A stretch of DNA of 64,000 nucleotides from Elusimicrobiales bacterium (GTDB lineage Bacteria; Elusimicrobiota; Elusimicrobia; Elusimicrobiales; UBA9959). Location of the stretch: positions 1 through 64,000 of the forward strand of contig JANZZP010000087.1 of the NCBI GenBank assembly GCA_026419335.1, written 5' to 3'. Under the pieces are notes generated by a model that did not search any database, was not told where the DNA came from, and was given only the letters and a program-made list of their open reading frames with translations. Positions 1 to 64,000 of the stretch are shown here, in pieces. The position numbers and the translations under genes were made by a program. How positions within the stretch are numbered: position 1 is the first letter of the stretch; every line of letters begins with the position of its first letter.

Positions 1-1
1 A

Positions 2-775
2 TCTTTTTTGATAAAACTAACTGAATATGTAAAAAATAAAAATTTAAAAATTAATATAAATAAAATATTTTATGGTGGGGAGTATGTAACTGACGAGATG
101 ATAAAATTTTGGAAGGATGTTTTTGGAAAAAATGTTTTAATTAAATCTGGAGGATATGCGAGTGCTGATGCTGGTGTTATTGGCTTTCAGTGTAGTTATC
201 TTGAAAAAGGGTTTCATCATTTATTTAATAATTCACAGTATTTGGAAATTGTTGATTCAGAGACTTTAAAGCCAACTAAAATAGGAGAAGTTGGTGAGGT
301 TTTAATAACACCACTTGGTAAGAGAAAAATGCCACTTATAAGATATAGAATCGGGGATCTTGCTCGATGGTTAGATTTTAAGTGTAAGTGTGGTAGGAAC
401 GAACCAATTTTTGAGATTGTTGGAAGGTGTGATGATAGAATTCATGCTGGTGGAGCACATATATTTGTATGGGATATACAAAAAGCAATATCTTCTATTG
501 AAGGACTTAGTTTTAATTTTCAGGTTATTATTGATAAAAAAGGTGCAAAAGATATATTAGAAATAATTATTGAATCTGAGAACTGGAAAGAAAGTAAAAA
601 TATAATACCTAAACTTGAACAAAAAATTTTTGAAAATTGCCAAGATTTGTTTGAAAGTATTAGAATGGGTTGGATTGATAAACCTAAAATAAGTATAGTG
701 CCACCTGATACAATTGAAAGAATTAAAAGAACAGGCAAGATAAAAAGAGTTGTTGATAAAAGATTAAAAATTTAA
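2..775 (+). CDS. Phenylacetate-CoA ligase-like (PaaK family) adenylating enzyme, 3' part
   Basis: The frame is open to the left edge of the window, so the N-terminal half with the ATP-binding P-loop is missing. The visible 257 or so residues hold the typical C-terminal half of an acyl-CoA ligase: GEVGEVLITPLG, the RYRIGD motif that binds the adenylate ribose, a CKCGR pair of cysteines seen in PaaK-like enzymes, and the hinge motif GRCDDRIHAGGAHI. Known family members activate an aryl or acyl acid to its AMP ester and then to the CoA thioester in the cytoplasm. The substrate cannot be told from this part. A TTG codon at 8 is not a likely start because homology extends upstream. The stop codon shares the bases TTAA with the convergent gene on the minus strand. 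Confidence 0.8.
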   Translation, partial: SFLIKLTEYVKNKNLKININKIFYGGEYVTDEMIKFWKDVFGKNVLIKSGGYASADAGVIGFQCSYLEKGFHHLFNNSQYLEIVDSETLKPTKIGEVGEVLITPLGKRKMPLIRYRIGDLARWLDFKCKCGRNEPIFEIVGRCDDRIHAGGAHIFVWDIQKAISSIEGLSFNFQVIIDKKGAKDILEIIIESENWKESKNIIPKLEQKIFENCQDLFESIRMGWIDKPKISIVPPDTIERIKRTGKIKRVVDKRLKI

Positions 776-1473
776 TTTTGTCTTGTGTCTTTTTCAGAAA
801 GTATTGATTCTAAAAAATGTCTTGCTATATCTTTTGCTCCAAGTCCAAAAGAAATTCCTACCGCAAGGGCAAAGCCAAGTCCAAGTGATGCAAAAAGTAT
901 ATTTATGCTTGATCTTAAAAGTTTAATATCCAGACCAAGTTGCTCTATAACTATTATACTTGTAAATACTAAAACTACTGCTGCAATTATTTTTGAAAAC
1001 ATCTTTCCGGCTTTAAGATTATTTGCTATTGCTGCGTTATATACTACGTCTTCTATCACTTTTGATATGATTATACCTACAAAACCTATAATTATAGCTG
1101 CTATAACCCTTGGTGTAAATTTTATTATAAATGTTTCCAAAATGCTAGATATAAAACTTAATTTTAAAGATGCTGTTGCTGATGCAATAAATATTAGCAT
1201 AACTATCCAATAAACAACAATCCTAAGTATTTTTGTAGGAGATTTACCAAGACCTATTCTAAAAAGTATTTCATTAATACCAACTTTAGCAGTAAATGTG
1301 TCTAATTTGACTCTTTTCATTAGGTATTCAAATATTGAACTTGTAACCCTAGATAAGAAAAAACCAATTACTATAAATATAAAAGCAGATATTATATTTG
1401 GCAAATAATTTATGGTAACACTCCACATTTTATGAGTAGCTTCTGCAAGCAAATACCCTATTTCATTTACCAT
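772..1473 (-). CDS. MscS-like membrane protein with conserved TM helices, no cytoplasmic channel domain
   Basis: A 233-residue integral membrane protein with about five hydrophobic helices (near residues 20-40, 83-105, 120-140, 158-178 and 187-208). The last one, GLGFALAVGISFGLGAKD, resembles the pore-lining TM3 of MscS channels and the conserved TM-helix repeat family (Pfam PF05552). The soluble beta and alpha/beta domains that follow TM3 in MscS are absent, so it is either a minimal channel or a membrane protein of other function. The start is well supported: an AGGAGG Shine-Dalgarno lies five bases before the ATG. It is transcribed divergently from the glycosyltransferase at 1533 and ends inside the stop of the convergent ligase gene. 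Confidence 0.7.
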   Translation of the reverse strand: MVNEIGYLLAEATHKMWSVTINYLPNIISAFIFIVIGFFLSRVTSSIFEYLMKRVKLDTFTAKVGINEILFRIGLGKSPTKILRIVVYWIVMLIFIASATASLKLSFISSILETFIIKFTPRVIAAIIIGFVGIIISKVIEDVVYNAAIANNLKAGKMFSKIIAAVVLVFTSIIVIEQLGLDIKLLRSSINILFASLGLGFALAVGISFGLGAKDIARHFLESILSEKDTRQN

Positions 1474-1520
1474 AATTCCTCCTCATAAGTTATCTTTTTA
1501 ATAACTCTTTTATAAAATTA

Positions 1521-1526
1521 TATAAT
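1521..1526 (+). promoter_or_regulatory. Candidate -10 box directly before a start codon (possible leaderless transcript)
   Basis: A perfect TATAAT ends six bases before the ATG at 1533, and there is no Shine-Dalgarno. If used, transcription would start at or next to the A of the start codon. No good -35 box is visible, and in DNA this AT-rich the hexamer can occur by chance. Confidence 0.35.
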
Positions 1527-1532
1527 TTCTGT

Positions 1533-2639
1533 ATGGATAAAAAAAGAAATTTTACTAATGTTGGTTTTATATATGGCTATGAACCAAGTGGTCATTTTGT
1601 AGTGGCGAAGGCTGTTTCGGATTTTATTCCAAAGGATATAATGAAATATAAATTTTTTAATCTTTCAGATATTTTTTCTAATGCTGCTAAAATTATAGTT
1701 AAAGGGTATCTTGAAGTAATACAAAAAACTCCAGCTCTTTGGAGTTATCTTTATGATAATCCTTTAATTAGCTTTCTTCATAAAAAATTAGGATTAACTG
1801 CGCCCACTATATATACAAGAAAATTGGAAAAACATATTATTAAAAATTCAATTGATTTTATAGTTTCCACTCATGCTTTTTCATCTATAATTGCTGATAG
1901 AAAAATAATGAAGTTTCGTATTAAAAAGCATATAGGTATAATAACTGATATATATGCACATTCTTTCTGGCCAGATGACCTTGATAAATATTTCGTTCCA
2001 CATTATGAAACATATAAATCTTTGGTTATAAGGGGAATTCATCATTCTAAAATAGAGATTATTGGGATGCCTCTTAGAAAAGAGTTTTATCTTTATTATA
2101 ATCAAAAACATATACGCCTTAAATTAAATATTCAAGATAGATTCAGTTTTTTAATAAGTGGTGGTAGTAAGGGACTTGGTGATATAATTTCAATAATAGA
2201 TGTAATAAAATCTATTAATAAAAAGGTTAATGTGTTTGTTATCTGTGGCTCTAATAAACATTTGTTTATTCAACTTAAAAATTATAAATATTTAGGTAAT
2301 GTTAAAGTTATTCCTTTAGGTTATCATTCAAATATCGCTAAATATTATGCAGCTTGTGATTGTATTATTGGTAAGCCAGGAGGAGTAACTATCTTTGAAA
2401 TTGCCGCTTTTTCAAAACCTTTTATTGTATGGAATGCTTTACCTGGACAAGAAGAGCGAAATAGGGAGTTTTTAAAAAAACATTTTTACGCTATATGTCC
2501 AAAAAATGAAAGAGAATTAAGAATTTCAATTGAGTCTATAATAAATAATAGTGATTTTTATAATAAGTATTCTAAAAATATTTCCATGCTTCATAAAAAA
2601 GATGCTCCTTTTAGGATAATAAGTTATTTAATAGAGTAG
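1533..2639 (+). CDS. MGDG synthase / diacylglycerol glucosyltransferase-like glycosyltransferase (GT28 type)
   Basis: The 368-residue protein has the two-domain GT-B layout of monogalactosyldiacylglycerol synthases and processive diacylglycerol glucosyltransferases. GYEPSGH near residue 15 corresponds to the N-terminal glycine/serine loop, ISGGSKGLGD near 208-217 opens the C-terminal domain, and GKPGGVTIFEIAAFSKPFI near 280-298 is the nucleotide-sugar binding region with its conserved glutamate. Relatives move a hexose from a UDP-sugar to diacylglycerol at the inner face of the membrane. Acceptor and sugar are not determinable here; MurG is a more distant alternative. No Shine-Dalgarno precedes the ATG (see the -10 box just upstream). 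Two tRNA genes follow. Confidence 0.75.
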   Translation: MDKKRNFTNVGFIYGYEPSGHFVVAKAVSDFIPKDIMKYKFFNLSDIFSNAAKIIVKGYLEVIQKTPALWSYLYDNPLISFLHKKLGLTAPTIYTRKLEKHIIKNSIDFIVSTHAFSSIIADRKIMKFRIKKHIGIITDIYAHSFWPDDLDKYFVPHYETYKSLVIRGIHHSKIEIIGMPLRKEFYLYYNQKHIRLKLNIQDRFSFLISGGSKGLGDIISIIDVIKSINKKVNVFVICGSNKHLFIQLKNYKYLGNVKVIPLGYHSNIAKYYAACDCIIGKPGGVTIFEIAAFSKPFIVWNALPGQEERNREFLKKHFYAICPKNERELRISIESIINNSDFYNKYSKNISMLHKKDAPFRIISYLIE

Positions 2640-2697
2640 TTTAGAAAGAAGTTCAAAATAAAATAATGTAAAATATATAGATAAGATCTTTATTTAT

Positions 2698-2769
2698 CGG
2701 GGAGTGGCTCAGTGGTAGAGCGCTCGCTTGGGGTGCGAGAGGCCCAGGGTTCGATTCCCTGCTCCCCGA
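2698..2769 (+). tRNA. tRNA-Pro (anticodon GGG)
   Basis: A complete cloverleaf can be folded: acceptor stem CGGGGAG/CTCCCCG, D-stem GCTC/GAGC, anticodon stem CTCGC/GCGAG with loop TTGGGGT (anticodon GGG at 2730-2732), and T-arm CAGGG-TTCGATT-CCCTG. The discriminator base is A at 2769. The CCA end is not encoded. Confidence 0.95.
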
Positions 2770-2846
2770 GGTTCTTTTATTTTATTAGAAGTTGAAAATA
2801 TATAAATATAAAGTTTGATTTTTTATATTTTAAAAAATTATTATTG

Positions 2847-2922
2847 CGGGGCGTAGCTCAGATGGCTTGAGAGCGCTTGGTTCGGGACCAAGAGGCCGCC
2901 GGTTCAAATCCGGCCGCCCCGA
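2847..2922 (+). tRNA. tRNA-Pro (anticodon CGG)
   Basis: Acceptor stem CGGGGCG/CGCCCCG, D-stem GCTC/GAGC, anticodon stem CTTGG/CCAAG with loop TTCGGGA (anticodon CGG at 2883-2885), and T-arm GCCGG-TTCAAAT-CCGGC. Discriminator A, no encoded CCA. It lies 77 bases after the first tRNA-Pro and 13 bases before the next start codon, so the DUF1284 gene is probably co-transcribed with it. Confidence 0.95.
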
Positions 2923-2935
2923 AGTTGAAATATTT

Positions 2936-3334
2936 ATGACTATAAAAATCAGAGGACATCACTTTTTATGTATAGAAGGCTTTGAAGGTAAAGGATATTC
3001 ACAAGCATTTATAGAAAATATGAAAAATATTATAGAGATGCTTAGAAAAAATCCATTGGTTATACCAGTGTTATGTATAGATGATATATGTAAATGTTGT
3101 CCTAAACTTGGAAATAATAAATGTATTAATGAAAAAGGAGGAGATGAGTATGTAATAGAGATGGATAGAAATTTTTATCAGAAGACAAAACTAGATGTTA
3201 ATTCAGTTTATAGTTATAAAGATATTAAAAGAATTATTTATGATGTTTTTAAAACTAAAAGTGATTTAGAAGGTATATGTGATAAATGTTCTTGGAATAA
3301 TATATGTAGGTGGTATAGATTAAGAGATGATTAG
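2936..3334 (+). CDS. DUF1284 domain protein
   Basis: A 132-residue soluble protein. It opens with IKIRGHHFLCIEGFEGKGYS and continues with VLCIDDICKCCPKLGNNKC, the cysteine-rich core that defines DUF1284. More cysteines follow near the C terminus (ICDKCSWNNIC). The spacing of cysteines suggests a metal or iron-sulfur site, but the family has no established function. The reading frame is open upstream into the tRNA-Pro gene. I take the ATG at 2936 because homology starts there and an earlier start would lie in the tRNA. Its stop overlaps the stop of the convergent hydrolase gene by four bases. Confidence 0.75.
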   Translation: MTIKIRGHHFLCIEGFEGKGYSQAFIENMKNIIEMLRKNPLVIPVLCIDDICKCCPKLGNNKCINEKGGDEYVIEMDRNFYQKTKLDVNSVYSYKDIKRIIYDVFKTKSDLEGICDKCSWNNICRWYRLRDD

Positions 3335-4029
3335 TTTTTAATCCAGTATATTAATCTTGAAATGTAATTAATACCATCATTTGGCTCATTAAAAATCTCT
3401 ACTCCATGCCCTTTTTCTGCTGTTATAATATCAAATGTTGTTTTTCTTTTTAATATTATATCTATAAATATTTTTGTGCTTTCGAATGAATATGTATCTT
3501 GTTTAGATACTATAAAGAAAATCTTAGATTTTGTTTTCTCAAATATATTTTTTATTTCATATATTGTGTATTTCAACCCTGCAGATAATAATATAATTTT
3601 TTCTGATTTGTTAAAAAAATAAGTCATAGCAAGATTTGCTCCAATGCTTGCTCCTATTGGTATAATTTTTAGGTTTGGGTAATTTTGTTTTATATGTTTA
3701 TATACACTATCTAAATCATTTGTGAAGCTTTTTAAGTCATATAATGATAAGTTAGGATACTTAACTTTACCATAACTACATTTTATTGAATTTCCATGCC
3801 CTCTTAAATCTAAGGATATATAGGATAGTTTTTCTTTTTCTAAATAGGTATTTAATAAATTCCATTCTTTTTTATCAGATCCAAGTCCATGTATTTCAAA
3901 AACTATTATTTTACTTGTAGTAGATATATTTATTATTGTTGAAATAGAACAACCATCTTTTGTTAAAATGAATTTTTCAGTTTCTAATGATGATAAATAA
4001 ATATTTATTAAAAATATTACAAATATCAT
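3331..4029 (-). CDS. Exported alpha/beta-hydrolase fold protein
   Basis: A 232-residue protein with a short hydrophobic N terminus (about residues 1-14) that could be a signal peptide or anchor. The fold is recognised by the oxyanion-loop motif EIHGLGSDKKEW, the nucleophile elbow GASIGAN (serine near residue 124), a later aspartate in SKQDTYSF and a histidine in KGHGVEIF. This completes a Ser-Asp-His triad. DLRGHGNS is also typical. The substrate is unknown (esterase, lipase or acyl hydrolase). It is divergent from hypC; the 76 bases between them must hold both promoters. Confidence 0.7.
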   Translation of the reverse strand: MIFVIFLINIYLSSLETEKFILTKDGCSISTIINISTTSKIIVFEIHGLGSDKKEWNLLNTYLEKEKLSYISLDLRGHGNSIKCSYGKVKYPNLSLYDLKSFTNDLDSVYKHIKQNYPNLKIIPIGASIGANLAMTYFFNKSEKIILLSAGLKYTIYEIKNIFEKTKSKIFFIVSKQDTYSFESTKIFIDIILKRKTTFDIITAEKGHGVEIFNEPNDGINYISRLIYWIKN

Positions 4030-4051
4030 AAATAAATTATAACATGATATC

Positions 4052-4068
4052 AGTTAATTTGACTAACT
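4052..4068. promoter_or_regulatory. Candidate LysR-type operator (T-N11-A dyad) before hypC
   Basis: The dyad AGTTA-N7-TAACT fits the T-N11-A rule for LysR-family binding sites (T at 4054, A at 4066). It lies 38 bases before the hypC start, and the operon it precedes encodes a LysR protein. It also overlaps a TTGACT (4059-4064) that could act as a -35 box. The assignment rests on pattern and context only. Confidence 0.35.
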
Positions 4069-4105
4069 ATTATAAGTTTTACTAATATTTAATTAGAGGA
4101 GTATT

Positions 4106-4327
4106 ATGTGCCTTTCCATTCCAGCAAAAGTTATTAAAATTGAAGGAAATAATGTTGTTGTGGATTTTGGAGGTAGTCAAAAGACAGTTTCAAAGGTTCT
4201 TTTCCCTGATATATCTGTAGGTGATTATGTTTTAGTTCATGCAGGATTTATTATTCAAAAACTTGATAGAGATGAAGCATTAAAAACTCTTGATACTTTT
4301 AAAAGAATTTATGATTCGAACAAGTAA
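4106..4327 (+). CDS. hypC: Hydrogenase maturation chaperone HypC
   Basis: A 73-residue HypC/HupF family protein. It starts MCLSIPAKVI; Cys2 is the essential residue that binds the iron of the Fe(CN)2CO unit and the hydrogenase large-subunit precursor. The beta-barrel core with VVDFGG and GDYVLVHAGFIIQKLD is intact and of usual length. An AGAGGAG ribosome-binding site lies about six bases before the ATG. It is first in the hyp operon and overlaps hypD by 17 bases, consistent with its working as a HypCD complex. Confidence 0.95.
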   Translation: MCLSIPAKVIKIEGNNVVVDFGGSQKTVSKVLFPDISVGDYVLVHAGFIIQKLDRDEALKTLDTFKRIYDSNK

Positions 4328-5438
4328 AATTTTTTCTTCATCTGTATGGTCTAATTCTAAAATAGCAAATGAAATAGTTCAATCAATAAAACAAAAAGCA
4401 TCTATTTTTAGAAAAAAATACTCAAGGAATATATCTATAATGGAAGTTTGTGGTACTCATACAATGGCTATAGCAAGGAGTGGTATAAGAGATACTGTTT
4501 CTAACTATGTTAATCTTGTTTCAGGTCCGGGATGTCCTGTATGTGTTACGTCACAGGGTGAGGTTGATTCAATTATTAAGTTGGCTGAAGGAAATGATGT
4601 TATAGTCACGACATTTGGTGATATGATGAAGGTGAAAGGAACTTTGGGAAAAAGTTTATCTTCACTTAGATTATTAAATAAAGATGTTAGAGTTGTTTAT
4701 TCAGCTATGGATGCGATAAATATTGCTTGTGAAAATCCATCTAAAGAAGTTGTTTTTGTTGGGGTTGGCTTTGAAACTACTGCTCCTACTATTGCTGCTT
4801 CAGTTAAGTATGCTTATGAAAATAATATAAAAAATTTTAGTGTTACTCCTTTTTTTAAATTAGTACCTCCTGCTTTAAAATATTTAGTTGATTTTAAAAT
4901 AGGAATTATAGATGGATTTATACTGCCTGGACATGTTAGTGTTATAATCGGAACTAAATCATATGAGTTTTTAAGAGAATATAATATACCTTCAGTTATA
5001 TCTGGTTTTGAACCGCTTGATATTTTAAGAAGTATTGATTTATTAATTGAAAAAAAATTAAATGGGAAAAATGAAATTACGACTGAATATAGTAGAGCTG
5101 TAAATTATAATGGCAATCAATATGCAATGGAGATTATGAAAGAAGTATTTAGTATTGTGGATGCGAAATGGAGAGCAGTTGGAGTTATTAAATCTTCAGG
5201 ATATAAGTTTTCAAAAAAATATATATCTTTTGATGCTTTGAAAAGATTTAGTATTAAAGTTAAAGATTCTTCTGAACCCAAAGGTTGTTTATGTGGTATG
5301 ATTTTGTTAGGATTAAAAAAACCATCTGATTGCCCATTATTTGGAAAAAAATGTAAGCCAGAAGATGCTGTTGGTCCTTGTATGGTTTCATCTGAAGGAG
5401 CTTGTGCAGCTTGGTATAAATATGGAGTAAAAAAATGA
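4311..5438 (+). CDS. hypD: Hydrogenase Fe-cyanide maturation protein HypD
   Basis: The 375-residue protein carries the invariant HypD motifs: EVCGTHTMAIARSGI with the active-site cysteine, GPGCPVCVT, GFETTAPT, and LPGHVSVIIG. The C-terminal cysteine cluster CLCGMILLG...DCPLFGKKC...GPCMVSSEGAC holds the [4Fe-4S] cluster. HypD with HypC assembles Fe(CN)2CO before transfer to the hydrogenase large subunit. I chose the ATG at 4311, which begins inside hypC; a TTG at 4290 in the same frame is less likely. The gene ends in an ATGA overlap with the lysR gene, so the two are probably translationally coupled. Confidence 0.95.
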   Translation: MIRTSKIFSSSVWSNSKIANEIVQSIKQKASIFRKKYSRNISIMEVCGTHTMAIARSGIRDTVSNYVNLVSGPGCPVCVTSQGEVDSIIKLAEGNDVIVTTFGDMMKVKGTLGKSLSSLRLLNKDVRVVYSAMDAINIACENPSKEVVFVGVGFETTAPTIAASVKYAYENNIKNFSVTPFFKLVPPALKYLVDFKIGIIDGFILPGHVSVIIGTKSYEFLREYNIPSVISGFEPLDILRSIDLLIEKKLNGKNEITTEYSRAVNYNGNQYAMEIMKEVFSIVDAKWRAVGVIKSSGYKFSKKYISFDALKRFSIKVKDSSEPKGCLCGMILLGLKKPSDCPLFGKKCKPEDAVGPCMVSSEGACAAWYKYGVKK

Positions 5439-6331
5439 ATATAGAAACATTAAAAATGTTTAAAGATCTTATTGATACACAGAATTTTACAAAAGCAGCA
5501 GAGTTGAATTTTGTAACTCAATCTGCTGTAAGTCAACACATGAAAAAATTAGAGATAATATTCAAAACTAAACTATTTCTTAAAAAAAATGAAAGACTTG
5601 AACTTACAGAAACTGGAAAGATAGTGTATGAATATTCATCTGAAATAGTTTCAAAATATAATGAAATGCTTGAAAAAATAAATTCAAATTTCAATAAGTC
5701 TATAATAGGTGAAGTTAGGATTTCATCTATATATAGCGTGGGGATATATTCACTTGGGAGTTATATAAGAGAATTTATGTCTATTAATCCTACTATTAAA
5801 ATTAGTTTAAATTACATGGAATGGGAAGAAGTAATAGAGAAGGTAATAAAAGGGGAATCTGATATTGGATTTGTTGCCTGTAAAAGTGTTAATGATCATA
5901 ATCTTTCTTCTATACCAGTAGCAGAGGAAGAACTTGTTTTAGTAACGCCGAATTCATTTAAAATTGGTGAAAAAAAAATAGTTCCAATGTATTATATTTC
6001 TTCACTTAAACTTGTATTTTTTGAGAGAAACACACCATCAAGAAAGTTCATCGATAATATTCTGAAAAGAAATAATATAAGGTTAAATATAACTATGGAG
6101 CTAAATAATATTGATACTATAAAAGCAGCAGTTATGTCTAATGCTGGATTTTCTATTCTTCCTATAAATTCTGTAATAGAAGATGAGAAAAATTCAAGAC
6201 TTAAGTTTTATAGATTTACTACTCCACTGTATAGAACTATATATATGATTTATAATAAGAGGAAAAAATTTAGTAAAGAAGTAAGCAAATTTATGAATTT
6301 TATACTTTCTAAGAGGAAGGAGAATAAATAG
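5435..6331 (+). CDS. LysR-family transcriptional regulator inside the hyp operon
   Basis: The 298-residue length is standard for the family. Residues 1-60 form the winged helix-turn-helix (FTKAAELNFVTQSAVSQHMKKLE). The rest is the periplasmic-binding-protein-like effector domain, with LVLVTPNSF and a C-terminal hinge region. LysR proteins usually bind T-N11-A sites and respond to a small molecule. Here the gene is wedged between hypD and hypE with overlaps of four and one bases. That suggests it controls hydrogenase maturation or the hydrogenase itself; the ligand is unknown. It is related in general form to CysB/CbbR-type regulators, but I cannot place it in a named subgroup. Confidence 0.9.
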   Translation: MNIETLKMFKDLIDTQNFTKAAELNFVTQSAVSQHMKKLEIIFKTKLFLKKNERLELTETGKIVYEYSSEIVSKYNEMLEKINSNFNKSIIGEVRISSIYSVGIYSLGSYIREFMSINPTIKISLNYMEWEEVIEKVIKGESDIGFVACKSVNDHNLSSIPVAEEELVLVTPNSFKIGEKKIVPMYYISSLKLVFFERNTPSRKFIDNILKRNNIRLNITMELNNIDTIKAAVMSNAGFSILPINSVIEDEKNSRLKFYRFTTPLYRTIYMIYNKRKKFSKEVSKFMNFILSKRKENK

Positions 6332-7335
6332 TGATGAAGAATTTGATAAAAATGGAACATGGAAGTGGTGGGAAACTTACTTTTGAATTAATAAAAGATG
6401 TATTTCTTAAAGAACTGAGAATATCTAAGTCAGAATATATATTTGAAGATTCATATGTTTTTAAGAAAAATAATCAAAAAATTGCCTTTACTACTGATTC
6501 ATATGTGGTCAGTCCATTATTTTTTCCTGGTGGAGATATAGGAAGATTATCTATATGTGGTACAGTCAATGATTTAGCAGTTAGTGGAGCTATTCCTTAT
6601 GTAATTTCTGCTGGCTTTATTATAGAAGAAGGATTTGAGATTGAAAATTTAAAGAAAATAGTTAGTTCAATGAAGAAGGCGTGTGATGAGGCTAATGTAA
6701 AGATTGTTTGTGGTGATACTAAAGTGGTAGAAAAGGGAAAAGCTGATGGAGTTTTTATAAATACCACTGGCATAGGTTTTTTTGATAAAAATTTAGATTT
6801 TTCTTATAGAAATGTTAAACCAGGTGATTTGCTTATTATAAATGGTGAGATTGCTGCACATGGTATTGCTGTTATGAATGAAAGGCATAAGCTTGGAATA
6901 AAAGGAAATATTAAAAGTGATGTTTCTCCTTTAAATGGGCTTATTTCAACAATAAAAGATATTCCTGGAATAAGATGTATTAAAGATTTAACAAGAGGAG
7001 GTCTTGCGGAAGGGGTTATTGAAATTTCGTCATCTTGTGGTTTTGGAATAGAGATTGAAGAAACATCGGTACCTATAAATAAATCAGTCAAATCTGCTTG
7101 TGAGATTTTGGGAATAGATCCATTATATGTTGCTAACGAGGGAAAAATTGTTGTTATTGTTGATAGTAAATATGGAGATAAGTTAATAGGGAGAATGAAA
7201 AAACATTATTATGGTAAGAAAGCTGTTATTATTGGTAGAGTTTTGCCTGATAGTGGAGTTTATATTAGATCAATTTCAGGTATGCGAAGGATGATTATAA
7301 GTGTAAGTGGTGAACAGTTACCAAGGATATGTTGA
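6331..7335 (+). CDS. hypE: Hydrogenase maturation carbamoyl dehydratase HypE
   Basis: A 334-residue HypE of the PurM/AIRS fold. N-terminal MEHGSGGK and FTTDSYVVSPLFFPGGDIG form the ATP site, with GDTKVVEKG and KDLTRGGLAEG further on. The protein ends exactly in PRIC; the C-terminal cysteine is the residue that receives the carbamoyl group from HypF and is dehydrated to thiocyanate. An AGGAAGGAG site sits before the start; GTG at 6331 and ATG at 6334 are both possible. It overlaps the lysR stop by one base and the following membrane gene by seven. Confidence 0.95.
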   Translation: MMKNLIKMEHGSGGKLTFELIKDVFLKELRISKSEYIFEDSYVFKKNNQKIAFTTDSYVVSPLFFPGGDIGRLSICGTVNDLAVSGAIPYVISAGFIIEEGFEIENLKKIVSSMKKACDEANVKIVCGDTKVVEKGKADGVFINTTGIGFFDKNLDFSYRNVKPGDLLIINGEIAAHGIAVMNERHKLGIKGNIKSDVSPLNGLISTIKDIPGIRCIKDLTRGGLAEGVIEISSSCGFGIEIEETSVPINKSVKSACEILGIDPLYVANEGKIVVIVDSKYGDKLIGRMKKHYYGKKAVIIGRVLPDSGVYIRSISGMRRMIISVSGEQLPRIC

Positions 7336-8138
7336 AAAAAGTAATTTATATATTTGCTTCTTTTATCATTTCAATATTTTTAGCCTTTTTTCAGAGAATA
7401 ACAGGACCGACATATCCAGTAAAGGGGTCTGTTGTTCTTTATACTAATAATATAAAATATTTTTTTCCAAGAAGTTGTACTATAAAAGAACAAAAATGTC
7501 TTGCAGTTATAGATTCTAATTTTGGAGAATTTTATGTTAGATATAAGAGATATGAAATGAATGAAGAATCTAAAATTATTAACTTTAAGTTTATAGACTC
7601 TGATAAAAAATTTATAGCTAGAATTCCTACAAATTTTCCACCAGCTGCTAAGATTGAATATAATGTTTATACTAAAGTTGGAGAAAATGAGTTTAAAATA
7701 AATAAAAAAAATGTTATTTTAAGATTTAAAAATGAAGTTGATAATTGGATTTTAATTATACATATAGTTATGATGTTTGGTTCATTAGTGTTAAGTTTAT
7801 ATATATTTTTTGGTGTTATTTTTGATAAAAAATATTCTTATTTGTTGTTATATGTTAATTGGATTTTGATTTTAATTGGTGGGTTTATATTTGGAGGGTT
7901 ATTACAAAAACAAGCTTTTGGACTATGGTGGAGTGGGTTTCCGTTAGGTTATGATATAACAGATAATAAAACTCTTATAGTTTTTTTGTCTTGGAGTGTT
8001 GCTTTATTGTTTTCTCTAAGAAAAAAGGATGCATCTAAATATATAGTTTTTTCTTCTATAATTATGATACTTTCATATTTGATTCCTCATAGTTTATTTG
8101 GCAGTGAGTATGATTATTTAAACGAAAAAATTAAATGA
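7329..8138 (+). CDS. Uncharacterised membrane protein between hypE and hypF
   Basis: I do not recognise a named family with confidence. The 269-residue protein has an N-terminal membrane segment (about 5-22), then an extracytoplasmic, probably beta-rich domain of about 110 residues. Four further membrane helices follow near 140-162, 170-192, 210-230 and 238-252. Between helices sits GLLQKQAFGLWWSGFPLGYDITDNKTLIV, whose paired tryptophans and charged residues look conserved and functional. The gene overlaps hypE by seven bases and hypF by four, so it is locked into the maturation operon. A role in membrane attachment, metal handling or redox coupling of the hydrogenase is possible but unproven. 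Confidence 0.55.
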   Translation: MLKKVIYIFASFIISIFLAFFQRITGPTYPVKGSVVLYTNNIKYFFPRSCTIKEQKCLAVIDSNFGEFYVRYKRYEMNEESKIINFKFIDSDKKFIARIPTNFPPAAKIEYNVYTKVGENEFKINKKNVILRFKNEVDNWILIIHIVMMFGSLVLSLYIFFGVIFDKKYSYLLLYVNWILILIGGFIFGGLLQKQAFGLWWSGFPLGYDITDNKTLIVFLSWSVALLFSLRKKDASKYIVFSSIIMILSYLIPHSLFGSEYDYLNEKIK

Positions 8139-10405
8139 CTAAAAAGATAGTTATAACTGGTACGGTACAAGGTGTAGGATTTAGACCTTTTGTTTATAAC
8201 TTGGCAAAATCTTTAAGTCTTAAAGGAACGGTATCAAATACTTCTCAAGGTGTTGTAATATATGTAAATATTAGTAATGATGAGGAATTAAAAAATTTTA
8301 TAAAAAATATAAATGAAAAAAAACCTGTAAATTCTAAAATAGATAATATTTATATAGAGGATGTTAGAAACAAAGTTTTCAATGATTTTAAAATAATTAT
8401 AAGTAAAAATTCATCTAAAAAATCAGCCCTAATACCACCGGATATAGCGATATGTAAAGATTGTATTAGCGATATATTTGATAAATCAAATAGAAGATAT
8501 TTATATCCTTTCACCAATTGTATAAATTGTGGACCTAGATTTTCTGTAACAGAAAAGATTCCCTATGATAGAAAAAATACATCTATGAATTCTTTTAAAA
8601 TGTGTAGAGAATGTCTAAGTGAGTATAATGACCCTAAAGATAGACGTTTTCATGCTCAACCAAATGCTTGTCATGTATGTGGACCAAAAACGTGGGTTGT
8701 TTATAAGGACAAAAAAGTAAATGGTATAAAAGCAATAGATTTTATTGTCGATAAGATAATCGAGGGTGAAGTAGTTTTAATTAAAGGACTGGGCGGATTT
8801 CATATTGCTTGTGATGCATTTAATTGTAAGAGTGTAGAGAAAATTAGAAAGATAAAAAAAAGAGAATTCAAACCTTTTGCTGTTATGTTTGGAAATGTTT
8901 TTCAAATCGAAAAATATTTGTACATAAGTGAAAAAGAATTAGAAGTACTTAATTCATCTATCTCTCCAATAGTGATGCTTAAAAAAAAAGATTATAAAAA
9001 TTTTGAATATGTTGCACCATATCTTGATTGTGTTGGTGTCATGATTCCTTATACTCCACTTCATCTAATTATTTTTAAAAAACTTATGGAAAAAGGTTTT
9101 TTAAATCCTTTGGTTATGACTTCTGGAAACTTTAAGGATGAACCTATAGTAAAAGATAATTATGAAGCCATATCTAAGTTTAATAAATTAGCTGTTTTAT
9201 GCCATAACAGAGAGATAATAAATAGGGTAGATGATAGTGTAGGATTTGTTGATGAAAATAATGTTTTTAGACTTATAAGAAGATCAAGGGGATATGTTCC
9301 AAATCCAATAAAGTTATCATTTTCTTTTGGTAAAGAATTATTTGCTTGTGGGGGTGACCTGAAAAATTCATTTGCTTTTCTGCGTGGTAGTGATATTTTT
9401 TTATCCCAATATATAGGAGATTTAGATACTCATGAAAATGCTACTCATTATAAAAATACTTTTAATAATATGAAAAAGCTTTATGATTTTAAACCTACTG
9501 TTATGATTTGCGATATGCATCCATTTTATAGATCTTCGTTTGTTGCGGCAAGTAGTTTTAATATTGGTAAGAAAATATATGTTCAACATCATATAGCACA
9601 TATTTATTCGGTTATGGCAGAATATAATCTTTATGATAATATAATTGGAGTGTCTTTCGATGGAACTGGTTATGGTATGGACGGAAATATATGGGGTGGA
9701 GAGTTTTTTATAGTTAAGGATAAAAAAGTAACTAGGATATCACATATAGAAAATTTTTTATTATTTGGAGGTGATAGTTCTATTAAAAATATATGGAAAA
9801 GTTTTGTTTCTGTTTTTAAAGATAAGAAAGATTTTATTTTTAAAGTTTTAAAAGATAAGGTCAAAAAGGAGGAGATGGAATTAGTTTTAAGATCAATTAA
9901 TAGAGGAATAAATGGTATTTATAGTTCAAGTTGTGGAAGATTATTTGATGCGTTTTCAGTATTAGTTACTGGTAAAACTTATTCAGATTTTGAAGCAGAG
10001 GGTCCTATGCGAATGGAGACATTTATTATTAAAGATTTTTTGGAAAGTTATAAATTCTCTATAGAAAAACATAATGGTAAATATATTCTTAAATATTCAA
10101 ATTTCTTAAATGATGTAATTTATGATTATAAACATTGTAGAGAGAAAATTTCTACTAAATTTCACAATTCTGTTATAAATATAATTGTTGATATGTGTAA
10201 TATTTTAAGAAAGGAATATTCTATAAATAATGTGGTGTTAAGTGGTGGTGTTTTTCAAAATAGATATATTTTAAATGGAGTAATCAGAAATCTATCCATT
10301 CTTGATTTTAAAGTATATTCAAATAGATTAGTTCCTGTGAATGATGGTGGTATTTCTCTTGGTCAGATATATTGGAGTGTTTGTAAACATGAATTTATTG
10401 ACTAA
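8135..10405 (+). CDS. hypF: Carbamoyltransferase HypF
   Basis: The 756 residues match the usual length and full domain order. First is an acylphosphatase domain (VQGVGFRPFVYNLA, residues 10-24). Two zinc-finger repeats of HypF type follow (CKDCISD...CINCGPRFS and CRECLSEYND...ACHVCGP, about 108-182). Next is a YrdC-like domain (KGLGGFHIACDA and KREFKPFAVMFG, about 210-390). Last is a Kae1-like C-terminal domain with the metal-binding HHIAHIYSVMAEY and SFDGTGYGMDGNIWGGEFF. HypF turns carbamoyl phosphate and ATP into carbamoyl adenylate and loads the HypE C-terminal cysteine. It is the last gene of the operon and its 3' end overlaps a convergent gene by 11 bases. Confidence 0.96.
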   Translation: MTKKIVITGTVQGVGFRPFVYNLAKSLSLKGTVSNTSQGVVIYVNISNDEELKNFIKNINEKKPVNSKIDNIYIEDVRNKVFNDFKIIISKNSSKKSALIPPDIAICKDCISDIFDKSNRRYLYPFTNCINCGPRFSVTEKIPYDRKNTSMNSFKMCRECLSEYNDPKDRRFHAQPNACHVCGPKTWVVYKDKKVNGIKAIDFIVDKIIEGEVVLIKGLGGFHIACDAFNCKSVEKIRKIKKREFKPFAVMFGNVFQIEKYLYISEKELEVLNSSISPIVMLKKKDYKNFEYVAPYLDCVGVMIPYTPLHLIIFKKLMEKGFLNPLVMTSGNFKDEPIVKDNYEAISKFNKLAVLCHNREIINRVDDSVGFVDENNVFRLIRRSRGYVPNPIKLSFSFGKELFACGGDLKNSFAFLRGSDIFLSQYIGDLDTHENATHYKNTFNNMKKLYDFKPTVMICDMHPFYRSSFVAASSFNIGKKIYVQHHIAHIYSVMAEYNLYDNIIGVSFDGTGYGMDGNIWGGEFFIVKDKKVTRISHIENFLLFGGDSSIKNIWKSFVSVFKDKKDFIFKVLKDKVKKEEMELVLRSINRGINGIYSSSCGRLFDAFSVLVTGKTYSDFEAEGPMRMETFIIKDFLESYKFSIEKHNGKYILKYSNFLNDVIYDYKHCREKISTKFHNSVINIIVDMCNILRKEYSINNVVLSGGVFQNRYILNGVIRNLSILDFKVYSNRLVPVNDGGISLGQIYWSVCKHEFID

Positions 10406-11090
10406 TTTGTTTATTCTTAGATTCTATAGGTACCTTTAAAACATTATCTTTATTCGAGATATTTTTCATTATATTTTGAATTCGAGGATCCGTTCCCATT
10501 TTTATAAAAGATTTCATCAGTTCAGGATTTGATAGAAATTCTTTTGTAATTTTTTGCATAAACTTTGGGTCATTCATTTTTTTGAACATTTTGATTGGTC
10601 GTTCTTTTGGTGGTAGTTCAAATATTTCTTTCATTTCTGGATCGTTTTTGAATTTTTCTATAAACTGATTTATAGCAGGGTCATTGTAATAATCGTCTAC
10701 AATTTCTTCAACATTTTTAATATTTTCTGATTTTGACGCTGTCTCAATTATATCTTTTGAAAGCCCACCTATTTTTGAAAGAGAAGTGCTTTCAAATGAT
10801 ATAGAGGAAGTAATTATTTGAGTATTTTGTTTTAGTTCTTCTATATGCTTATTTGTATCTATTTCTTGCTCAATTTTATTTACAACTTCTTCCATAGTTT
10901 GTGATACTTTTCGATAATTATTATATAAAACATATACTATCGTAAAAGATATTATGATTGTTAATAATAAAATAATTGATATAATCTTTAAAAATTTTTC
11001 CCTTTTTCTTATTTTTTCTACTTCTTCTATTATTTTTTTGTTTTCTTCGTTGTCTGTTTTAATTTCTTGACTGGGCTTTTTTTCTTCCAT
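10395..11090 (-). CDS. Single-pass membrane-anchored protein of unknown function
   Basis: About 231 residues: a charged, Lys/Glu-rich cytoplasmic N terminus with coiled-coil character, one transmembrane helix (IISIILLLTIIISFTIVYVLY), a polar linker, and a C-terminal helical part. The C-terminal part repeats 'DP...' units (NDPEMKEIFELPPKERP, NDPKFMQKITKEFLSNPELMKSF, TDPRIQNIMKN), which loosely recall STI1/DP-type chaperone-binding repeats. I chose the second ATG at 11090, because AAAGGAG lies six bases before it; an ATG at 11111 has no such site. Function not predictable. It is transcribed toward hypF and divergently from the tRNA-Glu gene. Confidence 0.55.
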   Translation of the reverse strand: MEEKKPSQEIKTDNEENKKIIEEVEKIRKREKFLKIISIILLLTIIISFTIVYVLYNNYRKVSQTMEEVVNKIEQEIDTNKHIEELKQNTQIITSSISFESTSLSKIGGLSKDIIETASKSENIKNVEEIVDDYYNDPAINQFIEKFKNDPEMKEIFELPPKERPIKMFKKMNDPKFMQKITKEFLSNPELMKSFIKMGTDPRIQNIMKNISNKDNVLKVPIESKNKQISQ

Positions 11091-11177
11091 ATATGCTCCT
11101 TTATTTGACATTATACAAAATAAATTGATAATATATAATTACATTTCTCTATTATTCAGTTTCTCTTAGATTAATAT

Positions 11178-11251
11178 GCCCTCATCGTCTAGTGGCCTAG
11201 GACGCCGCCCTTTCAAGGCGGAAATCACGGGTTCGAATCCCGTTGAGGGCG
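11178..11251 (+). tRNA. tRNA-Glu (anticodon TTC)
   Basis: Acceptor stem GCCCTCA/TGAGGGC, anticodon stem CCGCC/GGCGG with loop CTTTCAA (anticodon TTC), and T-arm ACGGG-TTCGAAT-CCCGT. The discriminator base is G, as is usual for tRNA-Glu. CCA is not encoded. It sits 65 bases upstream of the M23 peptidase gene. Confidence 0.96.
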
Positions 11252-11316
11252 TATTTTCAAACATATTTTAAATAATATTGACATCATTCCTATATTTAGT
11301 TAAACTTTATATTATA

Positions 11317-12255
11317 ATGAGAGATATTTTTTATTTAATTAAAAAATTTTTAAAAAGTTTTTTAAGACATAGGATTTATATAAGTTTAACACCAACTTCT
11401 TATCTACCTTCATTTAGATTTAATTTAAGTTTTTTAAGTTTTTTTATTGTTATGTTCAGTTTTTTTATAGTATTTAGTTTTTCTTTATTTAATTTCTTTT
11501 CATATTTTGACTACTATGCTCTAAAAATAGAGAATACTTTACTAAAATATAAAATTACTAAAATCGTAAAGGAAGCAGAAGATGGCTTATCTTATCTTGC
11601 TGCTCTTAAAAAAGCAGACATGCAGCTTAGTGAAATATCATTTTCAGGTAATAAGTTTGTAGATAGAAAATTTATAGGTGGTCCCTCGTCATCAGAGTTT
11701 TTTAGATTTGCGAATGTAATAAATAAAATTGATTATTCAAGACTTAGTGAAAAGGAAATAACAGATACATATAGAGTGATAAAATCTGAAGCTCAACAAA
11801 GAATAAGAGATTATGAAAAACTATTTAATTATCTTACTTCTCATATTTCTAGAATAAACTCTACTCCTAAAGGATGGCCAGTAACTGGATATATTACTTC
11901 ATCTTTCGGATATAGGATTCATCCCTTTACTTTTTCATACGATTTTCATAGTGGTGTTGATATTGTAAATACTCCTGGGATTGATGTAAAAGTTACTGCT
12001 GATGGTGTTGTGAGATATACTGGTTGGGCTATGGGTTATGGTTTGTGCGTTATAGTTGATCATGGTTTTGGATACACAACACTTTATGGACATTTGAGTC
12101 AAGTGATGGTTAAGGTAGGTGATATTATTAAAAGAGGAACTATTATTGGTAAACTTGGTTCTACTGGGACTTCTACTGGGCCACATTTACATTATGAAGT
12201 TTGGGAATATGGTGTTCCTAAGAATCCTATTAAATATATAAGTATAATAGAGTAA
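11317..12255 (+). CDS. M23 (LytM/lysostaphin-type) metallopeptidase, membrane anchored
   Basis: About 312 residues: a cytoplasmic basic N terminus, one transmembrane helix (near residues 35-60), a helical linker, then a C-terminal LytM domain. The zinc ligands are visible in FHSGVDIVN (His and Asp) and in HLHYEVWEYG (the HxH motif), with GYGLCVIVDHGFGYTTLYGHL between them. The enzyme is expected to cleave peptidoglycan cross-bridges in the periplasm, and no active-site residue is missing. The ATG at 11317 is preferred over a TTG at 11278. The bactofilin gene follows 16 bases later; bactofilin-M23 pairs are known to shape the cell wall in other bacteria. Confidence 0.85.
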   Translation: MRDIFYLIKKFLKSFLRHRIYISLTPTSYLPSFRFNLSFLSFFIVMFSFFIVFSFSLFNFFSYFDYYALKIENTLLKYKITKIVKEAEDGLSYLAALKKADMQLSEISFSGNKFVDRKFIGGPSSSEFFRFANVINKIDYSRLSEKEITDTYRVIKSEAQQRIRDYEKLFNYLTSHISRINSTPKGWPVTGYITSSFGYRIHPFTFSYDFHSGVDIVNTPGIDVKVTADGVVRYTGWAMGYGLCVIVDHGFGYTTLYGHLSQVMVKVGDIIKRGTIIGKLGSTGTSTGPHLHYEVWEYGVPKNPIKYISIIE

Positions 12256-12271
12256 ACAAATTAGTTAGGTT

Positions 12272-12631
12272 ATGTCAAGTCTGAAAGGTAAAATATCAGA
12301 ATTAACTGCAACTGAAAGTATCATAGCTGAGGATTGTGTATTTAGTGGAAATATTAATACAAGAGGTTCTCTTAAAATTGAAGGTATGGTAGATGGTAAT
12401 ATTACTTGTTCAAAAGAAGTTTTTGTAGCTAAAACAGCTAGAATAAATGGTGATATTGTTTGTGAGAAATGTATAATATATGGAAGTATTAATGGAAATT
12501 TGACAGCATCAGATTCTGTAGAGATAATGTCAATTGGCTCAGTAAATGGAGATATTAAAACATCAAGAATAATGATTGAAGATGGTGGTTATTTTTGTGG
12601 GAAACTTGAAATGAAAAAGGAGAAAGTATGA
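12272..12631 (+). CDS. Bactofilin (polymer-forming cytoskeletal protein)
   Basis: A 119-residue protein that is nearly all bactofilin domain: a right-handed beta-helix of short repeats with hydrophobic ladders, e.g. EDCVFSGNINTRGSLKIEGMVDGNI and AKTARINGDIVCEKC. Bactofilins polymerise without nucleotide on the inner membrane and position cell-wall enzymes. The adjacent membrane-anchored M23 peptidase is the expected partner. It overlaps the next gene by four bases (ATGA). Confidence 0.92.
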   Translation: MSSLKGKISELTATESIIAEDCVFSGNINTRGSLKIEGMVDGNITCSKEVFVAKTARINGDIVCEKCIIYGSINGNLTASDSVEIMSIGSVNGDIKTSRIMIEDGGYFCGKLEMKKEKV

Positions 12632-13338
12632 TTACATTTTTTAATAGACATAAAAAGGTGATATTTACTATTACTGTTGTTGTATTTGTTATAAGTATAT
12701 TTTTTGGTCTTGGAGCTTATATTGGTGAAATAACTATGGGAGATACTGTAGCTAGAATTGGAAAGAAAAAAATTTCATGGCAGAATTATCAAAAAATGGT
12801 TTCTATAGCCATGGATAATGTGATTAAAGAAAATAAAAAGCTTGATAGTGAAGATGCTTATAAGCTAATTGCAAATATGGTAAAGGAAGAAGTATTTAAA
12901 GAGCTTGTAGTTAATGAGGTACTAAAAATGGAATCTGAGAAGTTTAATTTTAAAGTAAGTGATTTTGAAGTTGCTATGGAGATACAAAACACACAAGCAT
13001 TCCTAATTGAAGGTAAGTTTGATCCTCGTATATATGTGACAAGTATTTGGTCAAATTATAAGATGACACCAAAAGAATATGAGGAATGGAGAAGAGAACT
13101 CCGACTTGCTAACAGGTTTAAATCTTTTCTTTTTGAAACAGTAAAGGTAAGTCCTGATGAAATAAGTTTCTATAAACAAATTATTAAGAATGAAAAAATT
13201 AAAGATGATAAACAATTTCACATGGCCTTAAAACAGCAGAAGTTTTATGATGTAGCTAATCATTATCTTAGAACCTCTGTATCAAGAATTGAAGTACAAG
13301 ATTTTAGAAAAAAATTTGAAAAAAATACAAGTAGCTAA
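12628..13338 (+). CDS. SurA-N-like membrane-anchored chaperone without PPIase domain
   Basis: A 236-residue protein with an N-terminal transmembrane helix (about 9-32) followed by a periplasmic helical domain like the SurA N-terminal domain of PpiD/SurA chaperones: GDTVARIGKKKISWQNYQKMV, then a stretch of helices with MTPKEYEEWRRELRLANRF. The parvulin PPIase domain that normally follows is missing, so it is at most a chaperone module. Position between bactofilin and an ABC exporter suggests envelope protein folding; that is inference. Confidence 0.65.
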   Translation: MITFFNRHKKVIFTITVVVFVISIFFGLGAYIGEITMGDTVARIGKKKISWQNYQKMVSIAMDNVIKENKKLDSEDAYKLIANMVKEEVFKELVVNEVLKMESEKFNFKVSDFEVAMEIQNTQAFLIEGKFDPRIYVTSIWSNYKMTPKEYEEWRRELRLANRFKSFLFETVKVSPDEISFYKQIIKNEKIKDDKQFHMALKQQKFYDVANHYLRTSVSRIEVQDFRKKFEKNTSS

Positions 13339-14045
13339 TGCTTGAAATAATAAATCTTACTAAAAAGTTTGAAAAAACAATTGCTGTTGATAATATTTCT
13401 CTTAATATTGAAAAAGGGGAAATATTTGCTTTACTTGGTCCGAATGGTGCTGGTAAAACCACAACTGTTAAGATGATAGCGGGACTTTTAATCCCAACTT
13501 CCGGTAAAATTTATCTAAACAATATTGATGTTGTAAAAAATCCGATTGAAGCCAAAAAGTCTATATCATATATTCCTGATGAACCTTTTGTATATCCTAA
13601 CTTGACTGGAAGGGAATTCTTAAAATTTATATCGGAGATATATGGAATTGAAGATTGCGATGAACAAATATCGGAACTTGCTGAATATTTTGGTTTATCA
13701 GAGGATATTGATAGATTACTGGCAACATATTCACATGGGATGAAGCAAAAAATTCTAATAGCATCAGCTATTATAAGAAGACCTAAACTTATGATTTTTG
13801 ATGAACCAACTGTTGGACTTGATCCTTTAAGTGTTAGGAAATTTAAGCTTTATCTTCAAAAACTAAAAGAAAATGGTACTTCTATTTTTATCTGTACTCA
13901 TATCCTTGAAATGGCTGAAAAAATTTGTGATAAAATATGTGTTCTTAATAAAGGAAAAATTATTTTTAATGATTCAGTTCAAAATATTCATCTATATAAT
14001 AATAAAACACTTGAAGATGTCTTTTTTAATCTTATAAATACCTAA
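13338..14045 (+). CDS. ABC transporter ATP-binding protein (ABC-2 exporter type)
   Basis: A 235-residue single ABC domain with Walker A GPNGAGKTT (about 34-42), Q-loop, signature YSHGMKQK, Walker B LMIFDEPTVGLD and the H-loop histidine in ICTHILEMAE. The sequence is typical of ATPases that pair with ABC-2 exporter permeases (EcsA/CcmA-like). Its stop overlaps the start of the next gene, which encodes the membrane partner. Substrate unknown. Confidence 0.92.
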   Translation: MLEIINLTKKFEKTIAVDNISLNIEKGEIFALLGPNGAGKTTTVKMIAGLLIPTSGKIYLNNIDVVKNPIEAKKSISYIPDEPFVYPNLTGREFLKFISEIYGIEDCDEQISELAEYFGLSEDIDRLLATYSHGMKQKILIASAIIRRPKLMIFDEPTVGLDPLSVRKFKLYLQKLKENGTSIFICTHILEMAEKICDKICVLNKGKIIFNDSVQNIHLYNNKTLEDVFFNLINT

Positions 14046-15718
14046 TGAAGCATTATTTTATAGTTTTTTCTTATCATATTAGATCTTTTGTTAATCGTAT
14101 AAAAAGCTTAAGTAAATGGAAAAAGATAAAAAATTTAATTTTTTTTATTGCTATATTAATACTTCTTTCTTTTTTGTATCTTGGTTTTTGGAGAATTTTA
14201 AATTATCTTAAGGAGATAGATATTATTGGTATGTTGCTTATATGGAAATTATCAGCAATGGTTCTCCTTATAAATTTTTTTATGATAGCAGTTTCATCTT
14301 TAATTATTTCTATGACTACTCTTTTTTACTCATCAGATTTAAAGTTTTTGCTATCTCTTCCAATATCACAAAAGGCGATTTTGTTAGATAAAATTTTATT
14401 AAGTGTCTTTTACTCATCTTGGAGCCTTGCTGCTATAATGTTGCCTTATGTTATTGCTATGATAAAAGTATGTAATTTTAATTTTTCTTTTATATTAGCA
14501 TTTATAATTTTGCTTGTACCTTATGCTTTTTTAGCTTCTTATTTCGGAATTTTTTTTTCAATTGTGTTGATGTATTTTTTCCCGTCTTCAAGGACAAGAG
14601 ATACTATTTGGTTATTATCTAGTTTTTCATTTGCAGGTGTTTATATGTCTGTTAGATTCTCAAAGCCAGAGAAATTTTTGAATCCTGATGCTTTAGGTAT
14701 TATTGCTAATTATCTTTCTTATCTTCAAGCCCCAACTGCTCCTTATTTACCAAGTTGGTGGTTTACAAAATCTTTAATTAAATTTTCAAACGGTGATTAC
14801 TCTTCTTTTCTTTTTTATTTAATTTTTCAGTATTTATTATTCTTAATAATTAGTATATTGATTATATATATTGGAGGTAAAATATATATAAAAGCATTTA
14901 GTGGAGCTCAAAATACCTTATCTAATAAAATTAAAGTTGGTAAAATATTTGAATTTGTTATTAGTAAAAAATTAAAAAAAATGAATGGAATTTTTATGTT
15001 TATATTCAAAGAAAGAAAAAATTTTATAAGGGATGTAAGATATTATTCACAAACTATTTTAGTTTTTGCCTTAAGTATGGTTTATATATTTAGCATAAAA
15101 AATATTCCTGTTGACGGACAAGATGTTAAAAATTTTATTGCTTTTATAAACATAATTATAAGTGGCTTTGTTATATCTGCTCTTGCTTTGAGATTTGTTT
15201 TTACTTCTATTAGTATTGAAGATGGGAGTATTTGGGTTGTAAAAACATTACCTATTAATGCTTCTACGTTTCTATATTCAAAACTTATATTTTATTTTTC
15301 ATATATACTTATCTTTAGTTTAATGCTTGTTGGACTTTCAGGATATTATTTATGTATAGATGAATTTATGTTCTCTTTTTCAATTTTCATTTCTGTAATA
15401 ATGAGTTTTTTTATATGTTGTCTTGCTATATCTATGGGAGCAATATTTCCGGATTTTAATATTGAAAATATTCATTATATAGAATCTTCTTATGGTGGTT
15501 TTTTATTTATGGCAGCTTCTGTTGCTTATACAATAGGGGTTGCAGTATGGTTTGCATATCCAATGAAGATTTATTTTATGGCAAAATATTTAAAAAATAG
15601 TGAATTTGATACATTCTTTTTTTATTCTTCTGTTATTATATTCCTTCTAGTTAATGTAATTTTGAGTGGTTATATATTAAAAAAAGCTATTAAGAGGTTT
15701 GAATCTATGGAGGTTTAA
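14045..15718 (+). CDS. ABC-2-type exporter permease
   Basis: A 557-residue membrane protein with roughly twelve hydrophobic helices in two halves, separated by a basic loop near residues 295-330 (KKLKKMNGIFMFIFKERKNFIRDVRYYSQ). That loop resembles putative ABC exporter permeases found next to EcsA-like ATPases. It follows the ATPase gene with a one-base overlap, so the two form an exporter. The long length compared with common ABC-2 permeases suggests a fused two-half permease. The transported molecule is not indicated. Confidence 0.75.
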   Translation: MKHYFIVFSYHIRSFVNRIKSLSKWKKIKNLIFFIAILILLSFLYLGFWRILNYLKEIDIIGMLLIWKLSAMVLLINFFMIAVSSLIISMTTLFYSSDLKFLLSLPISQKAILLDKILLSVFYSSWSLAAIMLPYVIAMIKVCNFNFSFILAFIILLVPYAFLASYFGIFFSIVLMYFFPSSRTRDTIWLLSSFSFAGVYMSVRFSKPEKFLNPDALGIIANYLSYLQAPTAPYLPSWWFTKSLIKFSNGDYSSFLFYLIFQYLLFLIISILIIYIGGKIYIKAFSGAQNTLSNKIKVGKIFEFVISKKLKKMNGIFMFIFKERKNFIRDVRYYSQTILVFALSMVYIFSIKNIPVDGQDVKNFIAFINIIISGFVISALALRFVFTSISIEDGSIWVVKTLPINASTFLYSKLIFYFSYILIFSLMLVGLSGYYLCIDEFMFSFSIFISVIMSFFICCLAISMGAIFPDFNIENIHYIESSYGGFLFMAASVAYTIGVAVWFAYPMKIYFMAKYLKNSEFDTFFFYSSVIIFLLVNVILSGYILKKAIKRFESMEV

Positions 15719-15719
15719 T

Positions 15720-16340
15720 ATGATTTTAAAAATATGTTTAATTATATGTATATTTCTTATATCTGAAGAAAAAAAGAATATATACTTGACTATTGATGAT
15801 GGCCCTTCGTCTATTACTATGGAAATTTGTGAACTACTTTCAAAATATAATGCGAAAGCTACTTTCTTTGTTTTGGGTCAGAATGTAAAAAAATATCCTG
15901 ATATGCTTAAACGAATTTATTCTGATGGCCACCTTGTTGCAAGTCATACATATTCTCATATTAATTTTTATAAATTAAAAGGTGATAAAAGGAGACTTAT
16001 GGAGGATGAAATAAAAAAAGCAGAAATTGAAATTTTAAAAATTATCAAATATAAACCTAATTATCTTAGATATCCTTATGGTTATTATTCTAAACAAGCA
16101 CAAGAAATAGCTAAAGAGATTGGATATAAAGTTATTAATTGGAGTTTTGGATATGATTGGCATTCATATGATGAAGGGAAAATATTATCTGAATATATAA
16201 AACACATAAATCCTGGTGAAATTATTTTAGTTCATGATACACCCAAAAGAAATAAAATGACCTTAAGAATACTTGAAAAAATCCTTGAAGAAGGAAAAAG
16301 AAAAAAATTAAATTTTGTGAGATTAGATGAAGGCTATTGA
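15720..16340 (+). CDS. Polysaccharide deacetylase (NodB domain, CE4)
   Basis: About 206 residues: a short hydrophobic N terminus (ILKICLIICIFLIS) that acts as signal peptide or anchor, then a full NodB domain. Motif 1 is YLTIDDGPS (catalytic base and metal Asp), motif 2 is SHTYSH (metal histidines), motif 3 is RYPYGYY, and the motif 5 histidine is in ILVHD. Family members remove acetyl groups from peptidoglycan or other GlcNAc polymers outside the cytoplasm. The start at 15720 follows a GGAGG site at a spacing of six bases. Confidence 0.9.
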   Translation: MILKICLIICIFLISEEKKNIYLTIDDGPSSITMEICELLSKYNAKATFFVLGQNVKKYPDMLKRIYSDGHLVASHTYSHINFYKLKGDKRRLMEDEIKKAEIEILKIIKYKPNYLRYPYGYYSKQAQEIAKEIGYKVINWSFGYDWHSYDEGKILSEYIKHINPGEIILVHDTPKRNKMTLRILEKILEEGKRKKLNFVRLDEGY

Positions 16341-17652
16341 AATTTATCAATGTGTAAAAAATTATATTTCAAATAAATATAGATTTTTAGGTGTAAATAA
16401 AAGGAGAGAAATTGAGAGATTGATTTTTGAAATATTTAAAAAAAATAGAAGTATTGATTTTTCAATTTTGCCAGAATATATAAATTATGAACAGTTTAAA
16501 AGAGAGTTAATAAAAATAAGATATCCTATTTCGTATAAAAATTATCCTTTAAATAGTTTTTTTCTTGGAAAAATTGATTTAGATTATAGTGAGATATGGA
16601 AAGAAAATAAATATGTTGAGATAGAAGTGGTAGCAGAAAAGAATAGTTGTTTTCAAGATATTGTTAGCAAGTTAGTTAAAAGACATAAAATAAAATCTTT
16701 TAAAATTGTTAATTCGATAAAAGATGTTATTAAAAGTATAAAAGGTAACTTTAAATATGATAATAGAAAAAGAAAATTTTATATAACATCTGAGAGATTT
16801 GATTTTATTAAAGCTTGTCCTTGTACATCTAATTGTATAAGTTGTGGTTATATTATTATGAATCTTGGTTTTGGATGTCCTTTTGATTGTCAGTATTGTT
16901 ATCTTTCAGGTTATCAAAATGTTGATGGTATAATTATAAATACTAATATTTATGATTATCTTGAACAAATTAAAAAGATAAAATCATCTTCTATTTTAAG
17001 AATAGGTAGTGGAGAATTTACTGATTCTTTAGTTTATGATGATATAACTAATCATTCAAGCAAGATAATAAATTTTTTTAGAAATTTTGATGGAATTATA
17101 TTTGAATTTAAAACTAAGTCTGAAGTTATAGATAATATACTCAATGAAAGAATATCTCAAAATATTGTTGTTTCATATTCTATAAATCCATCTTTTATAT
17201 GTGATGAGTTTGAGCATGGATGTGCTCCTTATAAAAAAAGATTAGAATGTTTAGAAAGGCTTGTAAAAACGGGATGGAATATTGGAGTCCATTTTGATCC
17301 TGTTATATACATAGATAATTGGAAAAATTTATATAGAGATTGTCTTTCTGATTTGTTTTCATTTATACCACTTAAAAATATAAGGTGGATTAGTTGTGGT
17401 ACTCTTAGATTTTATCCACATACTAAAAAGATTATAGAAAAACGTTTTCCTGACACTAGATTACTTGACTGTGAAATGATTATTGATTTTGATGGTAAAC
17501 TTCGATATCCTTTTTCTATAAGGAGGGAGATATATAGTTTTATAGTTGAAAATTTAAAAAAATATAATTTTCCTATTAATAAGTTTTATTTATGTATGGA
17601 GAATTTAGAAATGTGGAAGGAAATTGGAGTTTTACCATTCTTTAGATGGTAG
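16327..17652 (+). CDS. Radical SAM protein, spore-photoproduct-lyase-like (SplB family)
   Basis: A 441-residue protein. The radical SAM cluster motif is in FGCPFDCQYCYLSGYQN (CxxxCxxC, near residue 180). Downstream, LRIGSGEFTDSL, IFEFKTKS, SINPSF and an extra cysteine in FEHGCAPYKKRLECLERL match the SplB family. True spore photoproduct lyases repair UV thymine dimers in spores. Here no sporulation gene is visible, so the substrate may be DNA in a non-spore context or something else. The N-terminal 150 residues are not recognisable. It overlaps the deacetylase gene by 14 bases. Confidence 0.75.
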   Translation: MKAIEIYQCVKNYISNKYRFLGVNKRREIERLIFEIFKKNRSIDFSILPEYINYEQFKRELIKIRYPISYKNYPLNSFFLGKIDLDYSEIWKENKYVEIEVVAEKNSCFQDIVSKLVKRHKIKSFKIVNSIKDVIKSIKGNFKYDNRKRKFYITSERFDFIKACPCTSNCISCGYIIMNLGFGCPFDCQYCYLSGYQNVDGIIINTNIYDYLEQIKKIKSSSILRIGSGEFTDSLVYDDITNHSSKIINFFRNFDGIIFEFKTKSEVIDNILNERISQNIVVSYSINPSFICDEFEHGCAPYKKRLECLERLVKTGWNIGVHFDPVIYIDNWKNLYRDCLSDLFSFIPLKNIRWISCGTLRFYPHTKKIIEKRFPDTRLLDCEMIIDFDGKLRYPFSIRREIYSFIVENLKKYNFPINKFYLCMENLEMWKEIGVLPFFRW

Positions 17653-17673
17653 TTTATTATAAAAATAAATTAG

Positions 17674-17679
17674 TATAAT
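17674..17679 (+). promoter_or_regulatory. Candidate -10 box for the gene at 17699
   Basis: TATAAT lies 19 bases before the ATG, with a GGAGG ribosome-binding site between. This would restart transcription in the only short gap (46 bases) of the run. No clear -35 box. Confidence 0.35.
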
Positions 17680-17698
17680 TTAATTACCGGAGGTTCTA

Positions 17699-17953
17699 AT
17701 GCAGATTGTAATAAGTATATGTGTAGTAATAATTACAGTTATGTTTATATTAATTGCTATTGAGATAATAGATACTTTGAAAAAATTAAAAGAAGCTGCT
17801 CAAAACATATCTAAACTTACATCTGATGTTGATGAGCTAATTGAGAATGCTAAACCTGCATTCAAGGGAATTAGGTTTGTTTCAGATGGAATAAATACAA
17901 TAATCAGTAATATTTTATCTAAGCTATTTAAGCTTTTTAATAAGGTAGAATAA
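17699..17953 (+). CDS. Small membrane-anchored DUF948-like protein
   Basis: An 84-residue protein with one N-terminal transmembrane helix (about 3-24) followed by an amphipathic helical stretch (LKKLKEAAQNISKLTSDVDELIENAKPAFKG). This matches the pattern of DUF948 proteins, but the similarity is general. Strong GGAGG site before the ATG. It is directly followed, without spacer, by the cyclic-nucleotide-binding protein gene. Confidence 0.6.
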   Translation: MQIVISICVVIITVMFILIAIEIIDTLKKLKEAAQNISKLTSDVDELIENAKPAFKGIRFVSDGINTIISNILSKLFKLFNKVE

Positions 17954-18430
17954 ATGACATTGTGGGATCGTTTTTTTAATAGGGCATATGATAAAGATAC
18001 GATTGATAAAGTTAAGTTTTTATCTAATATCTATATTTTTAAAGGTATAAGAAGGAAAGATCTTTTATATCTATTAGAGAATCTATACGAAAAAAAGTAT
18101 TTAAAGGGAGAGACAATATTTTTAAAAGGAGATGTTGGTAAAGCACTTTTTATAATTTATCGTGGTAAAATTGGGTTATATAATACTAATGATATGAAAA
18201 GTTTAGTTGCAGAGGTTAATGATGGAGAATTTGTAGGTGAGATGGCATTACTTGAAGAGATGCCACGTACTATGTGTGCTGTAGCTTTACAAGATAGTGA
18301 TGTTTTTATGTTATATAAAATAAATCTTGAAAATATGATAAAGACAAAACCAAAAATTGCTTCTATGATAAGTTATAATCTTGCATGTGTATTGTCTGCG
18401 AGATTAAGATCACTTATTGAAAATGATTAA
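17954..18430 (+). CDS. Cyclic nucleotide-binding (CRP/FNR-like) domain protein without DNA-binding domain
   Basis: A 158-residue protein made of one cNMP-binding beta-barrel: FKGIRRKDLLYLLENL, ETIFLKGDVGKALFIIYRGKIGLY, then the phosphate-binding cassette GEFVGEMALLEEMPRTMCAVA. There is no helix-turn-helix after the C-helix, so it is not a transcription factor on its own. It may sense cAMP or c-di-GMP and act on a partner. The next gene, a membrane permease, overlaps its 3' end by eight bases. Confidence 0.85.
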   Translation: MTLWDRFFNRAYDKDTIDKVKFLSNIYIFKGIRRKDLLYLLENLYEKKYLKGETIFLKGDVGKALFIIYRGKIGLYNTNDMKSLVAEVNDGEFVGEMALLEEMPRTMCAVALQDSDVFMLYKINLENMIKTKPKIASMISYNLACVLSARLRSLIEND

Positions 18431-19487
18431 ACGATTAAGTTTAAAAGAGGCATATCTTCCATTAATCTTTATATTTTTATTAGGATTAATATTTTATTTT
18501 GCACGAAAGACATTTATAATTCTTGTTTTAAGCATTTCATTTTCTTACTTACTTAATCCTATAATAAAATTTTTTGAGGTTAGAGGAATAAAAAGAAGTT
18601 ATATAGTAAGTATGTTATATATATTTAGCGGAATGATTTTTTTAATTTTGACCTTTTTAGTTTTTTATATTGCCAGATTCGATATTGATTCTTTCTTTAA
18701 TCAATGGCCATTATACTACAATAAAATGTCTATGATATTAAATAGTTTTTTTTCAAAATTGTCGAAGACATTTCCATTTATATCTCAGTTTAATATACAA
18801 GATAGACTTCTTGATTATTTGACAAAGGTACCAGTTTATCTTATGTCAATTGCACCATATGTTATGATTCTTTTCATAGTTCCATTTATTTCTTTTTTTA
18901 TACTTGTAAAAGGCACAAAAATTCTAGATATTATAGTTGATAATATACCATCAAGATATGTAGAAATCGTTTTTCATATTGTATCTAGAGTAGATTATAG
19001 TTTAGGTAATTATCTTAGAGGAGTTGTAACAGATGCTTTAGTACTTTCTCTTATAGCTTTTTTTGGTTTATTTTTTATGAATATTAGTTATTATTCAGTT
19101 ATAGCTATTCTTGTTGGTATATCTTGTCTTGTACCATATGTTGGCGCTTTTGTTGGCGCTTTTATTTCATGTATAATAGCTTTTCTTCAATATGGCACAA
19201 TATATTCAGTTTTTAAAGTGCTTTTATTTTTTATTTTTTTAAGGTTTGTTGATGATTGGTTTATTCAACCTTATATAATACAAAAAAGTGTGAACCTGAA
19301 TCCTGCTGTTGTAGTTTTGGCATTGATGGCGGGGGGAGAAATAGCTGGATTTTGGGGAGTAGTTTTTGCAGTTCCTGTTGTATGTATAATTCGAGAGTTT
19401 TTATATATAGTTTTTGAAATACATAAAACAATATATTATTGGAAACCACCAAAACCGTTGCTTAGAGTTAATATACCTTATACATAG
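18423..19487 (+). CDS. AI-2E family transporter (PF01594)
   Basis: About 354 residues with around eight hydrophobic helices and a short soluble segment between the third and fourth (about 85-140). The conserved LVGISCLVPYVGAFVGA and the later RFVDDWFIQPYIIQKSVNLNPAVV are hallmarks of the AI-2E (TqsA/YdiK/YtvI) family. Members export small molecules or exchange Na+/H+. The substrate here is open. I use the ATG at 18423 that overlaps the upstream stop; a TTG six bases earlier is less likely. Confidence 0.88.
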   Translation: MIKRLSLKEAYLPLIFIFLLGLIFYFARKTFIILVLSISFSYLLNPIIKFFEVRGIKRSYIVSMLYIFSGMIFLILTFLVFYIARFDIDSFFNQWPLYYNKMSMILNSFFSKLSKTFPFISQFNIQDRLLDYLTKVPVYLMSIAPYVMILFIVPFISFFILVKGTKILDIIVDNIPSRYVEIVFHIVSRVDYSLGNYLRGVVTDALVLSLIAFFGLFFMNISYYSVIAILVGISCLVPYVGAFVGAFISCIIAFLQYGTIYSVFKVLLFFIFLRFVDDWFIQPYIIQKSVNLNPAVVVLALMAGGEIAGFWGVVFAVPVVCIIREFLYIVFEIHKTIYYWKPPKPLLRVNIPYT

Positions 19488-19497
19488 AGATATATTT

Positions 19498-19896
19498 ATG
19501 ATAAAAGAGATTAATATAAAAACATCATCTCAACAACAAATCATAGATATTACATCAAAAATTCAACAAGTTGTAAAATCCTTGGATGTGTTTGAAGGGA
19601 TTTGTTTTATTTATAATCCTCATACCACCGCAGCTTTGTTTATTAATGAAGGAGCAGACCCTTCTGTTTGTAAAGATATATTAGATAAACTTAATTTTTT
19701 GATAAATCCAAATGATAAATATAAACATTTAGAAGGTAATTCTCATGCTCATATAAAATCAGTTGTAATTGGTAATTCTTTGACTATTTTTATTAGAGAT
19801 GGGAATATCTTTCTTGGAAGATGGCAATCTATTTATTTTTTTGAAGGCGATGGGCCTAGGGATAGAACTATATTTATTAAAATATTAAAAGAATGA
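19498..19896 (+). CDS. YjbQ/UPF0047 family protein
   Basis: A 132-residue protein of the UPF0047 family: FIYNPHTTAALFINEGADPSV, GNSHAHIKSVVIGNS and GRWQSIYFFEGDGPRDRT carry the conserved histidines and acidic residues. E. coli YjbQ has weak thiamine-phosphate synthase activity; the true role is unsettled. The frame is open upstream into the transporter gene, but the ATG at 19498 gives the normal protein length. A tRNA-Leu gene follows. Confidence 0.88.
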   Translation: MIKEINIKTSSQQQIIDITSKIQQVVKSLDVFEGICFIYNPHTTAALFINEGADPSVCKDILDKLNFLINPNDKYKHLEGNSHAHIKSVVIGNSLTIFIRDGNIFLGRWQSIYFFEGDGPRDRTIFIKILKE

Positions 19897-19933
19897 GTTT
19901 ATGTTCTTTTATTTTGCTAATATTTTATTTTGA

Positions 19934-20018
19934 GGGCAAGTGGCGGAACTGGTAGACGCGCAGGTCTCAAAAACCTGTGATCTTTACGGTCATGAGGGTT
20001 CGACTCCCTCCTTGCCCA
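19934..20018 (+). tRNA. tRNA-Leu (anticodon CAA)
   Basis: A class II tRNA: acceptor stem GGGCAAG/CTTGCCC, anticodon stem CAGGT/ACCTG with loop CTCAAAA (anticodon CAA), a long variable arm (TGATCTTTACGGTCA) and T-arm GAGGG-TTCGACT-CCCTC. Discriminator A, no encoded CCA. Confidence 0.95.
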
Positions 20019-20047
20019 TTTTAGTATTATAATATGTGGGGTGTAAT

Positions 20048-20428
20048 ATGAAAAAAGTTCTTGTTATAGATGATAATATACAATTTTTAAATCTTGTTAA
20101 AGAGTCTCTTTCTGATATTTGCAATGTAGAGTGTTTTTCTGAGTTTAAAACGATAAATGATATTCTAAATAGAATGAGAGAATTTCTTCCTAATATAATA
20201 CTTCTTGATGTAAATCTTGATAAATTTAGTGGAATAGATATATTGCGAGAGATGAAGAAAGATGATAAACTTAAAAAAATTCCAGTAATAGTCCTTACGG
20301 CAAGTGATTATAATTCTCCTACAGAAATGCTTGTTAAAAATGAGAAAAATGTTGTTGGATTTTATTCAAAACTTGAATCAATAGATATGATAAAAGAAAA
20401 AATTAATTCTATTAAGATAGGGGAATGA
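20048..20428 (+). CDS. Single-domain response regulator (REC)
   Basis: About 126 residues, only a CheY-like receiver domain. It has VLVIDDN (acidic pocket), phospho-acceptor Asp in IILLDVNLDKFSGIDI, Thr in VLTASDY, and Lys in FYSKLES. There is no output domain. A paralogue follows three bases downstream; both have the same unusual segment after the conserved Thr (PTEM...EKNV). TATAAT at 20028-20033 may be its -10 box. The partner kinase is not in the window. Confidence 0.88.
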   Translation: MKKVLVIDDNIQFLNLVKESLSDICNVECFSEFKTINDILNRMREFLPNIILLDVNLDKFSGIDILREMKKDDKLKKIPVIVLTASDYNSPTEMLVKNEKNVVGFYSKLESIDMIKEKINSIKIGE

Positions 20429-20431
20429 TTT

Positions 20432-20818
20432 ATGGAAAAAAATAAAAAAGTTCTGGTTGTTGATGATAATCCTGTAATGATTGAAATAGTTAAAATGGCA
20501 TTAGAAGAAGATTTTATAGTTATTTCTGCTTCTGACGGAAAAGAAGGGATGGAAATAGCAAAATCCCAAAAGCCTGATGTAATAATAATGGATGTAATGA
20601 TGCCGAATATATCTGGGATTGAAATGTTGAGACTTTTACTATCTGATGAAGATACAAAAAATATTCCAGTAATAGTTTTTACTGCGAGCCATTTTGATCC
20701 ATCTACTGAGATGATTTTTATGGTAGAAAAAAATGTTAAAGCTTTTCTAAGAAAGCCATGTACTGTGGATACATTGAAAAAAGAAGTAACTTCTGCAATA
20801 GAGTCTTTTCAGAAATAG
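20432..20818 (+). CDS. Single-domain response regulator (REC), paralogue of its upstream neighbour
   Basis: A 128-residue receiver domain: VLVVDDNPVM, phospho-acceptor Asp in VIIMDVMMPNISG, Thr in VFTASHF and Lys in FLRKPCT. It shares with the gene before it the pattern D/N-PSTEMIFMVEKNVKAF, so the pair arose by tandem duplication. No output domain, so signalling must be by protein-protein contact. It ends 73 bases before ileS. Confidence 0.9.
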   Translation: MEKNKKVLVVDDNPVMIEIVKMALEEDFIVISASDGKEGMEIAKSQKPDVIIMDVMMPNISGIEMLRLLLSDEDTKNIPVIVFTASHFDPSTEMIFMVEKNVKAFLRKPCTVDTLKKEVTSAIESFQK

Positions 20819-20861
20819 TAATTTTTTATATTGCTTAATAAAAAATCAACATTAAAATATT

Positions 20862-20870
20862 TGATATAAT
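20862..20870 (+). promoter_or_regulatory. Extended -10 promoter of ileS
   Basis: TGATATAAT is an extended -10 element (TGnTATAAT) 21 bases before the ileS ATG. It leaves a short leader that contains AAGGAG. No matching -35 box is needed or seen. Confidence 0.5.
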
Positions 20871-20891
20871 TTAATTCTGTAAGGAGTATTT

Positions 20892-23672
20892 ATGGATAAG
20901 ACAGAAAATAAATCTTTCTCTCATACCGTTTTTCTTCCAAAAACATCATTTTCTATGAAAGCAAATCTTGTACAGAAAGAACCTCAGATTTTGAAATTTT
21001 GGCATGAGAATTATATTTATGAGAAAATGATTGAAAAAAAATTTAGTTCTAAATTTTTCTATTTACATGATGGCCCTCCATATGCTAATGGACATATTCA
21101 TATAGGACATGCTTTGAATAAAATTCTCAAAGATTTCGTAGTTAAATCTTATTCTATTCTTGGATATAAAACTCCGTTTATTCCTGGTTGGGACTGTCAT
21201 GGATTACCAATAGAGCAGCAACTTTTAAAAGAGTTGAAAATATCTAAAAAAAATATTGGTGACATTATATCATTTAGAAAAAAAGCACGAGATTTTGCTT
21301 TAAAATTTATAGATATACAAAAACAGGAGTTTAAAAGACTTGGAGTTTTTGGAGAGTGGGATAGAGCATATATTACAATGTCAAATGAATATGAAGCTAC
21401 AATAGTAAGAGCTTTTTTAGAATTATTAGAAAAGGGATATATTGAGCGTGATAAAAAAACTATATATTGGTGCCCAATTTGTGAGACTGCTTTGGCAGAT
21501 GCTGAAGTTGAGTATAAGGATAAAACATCACCTTCTATATATGTAAAGTTTAAAGTTTTATTCTCAAAATTTAATATTTCAAATTTATATCTTGTAGTAT
21601 GGACTACAACACCTTGGACTTTACCATCAAATATAGCTGTTGCCTTAAAAGATGATGAATTTTATTCAGTTATTAAAGTAGGAGAAGAACATCTTATTAT
21701 AGCAACGAAATTAATTGATGATTTTTCAAAAAACACAGGATGTGGTTTTCAAGAAATAAAAAAGATAAAAGGTTTGGATTTTGCAGATGTACTATATGAA
21801 GCTCCATTGATTGAGCTTTTAGACGATTCACATAGATATCCTCGGAAGGTTATATTTACTGATTTTGTTGAAATGTCTAGTGGAACTGGCATAGTTCATA
21901 TAGCACCAGGGCATGGAGAGGAAGATTATCTTGCTTCTAAAAAGTGGAATATTGAGGTTTTTTGTCCAGTTGATGAATCTGGTAAATTTACTAAAGAAGT
22001 TAAAGAACTGAGTGGAAAATTTGTGTTTGACGCAAACGAATTTATTATAGAAATGTTAAAGAAAAAAAATATACTTATAAAATCATCATTTATTTCGCAT
22101 AGTTATCCTCATTGTTGGAGATGTAAACAACCAATTATTTTTAGAGCTACAAAACAATGGTTTCTGAAGATAGATAATGTCAACTTAAGAGAGAAGCTAC
22201 TTCAGGAATGTAATAAGGTTAATTGGATACCATCTCAAGGATACGAAAGAATTACATCTATGATAAAAATAAGGCCTGATTGGTGTTTGTCTAGGCAGAG
22301 ATATTGGGGAACACCTATAATTGCTTTTTGGTGTAAAAGTTGTGGAAAAATCTTTGATGATTTTAAGGTTTTATATTCTATTGCTGATAGGATTGCTAAA
22401 GAGGGTAGTGATTTTTGGTTTACAGAAACTTCTTCTCAAATTCTTAAAAATTCTAAATGTGTATGTGGAAGTAATGATTTTGAAAAGGAAAAAGATATAC
22501 TTGATGTTTGGTTAGATTCAGGCGTTTCTTGGTATGCTGTATGTAAAAATCTATCCAAAGTATATCCAGCAGATCTTTATTTAGAAGGTTCTGATCAACA
22601 TAGGGGATGGTTTCAGACATCTCTTATTCCATCAGTTGCATTAAACTCAATTGCGCCATATAAAACAGTTCTTACTCATGGTTTTGTTCTTGATGAGCAT
22701 GGAAGAGCTATGCATAAATCATTAGGGAATGTCGTTTCTCCAAATGAGGTTATATCAAAATATGGTGCTGAAATACTTAGGATGTGGGTTGCTTTGAGTG
22801 ATTGGAAAGAGGATGTTAGAATATCTGATTCTTTATTATCTGTTCCAATAGATTTGTATAGAAAAGTGAGAAATACTTTTAGATATTTACTTGGTAATCT
22901 TTCAGATTTTTCGGCATCTAAGAAAGTAACAATGGAAGAGATGACTGATATCGATAAATATATATTATCGAGATTAACTGATGTTGTAGAAGGTATAAAA
23001 TCAGATTGGCAGACATATGATTATAGAAATGCGGCGAAAAGAATTATAGATTTCTGTATAATTGATCTCTCTTCTTTCTATCTTGATGTTTTAAAGGATA
23101 GGCTTTATACTTTCCCTATTAACTCGAAAGAGAGAAGATCTTCTCAAACAGCAATGTATGAAATTTTAAAAGTTTTGAGTGTAATTTCTTCTCCAATTAT
23201 ATCATTTACTTCAGAAGAAGTTTGGCAAGTATTTAAAAATGAGATAGATTCTTCTTTATCGGAAAGTGTTTTTCTTAATAATATAGATGATATTTACAAA
23301 CCTTATAGAAATCTTGAAATAGTTCAAAAATATAAGAAAATACTTGAAATAAGAGAAAATATATTGAAAGAAATTGAATTAGTTAGGAAGAAAGGTGAAA
23401 TAGGCTCTTCATTAGAATGTAAAGTGGTTGTAGAAGCTGATGGGGATTTATATTCTTTTATAAAATCTAATGTTTCTGAAATAGCTATGGCATGTATAGT
23501 TTCTCAAATTGAACTTGTTAAAGGTGATTTCAAAATAATAGTAAAAAAAGCAGATGGGATAAAGTGTCCTAGGTGCTGGCAATGGAGAACTGATATTGGA
23601 GTAGATAAAGATTATCCTCAATTATGTTTAAAATGTGCATCTGCTGTTAAAGAAAATGTTAAAAATTTTTAA
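20892..23672 (+). CDS. ileS: Isoleucyl-tRNA synthetase
   Basis: A 926-residue class I synthetase of normal bacterial length. HIGH motif at residues 70-73 in GHIHIGHALNK, editing domain with WTTTPWTLPSN and the GTGIVHIAPGHGEEDY block, catalytic core PDWCLSRQRYWGTPI, and LEGSDQHRGWFQTSL. A KMSKS-equivalent reads AMHKS (near 606-610), so its first lysine is replaced. The C-terminal zinc site is CPRCWQWRT...LCLKC. It charges tRNA-Ile in the cytoplasm. The start follows AAGGAG. Its 3' end overlaps lspA, a common pairing in bacteria. Confidence 0.97.
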   Translation: MDKTENKSFSHTVFLPKTSFSMKANLVQKEPQILKFWHENYIYEKMIEKKFSSKFFYLHDGPPYANGHIHIGHALNKILKDFVVKSYSILGYKTPFIPGWDCHGLPIEQQLLKELKISKKNIGDIISFRKKARDFALKFIDIQKQEFKRLGVFGEWDRAYITMSNEYEATIVRAFLELLEKGYIERDKKTIYWCPICETALADAEVEYKDKTSPSIYVKFKVLFSKFNISNLYLVVWTTTPWTLPSNIAVALKDDEFYSVIKVGEEHLIIATKLIDDFSKNTGCGFQEIKKIKGLDFADVLYEAPLIELLDDSHRYPRKVIFTDFVEMSSGTGIVHIAPGHGEEDYLASKKWNIEVFCPVDESGKFTKEVKELSGKFVFDANEFIIEMLKKKNILIKSSFISHSYPHCWRCKQPIIFRATKQWFLKIDNVNLREKLLQECNKVNWIPSQGYERITSMIKIRPDWCLSRQRYWGTPIIAFWCKSCGKIFDDFKVLYSIADRIAKEGSDFWFTETSSQILKNSKCVCGSNDFEKEKDILDVWLDSGVSWYAVCKNLSKVYPADLYLEGSDQHRGWFQTSLIPSVALNSIAPYKTVLTHGFVLDEHGRAMHKSLGNVVSPNEVISKYGAEILRMWVALSDWKEDVRISDSLLSVPIDLYRKVRNTFRYLLGNLSDFSASKKVTMEEMTDIDKYILSRLTDVVEGIKSDWQTYDYRNAAKRIIDFCIIDLSSFYLDVLKDRLYTFPINSKERRSSQTAMYEILKVLSVISSPIISFTSEEVWQVFKNEIDSSLSESVFLNNIDDIYKPYRNLEIVQKYKKILEIRENILKEIELVRKKGEIGSSLECKVVVEADGDLYSFIKSNVSEIAMACIVSQIELVKGDFKIIVKKADGIKCPRCWQWRTDIGVDKDYPQLCLKCASAVKENVKNF

Positions 23673-24129
23673 AGATAAAAGAGTTTTAGGTACTCTAATT
23701 GTTGTAGTGGTTTTTTTAATTGATATTATCTCAAAAAGCATTATCGTTAAGAAGCAGTCATTGTGGTATGAATCATACTTATATGGATTAATAAATATAC
23801 ATGTTGTTAAAAACACTGGGGTTGCTTTTGGGATGTTTAAAGGTTATAATAATTTTTTTATAGTGTTTAATAGCATAATTCTTTTATTTCTTTTTTATAT
23901 TAAAAGAAAGATAAAATCTAATATTTCCTTTTATGGTATTCACTTTATAATAGGTGGAGCTGTAGGAAATATTTTTGATAGAATTAAACATGGTTTTGTT
24001 ATTGACTTTATAGATTTAAAATTTTTTCCTGCTATTTTTAATTTAGCAGATTTTTTTATTACTGTTGGTATTATAATGTTTATTTTAGATGATTTGTTTA
24101 AATCTAATGGAGGTTTGTGTGAAAAATAG
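23656..24129 (+). CDS. lspA: Prolipoprotein signal peptidase II
   Basis: About 157 residues with four transmembrane helices. The catalytic aspartates are in GNIFDRIKHG and FNLADFF; the conserved KNTGVAFGMF motif and FVIDFID are present. LspA cuts the signal peptide of diacylated prolipoproteins at the inner membrane. I chose the ATG at 23656 inside the ileS 3' end; a GTG at 23635 is an alternative. The next gene encodes a predicted lipoprotein, i.e. a substrate of this enzyme. Confidence 0.95.
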   Translation: MLKIFKDKRVLGTLIVVVVFLIDIISKSIIVKKQSLWYESYLYGLINIHVVKNTGVAFGMFKGYNNFFIVFNSIILLFLFYIKRKIKSNISFYGIHFIIGGAVGNIFDRIKHGFVIDFIDLKFFPAIFNLADFFITVGIIMFILDDLFKSNGGLCEK

Positions 24130-25054
24130 TATTTTTTTATTGTTTCTTTTTTTATTTTCCTGTTCTCAATCGCCTGAATATTATCTTAAAAGAGGAAACT
24201 TATTTTTTATTTCTGGTGATTATTACAGAGCAATTGATATGTATACAACAGCTATATTAAAAAATCCAAATTATGCAGATGCTTATGTTTCTAGAGCTAT
24301 GGCTTACGAAAAAATAGGAAATAAAACTAAAGCTGTTGATGATTATCTAAAAGCAATTACATATAATCCTAATTATATTGCAGCTTATAATAATCTCGCG
24401 TCATTTTATATAGAATCATCTCTTTATGATAAAGCTCTTTATTACATAGAGAAATCTATAGATATTAATCCCTCTTATAGATATGCTTATTATAATAGGG
24501 GATTAGTTTACTATTTTACGCAAAAATATATTGATTCAATTAAGGATTTCACAAAAGCAATTGAACTTTCAGAAGGAAAAATGTATCTTGCTTATTACTA
24601 TAGAGCATTAGCATATTCTAAACTTTCTATGCAACAAGAGGCAGTAAAAGATATAAATTATTTAATAGAAAAAAATTATACTAATGATGTAGTTTATTAT
24701 ACCTTAGCAAAAATATTTTTTGATATCCATAATATTGATTCTGCTATGAAAAATATAGATAAAGCCATAAATATAAAGGAAGATGCTAATTATTATTATC
24801 TTAGAGCTAAGATAAATGAAAAACTTAATAAAATTATAGATTCACTTGATGATATAAACAAAGCAATAAAGCTTTCAAATCTTTCGAAGGTTAGTTATTT
24901 CTATTATGCTGCTGATTTATATATAAAAATTGAGGAATATATGACAGCACAAAAATATTGTGATATGGCTTTAAAAATAGATCCTTCTTCTGAAAAAGAA
25001 TATAATATAAGAATTTTAAATATAAAAAACAGAATAAGGAATAGGGGAAAATGA
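24119..25054 (+). CDS. TPR-repeat lipoprotein
   Basis: About 311 residues, started from GTG at 24119, five bases after GGAGG. The signal peptide ends in a lipobox (FLFSC), so the mature protein is lipid-anchored at Cys. The rest is about seven to eight tetratricopeptide repeats, e.g. YYRAIDMYTTAILKNPNYA, KAVDDYLKAITYNPNYI and KALYYIEKSIDINPSYR, a scaffold for protein contacts in the periplasm. A longer reading with an upstream ATG at 24089 would bury the signal peptide and is unlikely. The gene overlaps lspA by 11 bases. Confidence 0.85.
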   Translation: MKNSIFLLFLFLFSCSQSPEYYLKRGNLFFISGDYYRAIDMYTTAILKNPNYADAYVSRAMAYEKIGNKTKAVDDYLKAITYNPNYIAAYNNLASFYIESSLYDKALYYIEKSIDINPSYRYAYYNRGLVYYFTQKYIDSIKDFTKAIELSEGKMYLAYYYRALAYSKLSMQQEAVKDINYLIEKNYTNDVVYYTLAKIFFDIHNIDSAMKNIDKAINIKEDANYYYLRAKINEKLNKIIDSLDDINKAIKLSNLSKVSYFYYAADLYIKIEEYMTAQKYCDMALKIDPSSEKEYNIRILNIKNRIRNRGK

Positions 25055-27054
25055 GTTTGAAAGAAAAATTTTTGGCAACAAGACTTGCTTTAGAAAAAAT
25101 TTTATTTGAAAAAGAAATAAGTTCAGAGAAAAAACTTCAAAAAAAATATTATAAACATCTTTTTCTTTTAGTATCTATTTACTTTTTTATAAATCTTTTA
25201 TATTTTTATTTTAATATCGATATAGTTAGTTATCATCTTTCATCTATTGATTACTCTAAAATAACTTTTATGGATATTTTGTTTCATACTGATTACTTGT
25301 CTCCTTCTTTTGAAATGCCACTTTATGCTATAATTTTAAAATTAATTTCTTTTATATTTGAATTAAATATATGGAGTGTTTTTGTTATAAATACAATTGC
25401 TTGGATATTTGGGATTTTAGGGTATTATCTACTTATAGCAAAAACAAGAAATGAACAGACAGGATTACTTGCTGTAGCCGCTCTTATTTCAACTCCCTTT
25501 TTTATCAACCTTACCAGGCAAGTGTCAGGGAACATATTATCTTTTGCCTTCTTAATTTGGAGTTATTACTATTATATACGTATGAAGACAGAGGAACAAT
25601 ACAAATCTGTTCCATATTTTATCATTTTTTATTCACTTGGCTTATTATCGGATAAATTTTTCATTTTATATACGATTCCATCTTTTTCATTTATAAGTTT
25701 TTTATTTAATACTACATATGCAAACCATGTAATTTCAATATTTATTCCTGCAGCTATTATTTCAATTATTTTTTATATTAGATTTATAATTATTTTTATA
25801 ATAAAATTATCTTTAAATAATGAATTTATATTAAGTTATTTCAATTTTAAAGAATTATTTCAATCATATATTAATTATTTTGGTTTGGTTTCTTTTGTTA
25901 TTATTTTTCCTTTTTTTATATGGATGGTTTTTTCTTTATATAATATATACATTTGTAAAAAAGAAATATTTAGGTGGTTTTTTTATCCAGTGTTAGTTTT
26001 TTTTATCATCTCAATATCACCTAAAATTCTTGGTTTTACAGTACCGGCGATAATTCTTGGTTTTTCTGTTATGACTTTTGGTACTTTAAGAAAAAAACTT
26101 GTTTATTTTTTTACTTTAATGATGGTTTTATCTTCTTTTGATATATCTTCTTTAAATTTTAGAGGATATAAATTATGGGGTTATGCTGAAAATAGTGATA
26201 ATAAAAAAATAGTCAAACATATTCTTTATGCATTATCAAATGAACAAAATTTAATTCCTTATGAAGTTCCAGTTTCTGTTAAGCTATATGAGAAAAATAT
26301 AAATTCAGATTCATTTGAGATTTTAAAAGAGAGATATATGATTAAAAAATTTAAGTTTAGAAATTGTATTAAGGAATTTTTACCTTTTTCGTGCTATTTA
26401 ATTACTGATAAAAAAGATTATGATATTAAAGATTTTGAAGACCTTTTTTTATATCGTGGAGTTTATTTGTTGAAAAATTCATTTTGTAATTATAAATTGG
26501 ATAAAGATTCTTACTATATTCCAAAAATTAAAGTTTCAGAGATGGAAATTTCTGATATAAATTTAAAAGTAGTTGATACAGATATATCTACAGATAATCT
26601 TAAAGATTTATATATTGATATTGGTTATCTTGGATATAGAGGAATTGATTTTTATGGTGTAAAAGGTGTATTAAAAGATGTGATTATAAATACAGACAAC
26701 AAATATATTATATCTAGCTTTTCAAAATTAGAGATAAAAAATGCAATAATAAATCAATATTCAATTGCAGCAGCTTTAGAAAACACAAAAGGAAAAAAAA
26801 TTGAATTAATATTTATGAATAATGTAATTAAATTTGTAAAAAAATTCAATTTTTTTGATATGGTTATATATCTTTCACCAGAAATTAAAGATAATGTAAT
26901 TTATTTAAAATTACTTGGTATAAGAATAGGTGGATTTAGTTTTGGTGTATTTTTTTCTGATTTTTTTGTTTTTAAATTACCCCTCGATAAATTTCCTTTC
27001 CCTTTAAAATTTTCTAAAATTCAGATTACTAACGAACTCATTAAATTATCATGA
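25051..27054 (+). CDS. GT-C-type membrane glycosyltransferase-like protein with extra soluble C-terminal domain
   Basis: A 667-residue protein. Residues about 45-365 hold some nine to eleven membrane helices with a layout like ArnT/PMT (GT39) polyprenyl-phosphate-sugar transferases. In the first loop, FHTDYLSPSFEMPLYAII has the acidic/proline look of these enzymes. Residues about 480-667 form a soluble domain (MEISDINLKV...LYIDIGYLGYRG, ISSFSKLEIKNAII) resembling DUF2993/LmeA-type lipid-binding folds. I am fairly sure of the membrane part's general class but not of its activity. The gene is coupled by ATGA overlaps to both neighbours, so it belongs with the lipoprotein and the pseudo-ATPase. 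Confidence 0.5.
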   Translation: MSLKEKFLATRLALEKILFEKEISSEKKLQKKYYKHLFLLVSIYFFINLLYFYFNIDIVSYHLSSIDYSKITFMDILFHTDYLSPSFEMPLYAIILKLISFIFELNIWSVFVINTIAWIFGILGYYLLIAKTRNEQTGLLAVAALISTPFFINLTRQVSGNILSFAFLIWSYYYYIRMKTEEQYKSVPYFIIFYSLGLLSDKFFILYTIPSFSFISFLFNTTYANHVISIFIPAAIISIIFYIRFIIIFIIKLSLNNEFILSYFNFKELFQSYINYFGLVSFVIIFPFFIWMVFSLYNIYICKKEIFRWFFYPVLVFFIISISPKILGFTVPAIILGFSVMTFGTLRKKLVYFFTLMMVLSSFDISSLNFRGYKLWGYAENSDNKKIVKHILYALSNEQNLIPYEVPVSVKLYEKNINSDSFEILKERYMIKKFKFRNCIKEFLPFSCYLITDKKDYDIKDFEDLFLYRGVYLLKNSFCNYKLDKDSYYIPKIKVSEMEISDINLKVVDTDISTDNLKDLYIDIGYLGYRGIDFYGVKGVLKDVIINTDNKYIISSFSKLEIKNAIINQYSIAAALENTKGKKIELIFMNNVIKFVKKFNFFDMVIYLSPEIKDNVIYLKLLGIRIGGFSFGVFFSDFFVFKLPLDKFPFPLKFSKIQITNELIKLS

Positions 27055-27746
27055 AAAAAAAATGTTTCTTTTTTCTATTCTTTTTTTCTTGTAGTTTATC
27101 AAATGTAAAAGAGTATGTTCAAAATAATTCTTCCTTTGAATATAAATATTGTTCAGTTCATTTTTGCTTTTATTCTAATGAAAATATACATTTAAAAGAT
27201 TTTGTAACAAAAGCAGAAAATATATATCATTATTTTATTTCTAAATATTCATTTTCTCTACCTCATAAATATCCATATAAATTTTTTATAGGAAGTGGAT
27301 TATCTAATTTTAATAATAAAGAAAATGAACTTATATATATTAGTTCGATAGAATTTGTAAGTGAAGCAGTTATTAGCTGTATAATATCAGAGATTTTTTC
27401 ACATAATAAAGAAATATATCCATGGTTATATTATGGTTTTATTTATTGGGTGGTTTTAGATTTTGATTCAAGTTATTTGAGTTATATTAATGTAAATAAA
27501 GATAAAAAAATTAACATGCCTGTTGAAATGTTATTTAATTTAAGTTCAGATATGATTTTAGGAAAAGATAATTTATTTTATAAATCTAATCTTGTTTCAT
27601 TAATATCTTTTATTATAAATAAATATTCTTACATAAGTTTTTCTCTTTTTGTAGAAGATTTGTTTAAAACTGGCAATCCAAGAATATCTTCTTTAAATAT
27701 TTTTGGAAAGGATGTTTTTTTGGAATATGAAAGGATGTTAAGATAA
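27051..27746 (+). CDS. Lipoprotein with degenerate peptidase-MA-like fold (tentative)
   Basis: A 231-residue protein. MKKKCFFFLFFFSC is a lipoprotein signal with the cysteine at residue 14. The rest has no clear family. The order of elements recalls 'peptidase MA' gluzincins: an N-terminal segment with YKYCSVHFCFYSN, then ISCIISEIFSHN at the place of HExxH and PWLYYGFIYWVVLDF at the place of the conserved W..EG.A.Y. If so, both zinc histidines and the glutamate are lost or changed and it is not an active protease. Low certainty on the fold, high on it being a lipoprotein gene between two coupled membrane genes. Confidence 0.45.
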   Translation: MKKKCFFFLFFFSCSLSNVKEYVQNNSSFEYKYCSVHFCFYSNENIHLKDFVTKAENIYHYFISKYSFSLPHKYPYKFFIGSGLSNFNNKENELIYISSIEFVSEAVISCIISEIFSHNKEIYPWLYYGFIYWVVLDFDSSYLSYINVNKDKKINMPVEMLFNLSSDMILGKDNLFYKSNLVSLISFIINKYSYISFSLFVEDLFKTGNPRISSLNIFGKDVFLEYERMLR

Positions 27747-29530
27747 TGGCAATATATAAGCTTTTGATATCTCTGGAAGGTGATTATAATAATAACATAT
27801 ATGATTCTATATACGAGAACATAAGAAAAATGGGAGGGGTGCTATCAGTTCAAATTTTTGATATGAGTGGGGTTATGAAGATAATTTATGATGATGCTGC
27901 TGTTAAGTATGAGAAAATTATCTCAAGAATATTAAGCTTTGATGTCAAAATAAAAAATTATTCTATTGAAAGTGATACATCAAATCAAGTAGATAGCATT
28001 CCATATAATTTGTTAAATTTTAATAAGTTAATATGGATATTTTTAGTTTTTGTTGTGTTTTATTATTCAGATAAGTTTTTGACTAATAAATATATATCTT
28101 TTCCTATTTACTTTTTTATTATATTGTGGTTGAGTTATGATTTTATTAAAAAGCATAAATCTGTTAATAAGACTATAAATATTTATTCTATTACTCTTAT
28201 TTACTTTTTTTCATTTCTTTTATACAAATTGATAGTTGTTCTATTCCCAAGTTTATTTTTAGTTGATTTTGTAAGTTGGTATATAATAGTTTTTTTTATA
28301 TTAGTTATTTATATTGGTTTCTATCTTTTTAACTATTTTTCAATAAAAAATAAAACTTATTCTAGGACTATTAAATCTTTCATGCCTGCATTTATTAAAG
28401 TTAAAAAGGAATCAGGTTTTGAAAGAATTAATATTGAAGATATTATGGAGAATGATGTCGTTATTTTTGAAAAAGGAGATTTCATCTCATCAGATTCAGT
28501 TATAATATTTGGTAAAGCTATTATTGATGAATCTCTTATCAAAGGTAGTAATAATCTAGTTGAAAAAAAAGAAGGAGATGAGATTTATGCTGGATCTTTT
28601 GTGCTTGAGGGAAAAATAGAAGCAAGAATAATTAAAAAACCTAAATTTTCAAATTTTTTTAATATATTATCTTATTCTTCTAAATTTAATAAAAAAGAAT
28701 CGTATTTTATACATATTCCTTTTATTATATTTGATAAATTTTTAATTATTATCCCAATTATAATTTTGTTAATTTCTATTTTTTCTTTTAAAAAATATGT
28801 AAATTTTTCAGTAATAGATTCTATTTTTATATCTATCTTTATTCTTTATCCATACGTTATATGGATAATATTTCCTCTTCTTTATATTTTTTCATCAAGT
28901 TCTGGTATAAAGAGAGGATTTTATATAAAAAATATTGATTCAATAATACCAGTTATTTATTCAAATACAATAGTTTTCTTTTATGATAAAGGGATAGATT
29001 TTCAATCAATAGATATGCTTAGAAAAAATGGATTTGAAACAATTTTGATTTCAGATTCTGGAAAGATTAATGAAAAAAGTAGTAAAGGTTTAGATGTTAC
29101 TTATTATTCAGTTCCTCAAATTCAAAAAGAAGGATATATAATTAAGATGAAACTTGCAGGGAAAAAAATGATTTCTATTGGACGTTCTGTTGAAGATTTA
29201 GTTGCATTGCTGTCGTCGGATGTATCAATTATTACAATGATTCATCCAGAATCTTTTTCTTTTAATTGTGATATTATTCTTTTAAAGAATGAACCCAAGA
29301 TTATTGTTGAATTAAAAAATTATTGTAATTTTATGCTTAATATAATAAAAGAAAATTCATATCTTGTAATTTTATTTCATCTATTTATTTTACCTTTGAT
29401 AATTTTAATAAATGGTATTATGGGCAATATTTATTATATTCAACATATAGTATTTTTTTTGACAATATTTATGCTTATTGTAATTGGTATAAATTCTGCA
29501 AGGGTATATCTATCTTATAGAAAGAGATAA
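27746..29530 (+). CDS. Degenerate P1B-type ATPase (pseudo-pump) lacking the nucleotide-binding domain
   Basis: A 594-residue protein that follows heavy-metal P-type ATPases in order. Residues 3-72 look like an HMA domain without CxxC. Four N-terminal membrane helices span about 91-197. An actuator domain at 228-300 has IIDESLIKGSNN where pumps have DESmlTGES. A membrane pair follows with YPY (368-370) at the CPC position, then GFYIKNIDSIIP and IVFFYDKGID (412-418) at the place of DKTGT. The sequence passes at once to LRKNGFETILISD (TGD region) and SIGRSVEDLVALLSSDVSI (GDGINDAPAL region), then final helices. The nucleotide-binding domain and the signature residues of each step are gone, so pumping is unlikely. 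The reading frame is intact. Confidence 0.7.
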   Translation: MAIYKLLISLEGDYNNNIYDSIYENIRKMGGVLSVQIFDMSGVMKIIYDDAAVKYEKIISRILSFDVKIKNYSIESDTSNQVDSIPYNLLNFNKLIWIFLVFVVFYYSDKFLTNKYISFPIYFFIILWLSYDFIKKHKSVNKTINIYSITLIYFFSFLLYKLIVVLFPSLFLVDFVSWYIIVFFILVIYIGFYLFNYFSIKNKTYSRTIKSFMPAFIKVKKESGFERINIEDIMENDVVIFEKGDFISSDSVIIFGKAIIDESLIKGSNNLVEKKEGDEIYAGSFVLEGKIEARIIKKPKFSNFFNILSYSSKFNKKESYFIHIPFIIFDKFLIIIPIIILLISIFSFKKYVNFSVIDSIFISIFILYPYVIWIIFPLLYIFSSSSGIKRGFYIKNIDSIIPVIYSNTIVFFYDKGIDFQSIDMLRKNGFETILISDSGKINEKSSKGLDVTYYSVPQIQKEGYIIKMKLAGKKMISIGRSVEDLVALLSSDVSIITMIHPESFSFNCDIILLKNEPKIIVELKNYCNFMLNIIKENSYLVILFHLFILPLIILINGIMGNIYYIQHIVFFLTIFMLIVIGINSARVYLSYRKR

Positions 29531-30028
29531 TTAATTATTTAACATACATTTAAATCTCTTAACTGTGTGATGTGTTGCGATTATAAAAAATATAGTTGAT
29601 GATTGTATGTGTAGTGTATAAAGTATTTTTTTAATTTCAATAAATATTGAAAAATAAAGAAAAAAACCAGTTAATGAGGATATTGTAGCAGATAAAAGAA
29701 GTATCCAATTTAAAATAATCCTTATGTATATTAATTTTTTTATTAATAATTCAGCGATTATAACTATGATGATACTTATAATGATAATATGAATCAGTGC
29801 ATGATTTAAAATTTTTTGTTTTGTGGATTGATTAGAATAATTAAGTTTTTGTTTGTTTTCGCTTTCTTTTTTTAGAGCGTTATATTTCTCCCATATATCA
29901 CATATTCCATTTATATTCCTATCAATAAAATCTTGACAATTCCCATAACAAGGAGTTGAAAAAGTAACTCCACTACATTGTGGTTGAGCTGAGATTAAAA
30001 AAGATATCAAATTTATTATTATTATCAT
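29531..30028 (-). CDS. Membrane protein with signal peptide and calcium-loop-like motif (DUF4405-like)
   Basis: A 165-residue protein: N-terminal signal sequence, an exported segment with four cysteines ending in CQDFIDRNINGICDIWEKY (a DxNxDGxCD-type loop like EF-hand or dockerin calcium loops), a polar linker, and about three membrane helices. Histidines NHALIHII and IQSSTIFFIIATHH sit in the helices, as in heme-b-binding DUF4405-like proteins. No function is established. It overlaps the upstream hydrolase gene by four bases and abuts the convergent pseudo-ATPase gene with no gap. Confidence 0.5.
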   Translation of the reverse strand: MIIIINLISFLISAQPQCSGVTFSTPCYGNCQDFIDRNINGICDIWEKYNALKKESENKQKLNYSNQSTKQKILNHALIHIIIISIIIVIIAELLIKKLIYIRIILNWILLLSATISSLTGFFLYFSIFIEIKKILYTLHIQSSTIFFIIATHHTVKRFKCMLNN

Positions 30029-30876
30029 TTTAGACTCCTTATAAAGTCTTTTATAATTTTTTTGTACTTTTTATTTATTAGCGTTTCTCCATGTGTAAGT
30101 CCTTCCATTAGTTCAACTTTTATAACAGGGTTTATTTTATTATAATTTATGAGATTTTGATGATAACAAAGATTATCTTTATTCCCACAAATGATTAATA
30201 TTGGAGTTTTAAAATCTTTTATGTAAGTGTTTATATTAAATTTATCCATTTTTTCTCCACATATTATACGGTATTCTATGTTCATTAAAAAAATTATAGG
30301 ATATTTCAAAATTGAATAATTTTTTATTATATCTATCATTATGTTATATATGCTTGTAAATGGAGAATCAGATATCACAAATTTTAAACTTTTAATTTCA
30401 TAAGCAGCTCTCAGAGCTAAAAAACCACCATACGAGTAACCGAAAATAGCAATATCTGAAAATCCGCGTTCCTTTAAAAACTTTATCCATTTTTGTATAT
30501 CTTCTATTTCATATTTTGAACCACATATATATCCTTCACTTTCTCCAAGTCCTCGTATGTCTATATATAATAATGTGGCGAAGTCGTATAGAAAATAAGT
30601 AAATGGTAGGATATCAGATTTATCAGCAGGCCAACCATGCATAAGTATTATGGCCAATTTTGTTTTTTTATTTTCTATTAACCAACCTTTAAGATTTTTA
30701 TTTTGTGATTCTATATTCACATTTTGCCAGGAGAGATTAAATTCTTGTGGTGTAATTTCACCTTTAAATTTTTTAGGGTTGGTGTATAAATAGAATAAAA
30801 GTATAGATATAATAGATGAAATAATTAAAAAGTAAACAAATGCTTTTATAGTAATTTTTAAAATTATCTTTTTCAT
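30025..30876 (-). CDS. Alpha/beta hydrolase, membrane anchored
   Basis: A 283-residue protein. The N-terminal helix (about 10-30) anchors it in the membrane. The catalytic domain shows LMHGWPADKSD, DIRGLGESEG, the nucleophile elbow FGYSYGGFLALR (serine near residue 147), an aspartate in ICGNKDNLCYHQ and a histidine in EGLTHGETL. This resembles BEM46/serine aminopeptidase S33-like hydrolases. Substrate unknown. It is the first gene of a two-gene minus-strand operon and is divergent from the C39-like gene. Confidence 0.8.
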   Translation of the reverse strand: MKKIILKITIKAFVYFLIISSIISILLFYLYTNPKKFKGEITPQEFNLSWQNVNIESQNKNLKGWLIENKKTKLAIILMHGWPADKSDILPFTYFLYDFATLLYIDIRGLGESEGYICGSKYEIEDIQKWIKFLKERGFSDIAIFGYSYGGFLALRAAYEIKSLKFVISDSPFTSIYNIMIDIIKNYSILKYPIIFLMNIEYRIICGEKMDKFNINTYIKDFKTPILIICGNKDNLCYHQNLINYNKINPVIKVELMEGLTHGETLINKKYKKIIKDFIRSLK

Positions 30877-30959
30877 CTTATTTAATTATATAAAATGAAT
30901 TCTTATTTTAGAAATATAGTTTTTCAAAAATATATAAATTCTGTAAAATATATTTGTGA

Positions 30960-32021
30960 ATGAAATATATTTTTATCTTTCTTTTATTTATGCAAGATGT
31001 TAATTCACAAATGTCTCGAAATATTTTAATTGTAGAGCCAGATGAGATTGAGGTAGTGAAGTTAGAAAATTTTAAAAAGGGTGAAAGACTAAATATATTT
31101 AAAGTTGTTGATGTTAGCAAAAAAGCAGAAATTAAGTTTAGAGTTAGTTCAAAATTCAGTTTTAACCAATTTATATTCTCTGTTTCACCATATATGAATT
31201 TGTCAGATACGATCTGTCTTTTTTCTGATTTTGAAGGTAACAGATATTATCTTGGAAATTTTTCACCTTCTAAATCAGTTAGTTTTTTATCACAAAAAAA
31301 CGATATAAAAGTAGATATTGATATTTTATCTGTTAAAAATAAAGTTTCTGAATTGGATGCTGGTATTGTTTTTTTGGGAGAAGGTAAAAGAGGTATAAAA
31401 CTTATTAATTTAGTTATGACTGATACTAGTCATAAACTTATTTATAAAACTTTTATTCCTACTACCGCTGTAAATATTGAAGTCCCCAAAATTTCACAGA
31501 TGACTCAGCAAGTTGAGTATAATCAAGATATATGTAGTCCAACATCTCTTTCAATGGTATTAAAGTATTACGGTGTTAAAGTTGATACAGTTAGTGTAGC
31601 TGGATATGTTTATGATAATTCTGCATCAATATATGGTAATTGGATTTTTAATACTTCATATGCATCCTTTTTAGGATTTTATGCTTTTATAGCAAGAATT
31701 AATTCATATGACTTTTTGTATAAGATTCTTAAAATTGGTGTTCCTGTTATTGCTAGCATTTCATTTGGACCTGGAGAATTAAAAAATTCTCCCATAAAGA
31801 AAACAAATGGACACCTTGTTGTTATAAAAGGTATTAATAAAAAAGGTGGTATAATTGTTAATGATCCAGCTGGAATTAATGATGAGAGCGTGGAGTTAGT
31901 TTATGACCCTTATGAATTTTTTAAAGCTTGGATAGTTAATAAATATGGTACTTCATATATAATTACAGATGGTGAAAAAATACAAAGTATTATAGAAATT
32001 TTTAAACAGGAGGAAAAATGA
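30960..32021 (+). CDS. Exported C39-like papain-fold peptidase
   Basis: A 353-residue protein with a short signal peptide. After a beta-rich N-terminal half, the peptidase_C39_2 domain starts near residue 180: ISQMTQQVEYNQDICSPTSLSMVLKYYG holds the catalytic cysteine. NGHLVVIKGIN holds the histidine and IVNDPAG the Asn/Asp. All three are present, so it is probably active in the periplasm or outside. The target is unknown. A TAAAAT at 30944-30949 may be the -10 box. The next gene starts in its stop codon (ATGA). Confidence 0.72.
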   Translation: MKYIFIFLLFMQDVNSQMSRNILIVEPDEIEVVKLENFKKGERLNIFKVVDVSKKAEIKFRVSSKFSFNQFIFSVSPYMNLSDTICLFSDFEGNRYYLGNFSPSKSVSFLSQKNDIKVDIDILSVKNKVSELDAGIVFLGEGKRGIKLINLVMTDTSHKLIYKTFIPTTAVNIEVPKISQMTQQVEYNQDICSPTSLSMVLKYYGVKVDTVSVAGYVYDNSASIYGNWIFNTSYASFLGFYAFIARINSYDFLYKILKIGVPVIASISFGPGELKNSPIKKTNGHLVVIKGINKKGGIIVNDPAGINDESVELVYDPYEFFKAWIVNKYGTSYIITDGEKIQSIIEIFKQEEK

Positions 32022-33754
32022 ATAGATATTTTATAATCCTCTCTTTTTTTATGATTCTTTTTGTTGGATGCTCTAAAGTAAATAGGAATAAACTTTTGTA
32101 CTTTGCGCATACTGGAGAAATTACATCACTTGACCCTTCTTATTCTTACGATGCTATAACTCATGGTACTCTAATAAATATTTATGAAACATTAATAGGT
32201 TTTGATGGAAATAAACTTGATAGCTTTATACCATTAATATCTATGGAAGTTCCATCAAAAGATAATGGACTTATTTCCAAGGATGGTAGCATTTATGTTT
32301 TTCCTATAAGAAGAGGGATAAAGTTTCACAATGGTGATGAGCTGATTCCTGAAGATGTAAAATACTCTCTTTTGAGATTTATGATAACAGATATGCCAGG
32401 TGGTCCATCATCTCTTCTTTTAGAACCTATCTTTGGAGTTTCATCTATTAAAGATGGACAGGGAAATTTGAAAATTACAAAAGAGCAGTTTGAGAGAGCT
32501 ATTAAAATTGATGGTGATAATGTTGTTATTAAGCTTGAAAAACCATTTGCTCCTTTTTTATCTATTATAGCAAGGTGGTCTTATGTGATTAATAGTAGAT
32601 TTGCAATTAAATTGGGAGAATGGGATGGTAAATATGAAACAATACGAAATTATTTGAATAGGTCAAAAGACAAATCAGTTCTTATCAATAAAGAATGTGG
32701 GACTGGTCCATTTTTTGTATCAAATTGGGATCAAGCAAAAAAACAAATAATTCTTAAATCATTTGATAGTTATTGGAGAGGAAAAAGTAAGATAGATTTA
32801 GTTATTCAAAAAACAGTTAATGAATTTTCTACTCGTAAATTAATGATAGAAAATGGTGACGCTGATATTATAGAAGTGCCCCGGATATATGAATCTCAAC
32901 TTGAAGGTATAGAAAATATTAAAGTTTATTCAGAACTCAAAAGACTTTCAACAGACCCTGTTTTTTTCTTTACTTTTGATATAAATACTACAGCAAATCC
33001 AGATATAGGTAGTGGTAAGCTTGATGGGAAAGGTATACCACCAGATTTCTTTAAGGATAAAGATGTTAGGAAAGCATTTGCTTATTCTTTTAATTACGAT
33101 CTTTTCCTTAAAGAAACTTTAAGAAATAAGGGAGATAGAGCATATTCTCCTGTACCTAAATCTGTTGCTTTATTTGATATGATAAAAGTGTATGATTATA
33201 ATCTTAAAAAAGCGGAATATCATTTTAAAAAAGCATTTGGTGGTAAACTTTGGGAAAAAGGGTTTAAATTTACTCTTACATATAATACAGGTAGTGATAT
33301 AAGGCAAATTGCATGTGAAATATTAAAGAAAGAGATAGAATCAATAAATTCAAAGTTTAAGATAGATATAAGAGGAATAGATTGGGCACTTTATTTGGAA
33401 AAAGCTCAAAATAGAAAAATGCCTCTTTTTACTAGAGGGTGGGTTGGAGATTATGCAGATCCACATAATTTTATTTTTGCCTTTTATCACTCAGAAGGAA
33501 GATATCCAAAATCTCAAGGTTTTGTAAATAAAGAACTTGACAGGTTAATTGAACTTGCTGTTAAAGAAAATAATTGGAAAAACAGAAAAAAGATTTATGA
33601 AAAAATTATAAATATAGCCAATGAAGAGGTTTATCAAATTTATACAGTTCATCCTTACGGACTTATTGCTGTTAGGAAGGAGATATCTGGTTTTGTTGAT
33701 AATCCTGTTTATATGGGAATTTATTATTACACTATTTCAAAAGGTAATCAATGA
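32018..33754 (+). CDS. Peptide/solute-binding lipoprotein of ABC transporter (SBP family 5)
   Basis: A 578-residue solute-binding protein of OppA/DppA type. The signal peptide ends in the lipobox FVGC. The family pattern is clear: LDPSYSYDAITHGTLINIYETL, FPIRRGIKFHNGDELIPEDVKYSL, GTGPFFVSNWD, DVRKAFAYSFNYDLFL and the late GWVGDYADPHNFI. It would deliver a peptide or similar ligand to an ABC permease in the inner membrane. No permease or ATPase of this class is in the window, so it is an orphan binding protein. Good AGGAGG site before the ATG. Confidence 0.9.
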   Translation: MNRYFIILSFFMILFVGCSKVNRNKLLYFAHTGEITSLDPSYSYDAITHGTLINIYETLIGFDGNKLDSFIPLISMEVPSKDNGLISKDGSIYVFPIRRGIKFHNGDELIPEDVKYSLLRFMITDMPGGPSSLLLEPIFGVSSIKDGQGNLKITKEQFERAIKIDGDNVVIKLEKPFAPFLSIIARWSYVINSRFAIKLGEWDGKYETIRNYLNRSKDKSVLINKECGTGPFFVSNWDQAKKQIILKSFDSYWRGKSKIDLVIQKTVNEFSTRKLMIENGDADIIEVPRIYESQLEGIENIKVYSELKRLSTDPVFFFTFDINTTANPDIGSGKLDGKGIPPDFFKDKDVRKAFAYSFNYDLFLKETLRNKGDRAYSPVPKSVALFDMIKVYDYNLKKAEYHFKKAFGGKLWEKGFKFTLTYNTGSDIRQIACEILKKEIESINSKFKIDIRGIDWALYLEKAQNRKMPLFTRGWVGDYADPHNFIFAFYHSEGRYPKSQGFVNKELDRLIELAVKENNWKNRKKIYEKIINIANEEVYQIYTVHPYGLIAVRKEISGFVDNPVYMGIYYYTISKGNQ

Positions 33755-34380
33755 AAATAAAAAAAGATTCTTATCTTATTGTTAATGCATTAAAAGCAGA
33801 GTTTCCAAATGCTTCTACTGAACTAAAATATTTGAATCCTTTTCAACTTCTTATTGCTACTATACTTTCAGCTCAGACTACTGATATAACGGTGAATAAA
33901 GTTACACCTATCTTATTTAACAAATATCCAGATGCTTTTACGCTTTCAAAAGCTAATTTATCAGATGTGGAGGATATCATAAGGCCAACTGGTTTTTATC
34001 ATCAAAAGGCAAAGTACATAGTTGAAACATCCAAAATAATTATGGATAAGTTTAATGGGAAAGTCCCACAAACTATGGAAGGATTAATGACGCTTAAAGG
34101 AGTTTCAAGAAAAACAGCAAATGTAGTTATTTCAAATGTTTTTGATAAAGCTGAAGGTATAGTAGTAGATACTCATGTTAAAAGAGTTGCAAAAAGAACA
34201 GGTTTTAGTTCATCATCAAATGCCATTCAGATAGAAAAAGATCTTATGAATATATTTGATAAAAAGGATTGGGCTTTTTTGTCTAATGCTTTGGTGCTTC
34301 ATGGGAGATACATATGTAAAGCGAGAAATCCTATGTGTGAAAAATGTAAAATAGAAAAGTGGTGTGAAAAGAATTTCTAA
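33751..34380 (+). CDS. nth: Endonuclease III (base-excision repair DNA glycosylase/AP lyase)
   Basis: A 209-residue protein of normal length. The helix-hairpin-helix LKGVSRKTANVVISNVF contains the catalytic lysine and VDTHVKRVAKR the catalytic aspartate. The [4Fe-4S] site is C-x6-C-x2-C-x5-C in CKARNPMCEKCKIEKWC at the C terminus. It removes oxidised pyrimidines and nicks the abasic site. ATGA coupled to the binding-protein gene. Confidence 0.95.
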   Translation: MKIKKDSYLIVNALKAEFPNASTELKYLNPFQLLIATILSAQTTDITVNKVTPILFNKYPDAFTLSKANLSDVEDIIRPTGFYHQKAKYIVETSKIIMDKFNGKVPQTMEGLMTLKGVSRKTANVVISNVFDKAEGIVVDTHVKRVAKRTGFSSSSNAIQIEKDLMNIFDKKDWAFLSNALVLHGRYICKARNPMCEKCKIEKWCEKNF

Positions 34381-34383
34381 TTT

Positions 34384-35076
34384 ATGATTAGAGCCATTAT
34401 TATACAAACTCAACCTTTTGATGTGTATGAGCAAATGGCGTGTGATGAAATTATGTGTGAAATGCTTCCAGCACCATATATTCTTAGATTTTATAAATGG
34501 AAAGACAAAGGTATTACCTTTGGTTTTTCTCAAAAATTTAGAGAGGTTTATGGCAACTTGGATGAAAAGTTTAAAAATTATCCTATTACTCGTAGACCAA
34601 CTGGTGGTGGTGTTGTGATACATGAATATGATATAACGTTTTCTTTTATTTTTTTTAGCCCTGGAGATTTTAATCCAAGAAAAACTTATGAGATGATTCA
34701 TTCATCTATCTTTAATGTTTATAAAGAAAAAGGATTTAATTTATCTATATCTGTAACTAATACGTCAGATTATAATATAAATAATCCTATTATGGAGTGT
34801 TTTAAAAAACCAGTTGATATGGATCTTATTTTCAGTGGACAAAAGGTTTTAGGAGGTGCGTTAAGAAAATTTTCAGATTATATGCTTTATCAAGCATCTC
34901 TGCAATTTGAAAATGCAAGAAATATTTCTATACATTATGATATTATAAAAACTGCTTTTGAAAATTTATTTAATATTAGTTTCAATTTTTTTAGTATTGA
35001 TGATTCTTATTTATCTAAAATTAATAAGAAAAAGTTTTCAAAATATGCTTCTAAGTTATGGATAGAAAGAATATGA
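34384..35076 (+). CDS. Lipoate-protein ligase A family protein
   Basis: A 230-residue protein of the biotin/lipoate ligase fold. RRPTGGGVVIHEYDITFSF matches the lipoyl-AMP binding loop of LplA, and FSGQKVLGGALRKFSDYMLYQASL contains the conserved catalytic lysine. It probably transfers lipoate or octanoate to 2-oxoacid dehydrogenase or GcvH domains. No lipoyl-domain gene is in the window, and it lacks the C-terminal accessory domain of E. coli LplA. LipM/LplJ-type variants are alternatives. Confidence 0.82.
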   Translation: MIRAIIIQTQPFDVYEQMACDEIMCEMLPAPYILRFYKWKDKGITFGFSQKFREVYGNLDEKFKNYPITRRPTGGGVVIHEYDITFSFIFFSPGDFNPRKTYEMIHSSIFNVYKEKGFNLSISVTNTSDYNINNPIMECFKKPVDMDLIFSGQKVLGGALRKFSDYMLYQASLQFENARNISIHYDIIKTAFENLFNISFNFFSIDDSYLSKINKKKFSKYASKLWIERI

Positions 35077-35092
35077 TAAGAAGGAGGAATAT

Positions 35093-35491
35093 ATGAAAAA
35101 AACTTCTTATGGTTATACATCTCAACATGCAATAGGATTTAAAAAGAAAAAATTACCATCAATTGATATATGGGAAAATCAATATCCAAATAATGATTAT
35201 GTTATAAAAATAATACATCCAGAATTTACTTCAATATGTCCAAAAACAGGTTTGCCTGATTTAGGAACTATCACTATAGAATATGTTCCTGATAAATATT
35301 GTCTTGAGCTTAAATCTTTAAAATATTATTTTCTTGCCTATAGAAATTTAGGTATATTTATGGAAAATGTGGTAAATAATATACTTCAAGATATTGTTAA
35401 ATATGTAAAACCAAAATCAGTTACAGTAATTGGTGATTTTACTCCAAGAGGTGGGATTAAATCAGTAATTACAGCGACTTATAAAAAGTAA
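35093..35491 (+). CDS. queF: PreQ0 reductase QueF (YkvM type)
   Basis: A 132-residue unimodular QueF. Catalytic cysteine in EFTSICPKTGLPDLG, the QueF signature ELKSLKYYFLAYRN and the glutamate in FMENVVN are intact. It reduces the nitrile of 7-cyano-7-deazaguanine with NADPH to preQ1 for queuosine in tRNA. A strong AAGGAGG site precedes the ATG. The other queuosine genes are not in the window. Confidence 0.95.
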   Translation: MKKTSYGYTSQHAIGFKKKKLPSIDIWENQYPNNDYVIKIIHPEFTSICPKTGLPDLGTITIEYVPDKYCLELKSLKYYFLAYRNLGIFMENVVNNILQDIVKYVKPKSVTVIGDFTPRGGIKSVITATYKK

Positions 35492-36279
35492 TGACATCTA
35501 TATATACAAAGGAATATCTTTTAAATCATTGTGAAGGTTTTGAAACTTTTAAGTCTTCTGGTGGCTTTGTTTTATCCAAAAGACTTAGAAGAATTTATGA
35601 TATAGTTTCTAAACATAATATTTCAAAAATTCTTGATTTTGGGTGTGGGAGAGGGGAGTTTTCTCTAAAATTTTCGTTAAACGGTATTGAATCTTATGCA
35701 TGTGATATATCAGATGATGCCATTGAAATTGCAAATTCTTTAAAAAATAAATGGGAGAAAAAAAGAGGAAAACTCTCATTTCATATCTTTAAGATAGTTA
35801 ATAATAAACTCCCTTTTGAAAATTCATTTTTTGATGCTTGTGTCATGAATGATGTTATCGAGCATATTGAAAAAAAAGAACTTATGCTTATTTTAAAAGA
35901 GCTATTTAGGGTTTTAAAAACAGAAGGGAAAATTTTTATTCATACTTCTCCTGGCAAATTATTTATTAAATATGGTCTTTATTTATATCACATTATTGGT
36001 TTTTTTACGGGATTTAGGTTTAGGTGTAATTTAAAAGATATGCTTCCAGATAGTTTAAAAAAACCATATCATGTGAATGAACTAAGTGTTTGTGAGATAA
36101 AAAAAATTTTAAGTTTAGCAGGTTTTAAAAATATAAAATATTCTTTGTGGAAAAATCCACATTATATTTATTATTTTACAGGCAGTGATAAATTCTTGAA
36201 CGTTATTAGAAATGTATCATTTTTAATACCTTTTAAAGAAATTGTTTATTCAGATATTTTTGTATATGCTGAAAAATAA
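35491..36279 (+). CDS. Class I SAM-dependent methyltransferase
   Basis: A 262-residue protein of Methyltransf_11/Coq5-like type. Motif I is ILDFGCGRGEFSLKFS, followed by YACDISDDAIEIA, then NDVIEHIEKKELMLILKELFRVLKTEG (motifs IV-V). The C-terminal part (LKKPYHVNELSVCEIKKIL) resembles methyltransferases acting on lipids or glycans. The substrate is not determined. It starts in the QueF stop codon (TAATG). Confidence 0.85.
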   Translation: MTSIYTKEYLLNHCEGFETFKSSGGFVLSKRLRRIYDIVSKHNISKILDFGCGRGEFSLKFSLNGIESYACDISDDAIEIANSLKNKWEKKRGKLSFHIFKIVNNKLPFENSFFDACVMNDVIEHIEKKELMLILKELFRVLKTEGKIFIHTSPGKLFIKYGLYLYHIIGFFTGFRFRCNLKDMLPDSLKKPYHVNELSVCEIKKILSLAGFKNIKYSLWKNPHYIYYFTGSDKFLNVIRNVSFLIPFKEIVYSDIFVYAEK

Positions 36280-36293
36280 AAAAGGAGGAAGAA

Positions 36294-37127
36294 ATGAAAT
36301 TTGAAAAAGTATATGAATTTAAAGCTGCAAATAATGGTGTAAATGGAGTTTTGGTTATAGATGGTTCAATTTTTAGTTGTAGTAAGGATGATTTTTTAAG
36401 GAAATGGAATATTTTTAATTATGCTCTTATAAAAGAAATTAAAGCACATGATAAAGATATTCAAGGAATATGTAAGCTTCCAAATGAGTCTGGATTATTA
36501 TCTTATGGAGATGATGGTAGTATTAAAGAATTTGATTTAGAACTTAAACATGTTTTTGAATATCCGTCACATAGAGGTAGAATAAATGATCTTGTTTTTA
36601 TAGATAAAAATAGATTTATTACAGCATCAGATGATTCTACTATAAGGGTATATAAACTTAATTCTTCTTCTTTTAAAGAGAAGGATTTTAATATAGGAGA
36701 TGTTGAATCAGTGTGTGTTGTTAATAATAAAATATTACTTGGTGGTTCTAAAATTGTTGTATGTGATTTAGAGATTGAAGAATTTGCTTCATATGATAAT
36801 GAATATATTTATGGAATAGATTTTATATACACAGATGGAAAGATGATATATATCTCAAGATCTATGGAGAAAAAGCTTGAAGTGAGAGATATTAACATGA
36901 ATTTAATTAAACTTATTAAAATGCCATCTTGGATAAATTATATCACATCATATCTAGAATATTTGTTCGTATCGGTTTCGGATCATATAATTGTTTATGA
37001 TAAAGAGTTTAAAGAAGTTGCTATTAGTGATTTTTCATCATCAGAAATAAATTCCTTTACATTTTATGATAGAAATATAATTGTTGCTTATGATGATGGA
37101 TATATTAAAGTTTGGAAAATAATATAG
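36294..37127 (+). CDS. WD40-repeat beta-propeller protein
   Basis: A 277-residue cytoplasmic protein without signal peptide, consisting of about six or seven WD40-like blades. Examples are DDFLRKWNIFNYALIKEIKAHD, DGSIKEFDLELKHVFEYPSHRG, DSTIRVYKL and DGYIKVWKII. It is likely a protein-protein scaffold. A strong AAGGAGGAAG site precedes the ATG. Single small propellers of this kind are uncommon in bacteria with streamlined operons, and its partner is unknown. Confidence 0.82.
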   Translation: MKFEKVYEFKAANNGVNGVLVIDGSIFSCSKDDFLRKWNIFNYALIKEIKAHDKDIQGICKLPNESGLLSYGDDGSIKEFDLELKHVFEYPSHRGRINDLVFIDKNRFITASDDSTIRVYKLNSSSFKEKDFNIGDVESVCVVNNKILLGGSKIVVCDLEIEEFASYDNEYIYGIDFIYTDGKMIYISRSMEKKLEVRDINMNLIKLIKMPSWINYITSYLEYLFVSVSDHIIVYDKEFKEVAISDFSSSEINSFTFYDRNIIVAYDDGYIKVWKII

Positions 37128-37224
37128 GCCATATTTACTATATATCGTTAGTCCCTATAACTCTTTTTAAGTTTTTATTTTTATGTAAAAAAATAGTATG
37201 AGATTCCAGAATATTGGAGGTATT

Positions 37225-38073
37225 ATGTTAAAAACACTAATATTTTTTGTTTTTTTCTTTTTAAATTTAGATATTTATTCTCAAAATGTTATAAAACCTG
37301 AAAGAATAAAACATAAGTTGATGGTTCATTCTTATATAGTTAATGAAGCAATTAGAATTTTACCTTCAAGTATAAGAGCTGAGTTATATACATATCAAGA
37401 TAAAATTCTTATGGGAGCAGGAGTTTATGCAGGTGATGATTCTTATTCAGAGGATAGAGGTACTGATTATTATGGTGAACTTTATTATTGTTCAGTTCCA
37501 GTAGCAGAGCACTTTTGGAATCCATATGATCCTTCATATGTTGCTATTTGGAATATATGTAAACCTCCATATTATCCATCAACTGCTTTAAATAGAGCTG
37601 AATATATATATAATAATTACGTTATTCCTAATTATACAACAAATAAAGAAAAAGCGTATTATTATCTTGGAAGAGTTTTACATCTTCTTGCAGATATGAG
37701 TGTTCCAGCGCATACTTATTGGGTTTCTCATAATTGGCCTAATGAAGATTCTTTTGAACTTTATATCTTGGATAATTATGATAAATATAAAACTGATGGT
37801 AAGATTATTCGAAAAACATCTTTGAAAGAATTCTTCTCCTATATTGCAAAAATATCGAGAAAATATCCTACCGATAGATATGAAGGATATTCAAATGATG
37901 ATGTTTTTTATTATAACAATAATGGCAATTTAAGCGAAATAGATGGACCAAATAATTCTTTAACACAGCAAGCGTGTGATACTATAGCGAAAGATGTAAT
38001 ACCTAAAATTATTTCAGTAACTGCTGGTTTTATAGAGTTTTTTTACAAGAGCGTAAATCCGTATAATATTTAA
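37225..38073 (+). CDS. Exported zinc-dependent phospholipase C / S1-P1 nuclease-fold protein
   Basis: About 282 residues. The start at 37225 follows GGAGG at four bases and gives a clean signal peptide (LKTLIFFVFFFLNLDIYSQ). The metal-binding helices are seen in HKLMVHSYIVNEAI (first histidines), YAGDDSYSEDRG, and YLGRVLHLLADMSVPAHTY, which is the H-x3-D-x4-H core of the family; SHNWPNED follows. Expected to hydrolyse phospholipids or other phosphodiesters outside the cytoplasm. It abuts the convergent glycosyltransferase gene with no gap. Confidence 0.75.
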   Translation: MLKTLIFFVFFFLNLDIYSQNVIKPERIKHKLMVHSYIVNEAIRILPSSIRAELYTYQDKILMGAGVYAGDDSYSEDRGTDYYGELYYCSVPVAEHFWNPYDPSYVAIWNICKPPYYPSTALNRAEYIYNNYVIPNYTTNKEKAYYYLGRVLHLLADMSVPAHTYWVSHNWPNEDSFELYILDNYDKYKTDGKIIRKTSLKEFFSYIAKISRKYPTDRYEGYSNDDVFYYNNNGNLSEIDGPNNSLTQQACDTIAKDVIPKIISVTAGFIEFFYKSVNPYNI

Positions 38074-39141
38074 TTAGCTTATTATTTTAATAAAATCAGA
38101 ACATATCTCTTTCCACCTATATTTTCTAAGTTCTTCAAAATTTATTTGAGCATAAAAACTTTTATCATGTACTAATTTTAACTTTTCTATACAATCATTA
38201 ATTTCAGGATAAGCTATAAATTGTCTTTCTTGTGTTTTTTCATATGTTTCATCTTGTGTTTCTTTGAGTGTATGTTTTATGAAAACTGCATTTTTATCAT
38301 TTAGAAAATCTATTTGTCCTCCATATTTTAATGATATTACTGGTCTTCCACAGGCAAGTGATTCTAAAAATGGTAATCCAAATGATTCAGCTTTAGAGAG
38401 TGATATATATATATCTGAATTTCTATATAAATTTCCCATATCTTCTTCCGATAATTTATCTGTGATTATTTTTAATTTTGAATTTAATATTTTTTGGTAT
38501 TTTTCTATTAATTTGTCAAATGATGGTATTTCGAAGCTTTTATTTTTCTTAAACTGTGAGTATGAAAGTTTTACTGTCAATCTTACATTATTATTATATT
38601 TAAATGCTTCAGTAAAAGATTCAAGTAGTATATCAAGAGATTCTCTTTTGTGTGGTGATGATATAGTTAAAAAATTATTGATTTTGTTCGTGCTTGGTGT
38701 TGGATAATAGTAAATAGGATTATATCCATATCTTAGTATTTTTATTTTTTCTTTTCTAATACCTGAGTTTACAAATACATTATAAGTAAATGTCGATGGA
38801 ACTATTACTATATTAAGATATTTGTTGATATTTTCAATCCAAGTTTGTGGTAATGTAGTAAATTCATATACTAAAAATCCAATTTTGAATGAAGATTTAG
38901 GTAAAATATTGTATTTTAATGGGTGTTCAAAAGTAAAAATAATATCATATGTTTTATGTGAAACATATTTCTCGAGAAGTTCAAGATTAAAATTTTTATC
39001 ATAAAGAAAACCTTTTGTCTCATATATTGATATTTCTATACCATTTTCTATTAAACCTTTTAAAATCTCTCTTGCTACTTTTGCCCAACTTGTAATGCTT
39101 CTTATAATTCCAAAATATGTTATTCTAATATTATATGACAT
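38074..39141 (-). CDS. GT4-family glycosyltransferase
   Basis: About 355 residues with the GT-B fold. The C-terminal domain shows FLTISSPHKRESLDILLESF and the nucleotide-sugar site YISLSKAESFGLPFLESLACGRPVISLKYGG (E-x7-E type motif). RITYFGIIRSITSWAKVARE opens the N-terminal domain. It likely builds a cell-surface glycan; donor and acceptor unknown. The ATG at 39141 overlaps the start codon of the divergent radical SAM gene (ATGACAT), leaving no intergenic space. A TTG at 39147 is the alternative start. Confidence 0.85.
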   Translation of the reverse strand: MSYNIRITYFGIIRSITSWAKVAREILKGLIENGIEISIYETKGFLYDKNFNLELLEKYVSHKTYDIIFTFEHPLKYNILPKSSFKIGFLVYEFTTLPQTWIENINKYLNIVIVPSTFTYNVFVNSGIRKEKIKILRYGYNPIYYYPTPSTNKINNFLTISSPHKRESLDILLESFTEAFKYNNNVRLTVKLSYSQFKKNKSFEIPSFDKLIEKYQKILNSKLKIITDKLSEEDMGNLYRNSDIYISLSKAESFGLPFLESLACGRPVISLKYGGQIDFLNDKNAVFIKHTLKETQDETYEKTQERQFIAYPEINDCIEKLKLVHDKSFYAQINFEELRKYRWKEICSDFIKIIS

Positions 39142-40118
39142 ATCCAAAAAGAGTTATATTAGAGATTGATTATTCATGTAATTTAAAATGCCTTACTTGT
39201 AAGCTCTGGAATAATAATTATAGAAAATTAAGAGGTGAAGAAGAAAAAATGGAATTAGATACAGCAGTATATATTTGTGAGAAATTAAAGAAAGACAATG
39301 TAACAAGAATAACTTTTATAGGAGGTGAACCTTTTTTATATGAAGGTTTTTTAAAGTTAGTTTTTGAAATAAAAAAAATGGGTTTTTTGCTTTCTGTTGT
39401 TACTAATGGTAGCATTCTTAATGAGGATTTAATATCTGAAATTGTAAGAAATAATTTATTTGATAATATTATATTTTCTATAGATGGACATGCTGATATT
39501 CACGATAAAATTAGAGGGAAAAAAAGTGTTTATGATAAAGTAGAGAATAATGTTAAATTTTTAAGTCAGTTGAAAAGGAAATATTGTAAGAAAAAGCCAA
39601 ACTTTATGATATATTTAACCATTTCGCCTTACAATATTAATGAATTGAGTTTAAGTGTTTCAAAAATTATTAATTTAAATCCTTCTAAGATCAGATTACA
39701 ACTTGCAAGTTTTATAGACAGTAATTTAATAGAACATACTAATAATTTGTTAGGAGGTAAATTTATAGGTATGCATTCATATTTTAGTGAGATAAAAAAT
39801 AATATAAATATAGAGAAGGTAAAGGATATTTTTTTAAATTTAAAAAAAATACACGGTGGAAGAATTAGTGGGGAAAAAATTTTAGAAGATTCAAATATCA
39901 GTTGTAATTTTCTGTTTAAGAGTGCTGTTATAACACCATCTGCAAGAATATTACCATGTCCGATGATGAGTAATTTTTCAATTGGAGATTTAAAGAAAAT
40001 ATCTTTTAAAGAAGCTTTTATACAAAATACTGAAGTTATTTCAAAGATTAAGAAGCTATGTGAGGATGGACACCTTCTTATCTGTAAGCAATGTTGTGTT
40101 GAAAAAGTTATAATATAA
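39135..40118 (+). CDS. Radical SAM protein with C-terminal cysteine (SPASM-like) region
   Basis: A 327-residue protein. The cluster motif CNLKCLTC (CxxxCxxC, residues 15-22) is followed by FIGGEPFLYEGF and ISFSIDGHADIHDKIRG-type TIM-barrel strands. The C-terminal part has CNFLFKSAVITPSARILPCPM and CKQCC, in the manner of SPASM or twitch domains that bind additional [4Fe-4S] clusters. These often modify peptides or act in cofactor pathways. No precursor peptide is visible next to it. It shares its start codon region with the divergent glycosyltransferase and is followed by NUDIX, NTPase and ECF genes. Confidence 0.85.
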   Translation: MTYPKRVILEIDYSCNLKCLTCKLWNNNYRKLRGEEEKMELDTAVYICEKLKKDNVTRITFIGGEPFLYEGFLKLVFEIKKMGFLLSVVTNGSILNEDLISEIVRNNLFDNIIFSIDGHADIHDKIRGKKSVYDKVENNVKFLSQLKRKYCKKKPNFMIYLTISPYNINELSLSVSKIINLNPSKIRLQLASFIDSNLIEHTNNLLGGKFIGMHSYFSEIKNNINIEKVKDIFLNLKKIHGGRISGEKILEDSNISCNFLFKSAVITPSARILPCPMMSNFSIGDLKKISFKEAFIQNTEVISKIKKLCEDGHLLICKQCCVEKVII

Positions 40119-40122
40119 CATT

Positions 40123-40605
40123 ATGAAGATTATATATTCAAATAACATATTAGCAACTCTTTGTTATGTATGTGATGGTAAAAAAGTTTTAATGATTCAT
40201 AGAACAAAAAAGAAAAATGATATACACGCAAATAAATATAATGGACTTGGTGGTAAAGTCGAAGAAGATGAAACCCCTTTTGAATGTGTTATAAGGGAGG
40301 TTAGGGAAGAAAGTGGTTTAAAAATAAAAAATCCTATTCTTAAAGGTATACTTCGTTTCCCAAAATTTGATGGTGTCAATTGTTGGACAGTTTTTGTTTA
40401 TCTTACAAATAATTTTTCTGGTAGGATTAAAAGCTCAAATGAAGGAGAACTTGTATGGATTGAGTTAGAAAAATTATCCAAAATTAATATGTGGGAAGGT
40501 GATAAATATTTTATTAAGTATGTTTTTAAAAAAAATGTTTTCTTTTATGGGGTTTTTTATTATAAAAATAATAATTTAATTAAGTTTAGATTAAGGATTG
40601 AATGA
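40123..40605 (+). CDS. NUDIX hydrolase (MutT-like)
   Basis: A 160-residue protein. The complete Nudix box G-x5-E-x7-REVREESGL is at about residues 46-68 (GKVEEDETPFECVIREVREE). The rest looks like 8-oxo-dGTP diphosphatases (FDGVNCWTVFVYLTNNFSG). Could clean oxidised nucleotides or process a nucleotide-sugar or cofactor. It lies four bases after the radical SAM gene and has no Shine-Dalgarno; a TATAAT (40109-40114) is eight bases before its ATG. Confidence 0.9.
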   Translation: MKIIYSNNILATLCYVCDGKKVLMIHRTKKKNDIHANKYNGLGGKVEEDETPFECVIREVREESGLKIKNPILKGILRFPKFDGVNCWTVFVYLTNNFSGRIKSSNEGELVWIELEKLSKINMWEGDKYFIKYVFKKNVFFYGVFYYKNNNLIKFRLRIE

Positions 40606-41078
40606 TTATTTTTATTCATGGAGCAATAAATTCTGGTAAAACTTTATTAATTAAAAAGATATATAAGAATTTTTTTATTAATAGAAAAGATGTTTTGTGT
40701 ATTATTTCTAATAAAAGATATAATGCTACTACAAGAGAATATTGGCTTTATTTGAATTCTAAATTAATTGGAAAAGGGATTATTATAAATGGAAAGAATA
40801 TTATCATAAATCATCATATATTTGAGAAAGTAACAGACATAGATGTTTCAAATTATAAATATAGTATCATTGATGAAATAGGTCCATTTGAGCTTAAAAA
40901 GATGTGTTTTTATAAATTATTTTTAGCTATAATTCGACATGATATTATTTCAATAGTAGTTGTAAGAACTTATATGATAAAAGATGTAATTTCATTTTTT
41001 AAAATTAAGGAGTATAAAATATACAATATTACTGAAGAAAAGGATATATTTTTAGATATATGCAAATACGTAATTTGA
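40602..41078 (+). CDS. THEP1-like nucleoside-triphosphatase (P-loop)
   Basis: A 158-residue P-loop protein. Walker A is HGAINSGKT near the start, and YSIIDEIGPFELKKM is the Walker B region typical of the THEP1/NTPase_1 family (vDEiGkmEl). THEP1 proteins hydrolyse NTPs slowly and are often next to transporter or cofactor genes. It overlaps the ECF ATPase gene by 19 bases and the NUDIX gene by four, so the three are co-expressed. Its task is unknown. Confidence 0.65.
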   Translation: MIIFIHGAINSGKTLLIKKIYKNFFINRKDVLCIISNKRYNATTREYWLYLNSKLIGKGIIINGKNIIINHHIFEKVTDIDVSNYKYSIIDEIGPFELKKMCFYKLFLAIIRHDIISIVVVRTYMIKDVISFFKIKEYKIYNITEEKDIFLDICKYVI

Positions 41079-42277
41079 GTTTTAGTTATAATAATCATAA
41101 AATATTTGATGATATTAATATAGATATTCCAAATGGTATAAATATAATTACAGGACCGAATTCTTCTGGTAAAACCACTTTATGGAGAATACTTTGTGGA
41201 TTAATACCTAATTTGTATTATGGAAAAATTTCAGGAAAAATTTTTTTAGACGGAAAAAAAGATTTTGATATAATTTATGTAGGACAGGATAATGACATTG
41301 GGTTGATGCATGAAAAAGTTTTAGATGAAGTTATATTTTATTCTAGTATAAAAAGTTTTAAATTTAAAAATGTCAATGATTTTTTTACTTTTTGGGACTT
41401 GTCTGATTTACAAGAAAAAAAAAGTGATTGCCTATCATATGGGCAAAAACAAAGATATTTCTTATCTCTGTCCCTTAGTTTTGAAAATGATGGAGTTTTT
41501 ATATTCGATGAACCTTTCGCATACTTAGATGATGATAGCTTTTCATTCATTGCTGAAGTTTTTAAAAAAGTAAGGGAAAAAAAAGTTATAATATTTTCTC
41601 ATTATTTTAATAATTTGGATTCAATAGCTGATAGATTTTTTAAAATAGAGAAATTCAGAGTGATTGAAAGTAAGGAGTCACTTTTTGAATCAAAACTATC
41701 TCTTACTTCAGCTTCAAAAGGTCGTAAATTGATTGAAATAGTTGATTTGAAAAATCAATATATAAAGAAAAAAATAACTACTGAAATTAGAGAAGGAGAT
41801 ATAAAGTTAATTTATGGAAAAAATGGGAGTGGAAAATCGAGTTTTTTAAAAATTTTATGTGGTTATGATAGAGTATATTCTGGCTCAATTAGGTTTTTAG
41901 ATAACACTTGGTATTCCAATTTGTTCTATATTCCTCCTAATCCTGATCTTAGAATATTTGCAAATAACATATTAGAGCTTTTTAATGGGAAAATAAATGT
42001 TGAAATTTTTAAACACTTAAATATTTTAGATAAAATTACTACTCCTATATCATGGTTAAGTTATGGGGAGAAACAAAAGGTTTTAATTGCATATTCAATA
42101 ATATTAGGTAAAAAGATTATAGTTATTGATGAACCACTTATGAGTTTTGATCGAGAGAGTAGTATTGCAATTTCATGGGTTTTAAATGAATATGTAAAAA
42201 ATGGTGGCAGTGTATTAATTGCTTCTCCTTCTAAGAAAAATTTAATATTAAAAGATGTGGAGGTAATAGAATTATGA
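41060..42277 (+). CDS. Fused ECF transporter ATPase (two ABC domains)
   Basis: The 405 residues contain two short ABC domains. The first has GPNSSGKTT, LSYGQKQRYFLSL, GVFIFDEPFAYLDDD and the H-loop IIFSHYFNN. The second has GKNGSGKSS, LSYGEKQKVLIAY and KIIVIDEPLMSFD. At the H-loop place the second reads VLIASPSKKN, with no histidine. The pairing and the following membrane genes identify it as the energising module (EcfA-A') of an energy-coupling factor importer. One site may be catalytically weak. Confidence 0.85.
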   Translation: MQIRNLSFSYNNHKIFDDINIDIPNGINIITGPNSSGKTTLWRILCGLIPNLYYGKISGKIFLDGKKDFDIIYVGQDNDIGLMHEKVLDEVIFYSSIKSFKFKNVNDFFTFWDLSDLQEKKSDCLSYGQKQRYFLSLSLSFENDGVFIFDEPFAYLDDDSFSFIAEVFKKVREKKVIIFSHYFNNLDSIADRFFKIEKFRVIESKESLFESKLSLTSASKGRKLIEIVDLKNQYIKKKITTEIREGDIKLIYGKNGSGKSSFLKILCGYDRVYSGSIRFLDNTWYSNLFYIPPNPDLRIFANNILELFNGKINVEIFKHLNILDKITTPISWLSYGEKQKVLIAYSIILGKKIIVIDEPLMSFDRESSIAISWVLNEYVKNGGSVLIASPSKKNLILKDVEVIEL

Positions 42278-42858
42278 CTATTTTTGACAATATTAAATTT
42301 TATGTGTTCCCATGTGTTTTTGGTGTTGCTTGGGGGAGTTTTGAGATGATTATTGGTGGATATTTACATGTGATTAATTTCCCGCTTAAAGGAGCATTGA
42401 TGGCTGGAATTGGTTGTATATTTATGAATATATTACGATTTTATGTAAATAGATTTGGAGTAAACTTGATTGCTTGTATTGTTGCAGCTTTATGTAAGGT
42501 GATATCTATAGGTGGATTTAAGATTGGGCCTGTCATTGGAATTATAGTTGAAGGCATAATCATAGAAGTTGTTTATAGTATATTTGGTTTGAATAGGTTA
42601 TCTATTTTGATTGCCACTACATTTGCAGTACTTGAAGGTATTCCACATTTTTTTGTAACAAATATAATAATGTATGGGAACACTATATTTGATACTTATA
42701 TAAAAGCAGCATCTTCTATTTCTAATTTTTTGGGAATCAAATCTTCATTTTTTATATATATGTTTTTTATTTGGATTTTTTTACATTTTATAGTTGCTTT
42801 TTTTTCATATTTGCTTACAATTAATGTATTAAGGCGAATAAAAAATGAAATATATTAA
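42274..42858 (+). CDS. ECF transporter substrate-binding (S) component-like membrane protein
   Basis: A 194-residue hydrophobic protein with about six membrane helices. It begins after the ATPase with an ATGA overlap and is followed by a T-like component, the usual A-S-T order. The start VFGVAWGSFEMIIGGYLHV and small-residue-rich helices fit S components, which bind vitamins or metals. There is no clear match to BioY, ThiT, RibU or CbiM, so the substrate is unknown. Confidence 0.6.
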   Translation: MTIFDNIKFYVFPCVFGVAWGSFEMIIGGYLHVINFPLKGALMAGIGCIFMNILRFYVNRFGVNLIACIVAALCKVISIGGFKIGPVIGIIVEGIIIEVVYSIFGLNRLSILIATTFAVLEGIPHFFVTNIIMYGNTIFDTYIKAASSISNFLGIKSSFFIYMFFIWIFLHFIVAFFSYLLTINVLRRIKNEIY

Positions 42859-43402
42859 TCCTGTAATTATTTTTTTGATAATGATTTTCATTTCAGATTT
42901 TAAAAAATGGCTAATTTTGTTTTTTTTACTCTTGCTTCTAATATCATTTATTTCTTTTAAATCTCTTCGATTTTCTGGTGGTGTTAAAGTTTGGAGTTTT
43001 CTTATTATTTTCCTTATCTTAATGAGTTTTGAATTGCCTGAGTTTTCTATTTCTCACAAATCAGTTAAAAATAATTTTAAGATATTTCTTCATTTTTATT
43101 CATTCTGCGTTTTAATTAATTATATAAATGATAATTTAGCTCTTAGGAAAATATATAATTTTCTAATGAAATATCATATGTCAAGATATGCGTTTTATAT
43201 TTTGTTTATTTTTGTTGTTTTTAAAAAAATATCAGTTACTATAAATGATATATTTAAATATTATTCTTTAGAAAACAGAGGTTTAAAATTTATCAAAATG
43301 ATAGATAGGCTAATATATTGTTGTATTAGGGAAACTTCAAGAGTGGCTTTTGGATTTAGTGAGAGTTTTATATTGAGGAGAATATATGAGGAAGAAAAAT
43401 AA
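42845..43402 (+). CDS. ECF transporter T component-like (EcfT) membrane protein
   Basis: A 185-residue protein, shorter than most EcfT (about 250). It has four or five membrane helices and then a basic C-terminal segment, SLENRGLKFIKMIDRLIYCC and FGFSESFILRR. The ENRG element corresponds to the first coupling-helix motif (usually ARG) and the later Ser/Arg segment to the second. It would join the ATPase to the S component. Assignment relies on context and the coupling motifs; direct family similarity looks low. It overlaps the S gene by 14 bases. Confidence 0.55.
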   Translation: MKYINPVIIFLIMIFISDFKKWLILFFLLLLLISFISFKSLRFSGGVKVWSFLIIFLILMSFELPEFSISHKSVKNNFKIFLHFYSFCVLINYINDNLALRKIYNFLMKYHMSRYAFYILFIFVVFKKISVTINDIFKYYSLENRGLKFIKMIDRLIYCCIRETSRVAFGFSESFILRRIYEEEK

Positions 43403-44492
43403 ATTTTATGTAATAGGGCTTATGTCTGGAACAAGTTGTGATGGACTTAGTATTGCTTATTGTGAAATTTCTTTCAATCCTAAATATTTAAAGGTTATTC
43501 AGTTTGAAAATTTTACATATTCCAAAGTCCTTCAAATTAATATAATGAAGGCACGAGAACTAAAAACTCAAAATGTTGCTGAACTTAATTTTAAACTTGG
43601 TATTATTTGGTCAGATATGATTGGTAAGTTTATAAAAAAATTTGGGATAAAAAAGATTGATCTTATATCAAGTCATGGTCAAACTATATATCATAATTCA
43701 TCAAGACGGATAACTTTTCAAATAGGGGAGGTTGAATTTATTGCGAGAAAATTTAATGTTCCAGTAGCTTATGATTTTAGGGTTGGTGATATTGTTTTTG
43801 GTGGAGAAGGAGCTCCCTTGATACCATTTTTTGATGAGTTTTTATTTGGTGATAATACAAAAGCTATATGTTTATTAAATATTGGTGGAATTTCTAATAT
43901 AACAATTACAGGTGGAGGGGTTAAAACCTTTGGTTTTGATACAGGACCTGGTAATAGTTTAATGGATTGGGCTATTAGAATTTATACTAACGATAGGGAG
44001 AGTTATGATAAAAATGGTTTTCTTGCTTCTAAGGGAGTTATAAATTATTCAAAGATAGAAAGATTTATAAAAAATCCTTTTTTCCATAAAAAACCACCGA
44101 AATCACTTGATAGAGAAGAATTTGGTATAGAATTTATAAGAAAAAGTTTTGATTTTAAAAACGAAAAGATAGAAGATATATTGGCAACATTAAATTACTT
44201 TACAGCTTTGTGTGTTAAATACTCGGTAGATAGGTTTGTTAAAACAGAAATATCAGAAGTAATTGTAAGTGGTGGTGGTAGTTTTAATAATACATTAATG
44301 AATAATCTTAAAAAATTATTTAAAAATATTTCTGTAAATAACATTTCAAAGTATAATATCCATCCACTTGCCAAAGAAGCTGCTGGATTTGCGTTACTTG
44401 GAGCATGTAGAGTCGCAGGTATACCATCTAATTGCCCTACCGTTACAGGAGCAAAAGAAAAGGTGATTCTTGGAAAATTGTCTTTGCCTTAA
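43386..44492 (+). CDS. anmK: Anhydro-N-acetylmuramic acid kinase
   Basis: A 368-residue protein of normal length. The N terminus GLMSGTSCDGLSIAYCEI is the ATP-binding and family signature. SSHGQTIYH, VAYDFRVGDI, GGEGAPLIPFFD, LNIGGISNITI, FDTGPGNSLMDW and VSGGGSFN complete the ASKHA fold. It converts 1,6-anhydro-MurNAc to MurNAc-6-P in peptidoglycan recycling. It starts inside the EcfT gene after AGGAG, so recycling and the ECF importer may be co-transcribed. Confidence 0.96.
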   Translation: MRKKNKFYVIGLMSGTSCDGLSIAYCEISFNPKYLKVIQFENFTYSKVLQINIMKARELKTQNVAELNFKLGIIWSDMIGKFIKKFGIKKIDLISSHGQTIYHNSSRRITFQIGEVEFIARKFNVPVAYDFRVGDIVFGGEGAPLIPFFDEFLFGDNTKAICLLNIGGISNITITGGGVKTFGFDTGPGNSLMDWAIRIYTNDRESYDKNGFLASKGVINYSKIERFIKNPFFHKKPPKSLDREEFGIEFIRKSFDFKNEKIEDILATLNYFTALCVKYSVDRFVKTEISEVIVSGGGSFNNTLMNNLKKLFKNISVNNISKYNIHPLAKEAAGFALLGACRVAGIPSNCPTVTGAKEKVILGKLSLP

Positions 44493-44502
44493 TTTTTAAA
44501 TA

Positions 44503-44531
44503 TTGACTTTTTATAAATAGATTTGTAACAT
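44503..44531 (+). promoter_or_regulatory. Promoter of gdhA (TTGACT-N17-TAACAT)
   Basis: A -35 TTGACT (44503-44508) and a -10 TAACAT (44526-44531) are separated by exactly 17 bases. Transcription would start near 44538. The same -10 sequence and spacing recur at 63196-63224. Confidence 0.55.
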
Positions 44532-44540
44532 AGGTTATGT

Positions 44541-44551
44541 GAGCACTGCTC
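44541..44551. promoter_or_regulatory. Palindrome at the gdhA transcription start
   Basis: GAGCA-C-TGCTC is an 11-base perfect dyad just after the predicted +1. It could be an operator or a small 5' hairpin. No protein is known for it here. Confidence 0.3.
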
Positions 44552-44560
44552 TTAAAAGTA

Positions 44561-45945
<1,385 letters not shown>

Positions 45946-45958
45946 TATATATTTTTAT

Positions 45959-45998
45959 ACCCCGGATATCTTATTTTAAGTGGTATCCGGGGTTTTTT
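45959..45998 (+). terminator. Intrinsic terminator after gdhA
   Basis: An 11-base-pair stem (45960-45970 with 45982-45992, one G-U pair) with an 11-base loop, directly followed by TTTTTT. The stem is GC-rich (CCCCGG/CCGGGG) in an otherwise AT-rich region. It is the only convincing rho-independent terminator seen in the window. Confidence 0.9.
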
Positions 45999-46018
45999 AT
46001 TTAAACGTGGAGTAGTTT

Positions 46019-48907
46019 ATGGAATTGAGAGGTAGCGAAATATTTGAAAAATTGATGCCTTTTAGAATAAAAAATATCCTTATTGTTGCTTCGTTGTATG
46101 ATTCTTTTATGTTTATAGATGATGATATGTTCCTGGATACTTTGGGTTTTGGTTATTATGGAAGAGATAATATAAATATAGAAAAAGCTAAAAATTCTGA
46201 TGATGCTATAAATATGCTTCAAAAACAAAAATTTGATTTGGTTATATCAGTTATTCAAAGTGCAGAATTTGATATGGATAGATTTGTTAAAATAGTAAAG
46301 ATTAATTATTCTATTCCACTTGTTATATTATCGTTTAGTATTCAAGATATTAATTTACTTAGTGATTTGGTTAAGCAGACAGCTGATTATTTATTTTTGT
46401 GGCAAGGAGATACACGAATATTTTCATCTATAATCAATTTGATTGAAGATAGGATTAATTTGAAACACGATCTCTCTTTTGGAGTTCAGTGTGTTATGCT
46501 TGTAGAAGATAATATAAGGTTTTATTCAATGTATTTGCCAATTATATATAATGAGATGATAAAACAAATGCAAATAGTTATGGCAGATGATATGAGTTCT
46601 TCGAGAAAGCTTCTTAGAATGCGAGCTCGTCCGAAAATAGTACTTTTTAATAATTATTCTGATGCTTGGAATTTTTTTGAACACTATCATAATAATCTTC
46701 TTGGAGTTATAACAGATGTAGAATATCCAGGAGGGAACTCCCAAGAAAAGGCAGGTTTACTGCTTGCTAAAAAAATAAAAGGACAAATTCCAGATATGCC
46801 TGTTTTGATTCAATCATCAAATCAAACATATGAGAAAAAAGCATTGAGTGTTGGAGCATCTTTTCTTAATAAAAACTCATCTGATCTTTCTAAACAACTA
46901 AGAAACTTTATTATGAGATATTTTGGATTTGGAGATTTTGTTTTTGATGATGGTACGGGTAAAGAAATTGCCCGTGCTTATGATTTACAATCCATGATAA
47001 AAATTCTTAAGGTAATTCCAGAAAAATCTCTTTTGTATCATGCATCAAGAAATCATTTTTCAAAATGGCTCCTTGCAAGAACTGAATTTGAAATAGCTTA
47101 TAAAATAAAACCAAAGAAAATAGAAGAATTTTCAAATGTATCTGAGATTCGTAGTTATTTAATTGAAATTATACATCAGTTTATGTATAGAACGCATCTT
47201 GGTACTATTCTTAAATTTGATAGGAACAGATATTCCTCTGATATCCCTTTTGCTAAAATTGGAAATGGTTCTGTTGGTGGAAAAGCTAGGGGACTTGCTT
47301 TTCTGAACTATCTCCTTGGAAAAGATATGATTCCAGATGAGATAGATGGTGTTAGAATAAAAACTCCTAATTCTGTTGTAATTGCATCTGATGTGTTTGA
47401 TTTTTTTATAGAGCATAATAACTTAGATAATTTTACATCTGGAAATTATTCTGAAATAGAACTTTCAAAAATATTTGAAAATATAAATCTTCCTGACTAT
47501 GCTCTAAGGGACATTGTATCGCTTGTAGAAAGAATTAAAGGTCCTATTGCTGTTAGATCTTCTTCTATACTTGAAGATTCTAAAAATTATCCTTTTGCAG
47601 GTATATATAAAACATTTATGATACCAAAACTTGAGAAATTATCTGATACGGTTAATCTTGTTGAAAAAGCAATTAAACTTATATATGCTTCTGTTTATTC
47701 TGCTGAAGCCAGAGAGTTTAGAAAGATGAATCCTCTAATACCTGATGAGGAGAAAATGTCAGTGATTATTCAGGAAGTTGTTGGAAGAGAATATATTAAA
47801 GGTTATTATTTTCCATTGATTTCTGGTGTAATTCAATCCTATAACTTTTATCCAATACATCCATTAAAACCTGAGGACCCTATAGTTCATATTGCGGCAG
47901 GACTTGGTGAAATAGTTGTAAGTGGAAAATATTTTATGAGATATTCTCCTTTAAATCCATTAGTGATTCATCAACTTTCAAACAACTCTGAGATTATTAA
48001 GAACTCTCAGAAAAAGATTGTTGTAATTTCTCTTGATAAACAGTCATCTCTTTCCTATTTTGGTTGTTCTAGTATGAAAGAAATAGCTGTTGAAAGTATA
48101 GAACCGTCTGATGAAATGAAACTACTTTATTCAACTTATTTTATAGAAGATGATAAAATTGTTGATGGATATATGAAAAATGGTATGCCAATTTTAACAC
48201 TTTTTCCTATTATAAGATCTGAAAATTTTTCTCTCAATAAAGTTTTCATTGAAATTGTAAAGAATATTACTTATTATATGGGGAGTAATGTTGAGATTGA
48301 ATTTGCTGTTGATATAGATTATTCTAAATCTTATATATCACTTTATCTTCTTCAAGTGAGAAATCTTATTTCAAGGTTATATCATAGAAAATATATTGTT
48401 GATGATAAAAATTCAAAGAAATTGCTGGAATCTGATAAAACTGTTGGGAATTCATTTGTTACTGATATTACTGATATAGTTTATGTTAAAGAAGATTCTT
48501 TTAACAATATGGAAACTATTAATATTGCTAAAGAAATTTCAGAGATAAATAATATATGTAAAAATGAAGGAAGAAAGTATATACTTATTGGACCTGGGAG
48601 GTGGGGTAGTAGTGATAGATATCTTGGAATTCCTGTAAAATGGAATGATATATCCATGGTAAGAACTATTGTTGAAGTGTCTTTTGAAAATTTCAACGTT
48701 GAGCCATCTTATGGAACTCATTTTTTTCATAATATAGTAGCTATGAATATACCTTATTTTTCTGTTGCTATGAATAAGATTAATTGGGAAGAGATTTCTA
48801 AAATGGTTAATATTATGGAAAAAAAATATATTAGATGGGTTAGAACTATTTCTCCGTTAGTAGTATTAGTTCAAGATGGTAAAGGAATGATTTTTGTTAA
48901 AATATAA
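46019..48907 (+). CDS. PEP/pyruvate-binding (PPDK-N ATP-grasp) protein with N-terminal receiver-like domains
   Basis: A 962-residue cytoplasmic protein. Residues about 15-150 and 155-305 look like two receiver (REC) folds (NILIVASLYDSF and VQCVMLVEDNIRFYSMYLP; the acceptor-type Asp is in LLGVITDVEYPGG). From about 415 there is an ATP-grasp domain of pyruvate phosphate dikinase type: NGSVGGKARGLAFLNYLL, GPIAVRSSSILEDSKNYPFAGIYKT, VIIQEVVG and the late LLQVRNLI. The phosphohistidine and PEP-TIM-barrel domains of PPDK are absent. It may phosphorylate an unknown target under two-component control. Similar fusions occur in Bacteroidota; none has a role I can name. Confidence 0.75.
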   Translation: MELRGSEIFEKLMPFRIKNILIVASLYDSFMFIDDDMFLDTLGFGYYGRDNINIEKAKNSDDAINMLQKQKFDLVISVIQSAEFDMDRFVKIVKINYSIPLVILSFSIQDINLLSDLVKQTADYLFLWQGDTRIFSSIINLIEDRINLKHDLSFGVQCVMLVEDNIRFYSMYLPIIYNEMIKQMQIVMADDMSSSRKLLRMRARPKIVLFNNYSDAWNFFEHYHNNLLGVITDVEYPGGNSQEKAGLLLAKKIKGQIPDMPVLIQSSNQTYEKKALSVGASFLNKNSSDLSKQLRNFIMRYFGFGDFVFDDGTGKEIARAYDLQSMIKILKVIPEKSLLYHASRNHFSKWLLARTEFEIAYKIKPKKIEEFSNVSEIRSYLIEIIHQFMYRTHLGTILKFDRNRYSSDIPFAKIGNGSVGGKARGLAFLNYLLGKDMIPDEIDGVRIKTPNSVVIASDVFDFFIEHNNLDNFTSGNYSEIELSKIFENINLPDYALRDIVSLVERIKGPIAVRSSSILEDSKNYPFAGIYKTFMIPKLEKLSDTVNLVEKAIKLIYASVYSAEAREFRKMNPLIPDEEKMSVIIQEVVGREYIKGYYFPLISGVIQSYNFYPIHPLKPEDPIVHIAAGLGEIVVSGKYFMRYSPLNPLVIHQLSNNSEIIKNSQKKIVVISLDKQSSLSYFGCSSMKEIAVESIEPSDEMKLLYSTYFIEDDKIVDGYMKNGMPILTLFPIIRSENFSLNKVFIEIVKNITYYMGSNVEIEFAVDIDYSKSYISLYLLQVRNLISRLYHRKYIVDDKNSKKLLESDKTVGNSFVTDITDIVYVKEDSFNNMETINIAKEISEINNICKNEGRKYILIGPGRWGSSDRYLGIPVKWNDISMVRTIVEVSFENFNVEPSYGTHFFHNIVAMNIPYFSVAMNKINWEEISKMVNIMEKKYIRWVRTISPLVVLVQDGKGMIFVKI

Positions 48908-48909
48908 AT

Positions 48910-49917
48910 ATGAATTTTAAAATACATTCAGATCATCTTTTTCTTTTAAAAAAAACTTCCCGTACACTTAATTTTAGTTTTACTATTCTTCCACCTTATA
49001 TTAGATATATGCTTTCTTATGGATATCTTGTAGCAAGAGCAATGGATAGTGTAGTTGATGTCAGTAATATTGATAATAAAATTAAAATTAAGTTCATTGA
49101 AGCTGTAAAAAACTCTGTTTTTCAAGATTCTTCTAATTTTTTTTCATATCAATTTTTAAAAGATTTAGTTGAAAATATGAATAAATATGAATCTGAACTT
49201 GTTATTAATTTAAAAGAAATAATAAAGTATTTTAAGTCGAATCTTTCATCTTATGATATAACTATTTTTAGAAAATTAATTTTTGGTCTTTCTAATGGCA
49301 TGATGATTGATATTTGTGATTTTAAAGAAGGTTGTATATCTAATATGCATATTTTAAACAAGTATGTATCTTTAATTGGAGGTATACCAGCAATATATTG
49401 GTATGATGTATATAAAAATTATAAACCATCTATTTTTAAAATAAATCTATATTCCTCTGCTTATAGAATAGGTAAAGCTCTTCAATATACAAATATACTT
49501 AAAGATCTTAATGAGGATATTTCTAAAAAAAGATGTTATATCCCATATACCTATTTATTAGAAAAAAATGTGAATATAGAAGACCTCAAACATCCATTTT
49601 CTATTTATAAAATTAAAGATTTTATAAGGTCTGTTATAATAATGTGTGTTGATTTTTTTGATGAATCTGAAAAGCTTATTTCTGCTATAGAACCAACTGA
49701 ATTTACACTTAAACTTTCTCTTATATGGCCTATATATTGGGCTATGGATACACTTCATCTTGTTTACGAAAAAAATCCACTTAAATCGAAAATTAAAATA
49801 TCTAAGTTTTCCGTTTATAAAACACTTCTTAAATCTCCTTTATTGTTGAATAACTCAGTTTTTTCACAAGGATATCGTTTTAGACGTGAAACTCTTATGC
49901 TTTCTTTAAACTCATAA
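48910..49917 (+). CDS. Squalene/phytoene synthase-like head-to-head prenyltransferase
   Basis: A 335-residue protein. KTSRTLNFSFTILPPYIRYML followed by VARAMDSVVD corresponds to the SRTF and first aspartate-rich motif (DTxxD in most enzymes; here DSVVD). LQYTNILKDLNEDISKKRCYIP is the second motif with D-x3-D and the Y-I-P signature. Squalene and phytoene synthases join two prenyl diphosphates. No carotenoid or hopanoid gene is adjacent, so the product is unknown. It begins two bases after the previous stop. Confidence 0.75.
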   Translation: MNFKIHSDHLFLLKKTSRTLNFSFTILPPYIRYMLSYGYLVARAMDSVVDVSNIDNKIKIKFIEAVKNSVFQDSSNFFSYQFLKDLVENMNKYESELVINLKEIIKYFKSNLSSYDITIFRKLIFGLSNGMMIDICDFKEGCISNMHILNKYVSLIGGIPAIYWYDVYKNYKPSIFKINLYSSAYRIGKALQYTNILKDLNEDISKKRCYIPYTYLLEKNVNIEDLKHPFSIYKIKDFIRSVIIMCVDFFDESEKLISAIEPTEFTLKLSLIWPIYWAMDTLHLVYEKNPLKSKIKISKFSVYKTLLKSPLLLNNSVFSQGYRFRRETLMLSLNS

Positions 49918-49926
49918 AGTATTTTT

Positions 49927-49935
49927 TGTTATAAT
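49927..49935 (+). promoter_or_regulatory. Extended -10 promoter for the gene at 49974
   Basis: TGTTATAAT is a perfect TGnTATAAT element in the 56-base gap. It would give a leader of about 30 bases. No -35 box is evident. Confidence 0.45.
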
Positions 49936-49973
49936 ATAAATTGTTAGCTTTTTTAATTTTGTAGTAATTATTT

Positions 49974-51611
49974 ATGAATGGGTTTATTATTTTTTTATTA
50001 GCCTTATCTTTTAATTTTTGGAGTGAGTTGTATAAGGTTGATTCATTTGTTTTTGATTTTGATAGTAGCTGGAATTCAACGAAAGGTAGTGACCCTAATT
50101 CTTCTTTAAGAATAGAAAAAGGAGCTAATTATGCTGAATTTATAAAACTTGAGGATGAACTCTCTGATTTTTATATTAAATCTCGACTTGAAGAACAACG
50201 GCAACAGATAGAAGCTAAAGCTTTAAAACCAAGTTCAGTTAAAGTTACAAATATTCATACAAAATCTAAAGCTTATTATTTCACTTATCAAGATAGAAAA
50301 GAAAGTACCATTGCACTTTTTACTTATGATGGTTTGACATATTCATTTATATCTAGTGGGATTGGTGAGGATTTGTTTAAAAAAATGATATTTACTTTTA
50401 GAAAAGAAGGTGAATCAATTGAAATTCCTAAACCACAACAAAAACCTAAAAGAAATGTTTCAAAACCTAAGCCAATAGAGAATACAAATCTTCAATATAT
50501 TTCCATAGCAGAAAATATATTATCTTCAATACCTGTAAATTCTTCTACCTATTCTATCACCTCAACTACTGAAACATCTCTTTCTACAGAAATTGTCAAA
50601 ATTGAAGATGTTATTCCTTCTTCTGAAGTTGTTGAACATAAAACACTTGGTATAAAAGAGCAGGTTGTAAAAAAGTCTTTTTTACAAAAGTTTTCAGAAT
50701 ATATAAAATCACAACATCAAAATTCTAAAATGGTTGTTGAAAGAAAGCCTTTGTCTCCATATTTTACAATTTTTATTATTATTATTTATATTGGAGTTTC
50801 TTTATTTTTTAGATTTAAAATTTCAAAATATTCAAATTTAAGACTTAAACCATATCCTAAAGAACTTCCACCTGATTTTTTGTTTCCGTTCATAATAACA
50901 AGACTTAAAACATCAAAAGAAACTATTTATCAGATAATCACAAGAACTGGACAGTTTTTATCAGCGTCTATTTCTCATCCATATCGTGCCTTATATCCAT
51001 CCTCTATTGTGTTATTGATTCTTTTTCATGGTTTTTGGAGTTTAATATCTATTTTCGATGATAAAATAATTGAAGATATATTCTTATCAATACCTTTTGG
51101 TAACTACTTACTTTCTTTTATTGAAATTCCGTTTTTAATAGCATATTTTTGGACATATTATAATAAAAATAAATTTGTTTCAAAATTAGTTATAAAAGAT
51201 TCTCAAATGGCTGAAATTTCTACAGCAATATCTACTTCGGATGGTTTTGTTATAAAAGATTTAAAAGGTAGAGAAACAATAAAGATTAAAAGAATTGGAT
51301 TTTGGAAGAGAAGATATGTTTTTATAAATGAAGATAATAATCAGTTTATGGAAATAAGAGATGAATATCCAACTATATGGATTGCTATAAAAGTTATAGG
51401 TAATTATTTTATTAAAAAAAGATGCTATTATTCTATAAGGAATGAAAAGGATGATTTGGTTGGATTCCTTTATTTGGATAATAATAATTTTGATTCATAT
51501 CAGGTGCATTTTGATTTTGATTATATGAGGCTTGTAAATTCAGTACAACTTGTTGCTTCTATACTTTATATTATATCTGTAGATAGAGAAGAACATATTT
51601 TTATACTTTGA
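49974..51611 (+). CDS. Membrane protein of unknown function with signal sequence and three membrane segments
   Basis: A 545-residue protein. An N-terminal signal helix leads into an exported domain (about 20-145) and a low-complexity Pro/Lys/Ser/Thr linker (about 150-235). Membrane helices follow near 262-280, 338-362 and 372-395. The C-terminal domain (about 400-545, IKDSQMAEISTAISTSDGFVIKD..., YSIRNEKDDLVGFLYLD) has short repeated beta strands like LURP-one or scramblase folds. I do not recognise a family. It is followed by rlmB after three bases. Confidence 0.5.
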   Translation: MNGFIIFLLALSFNFWSELYKVDSFVFDFDSSWNSTKGSDPNSSLRIEKGANYAEFIKLEDELSDFYIKSRLEEQRQQIEAKALKPSSVKVTNIHTKSKAYYFTYQDRKESTIALFTYDGLTYSFISSGIGEDLFKKMIFTFRKEGESIEIPKPQQKPKRNVSKPKPIENTNLQYISIAENILSSIPVNSSTYSITSTTETSLSTEIVKIEDVIPSSEVVEHKTLGIKEQVVKKSFLQKFSEYIKSQHQNSKMVVERKPLSPYFTIFIIIIYIGVSLFFRFKISKYSNLRLKPYPKELPPDFLFPFIITRLKTSKETIYQIITRTGQFLSASISHPYRALYPSSIVLLILFHGFWSLISIFDDKIIEDIFLSIPFGNYLLSFIEIPFLIAYFWTYYNKNKFVSKLVIKDSQMAEISTAISTSDGFVIKDLKGRETIKIKRIGFWKRRYVFINEDNNQFMEIRDEYPTIWIAIKVIGNYFIKKRCYYSIRNEKDDLVGFLYLDNNNFDSYQVHFDFDYMRLVNSVQLVASILYIISVDREEHIFIL

Positions 51612-51614
51612 TTT

Positions 51615-52337
51615 ATGGCTAAGTATATATATGGAATTAATACTATAAGAGAAGTTTTGGACAAATCAAAAAGAAAAATTTATCGTCTTATAGTTGAAAA
51701 TTCAAGCGGTTCAAAATTAATGGATATTATAAAAATTGCGAATAAAAAAAAAATTCCTGTTCAATTTGCTCCAAAAAGGTTACTAGATAAGTTAACTTCT
51801 TCTGCTAACCATCAAAATATTGTTTTAGAAATTGATGAGGTTAAATTTTATTCAATTGATGAGGCAGTTGAAGAATTTATTAACAAAAAAAATTTGTGTT
51901 GGTTGGCTGTAGATAGTGTTACTGATCCGCAGAATTTTGGAAGTATAATACGGAATGCTGTGTGTTTTGGTTTTTCGGCAGTTATTTTCTCACAAGATAG
52001 AAACTGTCAAATATCACCAACAGTAGAAAAAATAGCATCTGGAGCAGTTGAGTTAGTTAAATTTATAAGAGTTGTGAATCTTAATGCATCATTACAATAT
52101 TTAAAATCAAAAGGTTTTTGGGTTTATGGTTCATCTCCTAATGGTGTTGATGTTAGGAAAATTAATTTTAACTTCCCTATTATTTTAGTAGTTGGTTCTG
52201 AAGGAGAAGGGATAAGAGTAAAAACTCTTCAACATTGTGATGAAATAGTTTCTATTCCTCAAATAAAGGAGTTTGATAGTTTAAATGTTTCTGCTGCTTC
52301 AGCTATATTGATGTATGAAATAAGGAGAAGAATTTAG
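51615..52337 (+). CDS. rlmB: TrmH/SpoU-family 2'-O-ribose rRNA methyltransferase (RlmB type)
   Basis: A 240-residue SPOUT methyltransferase. The N-terminal L30e-like substrate domain starts YIYGINTIREVLDKSKRKIYRL. Motif 1 is LAVDSVTDPQNFGSIIRNA, motif 2 is LVVGSEGEGI and motif 3 is IPQIKEFDSLNVSAASAIL, which forms the knot and binds SAM. RlmB methylates G2251 of 23S rRNA; tRNA TrmH-type targets are less likely for this length and layout. Confidence 0.92.
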   Translation: MAKYIYGINTIREVLDKSKRKIYRLIVENSSGSKLMDIIKIANKKKIPVQFAPKRLLDKLTSSANHQNIVLEIDEVKFYSIDEAVEEFINKKNLCWLAVDSVTDPQNFGSIIRNAVCFGFSAVIFSQDRNCQISPTVEKIASGAVELVKFIRVVNLNASLQYLKSKGFWVYGSSPNGVDVRKINFNFPIILVVGSEGEGIRVKTLQHCDEIVSIPQIKEFDSLNVSAASAILMYEIRRRI

Positions 52338-52363
52338 TTAATCAAAAAAGGTAAAATATAATT

Positions 52364-52894
52364 ATGCATAAAGATATAAAGGAGATATTATTTTCTAAAG
52401 AAGTTATATCTAAAAGAGTTAATGAACTTGCTAAAACAATAAGTTCAGATTATAAGAATAAAAATCTTTTTATGGTTGGGGTGTTAAAGGGTTGTTTTAT
52501 GTTCCTCTCTGATCTTGTTAAAGATATAAAATTAGATTTAAATGTTGATTTTATGATGATATCTTCATATGAAGGTAAACAATCAAGTGGTGTAGTTAGA
52601 ATACTTTTAGATCTTAAACAGCCAATAGAAGGAAGGGATGTATTAATAATAGAAGATATAGTTGATACTGGACTTACTATAAATTATCTTATTAAAAATA
52701 TGAAAGCAAGAAACCCTGCATCTTTAGAAGTGTGTACACTTCTAAATAAACCATCATGCCGTAAAATTAAGGTAAATCTTAAGTATGTTGGTTTTGATAT
52801 ACCAGATAAATTTGTAGTGGGATATGGATTAGACTATAAAGAATATTATAGGAATTTACCTTATATAGGGGTTTTAAAGGATGAGGTCATATGA
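52364..52894 (+). CDS. hpt: Hypoxanthine phosphoribosyltransferase
   Basis: A 176-residue PRTase. The PRPP-binding motif VLIIEDIVDTGLT is intact and FMMISSYEG and DKFVVGYGLDYKEYYRNLPYIG are typical of bacterial HPRT. It salvages hypoxanthine and guanine. It precedes ftsH with an ATGA overlap, the conserved hpt-ftsH order; tilS, often upstream, is not here. No Shine-Dalgarno; a TAAAAT ends six bases before the ATG. Confidence 0.95.
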   Translation: MHKDIKEILFSKEVISKRVNELAKTISSDYKNKNLFMVGVLKGCFMFLSDLVKDIKLDLNVDFMMISSYEGKQSSGVVRILLDLKQPIEGRDVLIIEDIVDTGLTINYLIKNMKARNPASLEVCTLLNKPSCRKIKVNLKYVGFDIPDKFVVGYGLDYKEYYRNLPYIGVLKDEVI

Positions 52895-54690
52895 AAAAGA
52901 ATAATACTTTTAAACAAATGATGCTATGGTTTTTATTTTTTATACTTCTTGCTGGAATTTATAATAGTTTAATGATGAGTGAACGGGAAAGGGAGGTTCC
53001 ATATTCTTATTTTAAATTGAAACTTAAAGATAAGCAAGTTAAAAAAGTTTACATATCTAACGATACAATAAGAGGTGAAGTTGTTGAAAATGGTAAGGTT
53101 ATTAAGTTTAGAACTATACCTTTATCTGATCCTGATTTAGTTAAGGATATGGAGAATTCAGGTGTTGAAGTTTTTCAAGGTGTACCTGATAGGAGCTGGA
53201 TTACAACAATCCTATTTAACATTGGGTGGATAATTTTGTTTATAGTTGCCTGGTGGTTTATATTTTTTAGGCAAGCAAATGTTACCGGAAAGCAAGCTAT
53301 GAATTTTGCAAAATCAAGAGCAAGACAGGTTGATCCTAAAAAGAATAAAGTAACATTTAAGGATGTTGCTGGATGTGATGAGGCAAAAGAGGAACTCCTT
53401 GATATAGTTGATTATTTAAAAAATCCAGATAAATACAGAACACTTGGAGGAGTTTTACCTAAGGGAGTTCTTTTATATGGTGCTCCTGGAACGGGTAAAA
53501 CTCTTTTAGCAAGAGCAGTTGCTGGGGAAGCACAAGTTAATTTTTTTAGTGCAAGTGGTTCTGAGTTTGTTGAAATGTTTGTTGGAGTTGGTGCAGCAAG
53601 AGTAAGAGATTTATTTGAGAGAGCTAAAAAAAATGCTCCGGCTATCATATTTATAGATGAACTTGATGCTGTTGGTAGACATAGATTTGCAGGAATTGGT
53701 GGTGGACATGATGAGAGAGAACAAACTCTAAACCAGCTTTTAATAGAGTTAGATGGTTTTGAAGTAAAAGAAGGAATTATTCTTATAGCGGCAACAAATA
53801 GACCAGATGTTTTGGACCCTGCTTTACTTAGACCAGGCAGATTTGATAGAAGAATTCATGTCCCTGTTCCAGATTTAAATGGACGTTATGAAATACTTAA
53901 AGTTCATGCTGAAAAAATAAAACTATCTAAGTCAGTAGATCTTAATATTGTAGCTCAAAGAACGCCTGGTTTTGCTGGAGCAGATCTTGCAAATATAATA
54001 AATGAAGCTGCAATAATTGCTGCAAAAAAGAATAAAGAAGAGGTTGATTTTTCAGATGTTGAAGAAGCCATTGAAAAACAAATTGCAGGTCCTCAAAGAA
54101 AAAGTAGGATAATCTCTGAAAAAGAAAAAAAGATTATTGCTTATCATGAAGCAGGACATGCTCTTGTAGCAAAAATTATTGATGGATGTGACCCAGTTCA
54201 CAAAATATCTATTATACCAAGGGGACCTGCTCTTGGATATACTTTACAGCTTCCCCAAGAAGATAAATATCTCCTTTCAAAAAATGACATTCTATCTAAA
54301 CTGTCTGTATTACTTGCAGGAAGAGCGACAGAAGAGGTCATATTTGGAGAAATTACTACCGGTGCTCAGGATGATCTTTCAAAAGCAACATCTTATGCTC
54401 AAAAGATGGTTATGGAATATGGAATGAGTGATAAGATTGGTCCATTATCTTTAAAGAAAGATGAACATGAGGTTTTTTTAGGAAGAGATATTGTTAAACA
54501 ACATCATTATTCAGATGAAACTGCAAAAAATATAGATGAGGAAATTAAGCGAATAGTTAGTGAATGTTATTCTAAAGCGAAATCTATAATTATAGAAAAC
54601 AAAATTATACTTGATAAAATTGTAAATGTTCTTCTTGAAAAAGAAACAATATCAGGTGAAGAGTTGAATGTTATAATAAATGGAACATAA
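52891..54690 (+). CDS. ftsH: ATP-dependent zinc metalloprotease FtsH
   Basis: A 599-residue protein with two N-terminal membrane helices (about 9-28 and 106-128). The AAA domain has Walker A GAPGTGKT (197-204), Walker [12 protein letters not shown] and the second region of homology [20 protein letters not shown]. The protease domain has HEAGH (419-423) with the third zinc ligand Asp further on ([11 protein letters not shown]). It degrades membrane and regulatory proteins. Normal length, no missing residue. Confidence 0.97.
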
Positions 54691-54701
54691 AATTATTTAA
54701 G

Positions 54702-55487
54702 ATGATAAAGGGGATGAGTAATTATATATTAGACATCGTTGATATATCTATTGTATATTACATAATTTATAGACTTCTTTTAATTCTTAAAGGTACGCGT
54801 GCTGTTCAAATCATGGGTGGGATTTTTCTCCTTGCTTTTATTACCTTTTTAAGTAATATTGCTGGTTTAAACGCAACTTTTTGGCTACTTCAACAATTTT
54901 GGTTTGCTGGTGTTTTTTTACTAATAGTTGTTTTTCAACCAGAAATAAGAAATGCATTAGCTAATTTAGGTTCTGATCCGTTTGGTAGGATTATAGTCCC
55001 ACGTGAATATAATTTTATAATTGAGATAATGAAAGCTACTAAGGAAGCTTCTTCTAAAAAGATTGGTATGCTTATAGTATTAGAGCAAGATATGGGACTT
55101 AAAGAATTTATTTCTACAGGTATTTTTATAAATGGAGAGGTAAGTTCAGAACTTCTTATATCAATATTTTCTAAAAAATCGCCTCTACATGATGGTGCCG
55201 TGATCATTTCTGGTAATAGACTTGTTGCTTCATCATGTCAACTCCCTCTAACTGAAAGAAGCGACCTTTCTTCTATTTTTGGTATGAGGCATAGAGCTGC
55301 TATTGGAATTAGTGAGGTAACGGATGCGATTGCTATTGTGGTTTCTGAAGAGCGTGGGGATGTGTCTGTAGCTAGAAATGGACAGATAATGGTAAAAGTA
55401 GATTTAAAAGAGCTTGAAAAAGATCTTTTATCTCTGTATAAATCAAAAAATCAAAGAAGTTTATTTAGAAAAGCAGATAGAGTATGA
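54702..55487 (+). CDS. cdaA: Diadenylate cyclase CdaA
   Basis: A 261-residue protein with three N-terminal membrane helices and a DisA_N (DAC) domain. The catalytic motifs are SPLHDGAVII (DGA, near 163) and FGMRHRAAIGISE (RHR, near 196). It makes c-di-AMP from ATP at the membrane. The neighbouring gene in other bacteria encodes the regulator CdaR (YbbR); here only a 30-residue remnant follows. glmM is not adjacent. Confidence 0.95.
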   Translation: MIKGMSNYILDIVDISIVYYIIYRLLLILKGTRAVQIMGGIFLLAFITFLSNIAGLNATFWLLQQFWFAGVFLLIVVFQPEIRNALANLGSDPFGRIIVPREYNFIIEIMKATKEASSKKIGMLIVLEQDMGLKEFISTGIFINGEVSSELLISIFSKKSPLHDGAVIISGNRLVASSCQLPLTERSDLSSIFGMRHRAAIGISEVTDAIAIVVSEERGDVSVARNGQIMVKVDLKELEKDLLSLYKSKNQRSLFRKADRV

Positions 55488-55576
55488 ATTTAAAAAAATA
55501 TTTTACAGAAAACTGGCAGATTAAACTAGTGTCGCTTGGTATAGCTTTGATAATATGGTATTTATCTAAGAAATGA
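55484..55576 (+). CDS. 30-residue YbbR/CdaR-like transmembrane mini-protein
   Basis: A short frame that starts in the cdaA stop (ATGA overlap) and encodes 30 residues. Its core, WQIKLVSLGIALIIWYLSK, is the typical N-terminal membrane helix of YbbR/CdaR proteins (N/D-x-x-LK-xxSL-xxA-xxLW). The periplasmic YbbR repeats that normally follow are absent; the frame ends in a clear TGA. In known systems CdaR binds CdaA through this helix region and controls it. Either a functional micro-regulator or a truncated cdaR. Confidence 0.55.
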   Translation: MNLKKYFTENWQIKLVSLGIALIIWYLSKK

Positions 55577-55583
55577 GTAAGAA

Positions 55584-56222
55584 ATGAGGTTTTTAGTATA
55601 TCTTATTTTACTATTTTTATTTTTAACAATATTATTTTTTACTAAACCTGATTATATAGCATTTAAAAAATATAGTTGTCCTAAAAATATAACTATAAGG
55701 CATATCAGTTCAGATTATTCTTTTGATAATATATGTGAAAATATCCAGAAATCATTAGATTCGATTAATGTAAATGAAGATATAAAAGTTTTTATTTTGC
55801 CAAAATTTTTTTATAAACTTTTTCTTTTTGGTTATTCTAATGATTGTTATCTTAATGTGGTATATCCTTCAATATATCTTAATCAAGATTTTTCATATGA
55901 TATATTTAAAAATACAGAACTTTTAGAAAGATTATATTCTCTTAAACTTCTTTTAAAAACTCCTCTGCTTTCATACTTATCTATACCATCTTGGAAGATA
56001 AAAGGATATGTTCATTATATTATTAATGAAGTAGACAAATTTCACTTGTCAGATATATGTTATGAAGATAAAAAGAATAATTTTGGTTATGTTGAATTTG
56101 AAAATAAAATTGTTGTAAAGTATTTAATTGAGATAAAGCATTATAATGAAAAAAACTTATTTGAAGATAATCTGTATTATCAAGCTTACTTAGATGAAGC
56201 AAAAAGATATTATTGTAAATAA
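55584..56222 (+). CDS. Membrane-anchored protein of unknown function
   Basis: A 212-residue protein with one N-terminal membrane helix (about 3-20) followed by an extracytoplasmic domain with few charged clusters and two early cysteines. LSIPSWKIKGYVHYIINEVDKF recalls the W..EG.A.Y segment near the zinc site of metallopeptidase-like proteins, but no HExxH is present. No family recognised. Confidence 0.45.
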   Translation: MRFLVYLILLFLFLTILFFTKPDYIAFKKYSCPKNITIRHISSDYSFDNICENIQKSLDSINVNEDIKVFILPKFFYKLFLFGYSNDCYLNVVYPSIYLNQDFSYDIFKNTELLERLYSLKLLLKTPLLSYLSIPSWKIKGYVHYIINEVDKFHLSDICYEDKKNNFGYVEFENKIVVKYLIEIKHYNEKNLFEDNLYYQAYLDEAKRYYCK

Positions 56223-56232
56223 GGAGGGAGTT

Positions 56233-57426
56233 ATGAGAGAAAATTATATAGAAAAGTATGCTTTGGTAATGAGATGGGCTTGTTATTATACTAATCCTAA
56301 TCTAAAAAAAGGCTCAACTGTGCTTTTAAGATTTGATTTAGAAGGATTAAAACTTGTTGAGTATATTTATAGAATTTTAGTAAAAGATGGACTAAATGTT
56401 ATACCTAGAATGATATTAACTCCAACGATGGAAAAGGATTTTTACACTTATGCATCTAGTGAACAATTGAGATTTATACCAAAAGGCGAGAAAGAGTTTT
56501 TTGAAAATTTAAATTCCAATATCTATATTCATGCTCCATCTTCATTAACTCATCTTAAAAGTGTTGATACTTCAAAACAGGCAGAGTTTGCAAAAGCAAG
56601 AAAATTTTTAAGAGATATAATGCAATTTAGAGAGTCAAAGAAACTTTTTGGTTGGACTTTATGTACTTATCCAACTAATGAACTTGCAGAACAAGCTGAA
56701 CTTTCTTTAGAGGAATATACAAATCAGATAGTAAAGGCATGTTTTTTAAATGAGAAAGATCCAGTTAAAAAATGGAAAGAAGTTTTTAAAAATATAGATG
56801 AAATTAAAAGATGGATTGATGGTTTAAATATTGATGAAGTAAGAATAGAGTCAGATAATATGGATTTAAAAATAAAAATAGGAGAAAAGAGAAAATTTCT
56901 TGGTGGAAGTGGACATAATATACCATCATTTGAAATATTTACATCTCCTGATGCAAGATATACTCAAGGAACATATTATGCAAACTTAAAAACTTTTAGG
57001 GGTGGGAATTATATAGAGAAAATAAAAATTGAATTTAAAGATGGTTTTGCTATTAAAGTATCTGCAGAAAAAGGTCAAGAATATGTAGAAAAAATAATGA
57101 AGACTGATGAAGGAGCAAGAAGAATCGGTGAGATTTCGTTAACTGATGTTAGATTTTCCAAAATAGATAAATTTATGGCTGATATATTATTTGATGAAAA
57201 TTATGGGGGAAATTTTGGAAATTGCCATATAGCTATAGGTTCTGCCTATATAGACACATATAAAGGTGATTCTTCTAAACTTTCTAAATCTGATCGTGAA
57301 AAACTTGGTTATAATGATTCTGCAATACATTGGGATTTGATAAATACTGAAAATAAAACTGTTACTGCTAAATTGAAAAACGGAAAGACTCTTTTAATAT
57401 ATGAAAAAGGCATGTTTAAATACTAA
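56233..57426 (+). CDS. Aminopeptidase of family M29 (thermophilic metalloprotease)
   Basis: About 397 residues, starting at the ATG that follows AAGGAGG. The M29 pattern is complete: GHNIPSFEIFTSPD (metal Glu), FDENYGGNFGNCHIAIGSAY and NDSAIHWDLI (His and Asp ligands), with DADNMDLKIKIG-like strands before. Relatives (AmpS, AmpT, PepS) are dinuclear metal aminopeptidases of broad specificity in the cytoplasm. The frame is open a little upstream into the previous gene but without a ribosome-binding site. Confidence 0.9.
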   Translation: MRENYIEKYALVMRWACYYTNPNLKKGSTVLLRFDLEGLKLVEYIYRILVKDGLNVIPRMILTPTMEKDFYTYASSEQLRFIPKGEKEFFENLNSNIYIHAPSSLTHLKSVDTSKQAEFAKARKFLRDIMQFRESKKLFGWTLCTYPTNELAEQAELSLEEYTNQIVKACFLNEKDPVKKWKEVFKNIDEIKRWIDGLNIDEVRIESDNMDLKIKIGEKRKFLGGSGHNIPSFEIFTSPDARYTQGTYYANLKTFRGGNYIEKIKIEFKDGFAIKVSAEKGQEYVEKIMKTDEGARRIGEISLTDVRFSKIDKFMADILFDENYGGNFGNCHIAIGSAYIDTYKGDSSKLSKSDREKLGYNDSAIHWDLINTENKTVTAKLKNGKTLLIYEKGMFKY

Positions 57427-57442
57427 CTGAATAAATTCTTCA

Positions 57443-58654
57443 ATGCTATTTATTAAAGATATTCAAAGAAAATCTGTTTTTTTTGCAAGTTTCATAGCAG
57501 CTTTTTCAGCTTTATTTTGTTTTATATCATACGAGCTTTTTAGATCATCTGCTGAATCCGTTTTTTTATCGCGATATAATGCTTCAGATAAAGTTTATGC
57601 TCTTGCTGTTGTTCCACTTATTTTAATTCTTATAATTTTTATATACTCAAAAGTTCTTGATAGATTAGGACCTAAAATTGTTACTATCTTGTCATTTTTA
57701 GTTTTTTTTATTTTAATGATTACTTTTTATTATGGAAGCACAAAAAAAATTTCCTTTTTTATTTTTTCTGTTCTAATCTTCAAAGAAGCATATATAGTTG
57801 TTTTATCTGAAATTTATTGGTCTTATATTAATTCAATATTAAAAATAAATGAGGCAAAATTATTAAATGGATATATTGCTGGTTTTGGAGCATTAGGTTC
57901 TGTTATTGGAGGTTATTTAGTTGTAAAAATGATTGGATTTCTTTCGACAGAGAAGCTTTTTTTATTAAGTAGTTTTTTTCTTCTATTTGCTTTGTTAATT
58001 ATGTGGTTTGCATATAATTATGAGCTTCCATCATTCTTTCCAAAAAATAAAAACAACACTAATTATTCTTATATAAAGAATATAGTAGAAAATGATATTC
58101 TTAAAGTACTTTTTGTAACAGTTTTTATATCTCAGATCTTTTCAACTTTTGCTGATTTAAACTTTACTGAATATCTTAAAAAGGAAATACCATTAAAAGA
58201 CGAGAGAACAAAATATCTTGGTAATTTTTGGACTACAGTTAACATATTTTCATTTACTTTTCAATTTATACTATCTCCTTTACTTCTCAGGAATTTAAAA
58301 CCTATAAGAATTCTTTTCTTTATTCCTATTGTTCATGTTTTTAGTGTTTTATATGCAATTTTTAATCCATCTCTTTTTACAGCCTCTGTTGTTTTTTTCT
58401 TGTTTAAATCACTTGATTATTCAATATACAGAGCTGCTAAGGAAACTTTGTATATTCCGTTTGATTTCGATATTAGATTTAAAACTAAACAACTTATAGA
58501 TGCTTTTAATTATCGTTTTGCTAAAGGATTTATATCAATATTTCTTTCATTTTTAAACTCTTTTGGATTTAAATTTTTCCCTTATTTAATGCCATTATCT
58601 CTGGTTATTTCATATGTTTGGTTTTGGTTTTTGAAAAAACTTGATAAATATTAA
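57443..58654 (+). CDS. MFS-like permease related to ATP/ADP (Npt1/Npt2-type) nucleotide carriers
   Basis: A 403-residue protein with about eleven or twelve membrane helices. The segment SLDYSIYRAAKETLYIPFDFDIRFKTKQLID is the conserved signature loop of the NTT/Npt nucleotide-transporter group and its MFS relatives. In intracellular bacteria such carriers exchange ATP for ADP with the host; many free-living bacteria have relatives without that role. Substrate therefore open. It is 17 bases downstream of the aminopeptidase gene and overlaps the convergent PorV-like gene by four bases. Confidence 0.65.
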   Translation: MLFIKDIQRKSVFFASFIAAFSALFCFISYELFRSSAESVFLSRYNASDKVYALAVVPLILILIIFIYSKVLDRLGPKIVTILSFLVFFILMITFYYGSTKKISFFIFSVLIFKEAYIVVLSEIYWSYINSILKINEAKLLNGYIAGFGALGSVIGGYLVVKMIGFLSTEKLFLLSSFFLLFALLIMWFAYNYELPSFFPKNKNNTNYSYIKNIVENDILKVLFVTVFISQIFSTFADLNFTEYLKKEIPLKDERTKYLGNFWTTVNIFSFTFQFILSPLLLRNLKPIRILFFIPIVHVFSVLYAIFNPSLFTASVVFFLFKSLDYSIYRAAKETLYIPFDFDIRFKTKQLIDAFNYRFAKGFISIFLSFLNSFGFKFFPYLMPLSLVISYVWFWFLKKLDKY

Positions 58655-59586
58655 TATTTTATGTGAAAGGAAAATTTATTTATATTTCCTAAATATCCCA
58701 TTTGTGAATATGAATAATCAAAATACAAGTTCCAATATTTTATTCCAATACCAAAACTAAAAGGTGAATATTCTTTTAAATCTCCAATATTTTTGGAGGT
58801 TATTCCGCTTCTTAGATATAAATAATTTCTTCTTGTTAATCTTATTGAAAGTTCTAAACCACTGGATATGTATGATACAGAATCTTCAGGTGATATTATA
58901 TCAGTGTTAATTATAAGCTCTCTTGATAGAAAAATAGTGCTTCCTATTTTTATTACTTTTGGTATTTGATAAGACTCTTTATCTAATTTCATATTTCCAA
59001 GAATATTTTGAATAACAAATGAAATTACAAGTTTGTCTTCAAAAAGATATGGAAAAATAAAACCTATATCACTTGATAAAGTTGTTGCTGTATTTTCTAT
59101 TTTATTTATTATAACTTTTCCGCTACCACCAAATACTATTCTTTTATTTTTTTGTTTAGTTAGTCCTGAAAGATAACTTGCAAATCCAGCTTCTATTACC
59201 ATTTCGTATGGGGAATAATTACCTAAACTAGAAGCAAATTCGTCAGTCTTTTGAATTTCACCCCAACTAAGTCTCTTTAATCCAAATCCAAAAGTCCCAG
59301 TATTTTTACCAAGGTTTTTGGCAAAAAAGAATGAGCTCATTGATATGTCTTCAAAATAAATTGAATTAGATGCAAAAACAGAAAGTTTTTTTATATTAAT
59401 TATTAATGCAGGATTAATGTCTAAGGATGATGCATCATTTATTGATGAACTACAAGCTTCTGCCATAGCTTGGCATCTTGGACTTGGGTTAATTTTAATA
59501 ATATTTGATGCATATGTTCCGTGAGTGTTTTTGCTAAAGTATGCGTAAATATTTACGTGTAAGATTAAAATTATGAATATGTTCAT
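58651..59586 (-). CDS. PorV/PorQ-family outer-membrane protein
   Basis: A 311-residue protein with a signal peptide. The start of the mature part, INPSPRCQAMAEACSSSINDASSLDINPALI, is the typical PorV/UPF0164 opening (usually ...R..gmGga..a..dD..a...NPA). Beta strands with alternating residues follow and the last residues KFSFHIKY fit a barrel-closing strand. PorV-type proteins shuttle or anchor T9SS cargo at the outer membrane. It overlaps the FN3 gene upstream by four bases, so the two are one operon and probable partners. Confidence 0.75.
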   Translation of the reverse strand: MNIFIILILHVNIYAYFSKNTHGTYASNIIKINPSPRCQAMAEACSSSINDASSLDINPALIINIKKLSVFASNSIYFEDISMSSFFFAKNLGKNTGTFGFGLKRLSWGEIQKTDEFASSLGNYSPYEMVIEAGFASYLSGLTKQKNKRIVFGGSGKVIINKIENTATTLSSDIGFIFPYLFEDKLVISFVIQNILGNMKLDKESYQIPKVIKIGSTIFLSRELIINTDIISPEDSVSYISSGLELSIRLTRRNYLYLRSGITSKNIGDLKEYSPFSFGIGIKYWNLYFDYSYSQMGYLGNINKFSFHIKY

Positions 59587-62500
59587 CTCTCTATTCCAAT
59601 TTTCTTAATTACTTTTTTGCCATCAGGAGATACTATTACGACTATATATATACCTGATGATATATCTTTACCATTTGTATTTTTCCCGTCCCATTGAACC
59701 ATTCCACAATTATTTGTAGTTAGTTTTTTTATTAGTTCTCCAGAAAGTGAATGTATGTATATTTGTGTGTTAGGTGGAAGGTTTGAAAATGTTAGATATC
59801 CTGGTGTTGTATTTGGTTTGTATGGATTTGGATATATTTTGATATTGTCAATATTGTTAGCTGCTATAAGCTCCATTATAGCAAATATGGAAAAACCATA
59901 TGTTTCACCAATAATATAGTTTGAAGTTTTATGTGAACGTAAAGGAACCCAAAGATTTTTCTCTTCATCGTATCTTGCTAATACGAGATTATTTGGATTT
60001 ACTGATGGAGGAAGTGTGCTATATGGAATTTTTATTGTTATTGGACCTGTAAAAAGGACTTTTGGAATTATATATACCCTTGCAGCGTATCCAGTGTGAT
60101 TTAAATTAGCCGCATTTGATAACGCTTGAGGTATGGAAGAGATAGGTTCAATAAAAAGTCTAGTAGCACTGCCAAGAGAGTAAGGAGGAATTATCACTTC
60201 TATTGAACCATATGAAAATGGTATTGACAATATGTTTTGAATGGTGTGATTTATAATTTTTTCTGCTCTATATAATGTTTCAACTGAACCAAGATCTAAG
60301 TATTCACTCTCTTCATTATTTATTCCTCTTGCTTTTATTCTAACATAGTATCTTGTTCCAAAATTTAGGTTTCCAAATACAATTGATGTTTGATATGTTT
60401 GATTTGTTCTAAATAAAAATGAGAAATCTGAATGTGTTGATGATTCTATTATATATAACGTATGAGTAGAATTTGAATTATTATCCCATTGTGCTGAAAA
60501 ACCATCAAGTAGAATGTTTATATATGTTGGATTAACTATAGATGGGATTTCAACACGAGTAGTTGTTTTCAATACTTCATATTCAGAAGGTATTGAGCTG
60601 AAGTTTAAAGCAGAAACTCTTGCTGAATAGATTGTATTTCCGTTTAAATTATAAAATGTTGCTGATTTAGACAAAGTATATGATGAGATTATTGTTATAA
60701 AACCATTAGAAGATATTTCAGCAAGGTATGGAGTACCTATTGCATTTGAAGTATCTTGCCAGTTTAGAATAATAGTTCTTGTTGAAGTAATATGTGTAAG
60801 ATTTGATATTTTATATGCTAGAGTTGCTACAGGAGTAAAATATACTGGACCTGTTGGAATCATATGTCTATTGTATATAGTAATTCTTTTATAATATGTT
60901 GTATTAGATTGTAGCTCATTAAAATAAGCATAAGAATTATATGTCCAAGAGGATTTTGTGCTTAGAGGATGATCTATAAAATTTGTTGATGATATTTCAA
61001 CAAGATATAGTGTATCTGGAGGATTTGAATTTGGATTATAATTAATTTGCATTGAGTATGTTGTATGTTTTGATAAAGGTGTTTCAATTGGAAAGTTTGC
61101 AAGTGTAGAAGTTTCAATTATAAAATTATAATTTGACTCACTTGATGAATTTATACTTCCAATTCTAAAGTGATATGTTGTGTTTGGAATTAATCCTGTA
61201 ATATCAAGATTTGTTATTTGGTGATATTTAGTATATGAAAATATTTTCGGGTTAAAATAAGGGGAAGTAGATGCTTCAAAAAAATATCCGTTTGAATTAT
61301 ATATCTCTGACCAGCTAGCATGCGCACTTGTTATATATATTTTAAAGTTAGAGACAGTTGGAGGTTCTGTTAAAGTCCTTATAGGTTGGGTTATATAGAA
61401 GTAATTTGTGCTTTCACTAAAAACTGCTCCAACTCTAATATGATATAGTGAGTCAGTATTGAGGTTATATAGGGTAAGTTGATTTTGTTGGTTATTTGTT
61501 GTAGATGTGGTTTTATCTATTTGAAGGAATCCTTCTTCGGTACTCACTTCAACTACATAACCATCTGTATCGGCTGTTGAATAGGAGATTGTTATTGTGG
61601 TACTTGAATATGATGACACGTATGGATGAATTTGTATATTAGGAAATGGTGTTGTTCTTGACTCTATTTCTGAGTAATTTATAGCACCCTTTCCATTTAT
61701 TGTCCCGACTCTCATAAAATATGTTAGGTTTGGTCTTAAATTTGATATAGTTAGATTGTTTATATAGTTTGAAGATGTATATGAGGAATATATTATTCCT
61801 CCATTAAATGAAGTTGTAGATACTTCAAATATATATCCATAAGTTCCCCATGGACTTGTAGACGCTGGTCTTAATTCGTAAGTTGCTTTTATACTAAATG
61901 GATATGTGATATAATTTATAACTGTTTTGTCAAGTGGCATGGTAAGAGTCATAGTATCTATGGTCGTTGAATAATTTGGCATATTGTCACTATTCAATGA
62001 GCCTACTCTAAAATAATATGTTGTATTTGGATAAAGTCCTATTATTTCAAGTTGTGTTTGAATTGGGTTGTAAGTTATAGATGAGATATAATTTGTGAAT
62101 AATGAGGATGATGATGCTTGGAGTATATATCCTGATGTATGTGTTGATGGTGAGATAGGAGTCCACGAAAACTTAGCTGAGAATGATGATATGTTTACTA
62201 AATTAAGATTTTGTACAAATGGTGATAATGTTGTAATTGAGTATCTTTCCTTGTTTTCTACATTTATCGAATTTAAAACAGAAAAATTCACTTTATAAAA
62301 TGTATTTGTTGACAAATCAATTATATTTTGAAAACTAATATTTGGATTAGATATTTGCGTTTGAAATACAACGTTATCATACTCATCAGTTATTAGAATC
62401 GAATATCCGTTACTACCATTTTCATTTAAACCATTTACAGGCGTCCAATTAATAGTTATACTAGTAATATAAACTTTAATTTCCAATAAATCTGGTAATT

Positions 62501-63119
62501 TTGCAACAGTTTGTGTTGATATTATTGTAGAAAATAATGTAGGTCTTCCTTTTCTATCAATCGGTTTTATCCTAAAATAATACGTTGTATTCGTTTGAAG
62601 TTCTTCTATTTCGTATGGTGGAAGTCCTGTTATAAAATAACTTGTTGAAATATTAATAAAAAAATTAGAATCAGTAGATACATCTATCTGGTGTAATGTA
62701 TCATTGGCATTATAAGAGGTATATGTTAATATGATTTTTGCTTTGGTGTCATTTATATACATATTTCTTATTATATTAGGATTATCTGCGATAGCTGTTA
62801 GAGTTACAGTTGATAATGTATTTGATATATACTGTGAATCAGATTCAGTTGAGATTTTTACTCTAAAATAGTATGAAGTATTTCCAGTAAGGTCTATAAA
62901 TGTTGTTGAGTTTGATAATAAATTTGAAGATTTAAGTATGCTTACAAAATTATTTGTTGATAATTGAAAGATATATGAGTTTGCTCCTATTAGATTCCAA
63001 GTATATGTTATTGAAGTTGTATATACTGTTTGAGAGGGATTTAAAGAAGTAGAATATAAATTTAATTTAGATATTATAAAAGCTATTAAAAATAGTAGCA
63101 CTCTTGATAAGTTTTTCAT
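59583..63119 (-). CDS. Secreted protein with ten fibronectin-III repeats and FlgD/T9SS-type C-terminal sorting domain
   Basis: A 1178-residue protein. Signal peptide (about 1-22). I count ten FN3 repeats of about 90-100 residues, each ending in a strand like NTTYYFRVGSLN. Next is a beta domain (about 965-1080) with VIIPPYSLGSATRLFIEPIS and GPITIKIPYS, resembling ZU5-like modules. It closes with IKIYPNPYKP...GELIKKLTTNN...WDGKNTNGKDISSGIYIV, a FlgD-type domain like those used as type IX secretion signals. A surface adhesin or glycan-binding protein is likely. No enzyme domain is present. Confidence 0.85.
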   Translation of the reverse strand: MKNLSRVLLFLIAFIISKLNLYSTSLNPSQTVYTTSITYTWNLIGANSYIFQLSTNNFVSILKSSNLLSNSTTFIDLTGNTSYYFRVKISTESDSQYISNTLSTVTLTAIADNPNIIRNMYINDTKAKIILTYTSYNANDTLHQIDVSTDSNFFINISTSYFITGLPPYEIEELQTNTTYYFRIKPIDRKGRPTLFSTIISTQTVAKLPDLLEIKVYITSITINWTPVNGLNENGSNGYSILITDEYDNVVFQTQISNPNISFQNIIDLSTNTFYKVNFSVLNSINVENKERYSITTLSPFVQNLNLVNISSFSAKFSWTPISPSTHTSGYILQASSSSLFTNYISSITYNPIQTQLEIIGLYPNTTYYFRVGSLNSDNMPNYSTTIDTMTLTMPLDKTVINYITYPFSIKATYELRPASTSPWGTYGYIFEVSTTSFNGGIIYSSYTSSNYINNLTISNLRPNLTYFMRVGTINGKGAINYSEIESRTTPFPNIQIHPYVSSYSSTTITISYSTADTDGYVVEVSTEEGFLQIDKTTSTTNNQQNQLTLYNLNTDSLYHIRVGAVFSESTNYFYITQPIRTLTEPPTVSNFKIYITSAHASWSEIYNSNGYFFEASTSPYFNPKIFSYTKYHQITNLDITGLIPNTTYHFRIGSINSSSESNYNFIIETSTLANFPIETPLSKHTTYSMQINYNPNSNPPDTLYLVEISSTNFIDHPLSTKSSWTYNSYAYFNELQSNTTYYKRITIYNRHMIPTGPVYFTPVATLAYKISNLTHITSTRTIILNWQDTSNAIGTPYLAEISSNGFITIISSYTLSKSATFYNLNGNTIYSARVSALNFSSIPSEYEVLKTTTRVEIPSIVNPTYINILLDGFSAQWDNNSNSTHTLYIIESSTHSDFSFLFRTNQTYQTSIVFGNLNFGTRYYVRIKARGINNEESEYLDLGSVETLYRAEKIINHTIQNILSIPFSYGSIEVIIPPYSLGSATRLFIEPISSIPQALSNAANLNHTGYAARVYIIPKVLFTGPITIKIPYSTLPPSVNPNNLVLARYDEEKNLWVPLRSHKTSNYIIGETYGFSIFAIMELIAANNIDNIKIYPNPYKPNTTPGYLTFSNLPPNTQIYIHSLSGELIKKLTTNNCGMVQWDGKNTNGKDISSGIYIVVIVSPDGKKVIKKIGIER

Positions 63120-63195
63120 TATATAAGATATATTTTACTTTTTTTAACTTAATTATTAACTTTTCTATTGAGAAATACATAGGTCCTTTGGACTC

Positions 63196-63224
63196 TTGAC
63201 AGGTATTTATAAAACCTATAACAT
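63196..63224 (+). promoter_or_regulatory. Promoter of the last gene (TTGACA-N17-TAACAT)
   Basis: A perfect -35 TTGACA (63196-63201) and -10 TAACAT (63219-63224) with a 17-base spacer, the same -10 and spacing as the gdhA promoter. An inverted repeat ATAGGT...ACCTAT (63179-63184 and 63214-63219) brackets the -35 box and could be an operator. This 144-base gap separates two divergent genes. Confidence 0.5.
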
Positions 63225-63263
63225 ATAAATGGTATGATAGGATATAGTAAGAGATTATATATT

Positions 63264-64000
63264 ATGGCTACATTGTTGATATCTTTAATTTGTATTAGTT
63301 TTAGTTTTTCTCAGAACTCTCAAAGCTTACCAGATAGAGCTGTCCATCATTTAAAAGATGATAAGACATCTTTTACAAAAATAGATATAGATACAAATTC
63401 TATTAATCATTATCTTGAACACCATCTATTTGAAGAGAATATACGAGATCCTTATAGAATACTTAGAAGTTGGCATTTAATTAGAAGAAAACCAGAAAAA
63501 GTAGCAGATACATTCCTTGACCTTATTTCTTCTATTAGTGAGAATGAACAAAAGCGACTTATTGAAAGATATTCTGGACAGCTTTCTGTTCTGCTTGAAG
63601 AACTAGATAAAAAAAATTCTGTTAAATTTGAACCTGTTTTTGAAATACTTACAAGAAATAAATTTCCAATAGAGCCAGCGAATTTTGAAAATTTAAGACC
63701 CATTGCTGAAGATATAATTAGAAGATATGTTGATGAATATAACCAATTCTTACGTAGGATGCCACCAGAGAGAAGAACGATTGAAATTTCAACTTCAACA
63801 TTAAATTATGAGAATGCTGTTAATAAGCTTGTTGAATTTACTCGTAGAATAAGAACAAACCCTCATAGTTCTCTACCAATTGCTGATAATTTGAGTGTAA
63901 AGTTTTCTACTAACACATCTGTTCAAAATACTCTTTCATATCTATTTCTTGAAAATTCTAAATATCAAGAGGCGGAAAAATATGCTTCTAAGTCAATTGA
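63264..64000 (+). CDS. Exported protein of unknown function, 5' part
   Basis: The frame stays open from the ATG to the end of the window (245 codons, no stop). The first residues, ATLLISLICISFSFSQ, form a signal peptide. The mature part is charged and helical, with EHHLFEENIRDPYRILRSWH early on; the last visible segment, YLFLENSKYQEAEKYASKS, looks like the start of TPR-type repeats. No known domain in the visible part. The start fits the strong promoter 40 bases upstream. Confidence 0.65.
   Translation, partial: MATLLISLICISFSFSQNSQSLPDRAVHHLKDDKTSFTKIDIDTNSINHYLEHHLFEENIRDPYRILRSWHLIRRKPEKVADTFLDLISSISENEQKRLIERYSGQLSVLLEELDKKNSVKFEPVFEILTRNKFPIEPANFENLRPIAEDIIRRYVDEYNQFLRRMPPERRTIEISTSTLNYENAVNKLVEFTRRIRTNPHSSLPIADNLSVKFSTNTSVQNTLSYLFLENSKYQEAEKYASKSI

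Follow-up and report, generated by a model that had tools for sequence, protein, structure and literature searches.

P-type ATPases are usually viewed as one machine, in which a phosphorylation cycle of the A-, P- and N-domains moves the membrane helices. If a lineage has dispensed with the N-domain and the catalytic residues and is still selected, its scaffold would have a value apart from pumping. In guanylyl cyclase beta of Plasmodium, the P4-ATPase domain is described as having lost most of its signature residues while the protein was retained (PMC6592433). As described, that domain is of the eukaryotic P4 type and is fused to the cyclase, whereas the protein analyzed here is a stand-alone protein of the P1B type. 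The FUPA24 proteins of mycobacteria (CtpH-CtpI) are reported to be double the usual length, with P-type motifs in the C-terminal region only (PMC3573892). The FUPA24 region is fused to a complete ATPase half and has no deletion of the N-domain, while the present protein stands alone. The N-terminal half of FUPA24 is itself said to be a dead ATPase. No account of a stand-alone P-type ATPase family without an N-domain was found in the titles and opening lines of abstracts of open-licence papers. The P1B copper exporters (CopA, structures 3rfu and 4bbj, and ATP7B) differ from the present protein, which is without their N-domain, phosphorylation and dephosphorylation motifs, CPC and CxxC.

The window, which is the whole stretch of 64,000 nucleotides that was analyzed, contains an open reading frame of 594 codons with no internal stop. 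The frame and its predicted parts are:

27746..29530, + strand: N-domain-less pseudo-P1B-ATPase, 594 amino acids (open reading frame, Pfam, NCBIfam, PDB, orthologue alignment and model)
27746..27973, + strand: HMA-like domain, residues 1-76, with a ferredoxin-like fold in the predicted model and no CxxC; the most constrained part (dN/dS 0.17)
28013..28381, + strand: first four transmembrane (TM) helices, residues 90-212 (model and P1B pattern)
28385..28645, + strand: A-domain, residues 214-300, with KGSN (28541-28552) replacing TGES and the preceding DESL retained (Pfam, alignment and structure comparison)
28697..28915, + strand: TM5-TM6, residues 318-390, with YPY (28847-28855) replacing CPC (alignment and model)
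28916..29290, + strand: P-domain remnant, residues 391-515, with the Rossmann fold retained in the model and GRSVED (29180-29197) replacing GDGxND (alignment and model)
28979..28999, + strand: residues 412-418, the site at which relatives have DKTGT and then the N-domain (alignment)
29300..29527, + strand: TM7-TM8, residues 519-594, the least constrained part, in which the YN and MxxSS of relatives are lost (model and conservation)

The protein is a homologue of the P1B (copper-type) ATPases, with similarity far above chance, and this homology notwithstanding it fails nearly all of the functional features of these enzymes that were tested. It matched the Pfam A-domain model PF00122 (E1-E2_ATPase) at 1.4e-19, with 70.8 bits against a curated cutoff of 28.1. 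NCBIfam TIGR01525 was matched at 1.8e-24, with 86.5 bits, which is below the cutoff of 346 for membership of the heavy-metal ATPases. The PDB sequence match was to CopA 3j08 (4.2e-11), and a further, weak match covered the P-domain remnant. These matches and a direct reading of the motifs bear out the ordered alignment with copper/zinc P-type ATPases, and the motif losses, that an earlier note on this sequence had listed.

Three full-length orthologues were found: P0002 (58% identity), which is encoded in the Elusimicrobiales metagenome-assembled genome SKW254 (G001), the closest relative of the window, P0003 (44%) and P0004 (40%). All are about 590 amino acids long and match PF00122 only. The same losses were found in all four proteins, listed here in the order window, P0002, P0003, P0004. 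The TGE loop is absent, with KGSN (residues 266-269 in the window protein), NGKF, KGKG and KDEG in its place. CPC in TM6 is absent, replaced by YPY (368-370), YPS, YPF and YPF. GDGxND is replaced by G-x-S-x-x-D (within IGRSVEDL, 478-485, in the window protein), such that its first Asp has become R/Y/N/R, while D484 is retained in all four. None has DKTGT with its phosphorylated Asp. The N-domain is absent between about 412 and 418 in the window protein, in the alignment of all four, and in the structural model. The HMA CxxC is also missing from all four, the former Cys positions being N/N/D/D and I/V/T/L, while Tyr14 and Tyr19, beside the former CxxC loop, are invariant. At E 1 the window protein was not matched by the Pfam HMA model, which scored below cutoff in P0028 and P0031 and above it in P0030.

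The position of the former phosphorylated Asp is most likely F412, because in G097 and P0031, when aligned with it, the Asp comes directly after ...IF, and because the first P-domain strand ends at 408-411 in the model. This position is Phe in all four orthologues. The earlier note had instead taken Asp 414 to be the retained Asp and found it odd for pure decay; that argument was wrong, because residue 414 is D/N/D/H across the orthologues, which also rules out Asp 414 as a trace of function. The contention that the protein cannot pump as P-type ATPases do is supported by the losses of the motifs and of the N-domain.

An AlphaFold2 model of the 594-residue protein had a pLDDT of 84.9 and a pTM of 0.84, and the structures nearest to it were P1B pumps. 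Its fold is partly inherited from ordinary ATPases, because these dominate the alignment used for the model. In the model, the A-domain, the P-domain, the eight-helix membrane domain and the HMA-like fold are all retained. The predicted A-domain superposed on 2hc8 with an rmsd of 2.3 over 112 residues, and the predicted P-domain remnant on CopA 3a1e with an rmsd of 2.1 over 138 residues; the earlier note had made its reading depend on the presence of these two folds. Over the whole chain the fit was only moderate, with a query-based Foldseek TM of 0.60 and an rmsd of 7.2. The comparison with PDB structures barely covered the HMA-like part, for which the model had block pLDDT values of 89-96 (residues 1-70) and 78 (71-80) and the beta-alpha-beta-beta-alpha-beta order of a predicted ferredoxin-like fold at residues 3-76. 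The retained P-domain fold and the conserved D484 would be consistent with a P-domain that by itself still catalyzes, for example, a HAD-fold phosphatase-like reaction. The HAD mechanism requires a nucleophile Asp, however, and with Phe at the likely nucleophile position and R/Y/N/R at the first Asp of GDGxND, such catalysis is extremely improbable.

The gene stands in a conserved block, which in the window is preceded by:

20892..23672, + strand: ileS, head of the conserved block and species-tree marker (block comparison and tree)
23635..24129, + strand: lspA, signal peptidase II (Pfam and block comparison)
24089..25054, + strand: TPR protein of the conserved block (Pfam and block comparison)
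25051..27054, + strand: GT-C (PMT_2) membrane protein, 667 amino acids, with a 4-base overlap with the lipoprotein gene (Pfam and comparison of loci)
27051..27746, + strand: lipoprotein, where relatives match Peptidase_MA_2; HExxH lost; 1-base overlap with the ATPase start (Pfam and alignment)

Matches at 1e-5 were found in 144 of the 149 genomes of the order, and the loci examined were those of G001 and of the ten genomes that ranked next in their best match. The order ileS - lspA - TPR - GT-C - ATPase was identical to that of the window in all 11 loci; in G102 the TPR gene is split over two open reading frames. In nine of the loci (G096, G092, G098, G099, G100, G093, G102, G111 and G112) the ATPase of this cassette has its N-domain, and CPC, DKTG, TGE and GDGxND were each present in all nine and the HMA CxxC in eight. 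Because the window gene has the same position in the block, it is the same gene as these cassette ATPases and not a stray fragment. In other words, gene position and similarity of sequence show that the predicted pseudo-ATPase gene is a homologue of the gene for a predicted CopA-like P1B-ATPase in related genomes, and that it stands where that gene stands. In the genomes of G096, G092, G098, G099 and G102 the cassette ATPase is the sole PF00122 match, and in G001, an assembly of about 0.8 Mb that may be incomplete, the sole match is the dead copy. G097 has two other matches besides its copy in the block, and G093, G100, G111 and G112 each have more than one. Two cassette ATPases vary in detail: that of G093 (L029 9271-11481), the one exception for the HMA CxxC, has CPC, DKTGT, TGE and GDGxND, and that of G099 (L025 4577-6763) has TGEN and DKTGV where the others carry TGES and DKTGT.

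The earlier note had described the pseudo-ATPase gene as coupled to a lipoprotein and a GT-C-like gene. The GT-C gene is indeed upstream in 11 of 11 loci. PMT_2 spans only residues 90-240 of its protein, and the C-terminal 200 or so residues have no Pfam match yet can be aligned across the block relatives. The link to the lipoprotein is looser. An open reading frame of 263-295 amino acids lies between the GT-C and ATPase genes in 10 of the 11 loci, and the lipoproteins of G097, G096 and G100, the three that were scanned, all match Peptidase_MA_2. AHE[IM]TH was present in all eight of the relatives aligned with the window lipoprotein (the ten relatives with an unbroken gene, minus G102 and G111), while the window copy has neither this motif nor the downstream Glu nor a Pfam match. 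A working metallopeptidase partner in the window is thus ruled out by the loss of HExxH. Between the window lipoprotein and those of G097 and G096 there was no phmmer match, and blastp gave 6e-5 and 6e-4 against a two-sequence target; the homology of the window lipoprotein to the metallopeptidase lipoproteins of its relatives is weak by sequence and is supported by gene position as well. In G001 the lipoprotein gene is broken (L001 9556-9985), with residues 77-157 unmatched and the two main remaining pieces in different frames, while the ATPase-like gene is intact.

The orthologues came from a search of a 5.8-billion-protein database in which the best 7995 candidates were scored, and the remaining 23 matches were P-type ATPases with PF00702, at 18-28% identity. 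None of the three orthologues has intact motifs, an outcome on which the earlier note had also made its reading depend; a single-strain pseudogene or a sequencing artefact is ruled out by the losses common to the orthologues and by a dN/dS below 1. A profile search with seven N-domain-less proteins did not enlarge the window group: at 1e-30, no new member was among its best 7995 candidates. Profile searches also covered 149 genomes from the order to which G001 belongs and 340 from the phylum, and among the matches listed only those in G001 and G097 were full-length and in a single stretch. The order-level list extends to about 5e-12. The phylum-level list has a limit of 1e-22, which 8 of 340 genomes reached, and no more than three candidates were scored per genome, so a weak N-domain-less relative could have escaped. 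A scan of genome contigs gave one relative (L001) among 112 pattern-matching stretches. With regard to carriage by viruses, two scans of viral contigs found no relative. All 277 ileS matches in plasmid records were below 60% identity and gave no placement.

Three further proteins, the G097 copy (P0028), P0029 and P0031, have lost the N-domain, CPC and CxxC in common with the window group. They retain the Asp and GDGLND, together with an A-domain TGQ (G097 and P0029) or TGE (P0031); only the window group has also lost these. Next to the half-dead G097 copy there is still a lipoprotein with HExxH, unlike in the window. The three proteins are grouped here by these shared features, with no clade of their own implied, and by their motifs they are intermediates between the intact and the fully dead proteins. 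The SKW254 orthologue is annotated as a hypothetical protein and the G097 copy as a HAD-IC family P-type ATPase, so existing gene names are a poor guide to this group.

In the ATPase tree, which contained G001 but not its copy P0002, the seven N-domain-less proteins formed one group with support of 99/100, sister to the intact protein of G096, which was the nearest intact relative. In this tree 12 of 19 rows failed the composition test. The 12-taxon ileS tree, in which the outgroup did not fall on one side of a branch, agreed on the order of the genomes (96/96). Among 8-taxon trees under a simpler model, those of lspA (90/94), the ATPase (86/92) and, weakly, the TPR protein (61/40) favored a single loss of the N-domain, while those of ileS (52/24) and the GT-C protein (68/67) weakly joined G097 with G096. 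Because these smaller trees are partly unresolved or weakly discordant, the N-domain may have been deleted twice if the weakly supported alternatives are right. Read along the tree, the motifs show that this lineage first lost the N-domain together with the motifs of the metal site, and later those of the phosphorylation cycle, with the frame staying open throughout. The presence of intact, half-dead and fully dead proteins at one locus is what makes the order of losses readable. The stem branch was very long in the ATPase tree (2.5-2.7, against 0.44 for ileS; 1.45 against 0.36 under the simpler model). The path from the window to G001 was 0.65 for the ATPase, 0.48 for the GT-C protein and 0.15 for ileS, compared with 0.16, 0.32 and 0.23 between G098 and G100. 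The GT-C protein is thus retained with moderately raised rates, and the rates of the ATPase are raised much more.

Comparison of the window and G001 pseudo-ATPase genes by the NG86 method gave a dN of 0.27, a dS of 0.70 and a dN/dS of 0.39 (bootstrap 0.30-0.49), an estimate from one genome pair. Ten other nearby genes had dN/dS values of 0.10-0.35 (GT-C 0.35, C39 0.32). Among the cassette ATPases, which differ from the window protein in having the N-domain and the catalytic motifs, the pairs that could be computed gave 0.06 (dS 1.95) and 0.14; the pair G099-G100 was saturated. Constraint on the pseudo-ATPase is therefore clearly relaxed, since its value is the highest of 11 genes and far above those of the intact pairs. 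Neutral evolution was simulated without indels, at the rate seen in a pool of 1011 four-fold sites from all 11 genes. In 500 runs there were on average about 41 stops and never fewer than 25, against zero observed, and an expected amino acid identity of 23% against 58% observed; the simulated dN/dS was 1.15 (minimum 0.88 in 150 runs). Because the motifs are missing in all four members, their loss most simply predates the split between the window and G001, and hence selection would be acting on the dead protein. The substitution pattern thus indicates that the dead gene remained under purifying selection. Pseudogenes are marked by a broken frame or neutral substitution, and neither was found here; the loss of catalytic residues across orthologues with continuing purifying selection (dN/dS from one genome pair) marks a pseudoenzyme.

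These data bear on the possibility that, as the genome is AT-rich and perhaps shrinking, the pump was no longer of use in it and that the gene, now idle, is being gradually lost. The long accelerated branch, the highest dN/dS among 11 genes, the broken lipoprotein gene alongside in SKW254 and the small though possibly incomplete G001 genome all fit such slow decay. The comparison with SKW254, of the kind for which the earlier note had called, speaks against pure decay, since its dN/dS is well below 1. Moreover, the frame is open in four divergent orthologues where neutrality would have brought at least 25 stops, the HMA-like part is strongly constrained, and the lipoprotein gene next to it shows what decay looks like at the same distance. 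Slow decay is therefore considered unlikely.

Constraint was unevenly distributed along the protein. In the window group, mean pair identity was best in the HMA-like domain (0.60) and lowest in TM7-8 (0.39), and dN/dS between the window and G001 was 0.17 in the HMA-like domain, 0.29 in the A-domain, 0.50 in the P-domain and 0.61 in TM7-8. When 2000 contiguous windows of the same length were drawn at random, four had a dN as low as that of the HMA-like domain, some of which were possibly that domain itself. In the intact cassette ATPases (eight of the nine, G093 being left out), mean pair identity was best in TM7-8 (0.64) and TM5-6 (0.59), and was 0.48 in the HMA and P-domains. In P1B-1 pumps, YN in TM7 and MxxSS in TM8 are motifs of the copper site. 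The membrane fold retained in the predicted model would agree with a membrane domain that, once the ATP machinery was discarded, became a gated channel or passive conduit through which an ion or small molecule passes. Such a conduit is nonetheless very unlikely, with CPC, YN and MxxSS gone and TM7-8 the least constrained part, which is the reverse of what it would need. The low dN/dS and high identity of the HMA-like domain, and its two invariant Tyr residues by the former CxxC loop, could also mean that this domain is the functional unit, binding a non-thiol ligand or metal, with the rest of the protein as a weakly selected anchor. The variable residues at the former Cys positions provide no invariant ligand set, however, and the dN/dS below 1 in the A- and P-domains would be left unexplained, which makes this explanation quite unlikely.

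The protein probably has a membrane job other than pumping. On balance, reuse of the non-pumping pseudo-ATPase as a membrane platform, perhaps with the GT-C protein, appears to be the likelier course of events. The scaffold interpretation of the earlier note is consistent with the data, while the sensor that it named as an alternative is neither favored nor disfavored by them; of its supporting arguments, the inability to pump stands and the retained Asp does not. The platform protein would bind no ATP at the normal site, would not be phosphorylated and would pass no metal through the membrane. Its eight helices would form a stationary platform, on which the A- and P-domains are held in a single fixed conformation and a partner protein could dock at the conserved HMA-like domain. 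The likeliest partner would be the block's own GT-C membrane protein; the metallopeptidase lipoprotein, whose active-site motif is gone in the window and whose gene is no longer intact in SKW254, may have been an earlier one. A more specific proposal, offered tentatively and more doubtful than the platform itself, is that this stand-alone P-type pseudo-ATPase could have become a non-catalytic membrane component that a GT-C glycosyltransferase system cannot do without, with the HMA-like domain as its docking module and with one locus recording the stepwise change from pump to scaffold. The series of intact, half-dead and dead proteins could also be used to test which functions the HMA-like, A- and P-domains are able to perform in the absence of ATP.

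As to an N-domain encoded elsewhere, the next gene downstream of the pseudo-ATPase is on the opposite strand and, by Pfam, unrelated. It (29531-30028, - strand) encodes a small membrane protein, in which a Cys-rich stretch lies near the N-terminus and for which Pfam gave no match above cutoff. This protein is also present in SKW254 (63% identity) and in G097 (47% over 59 residues, where the locus ends).
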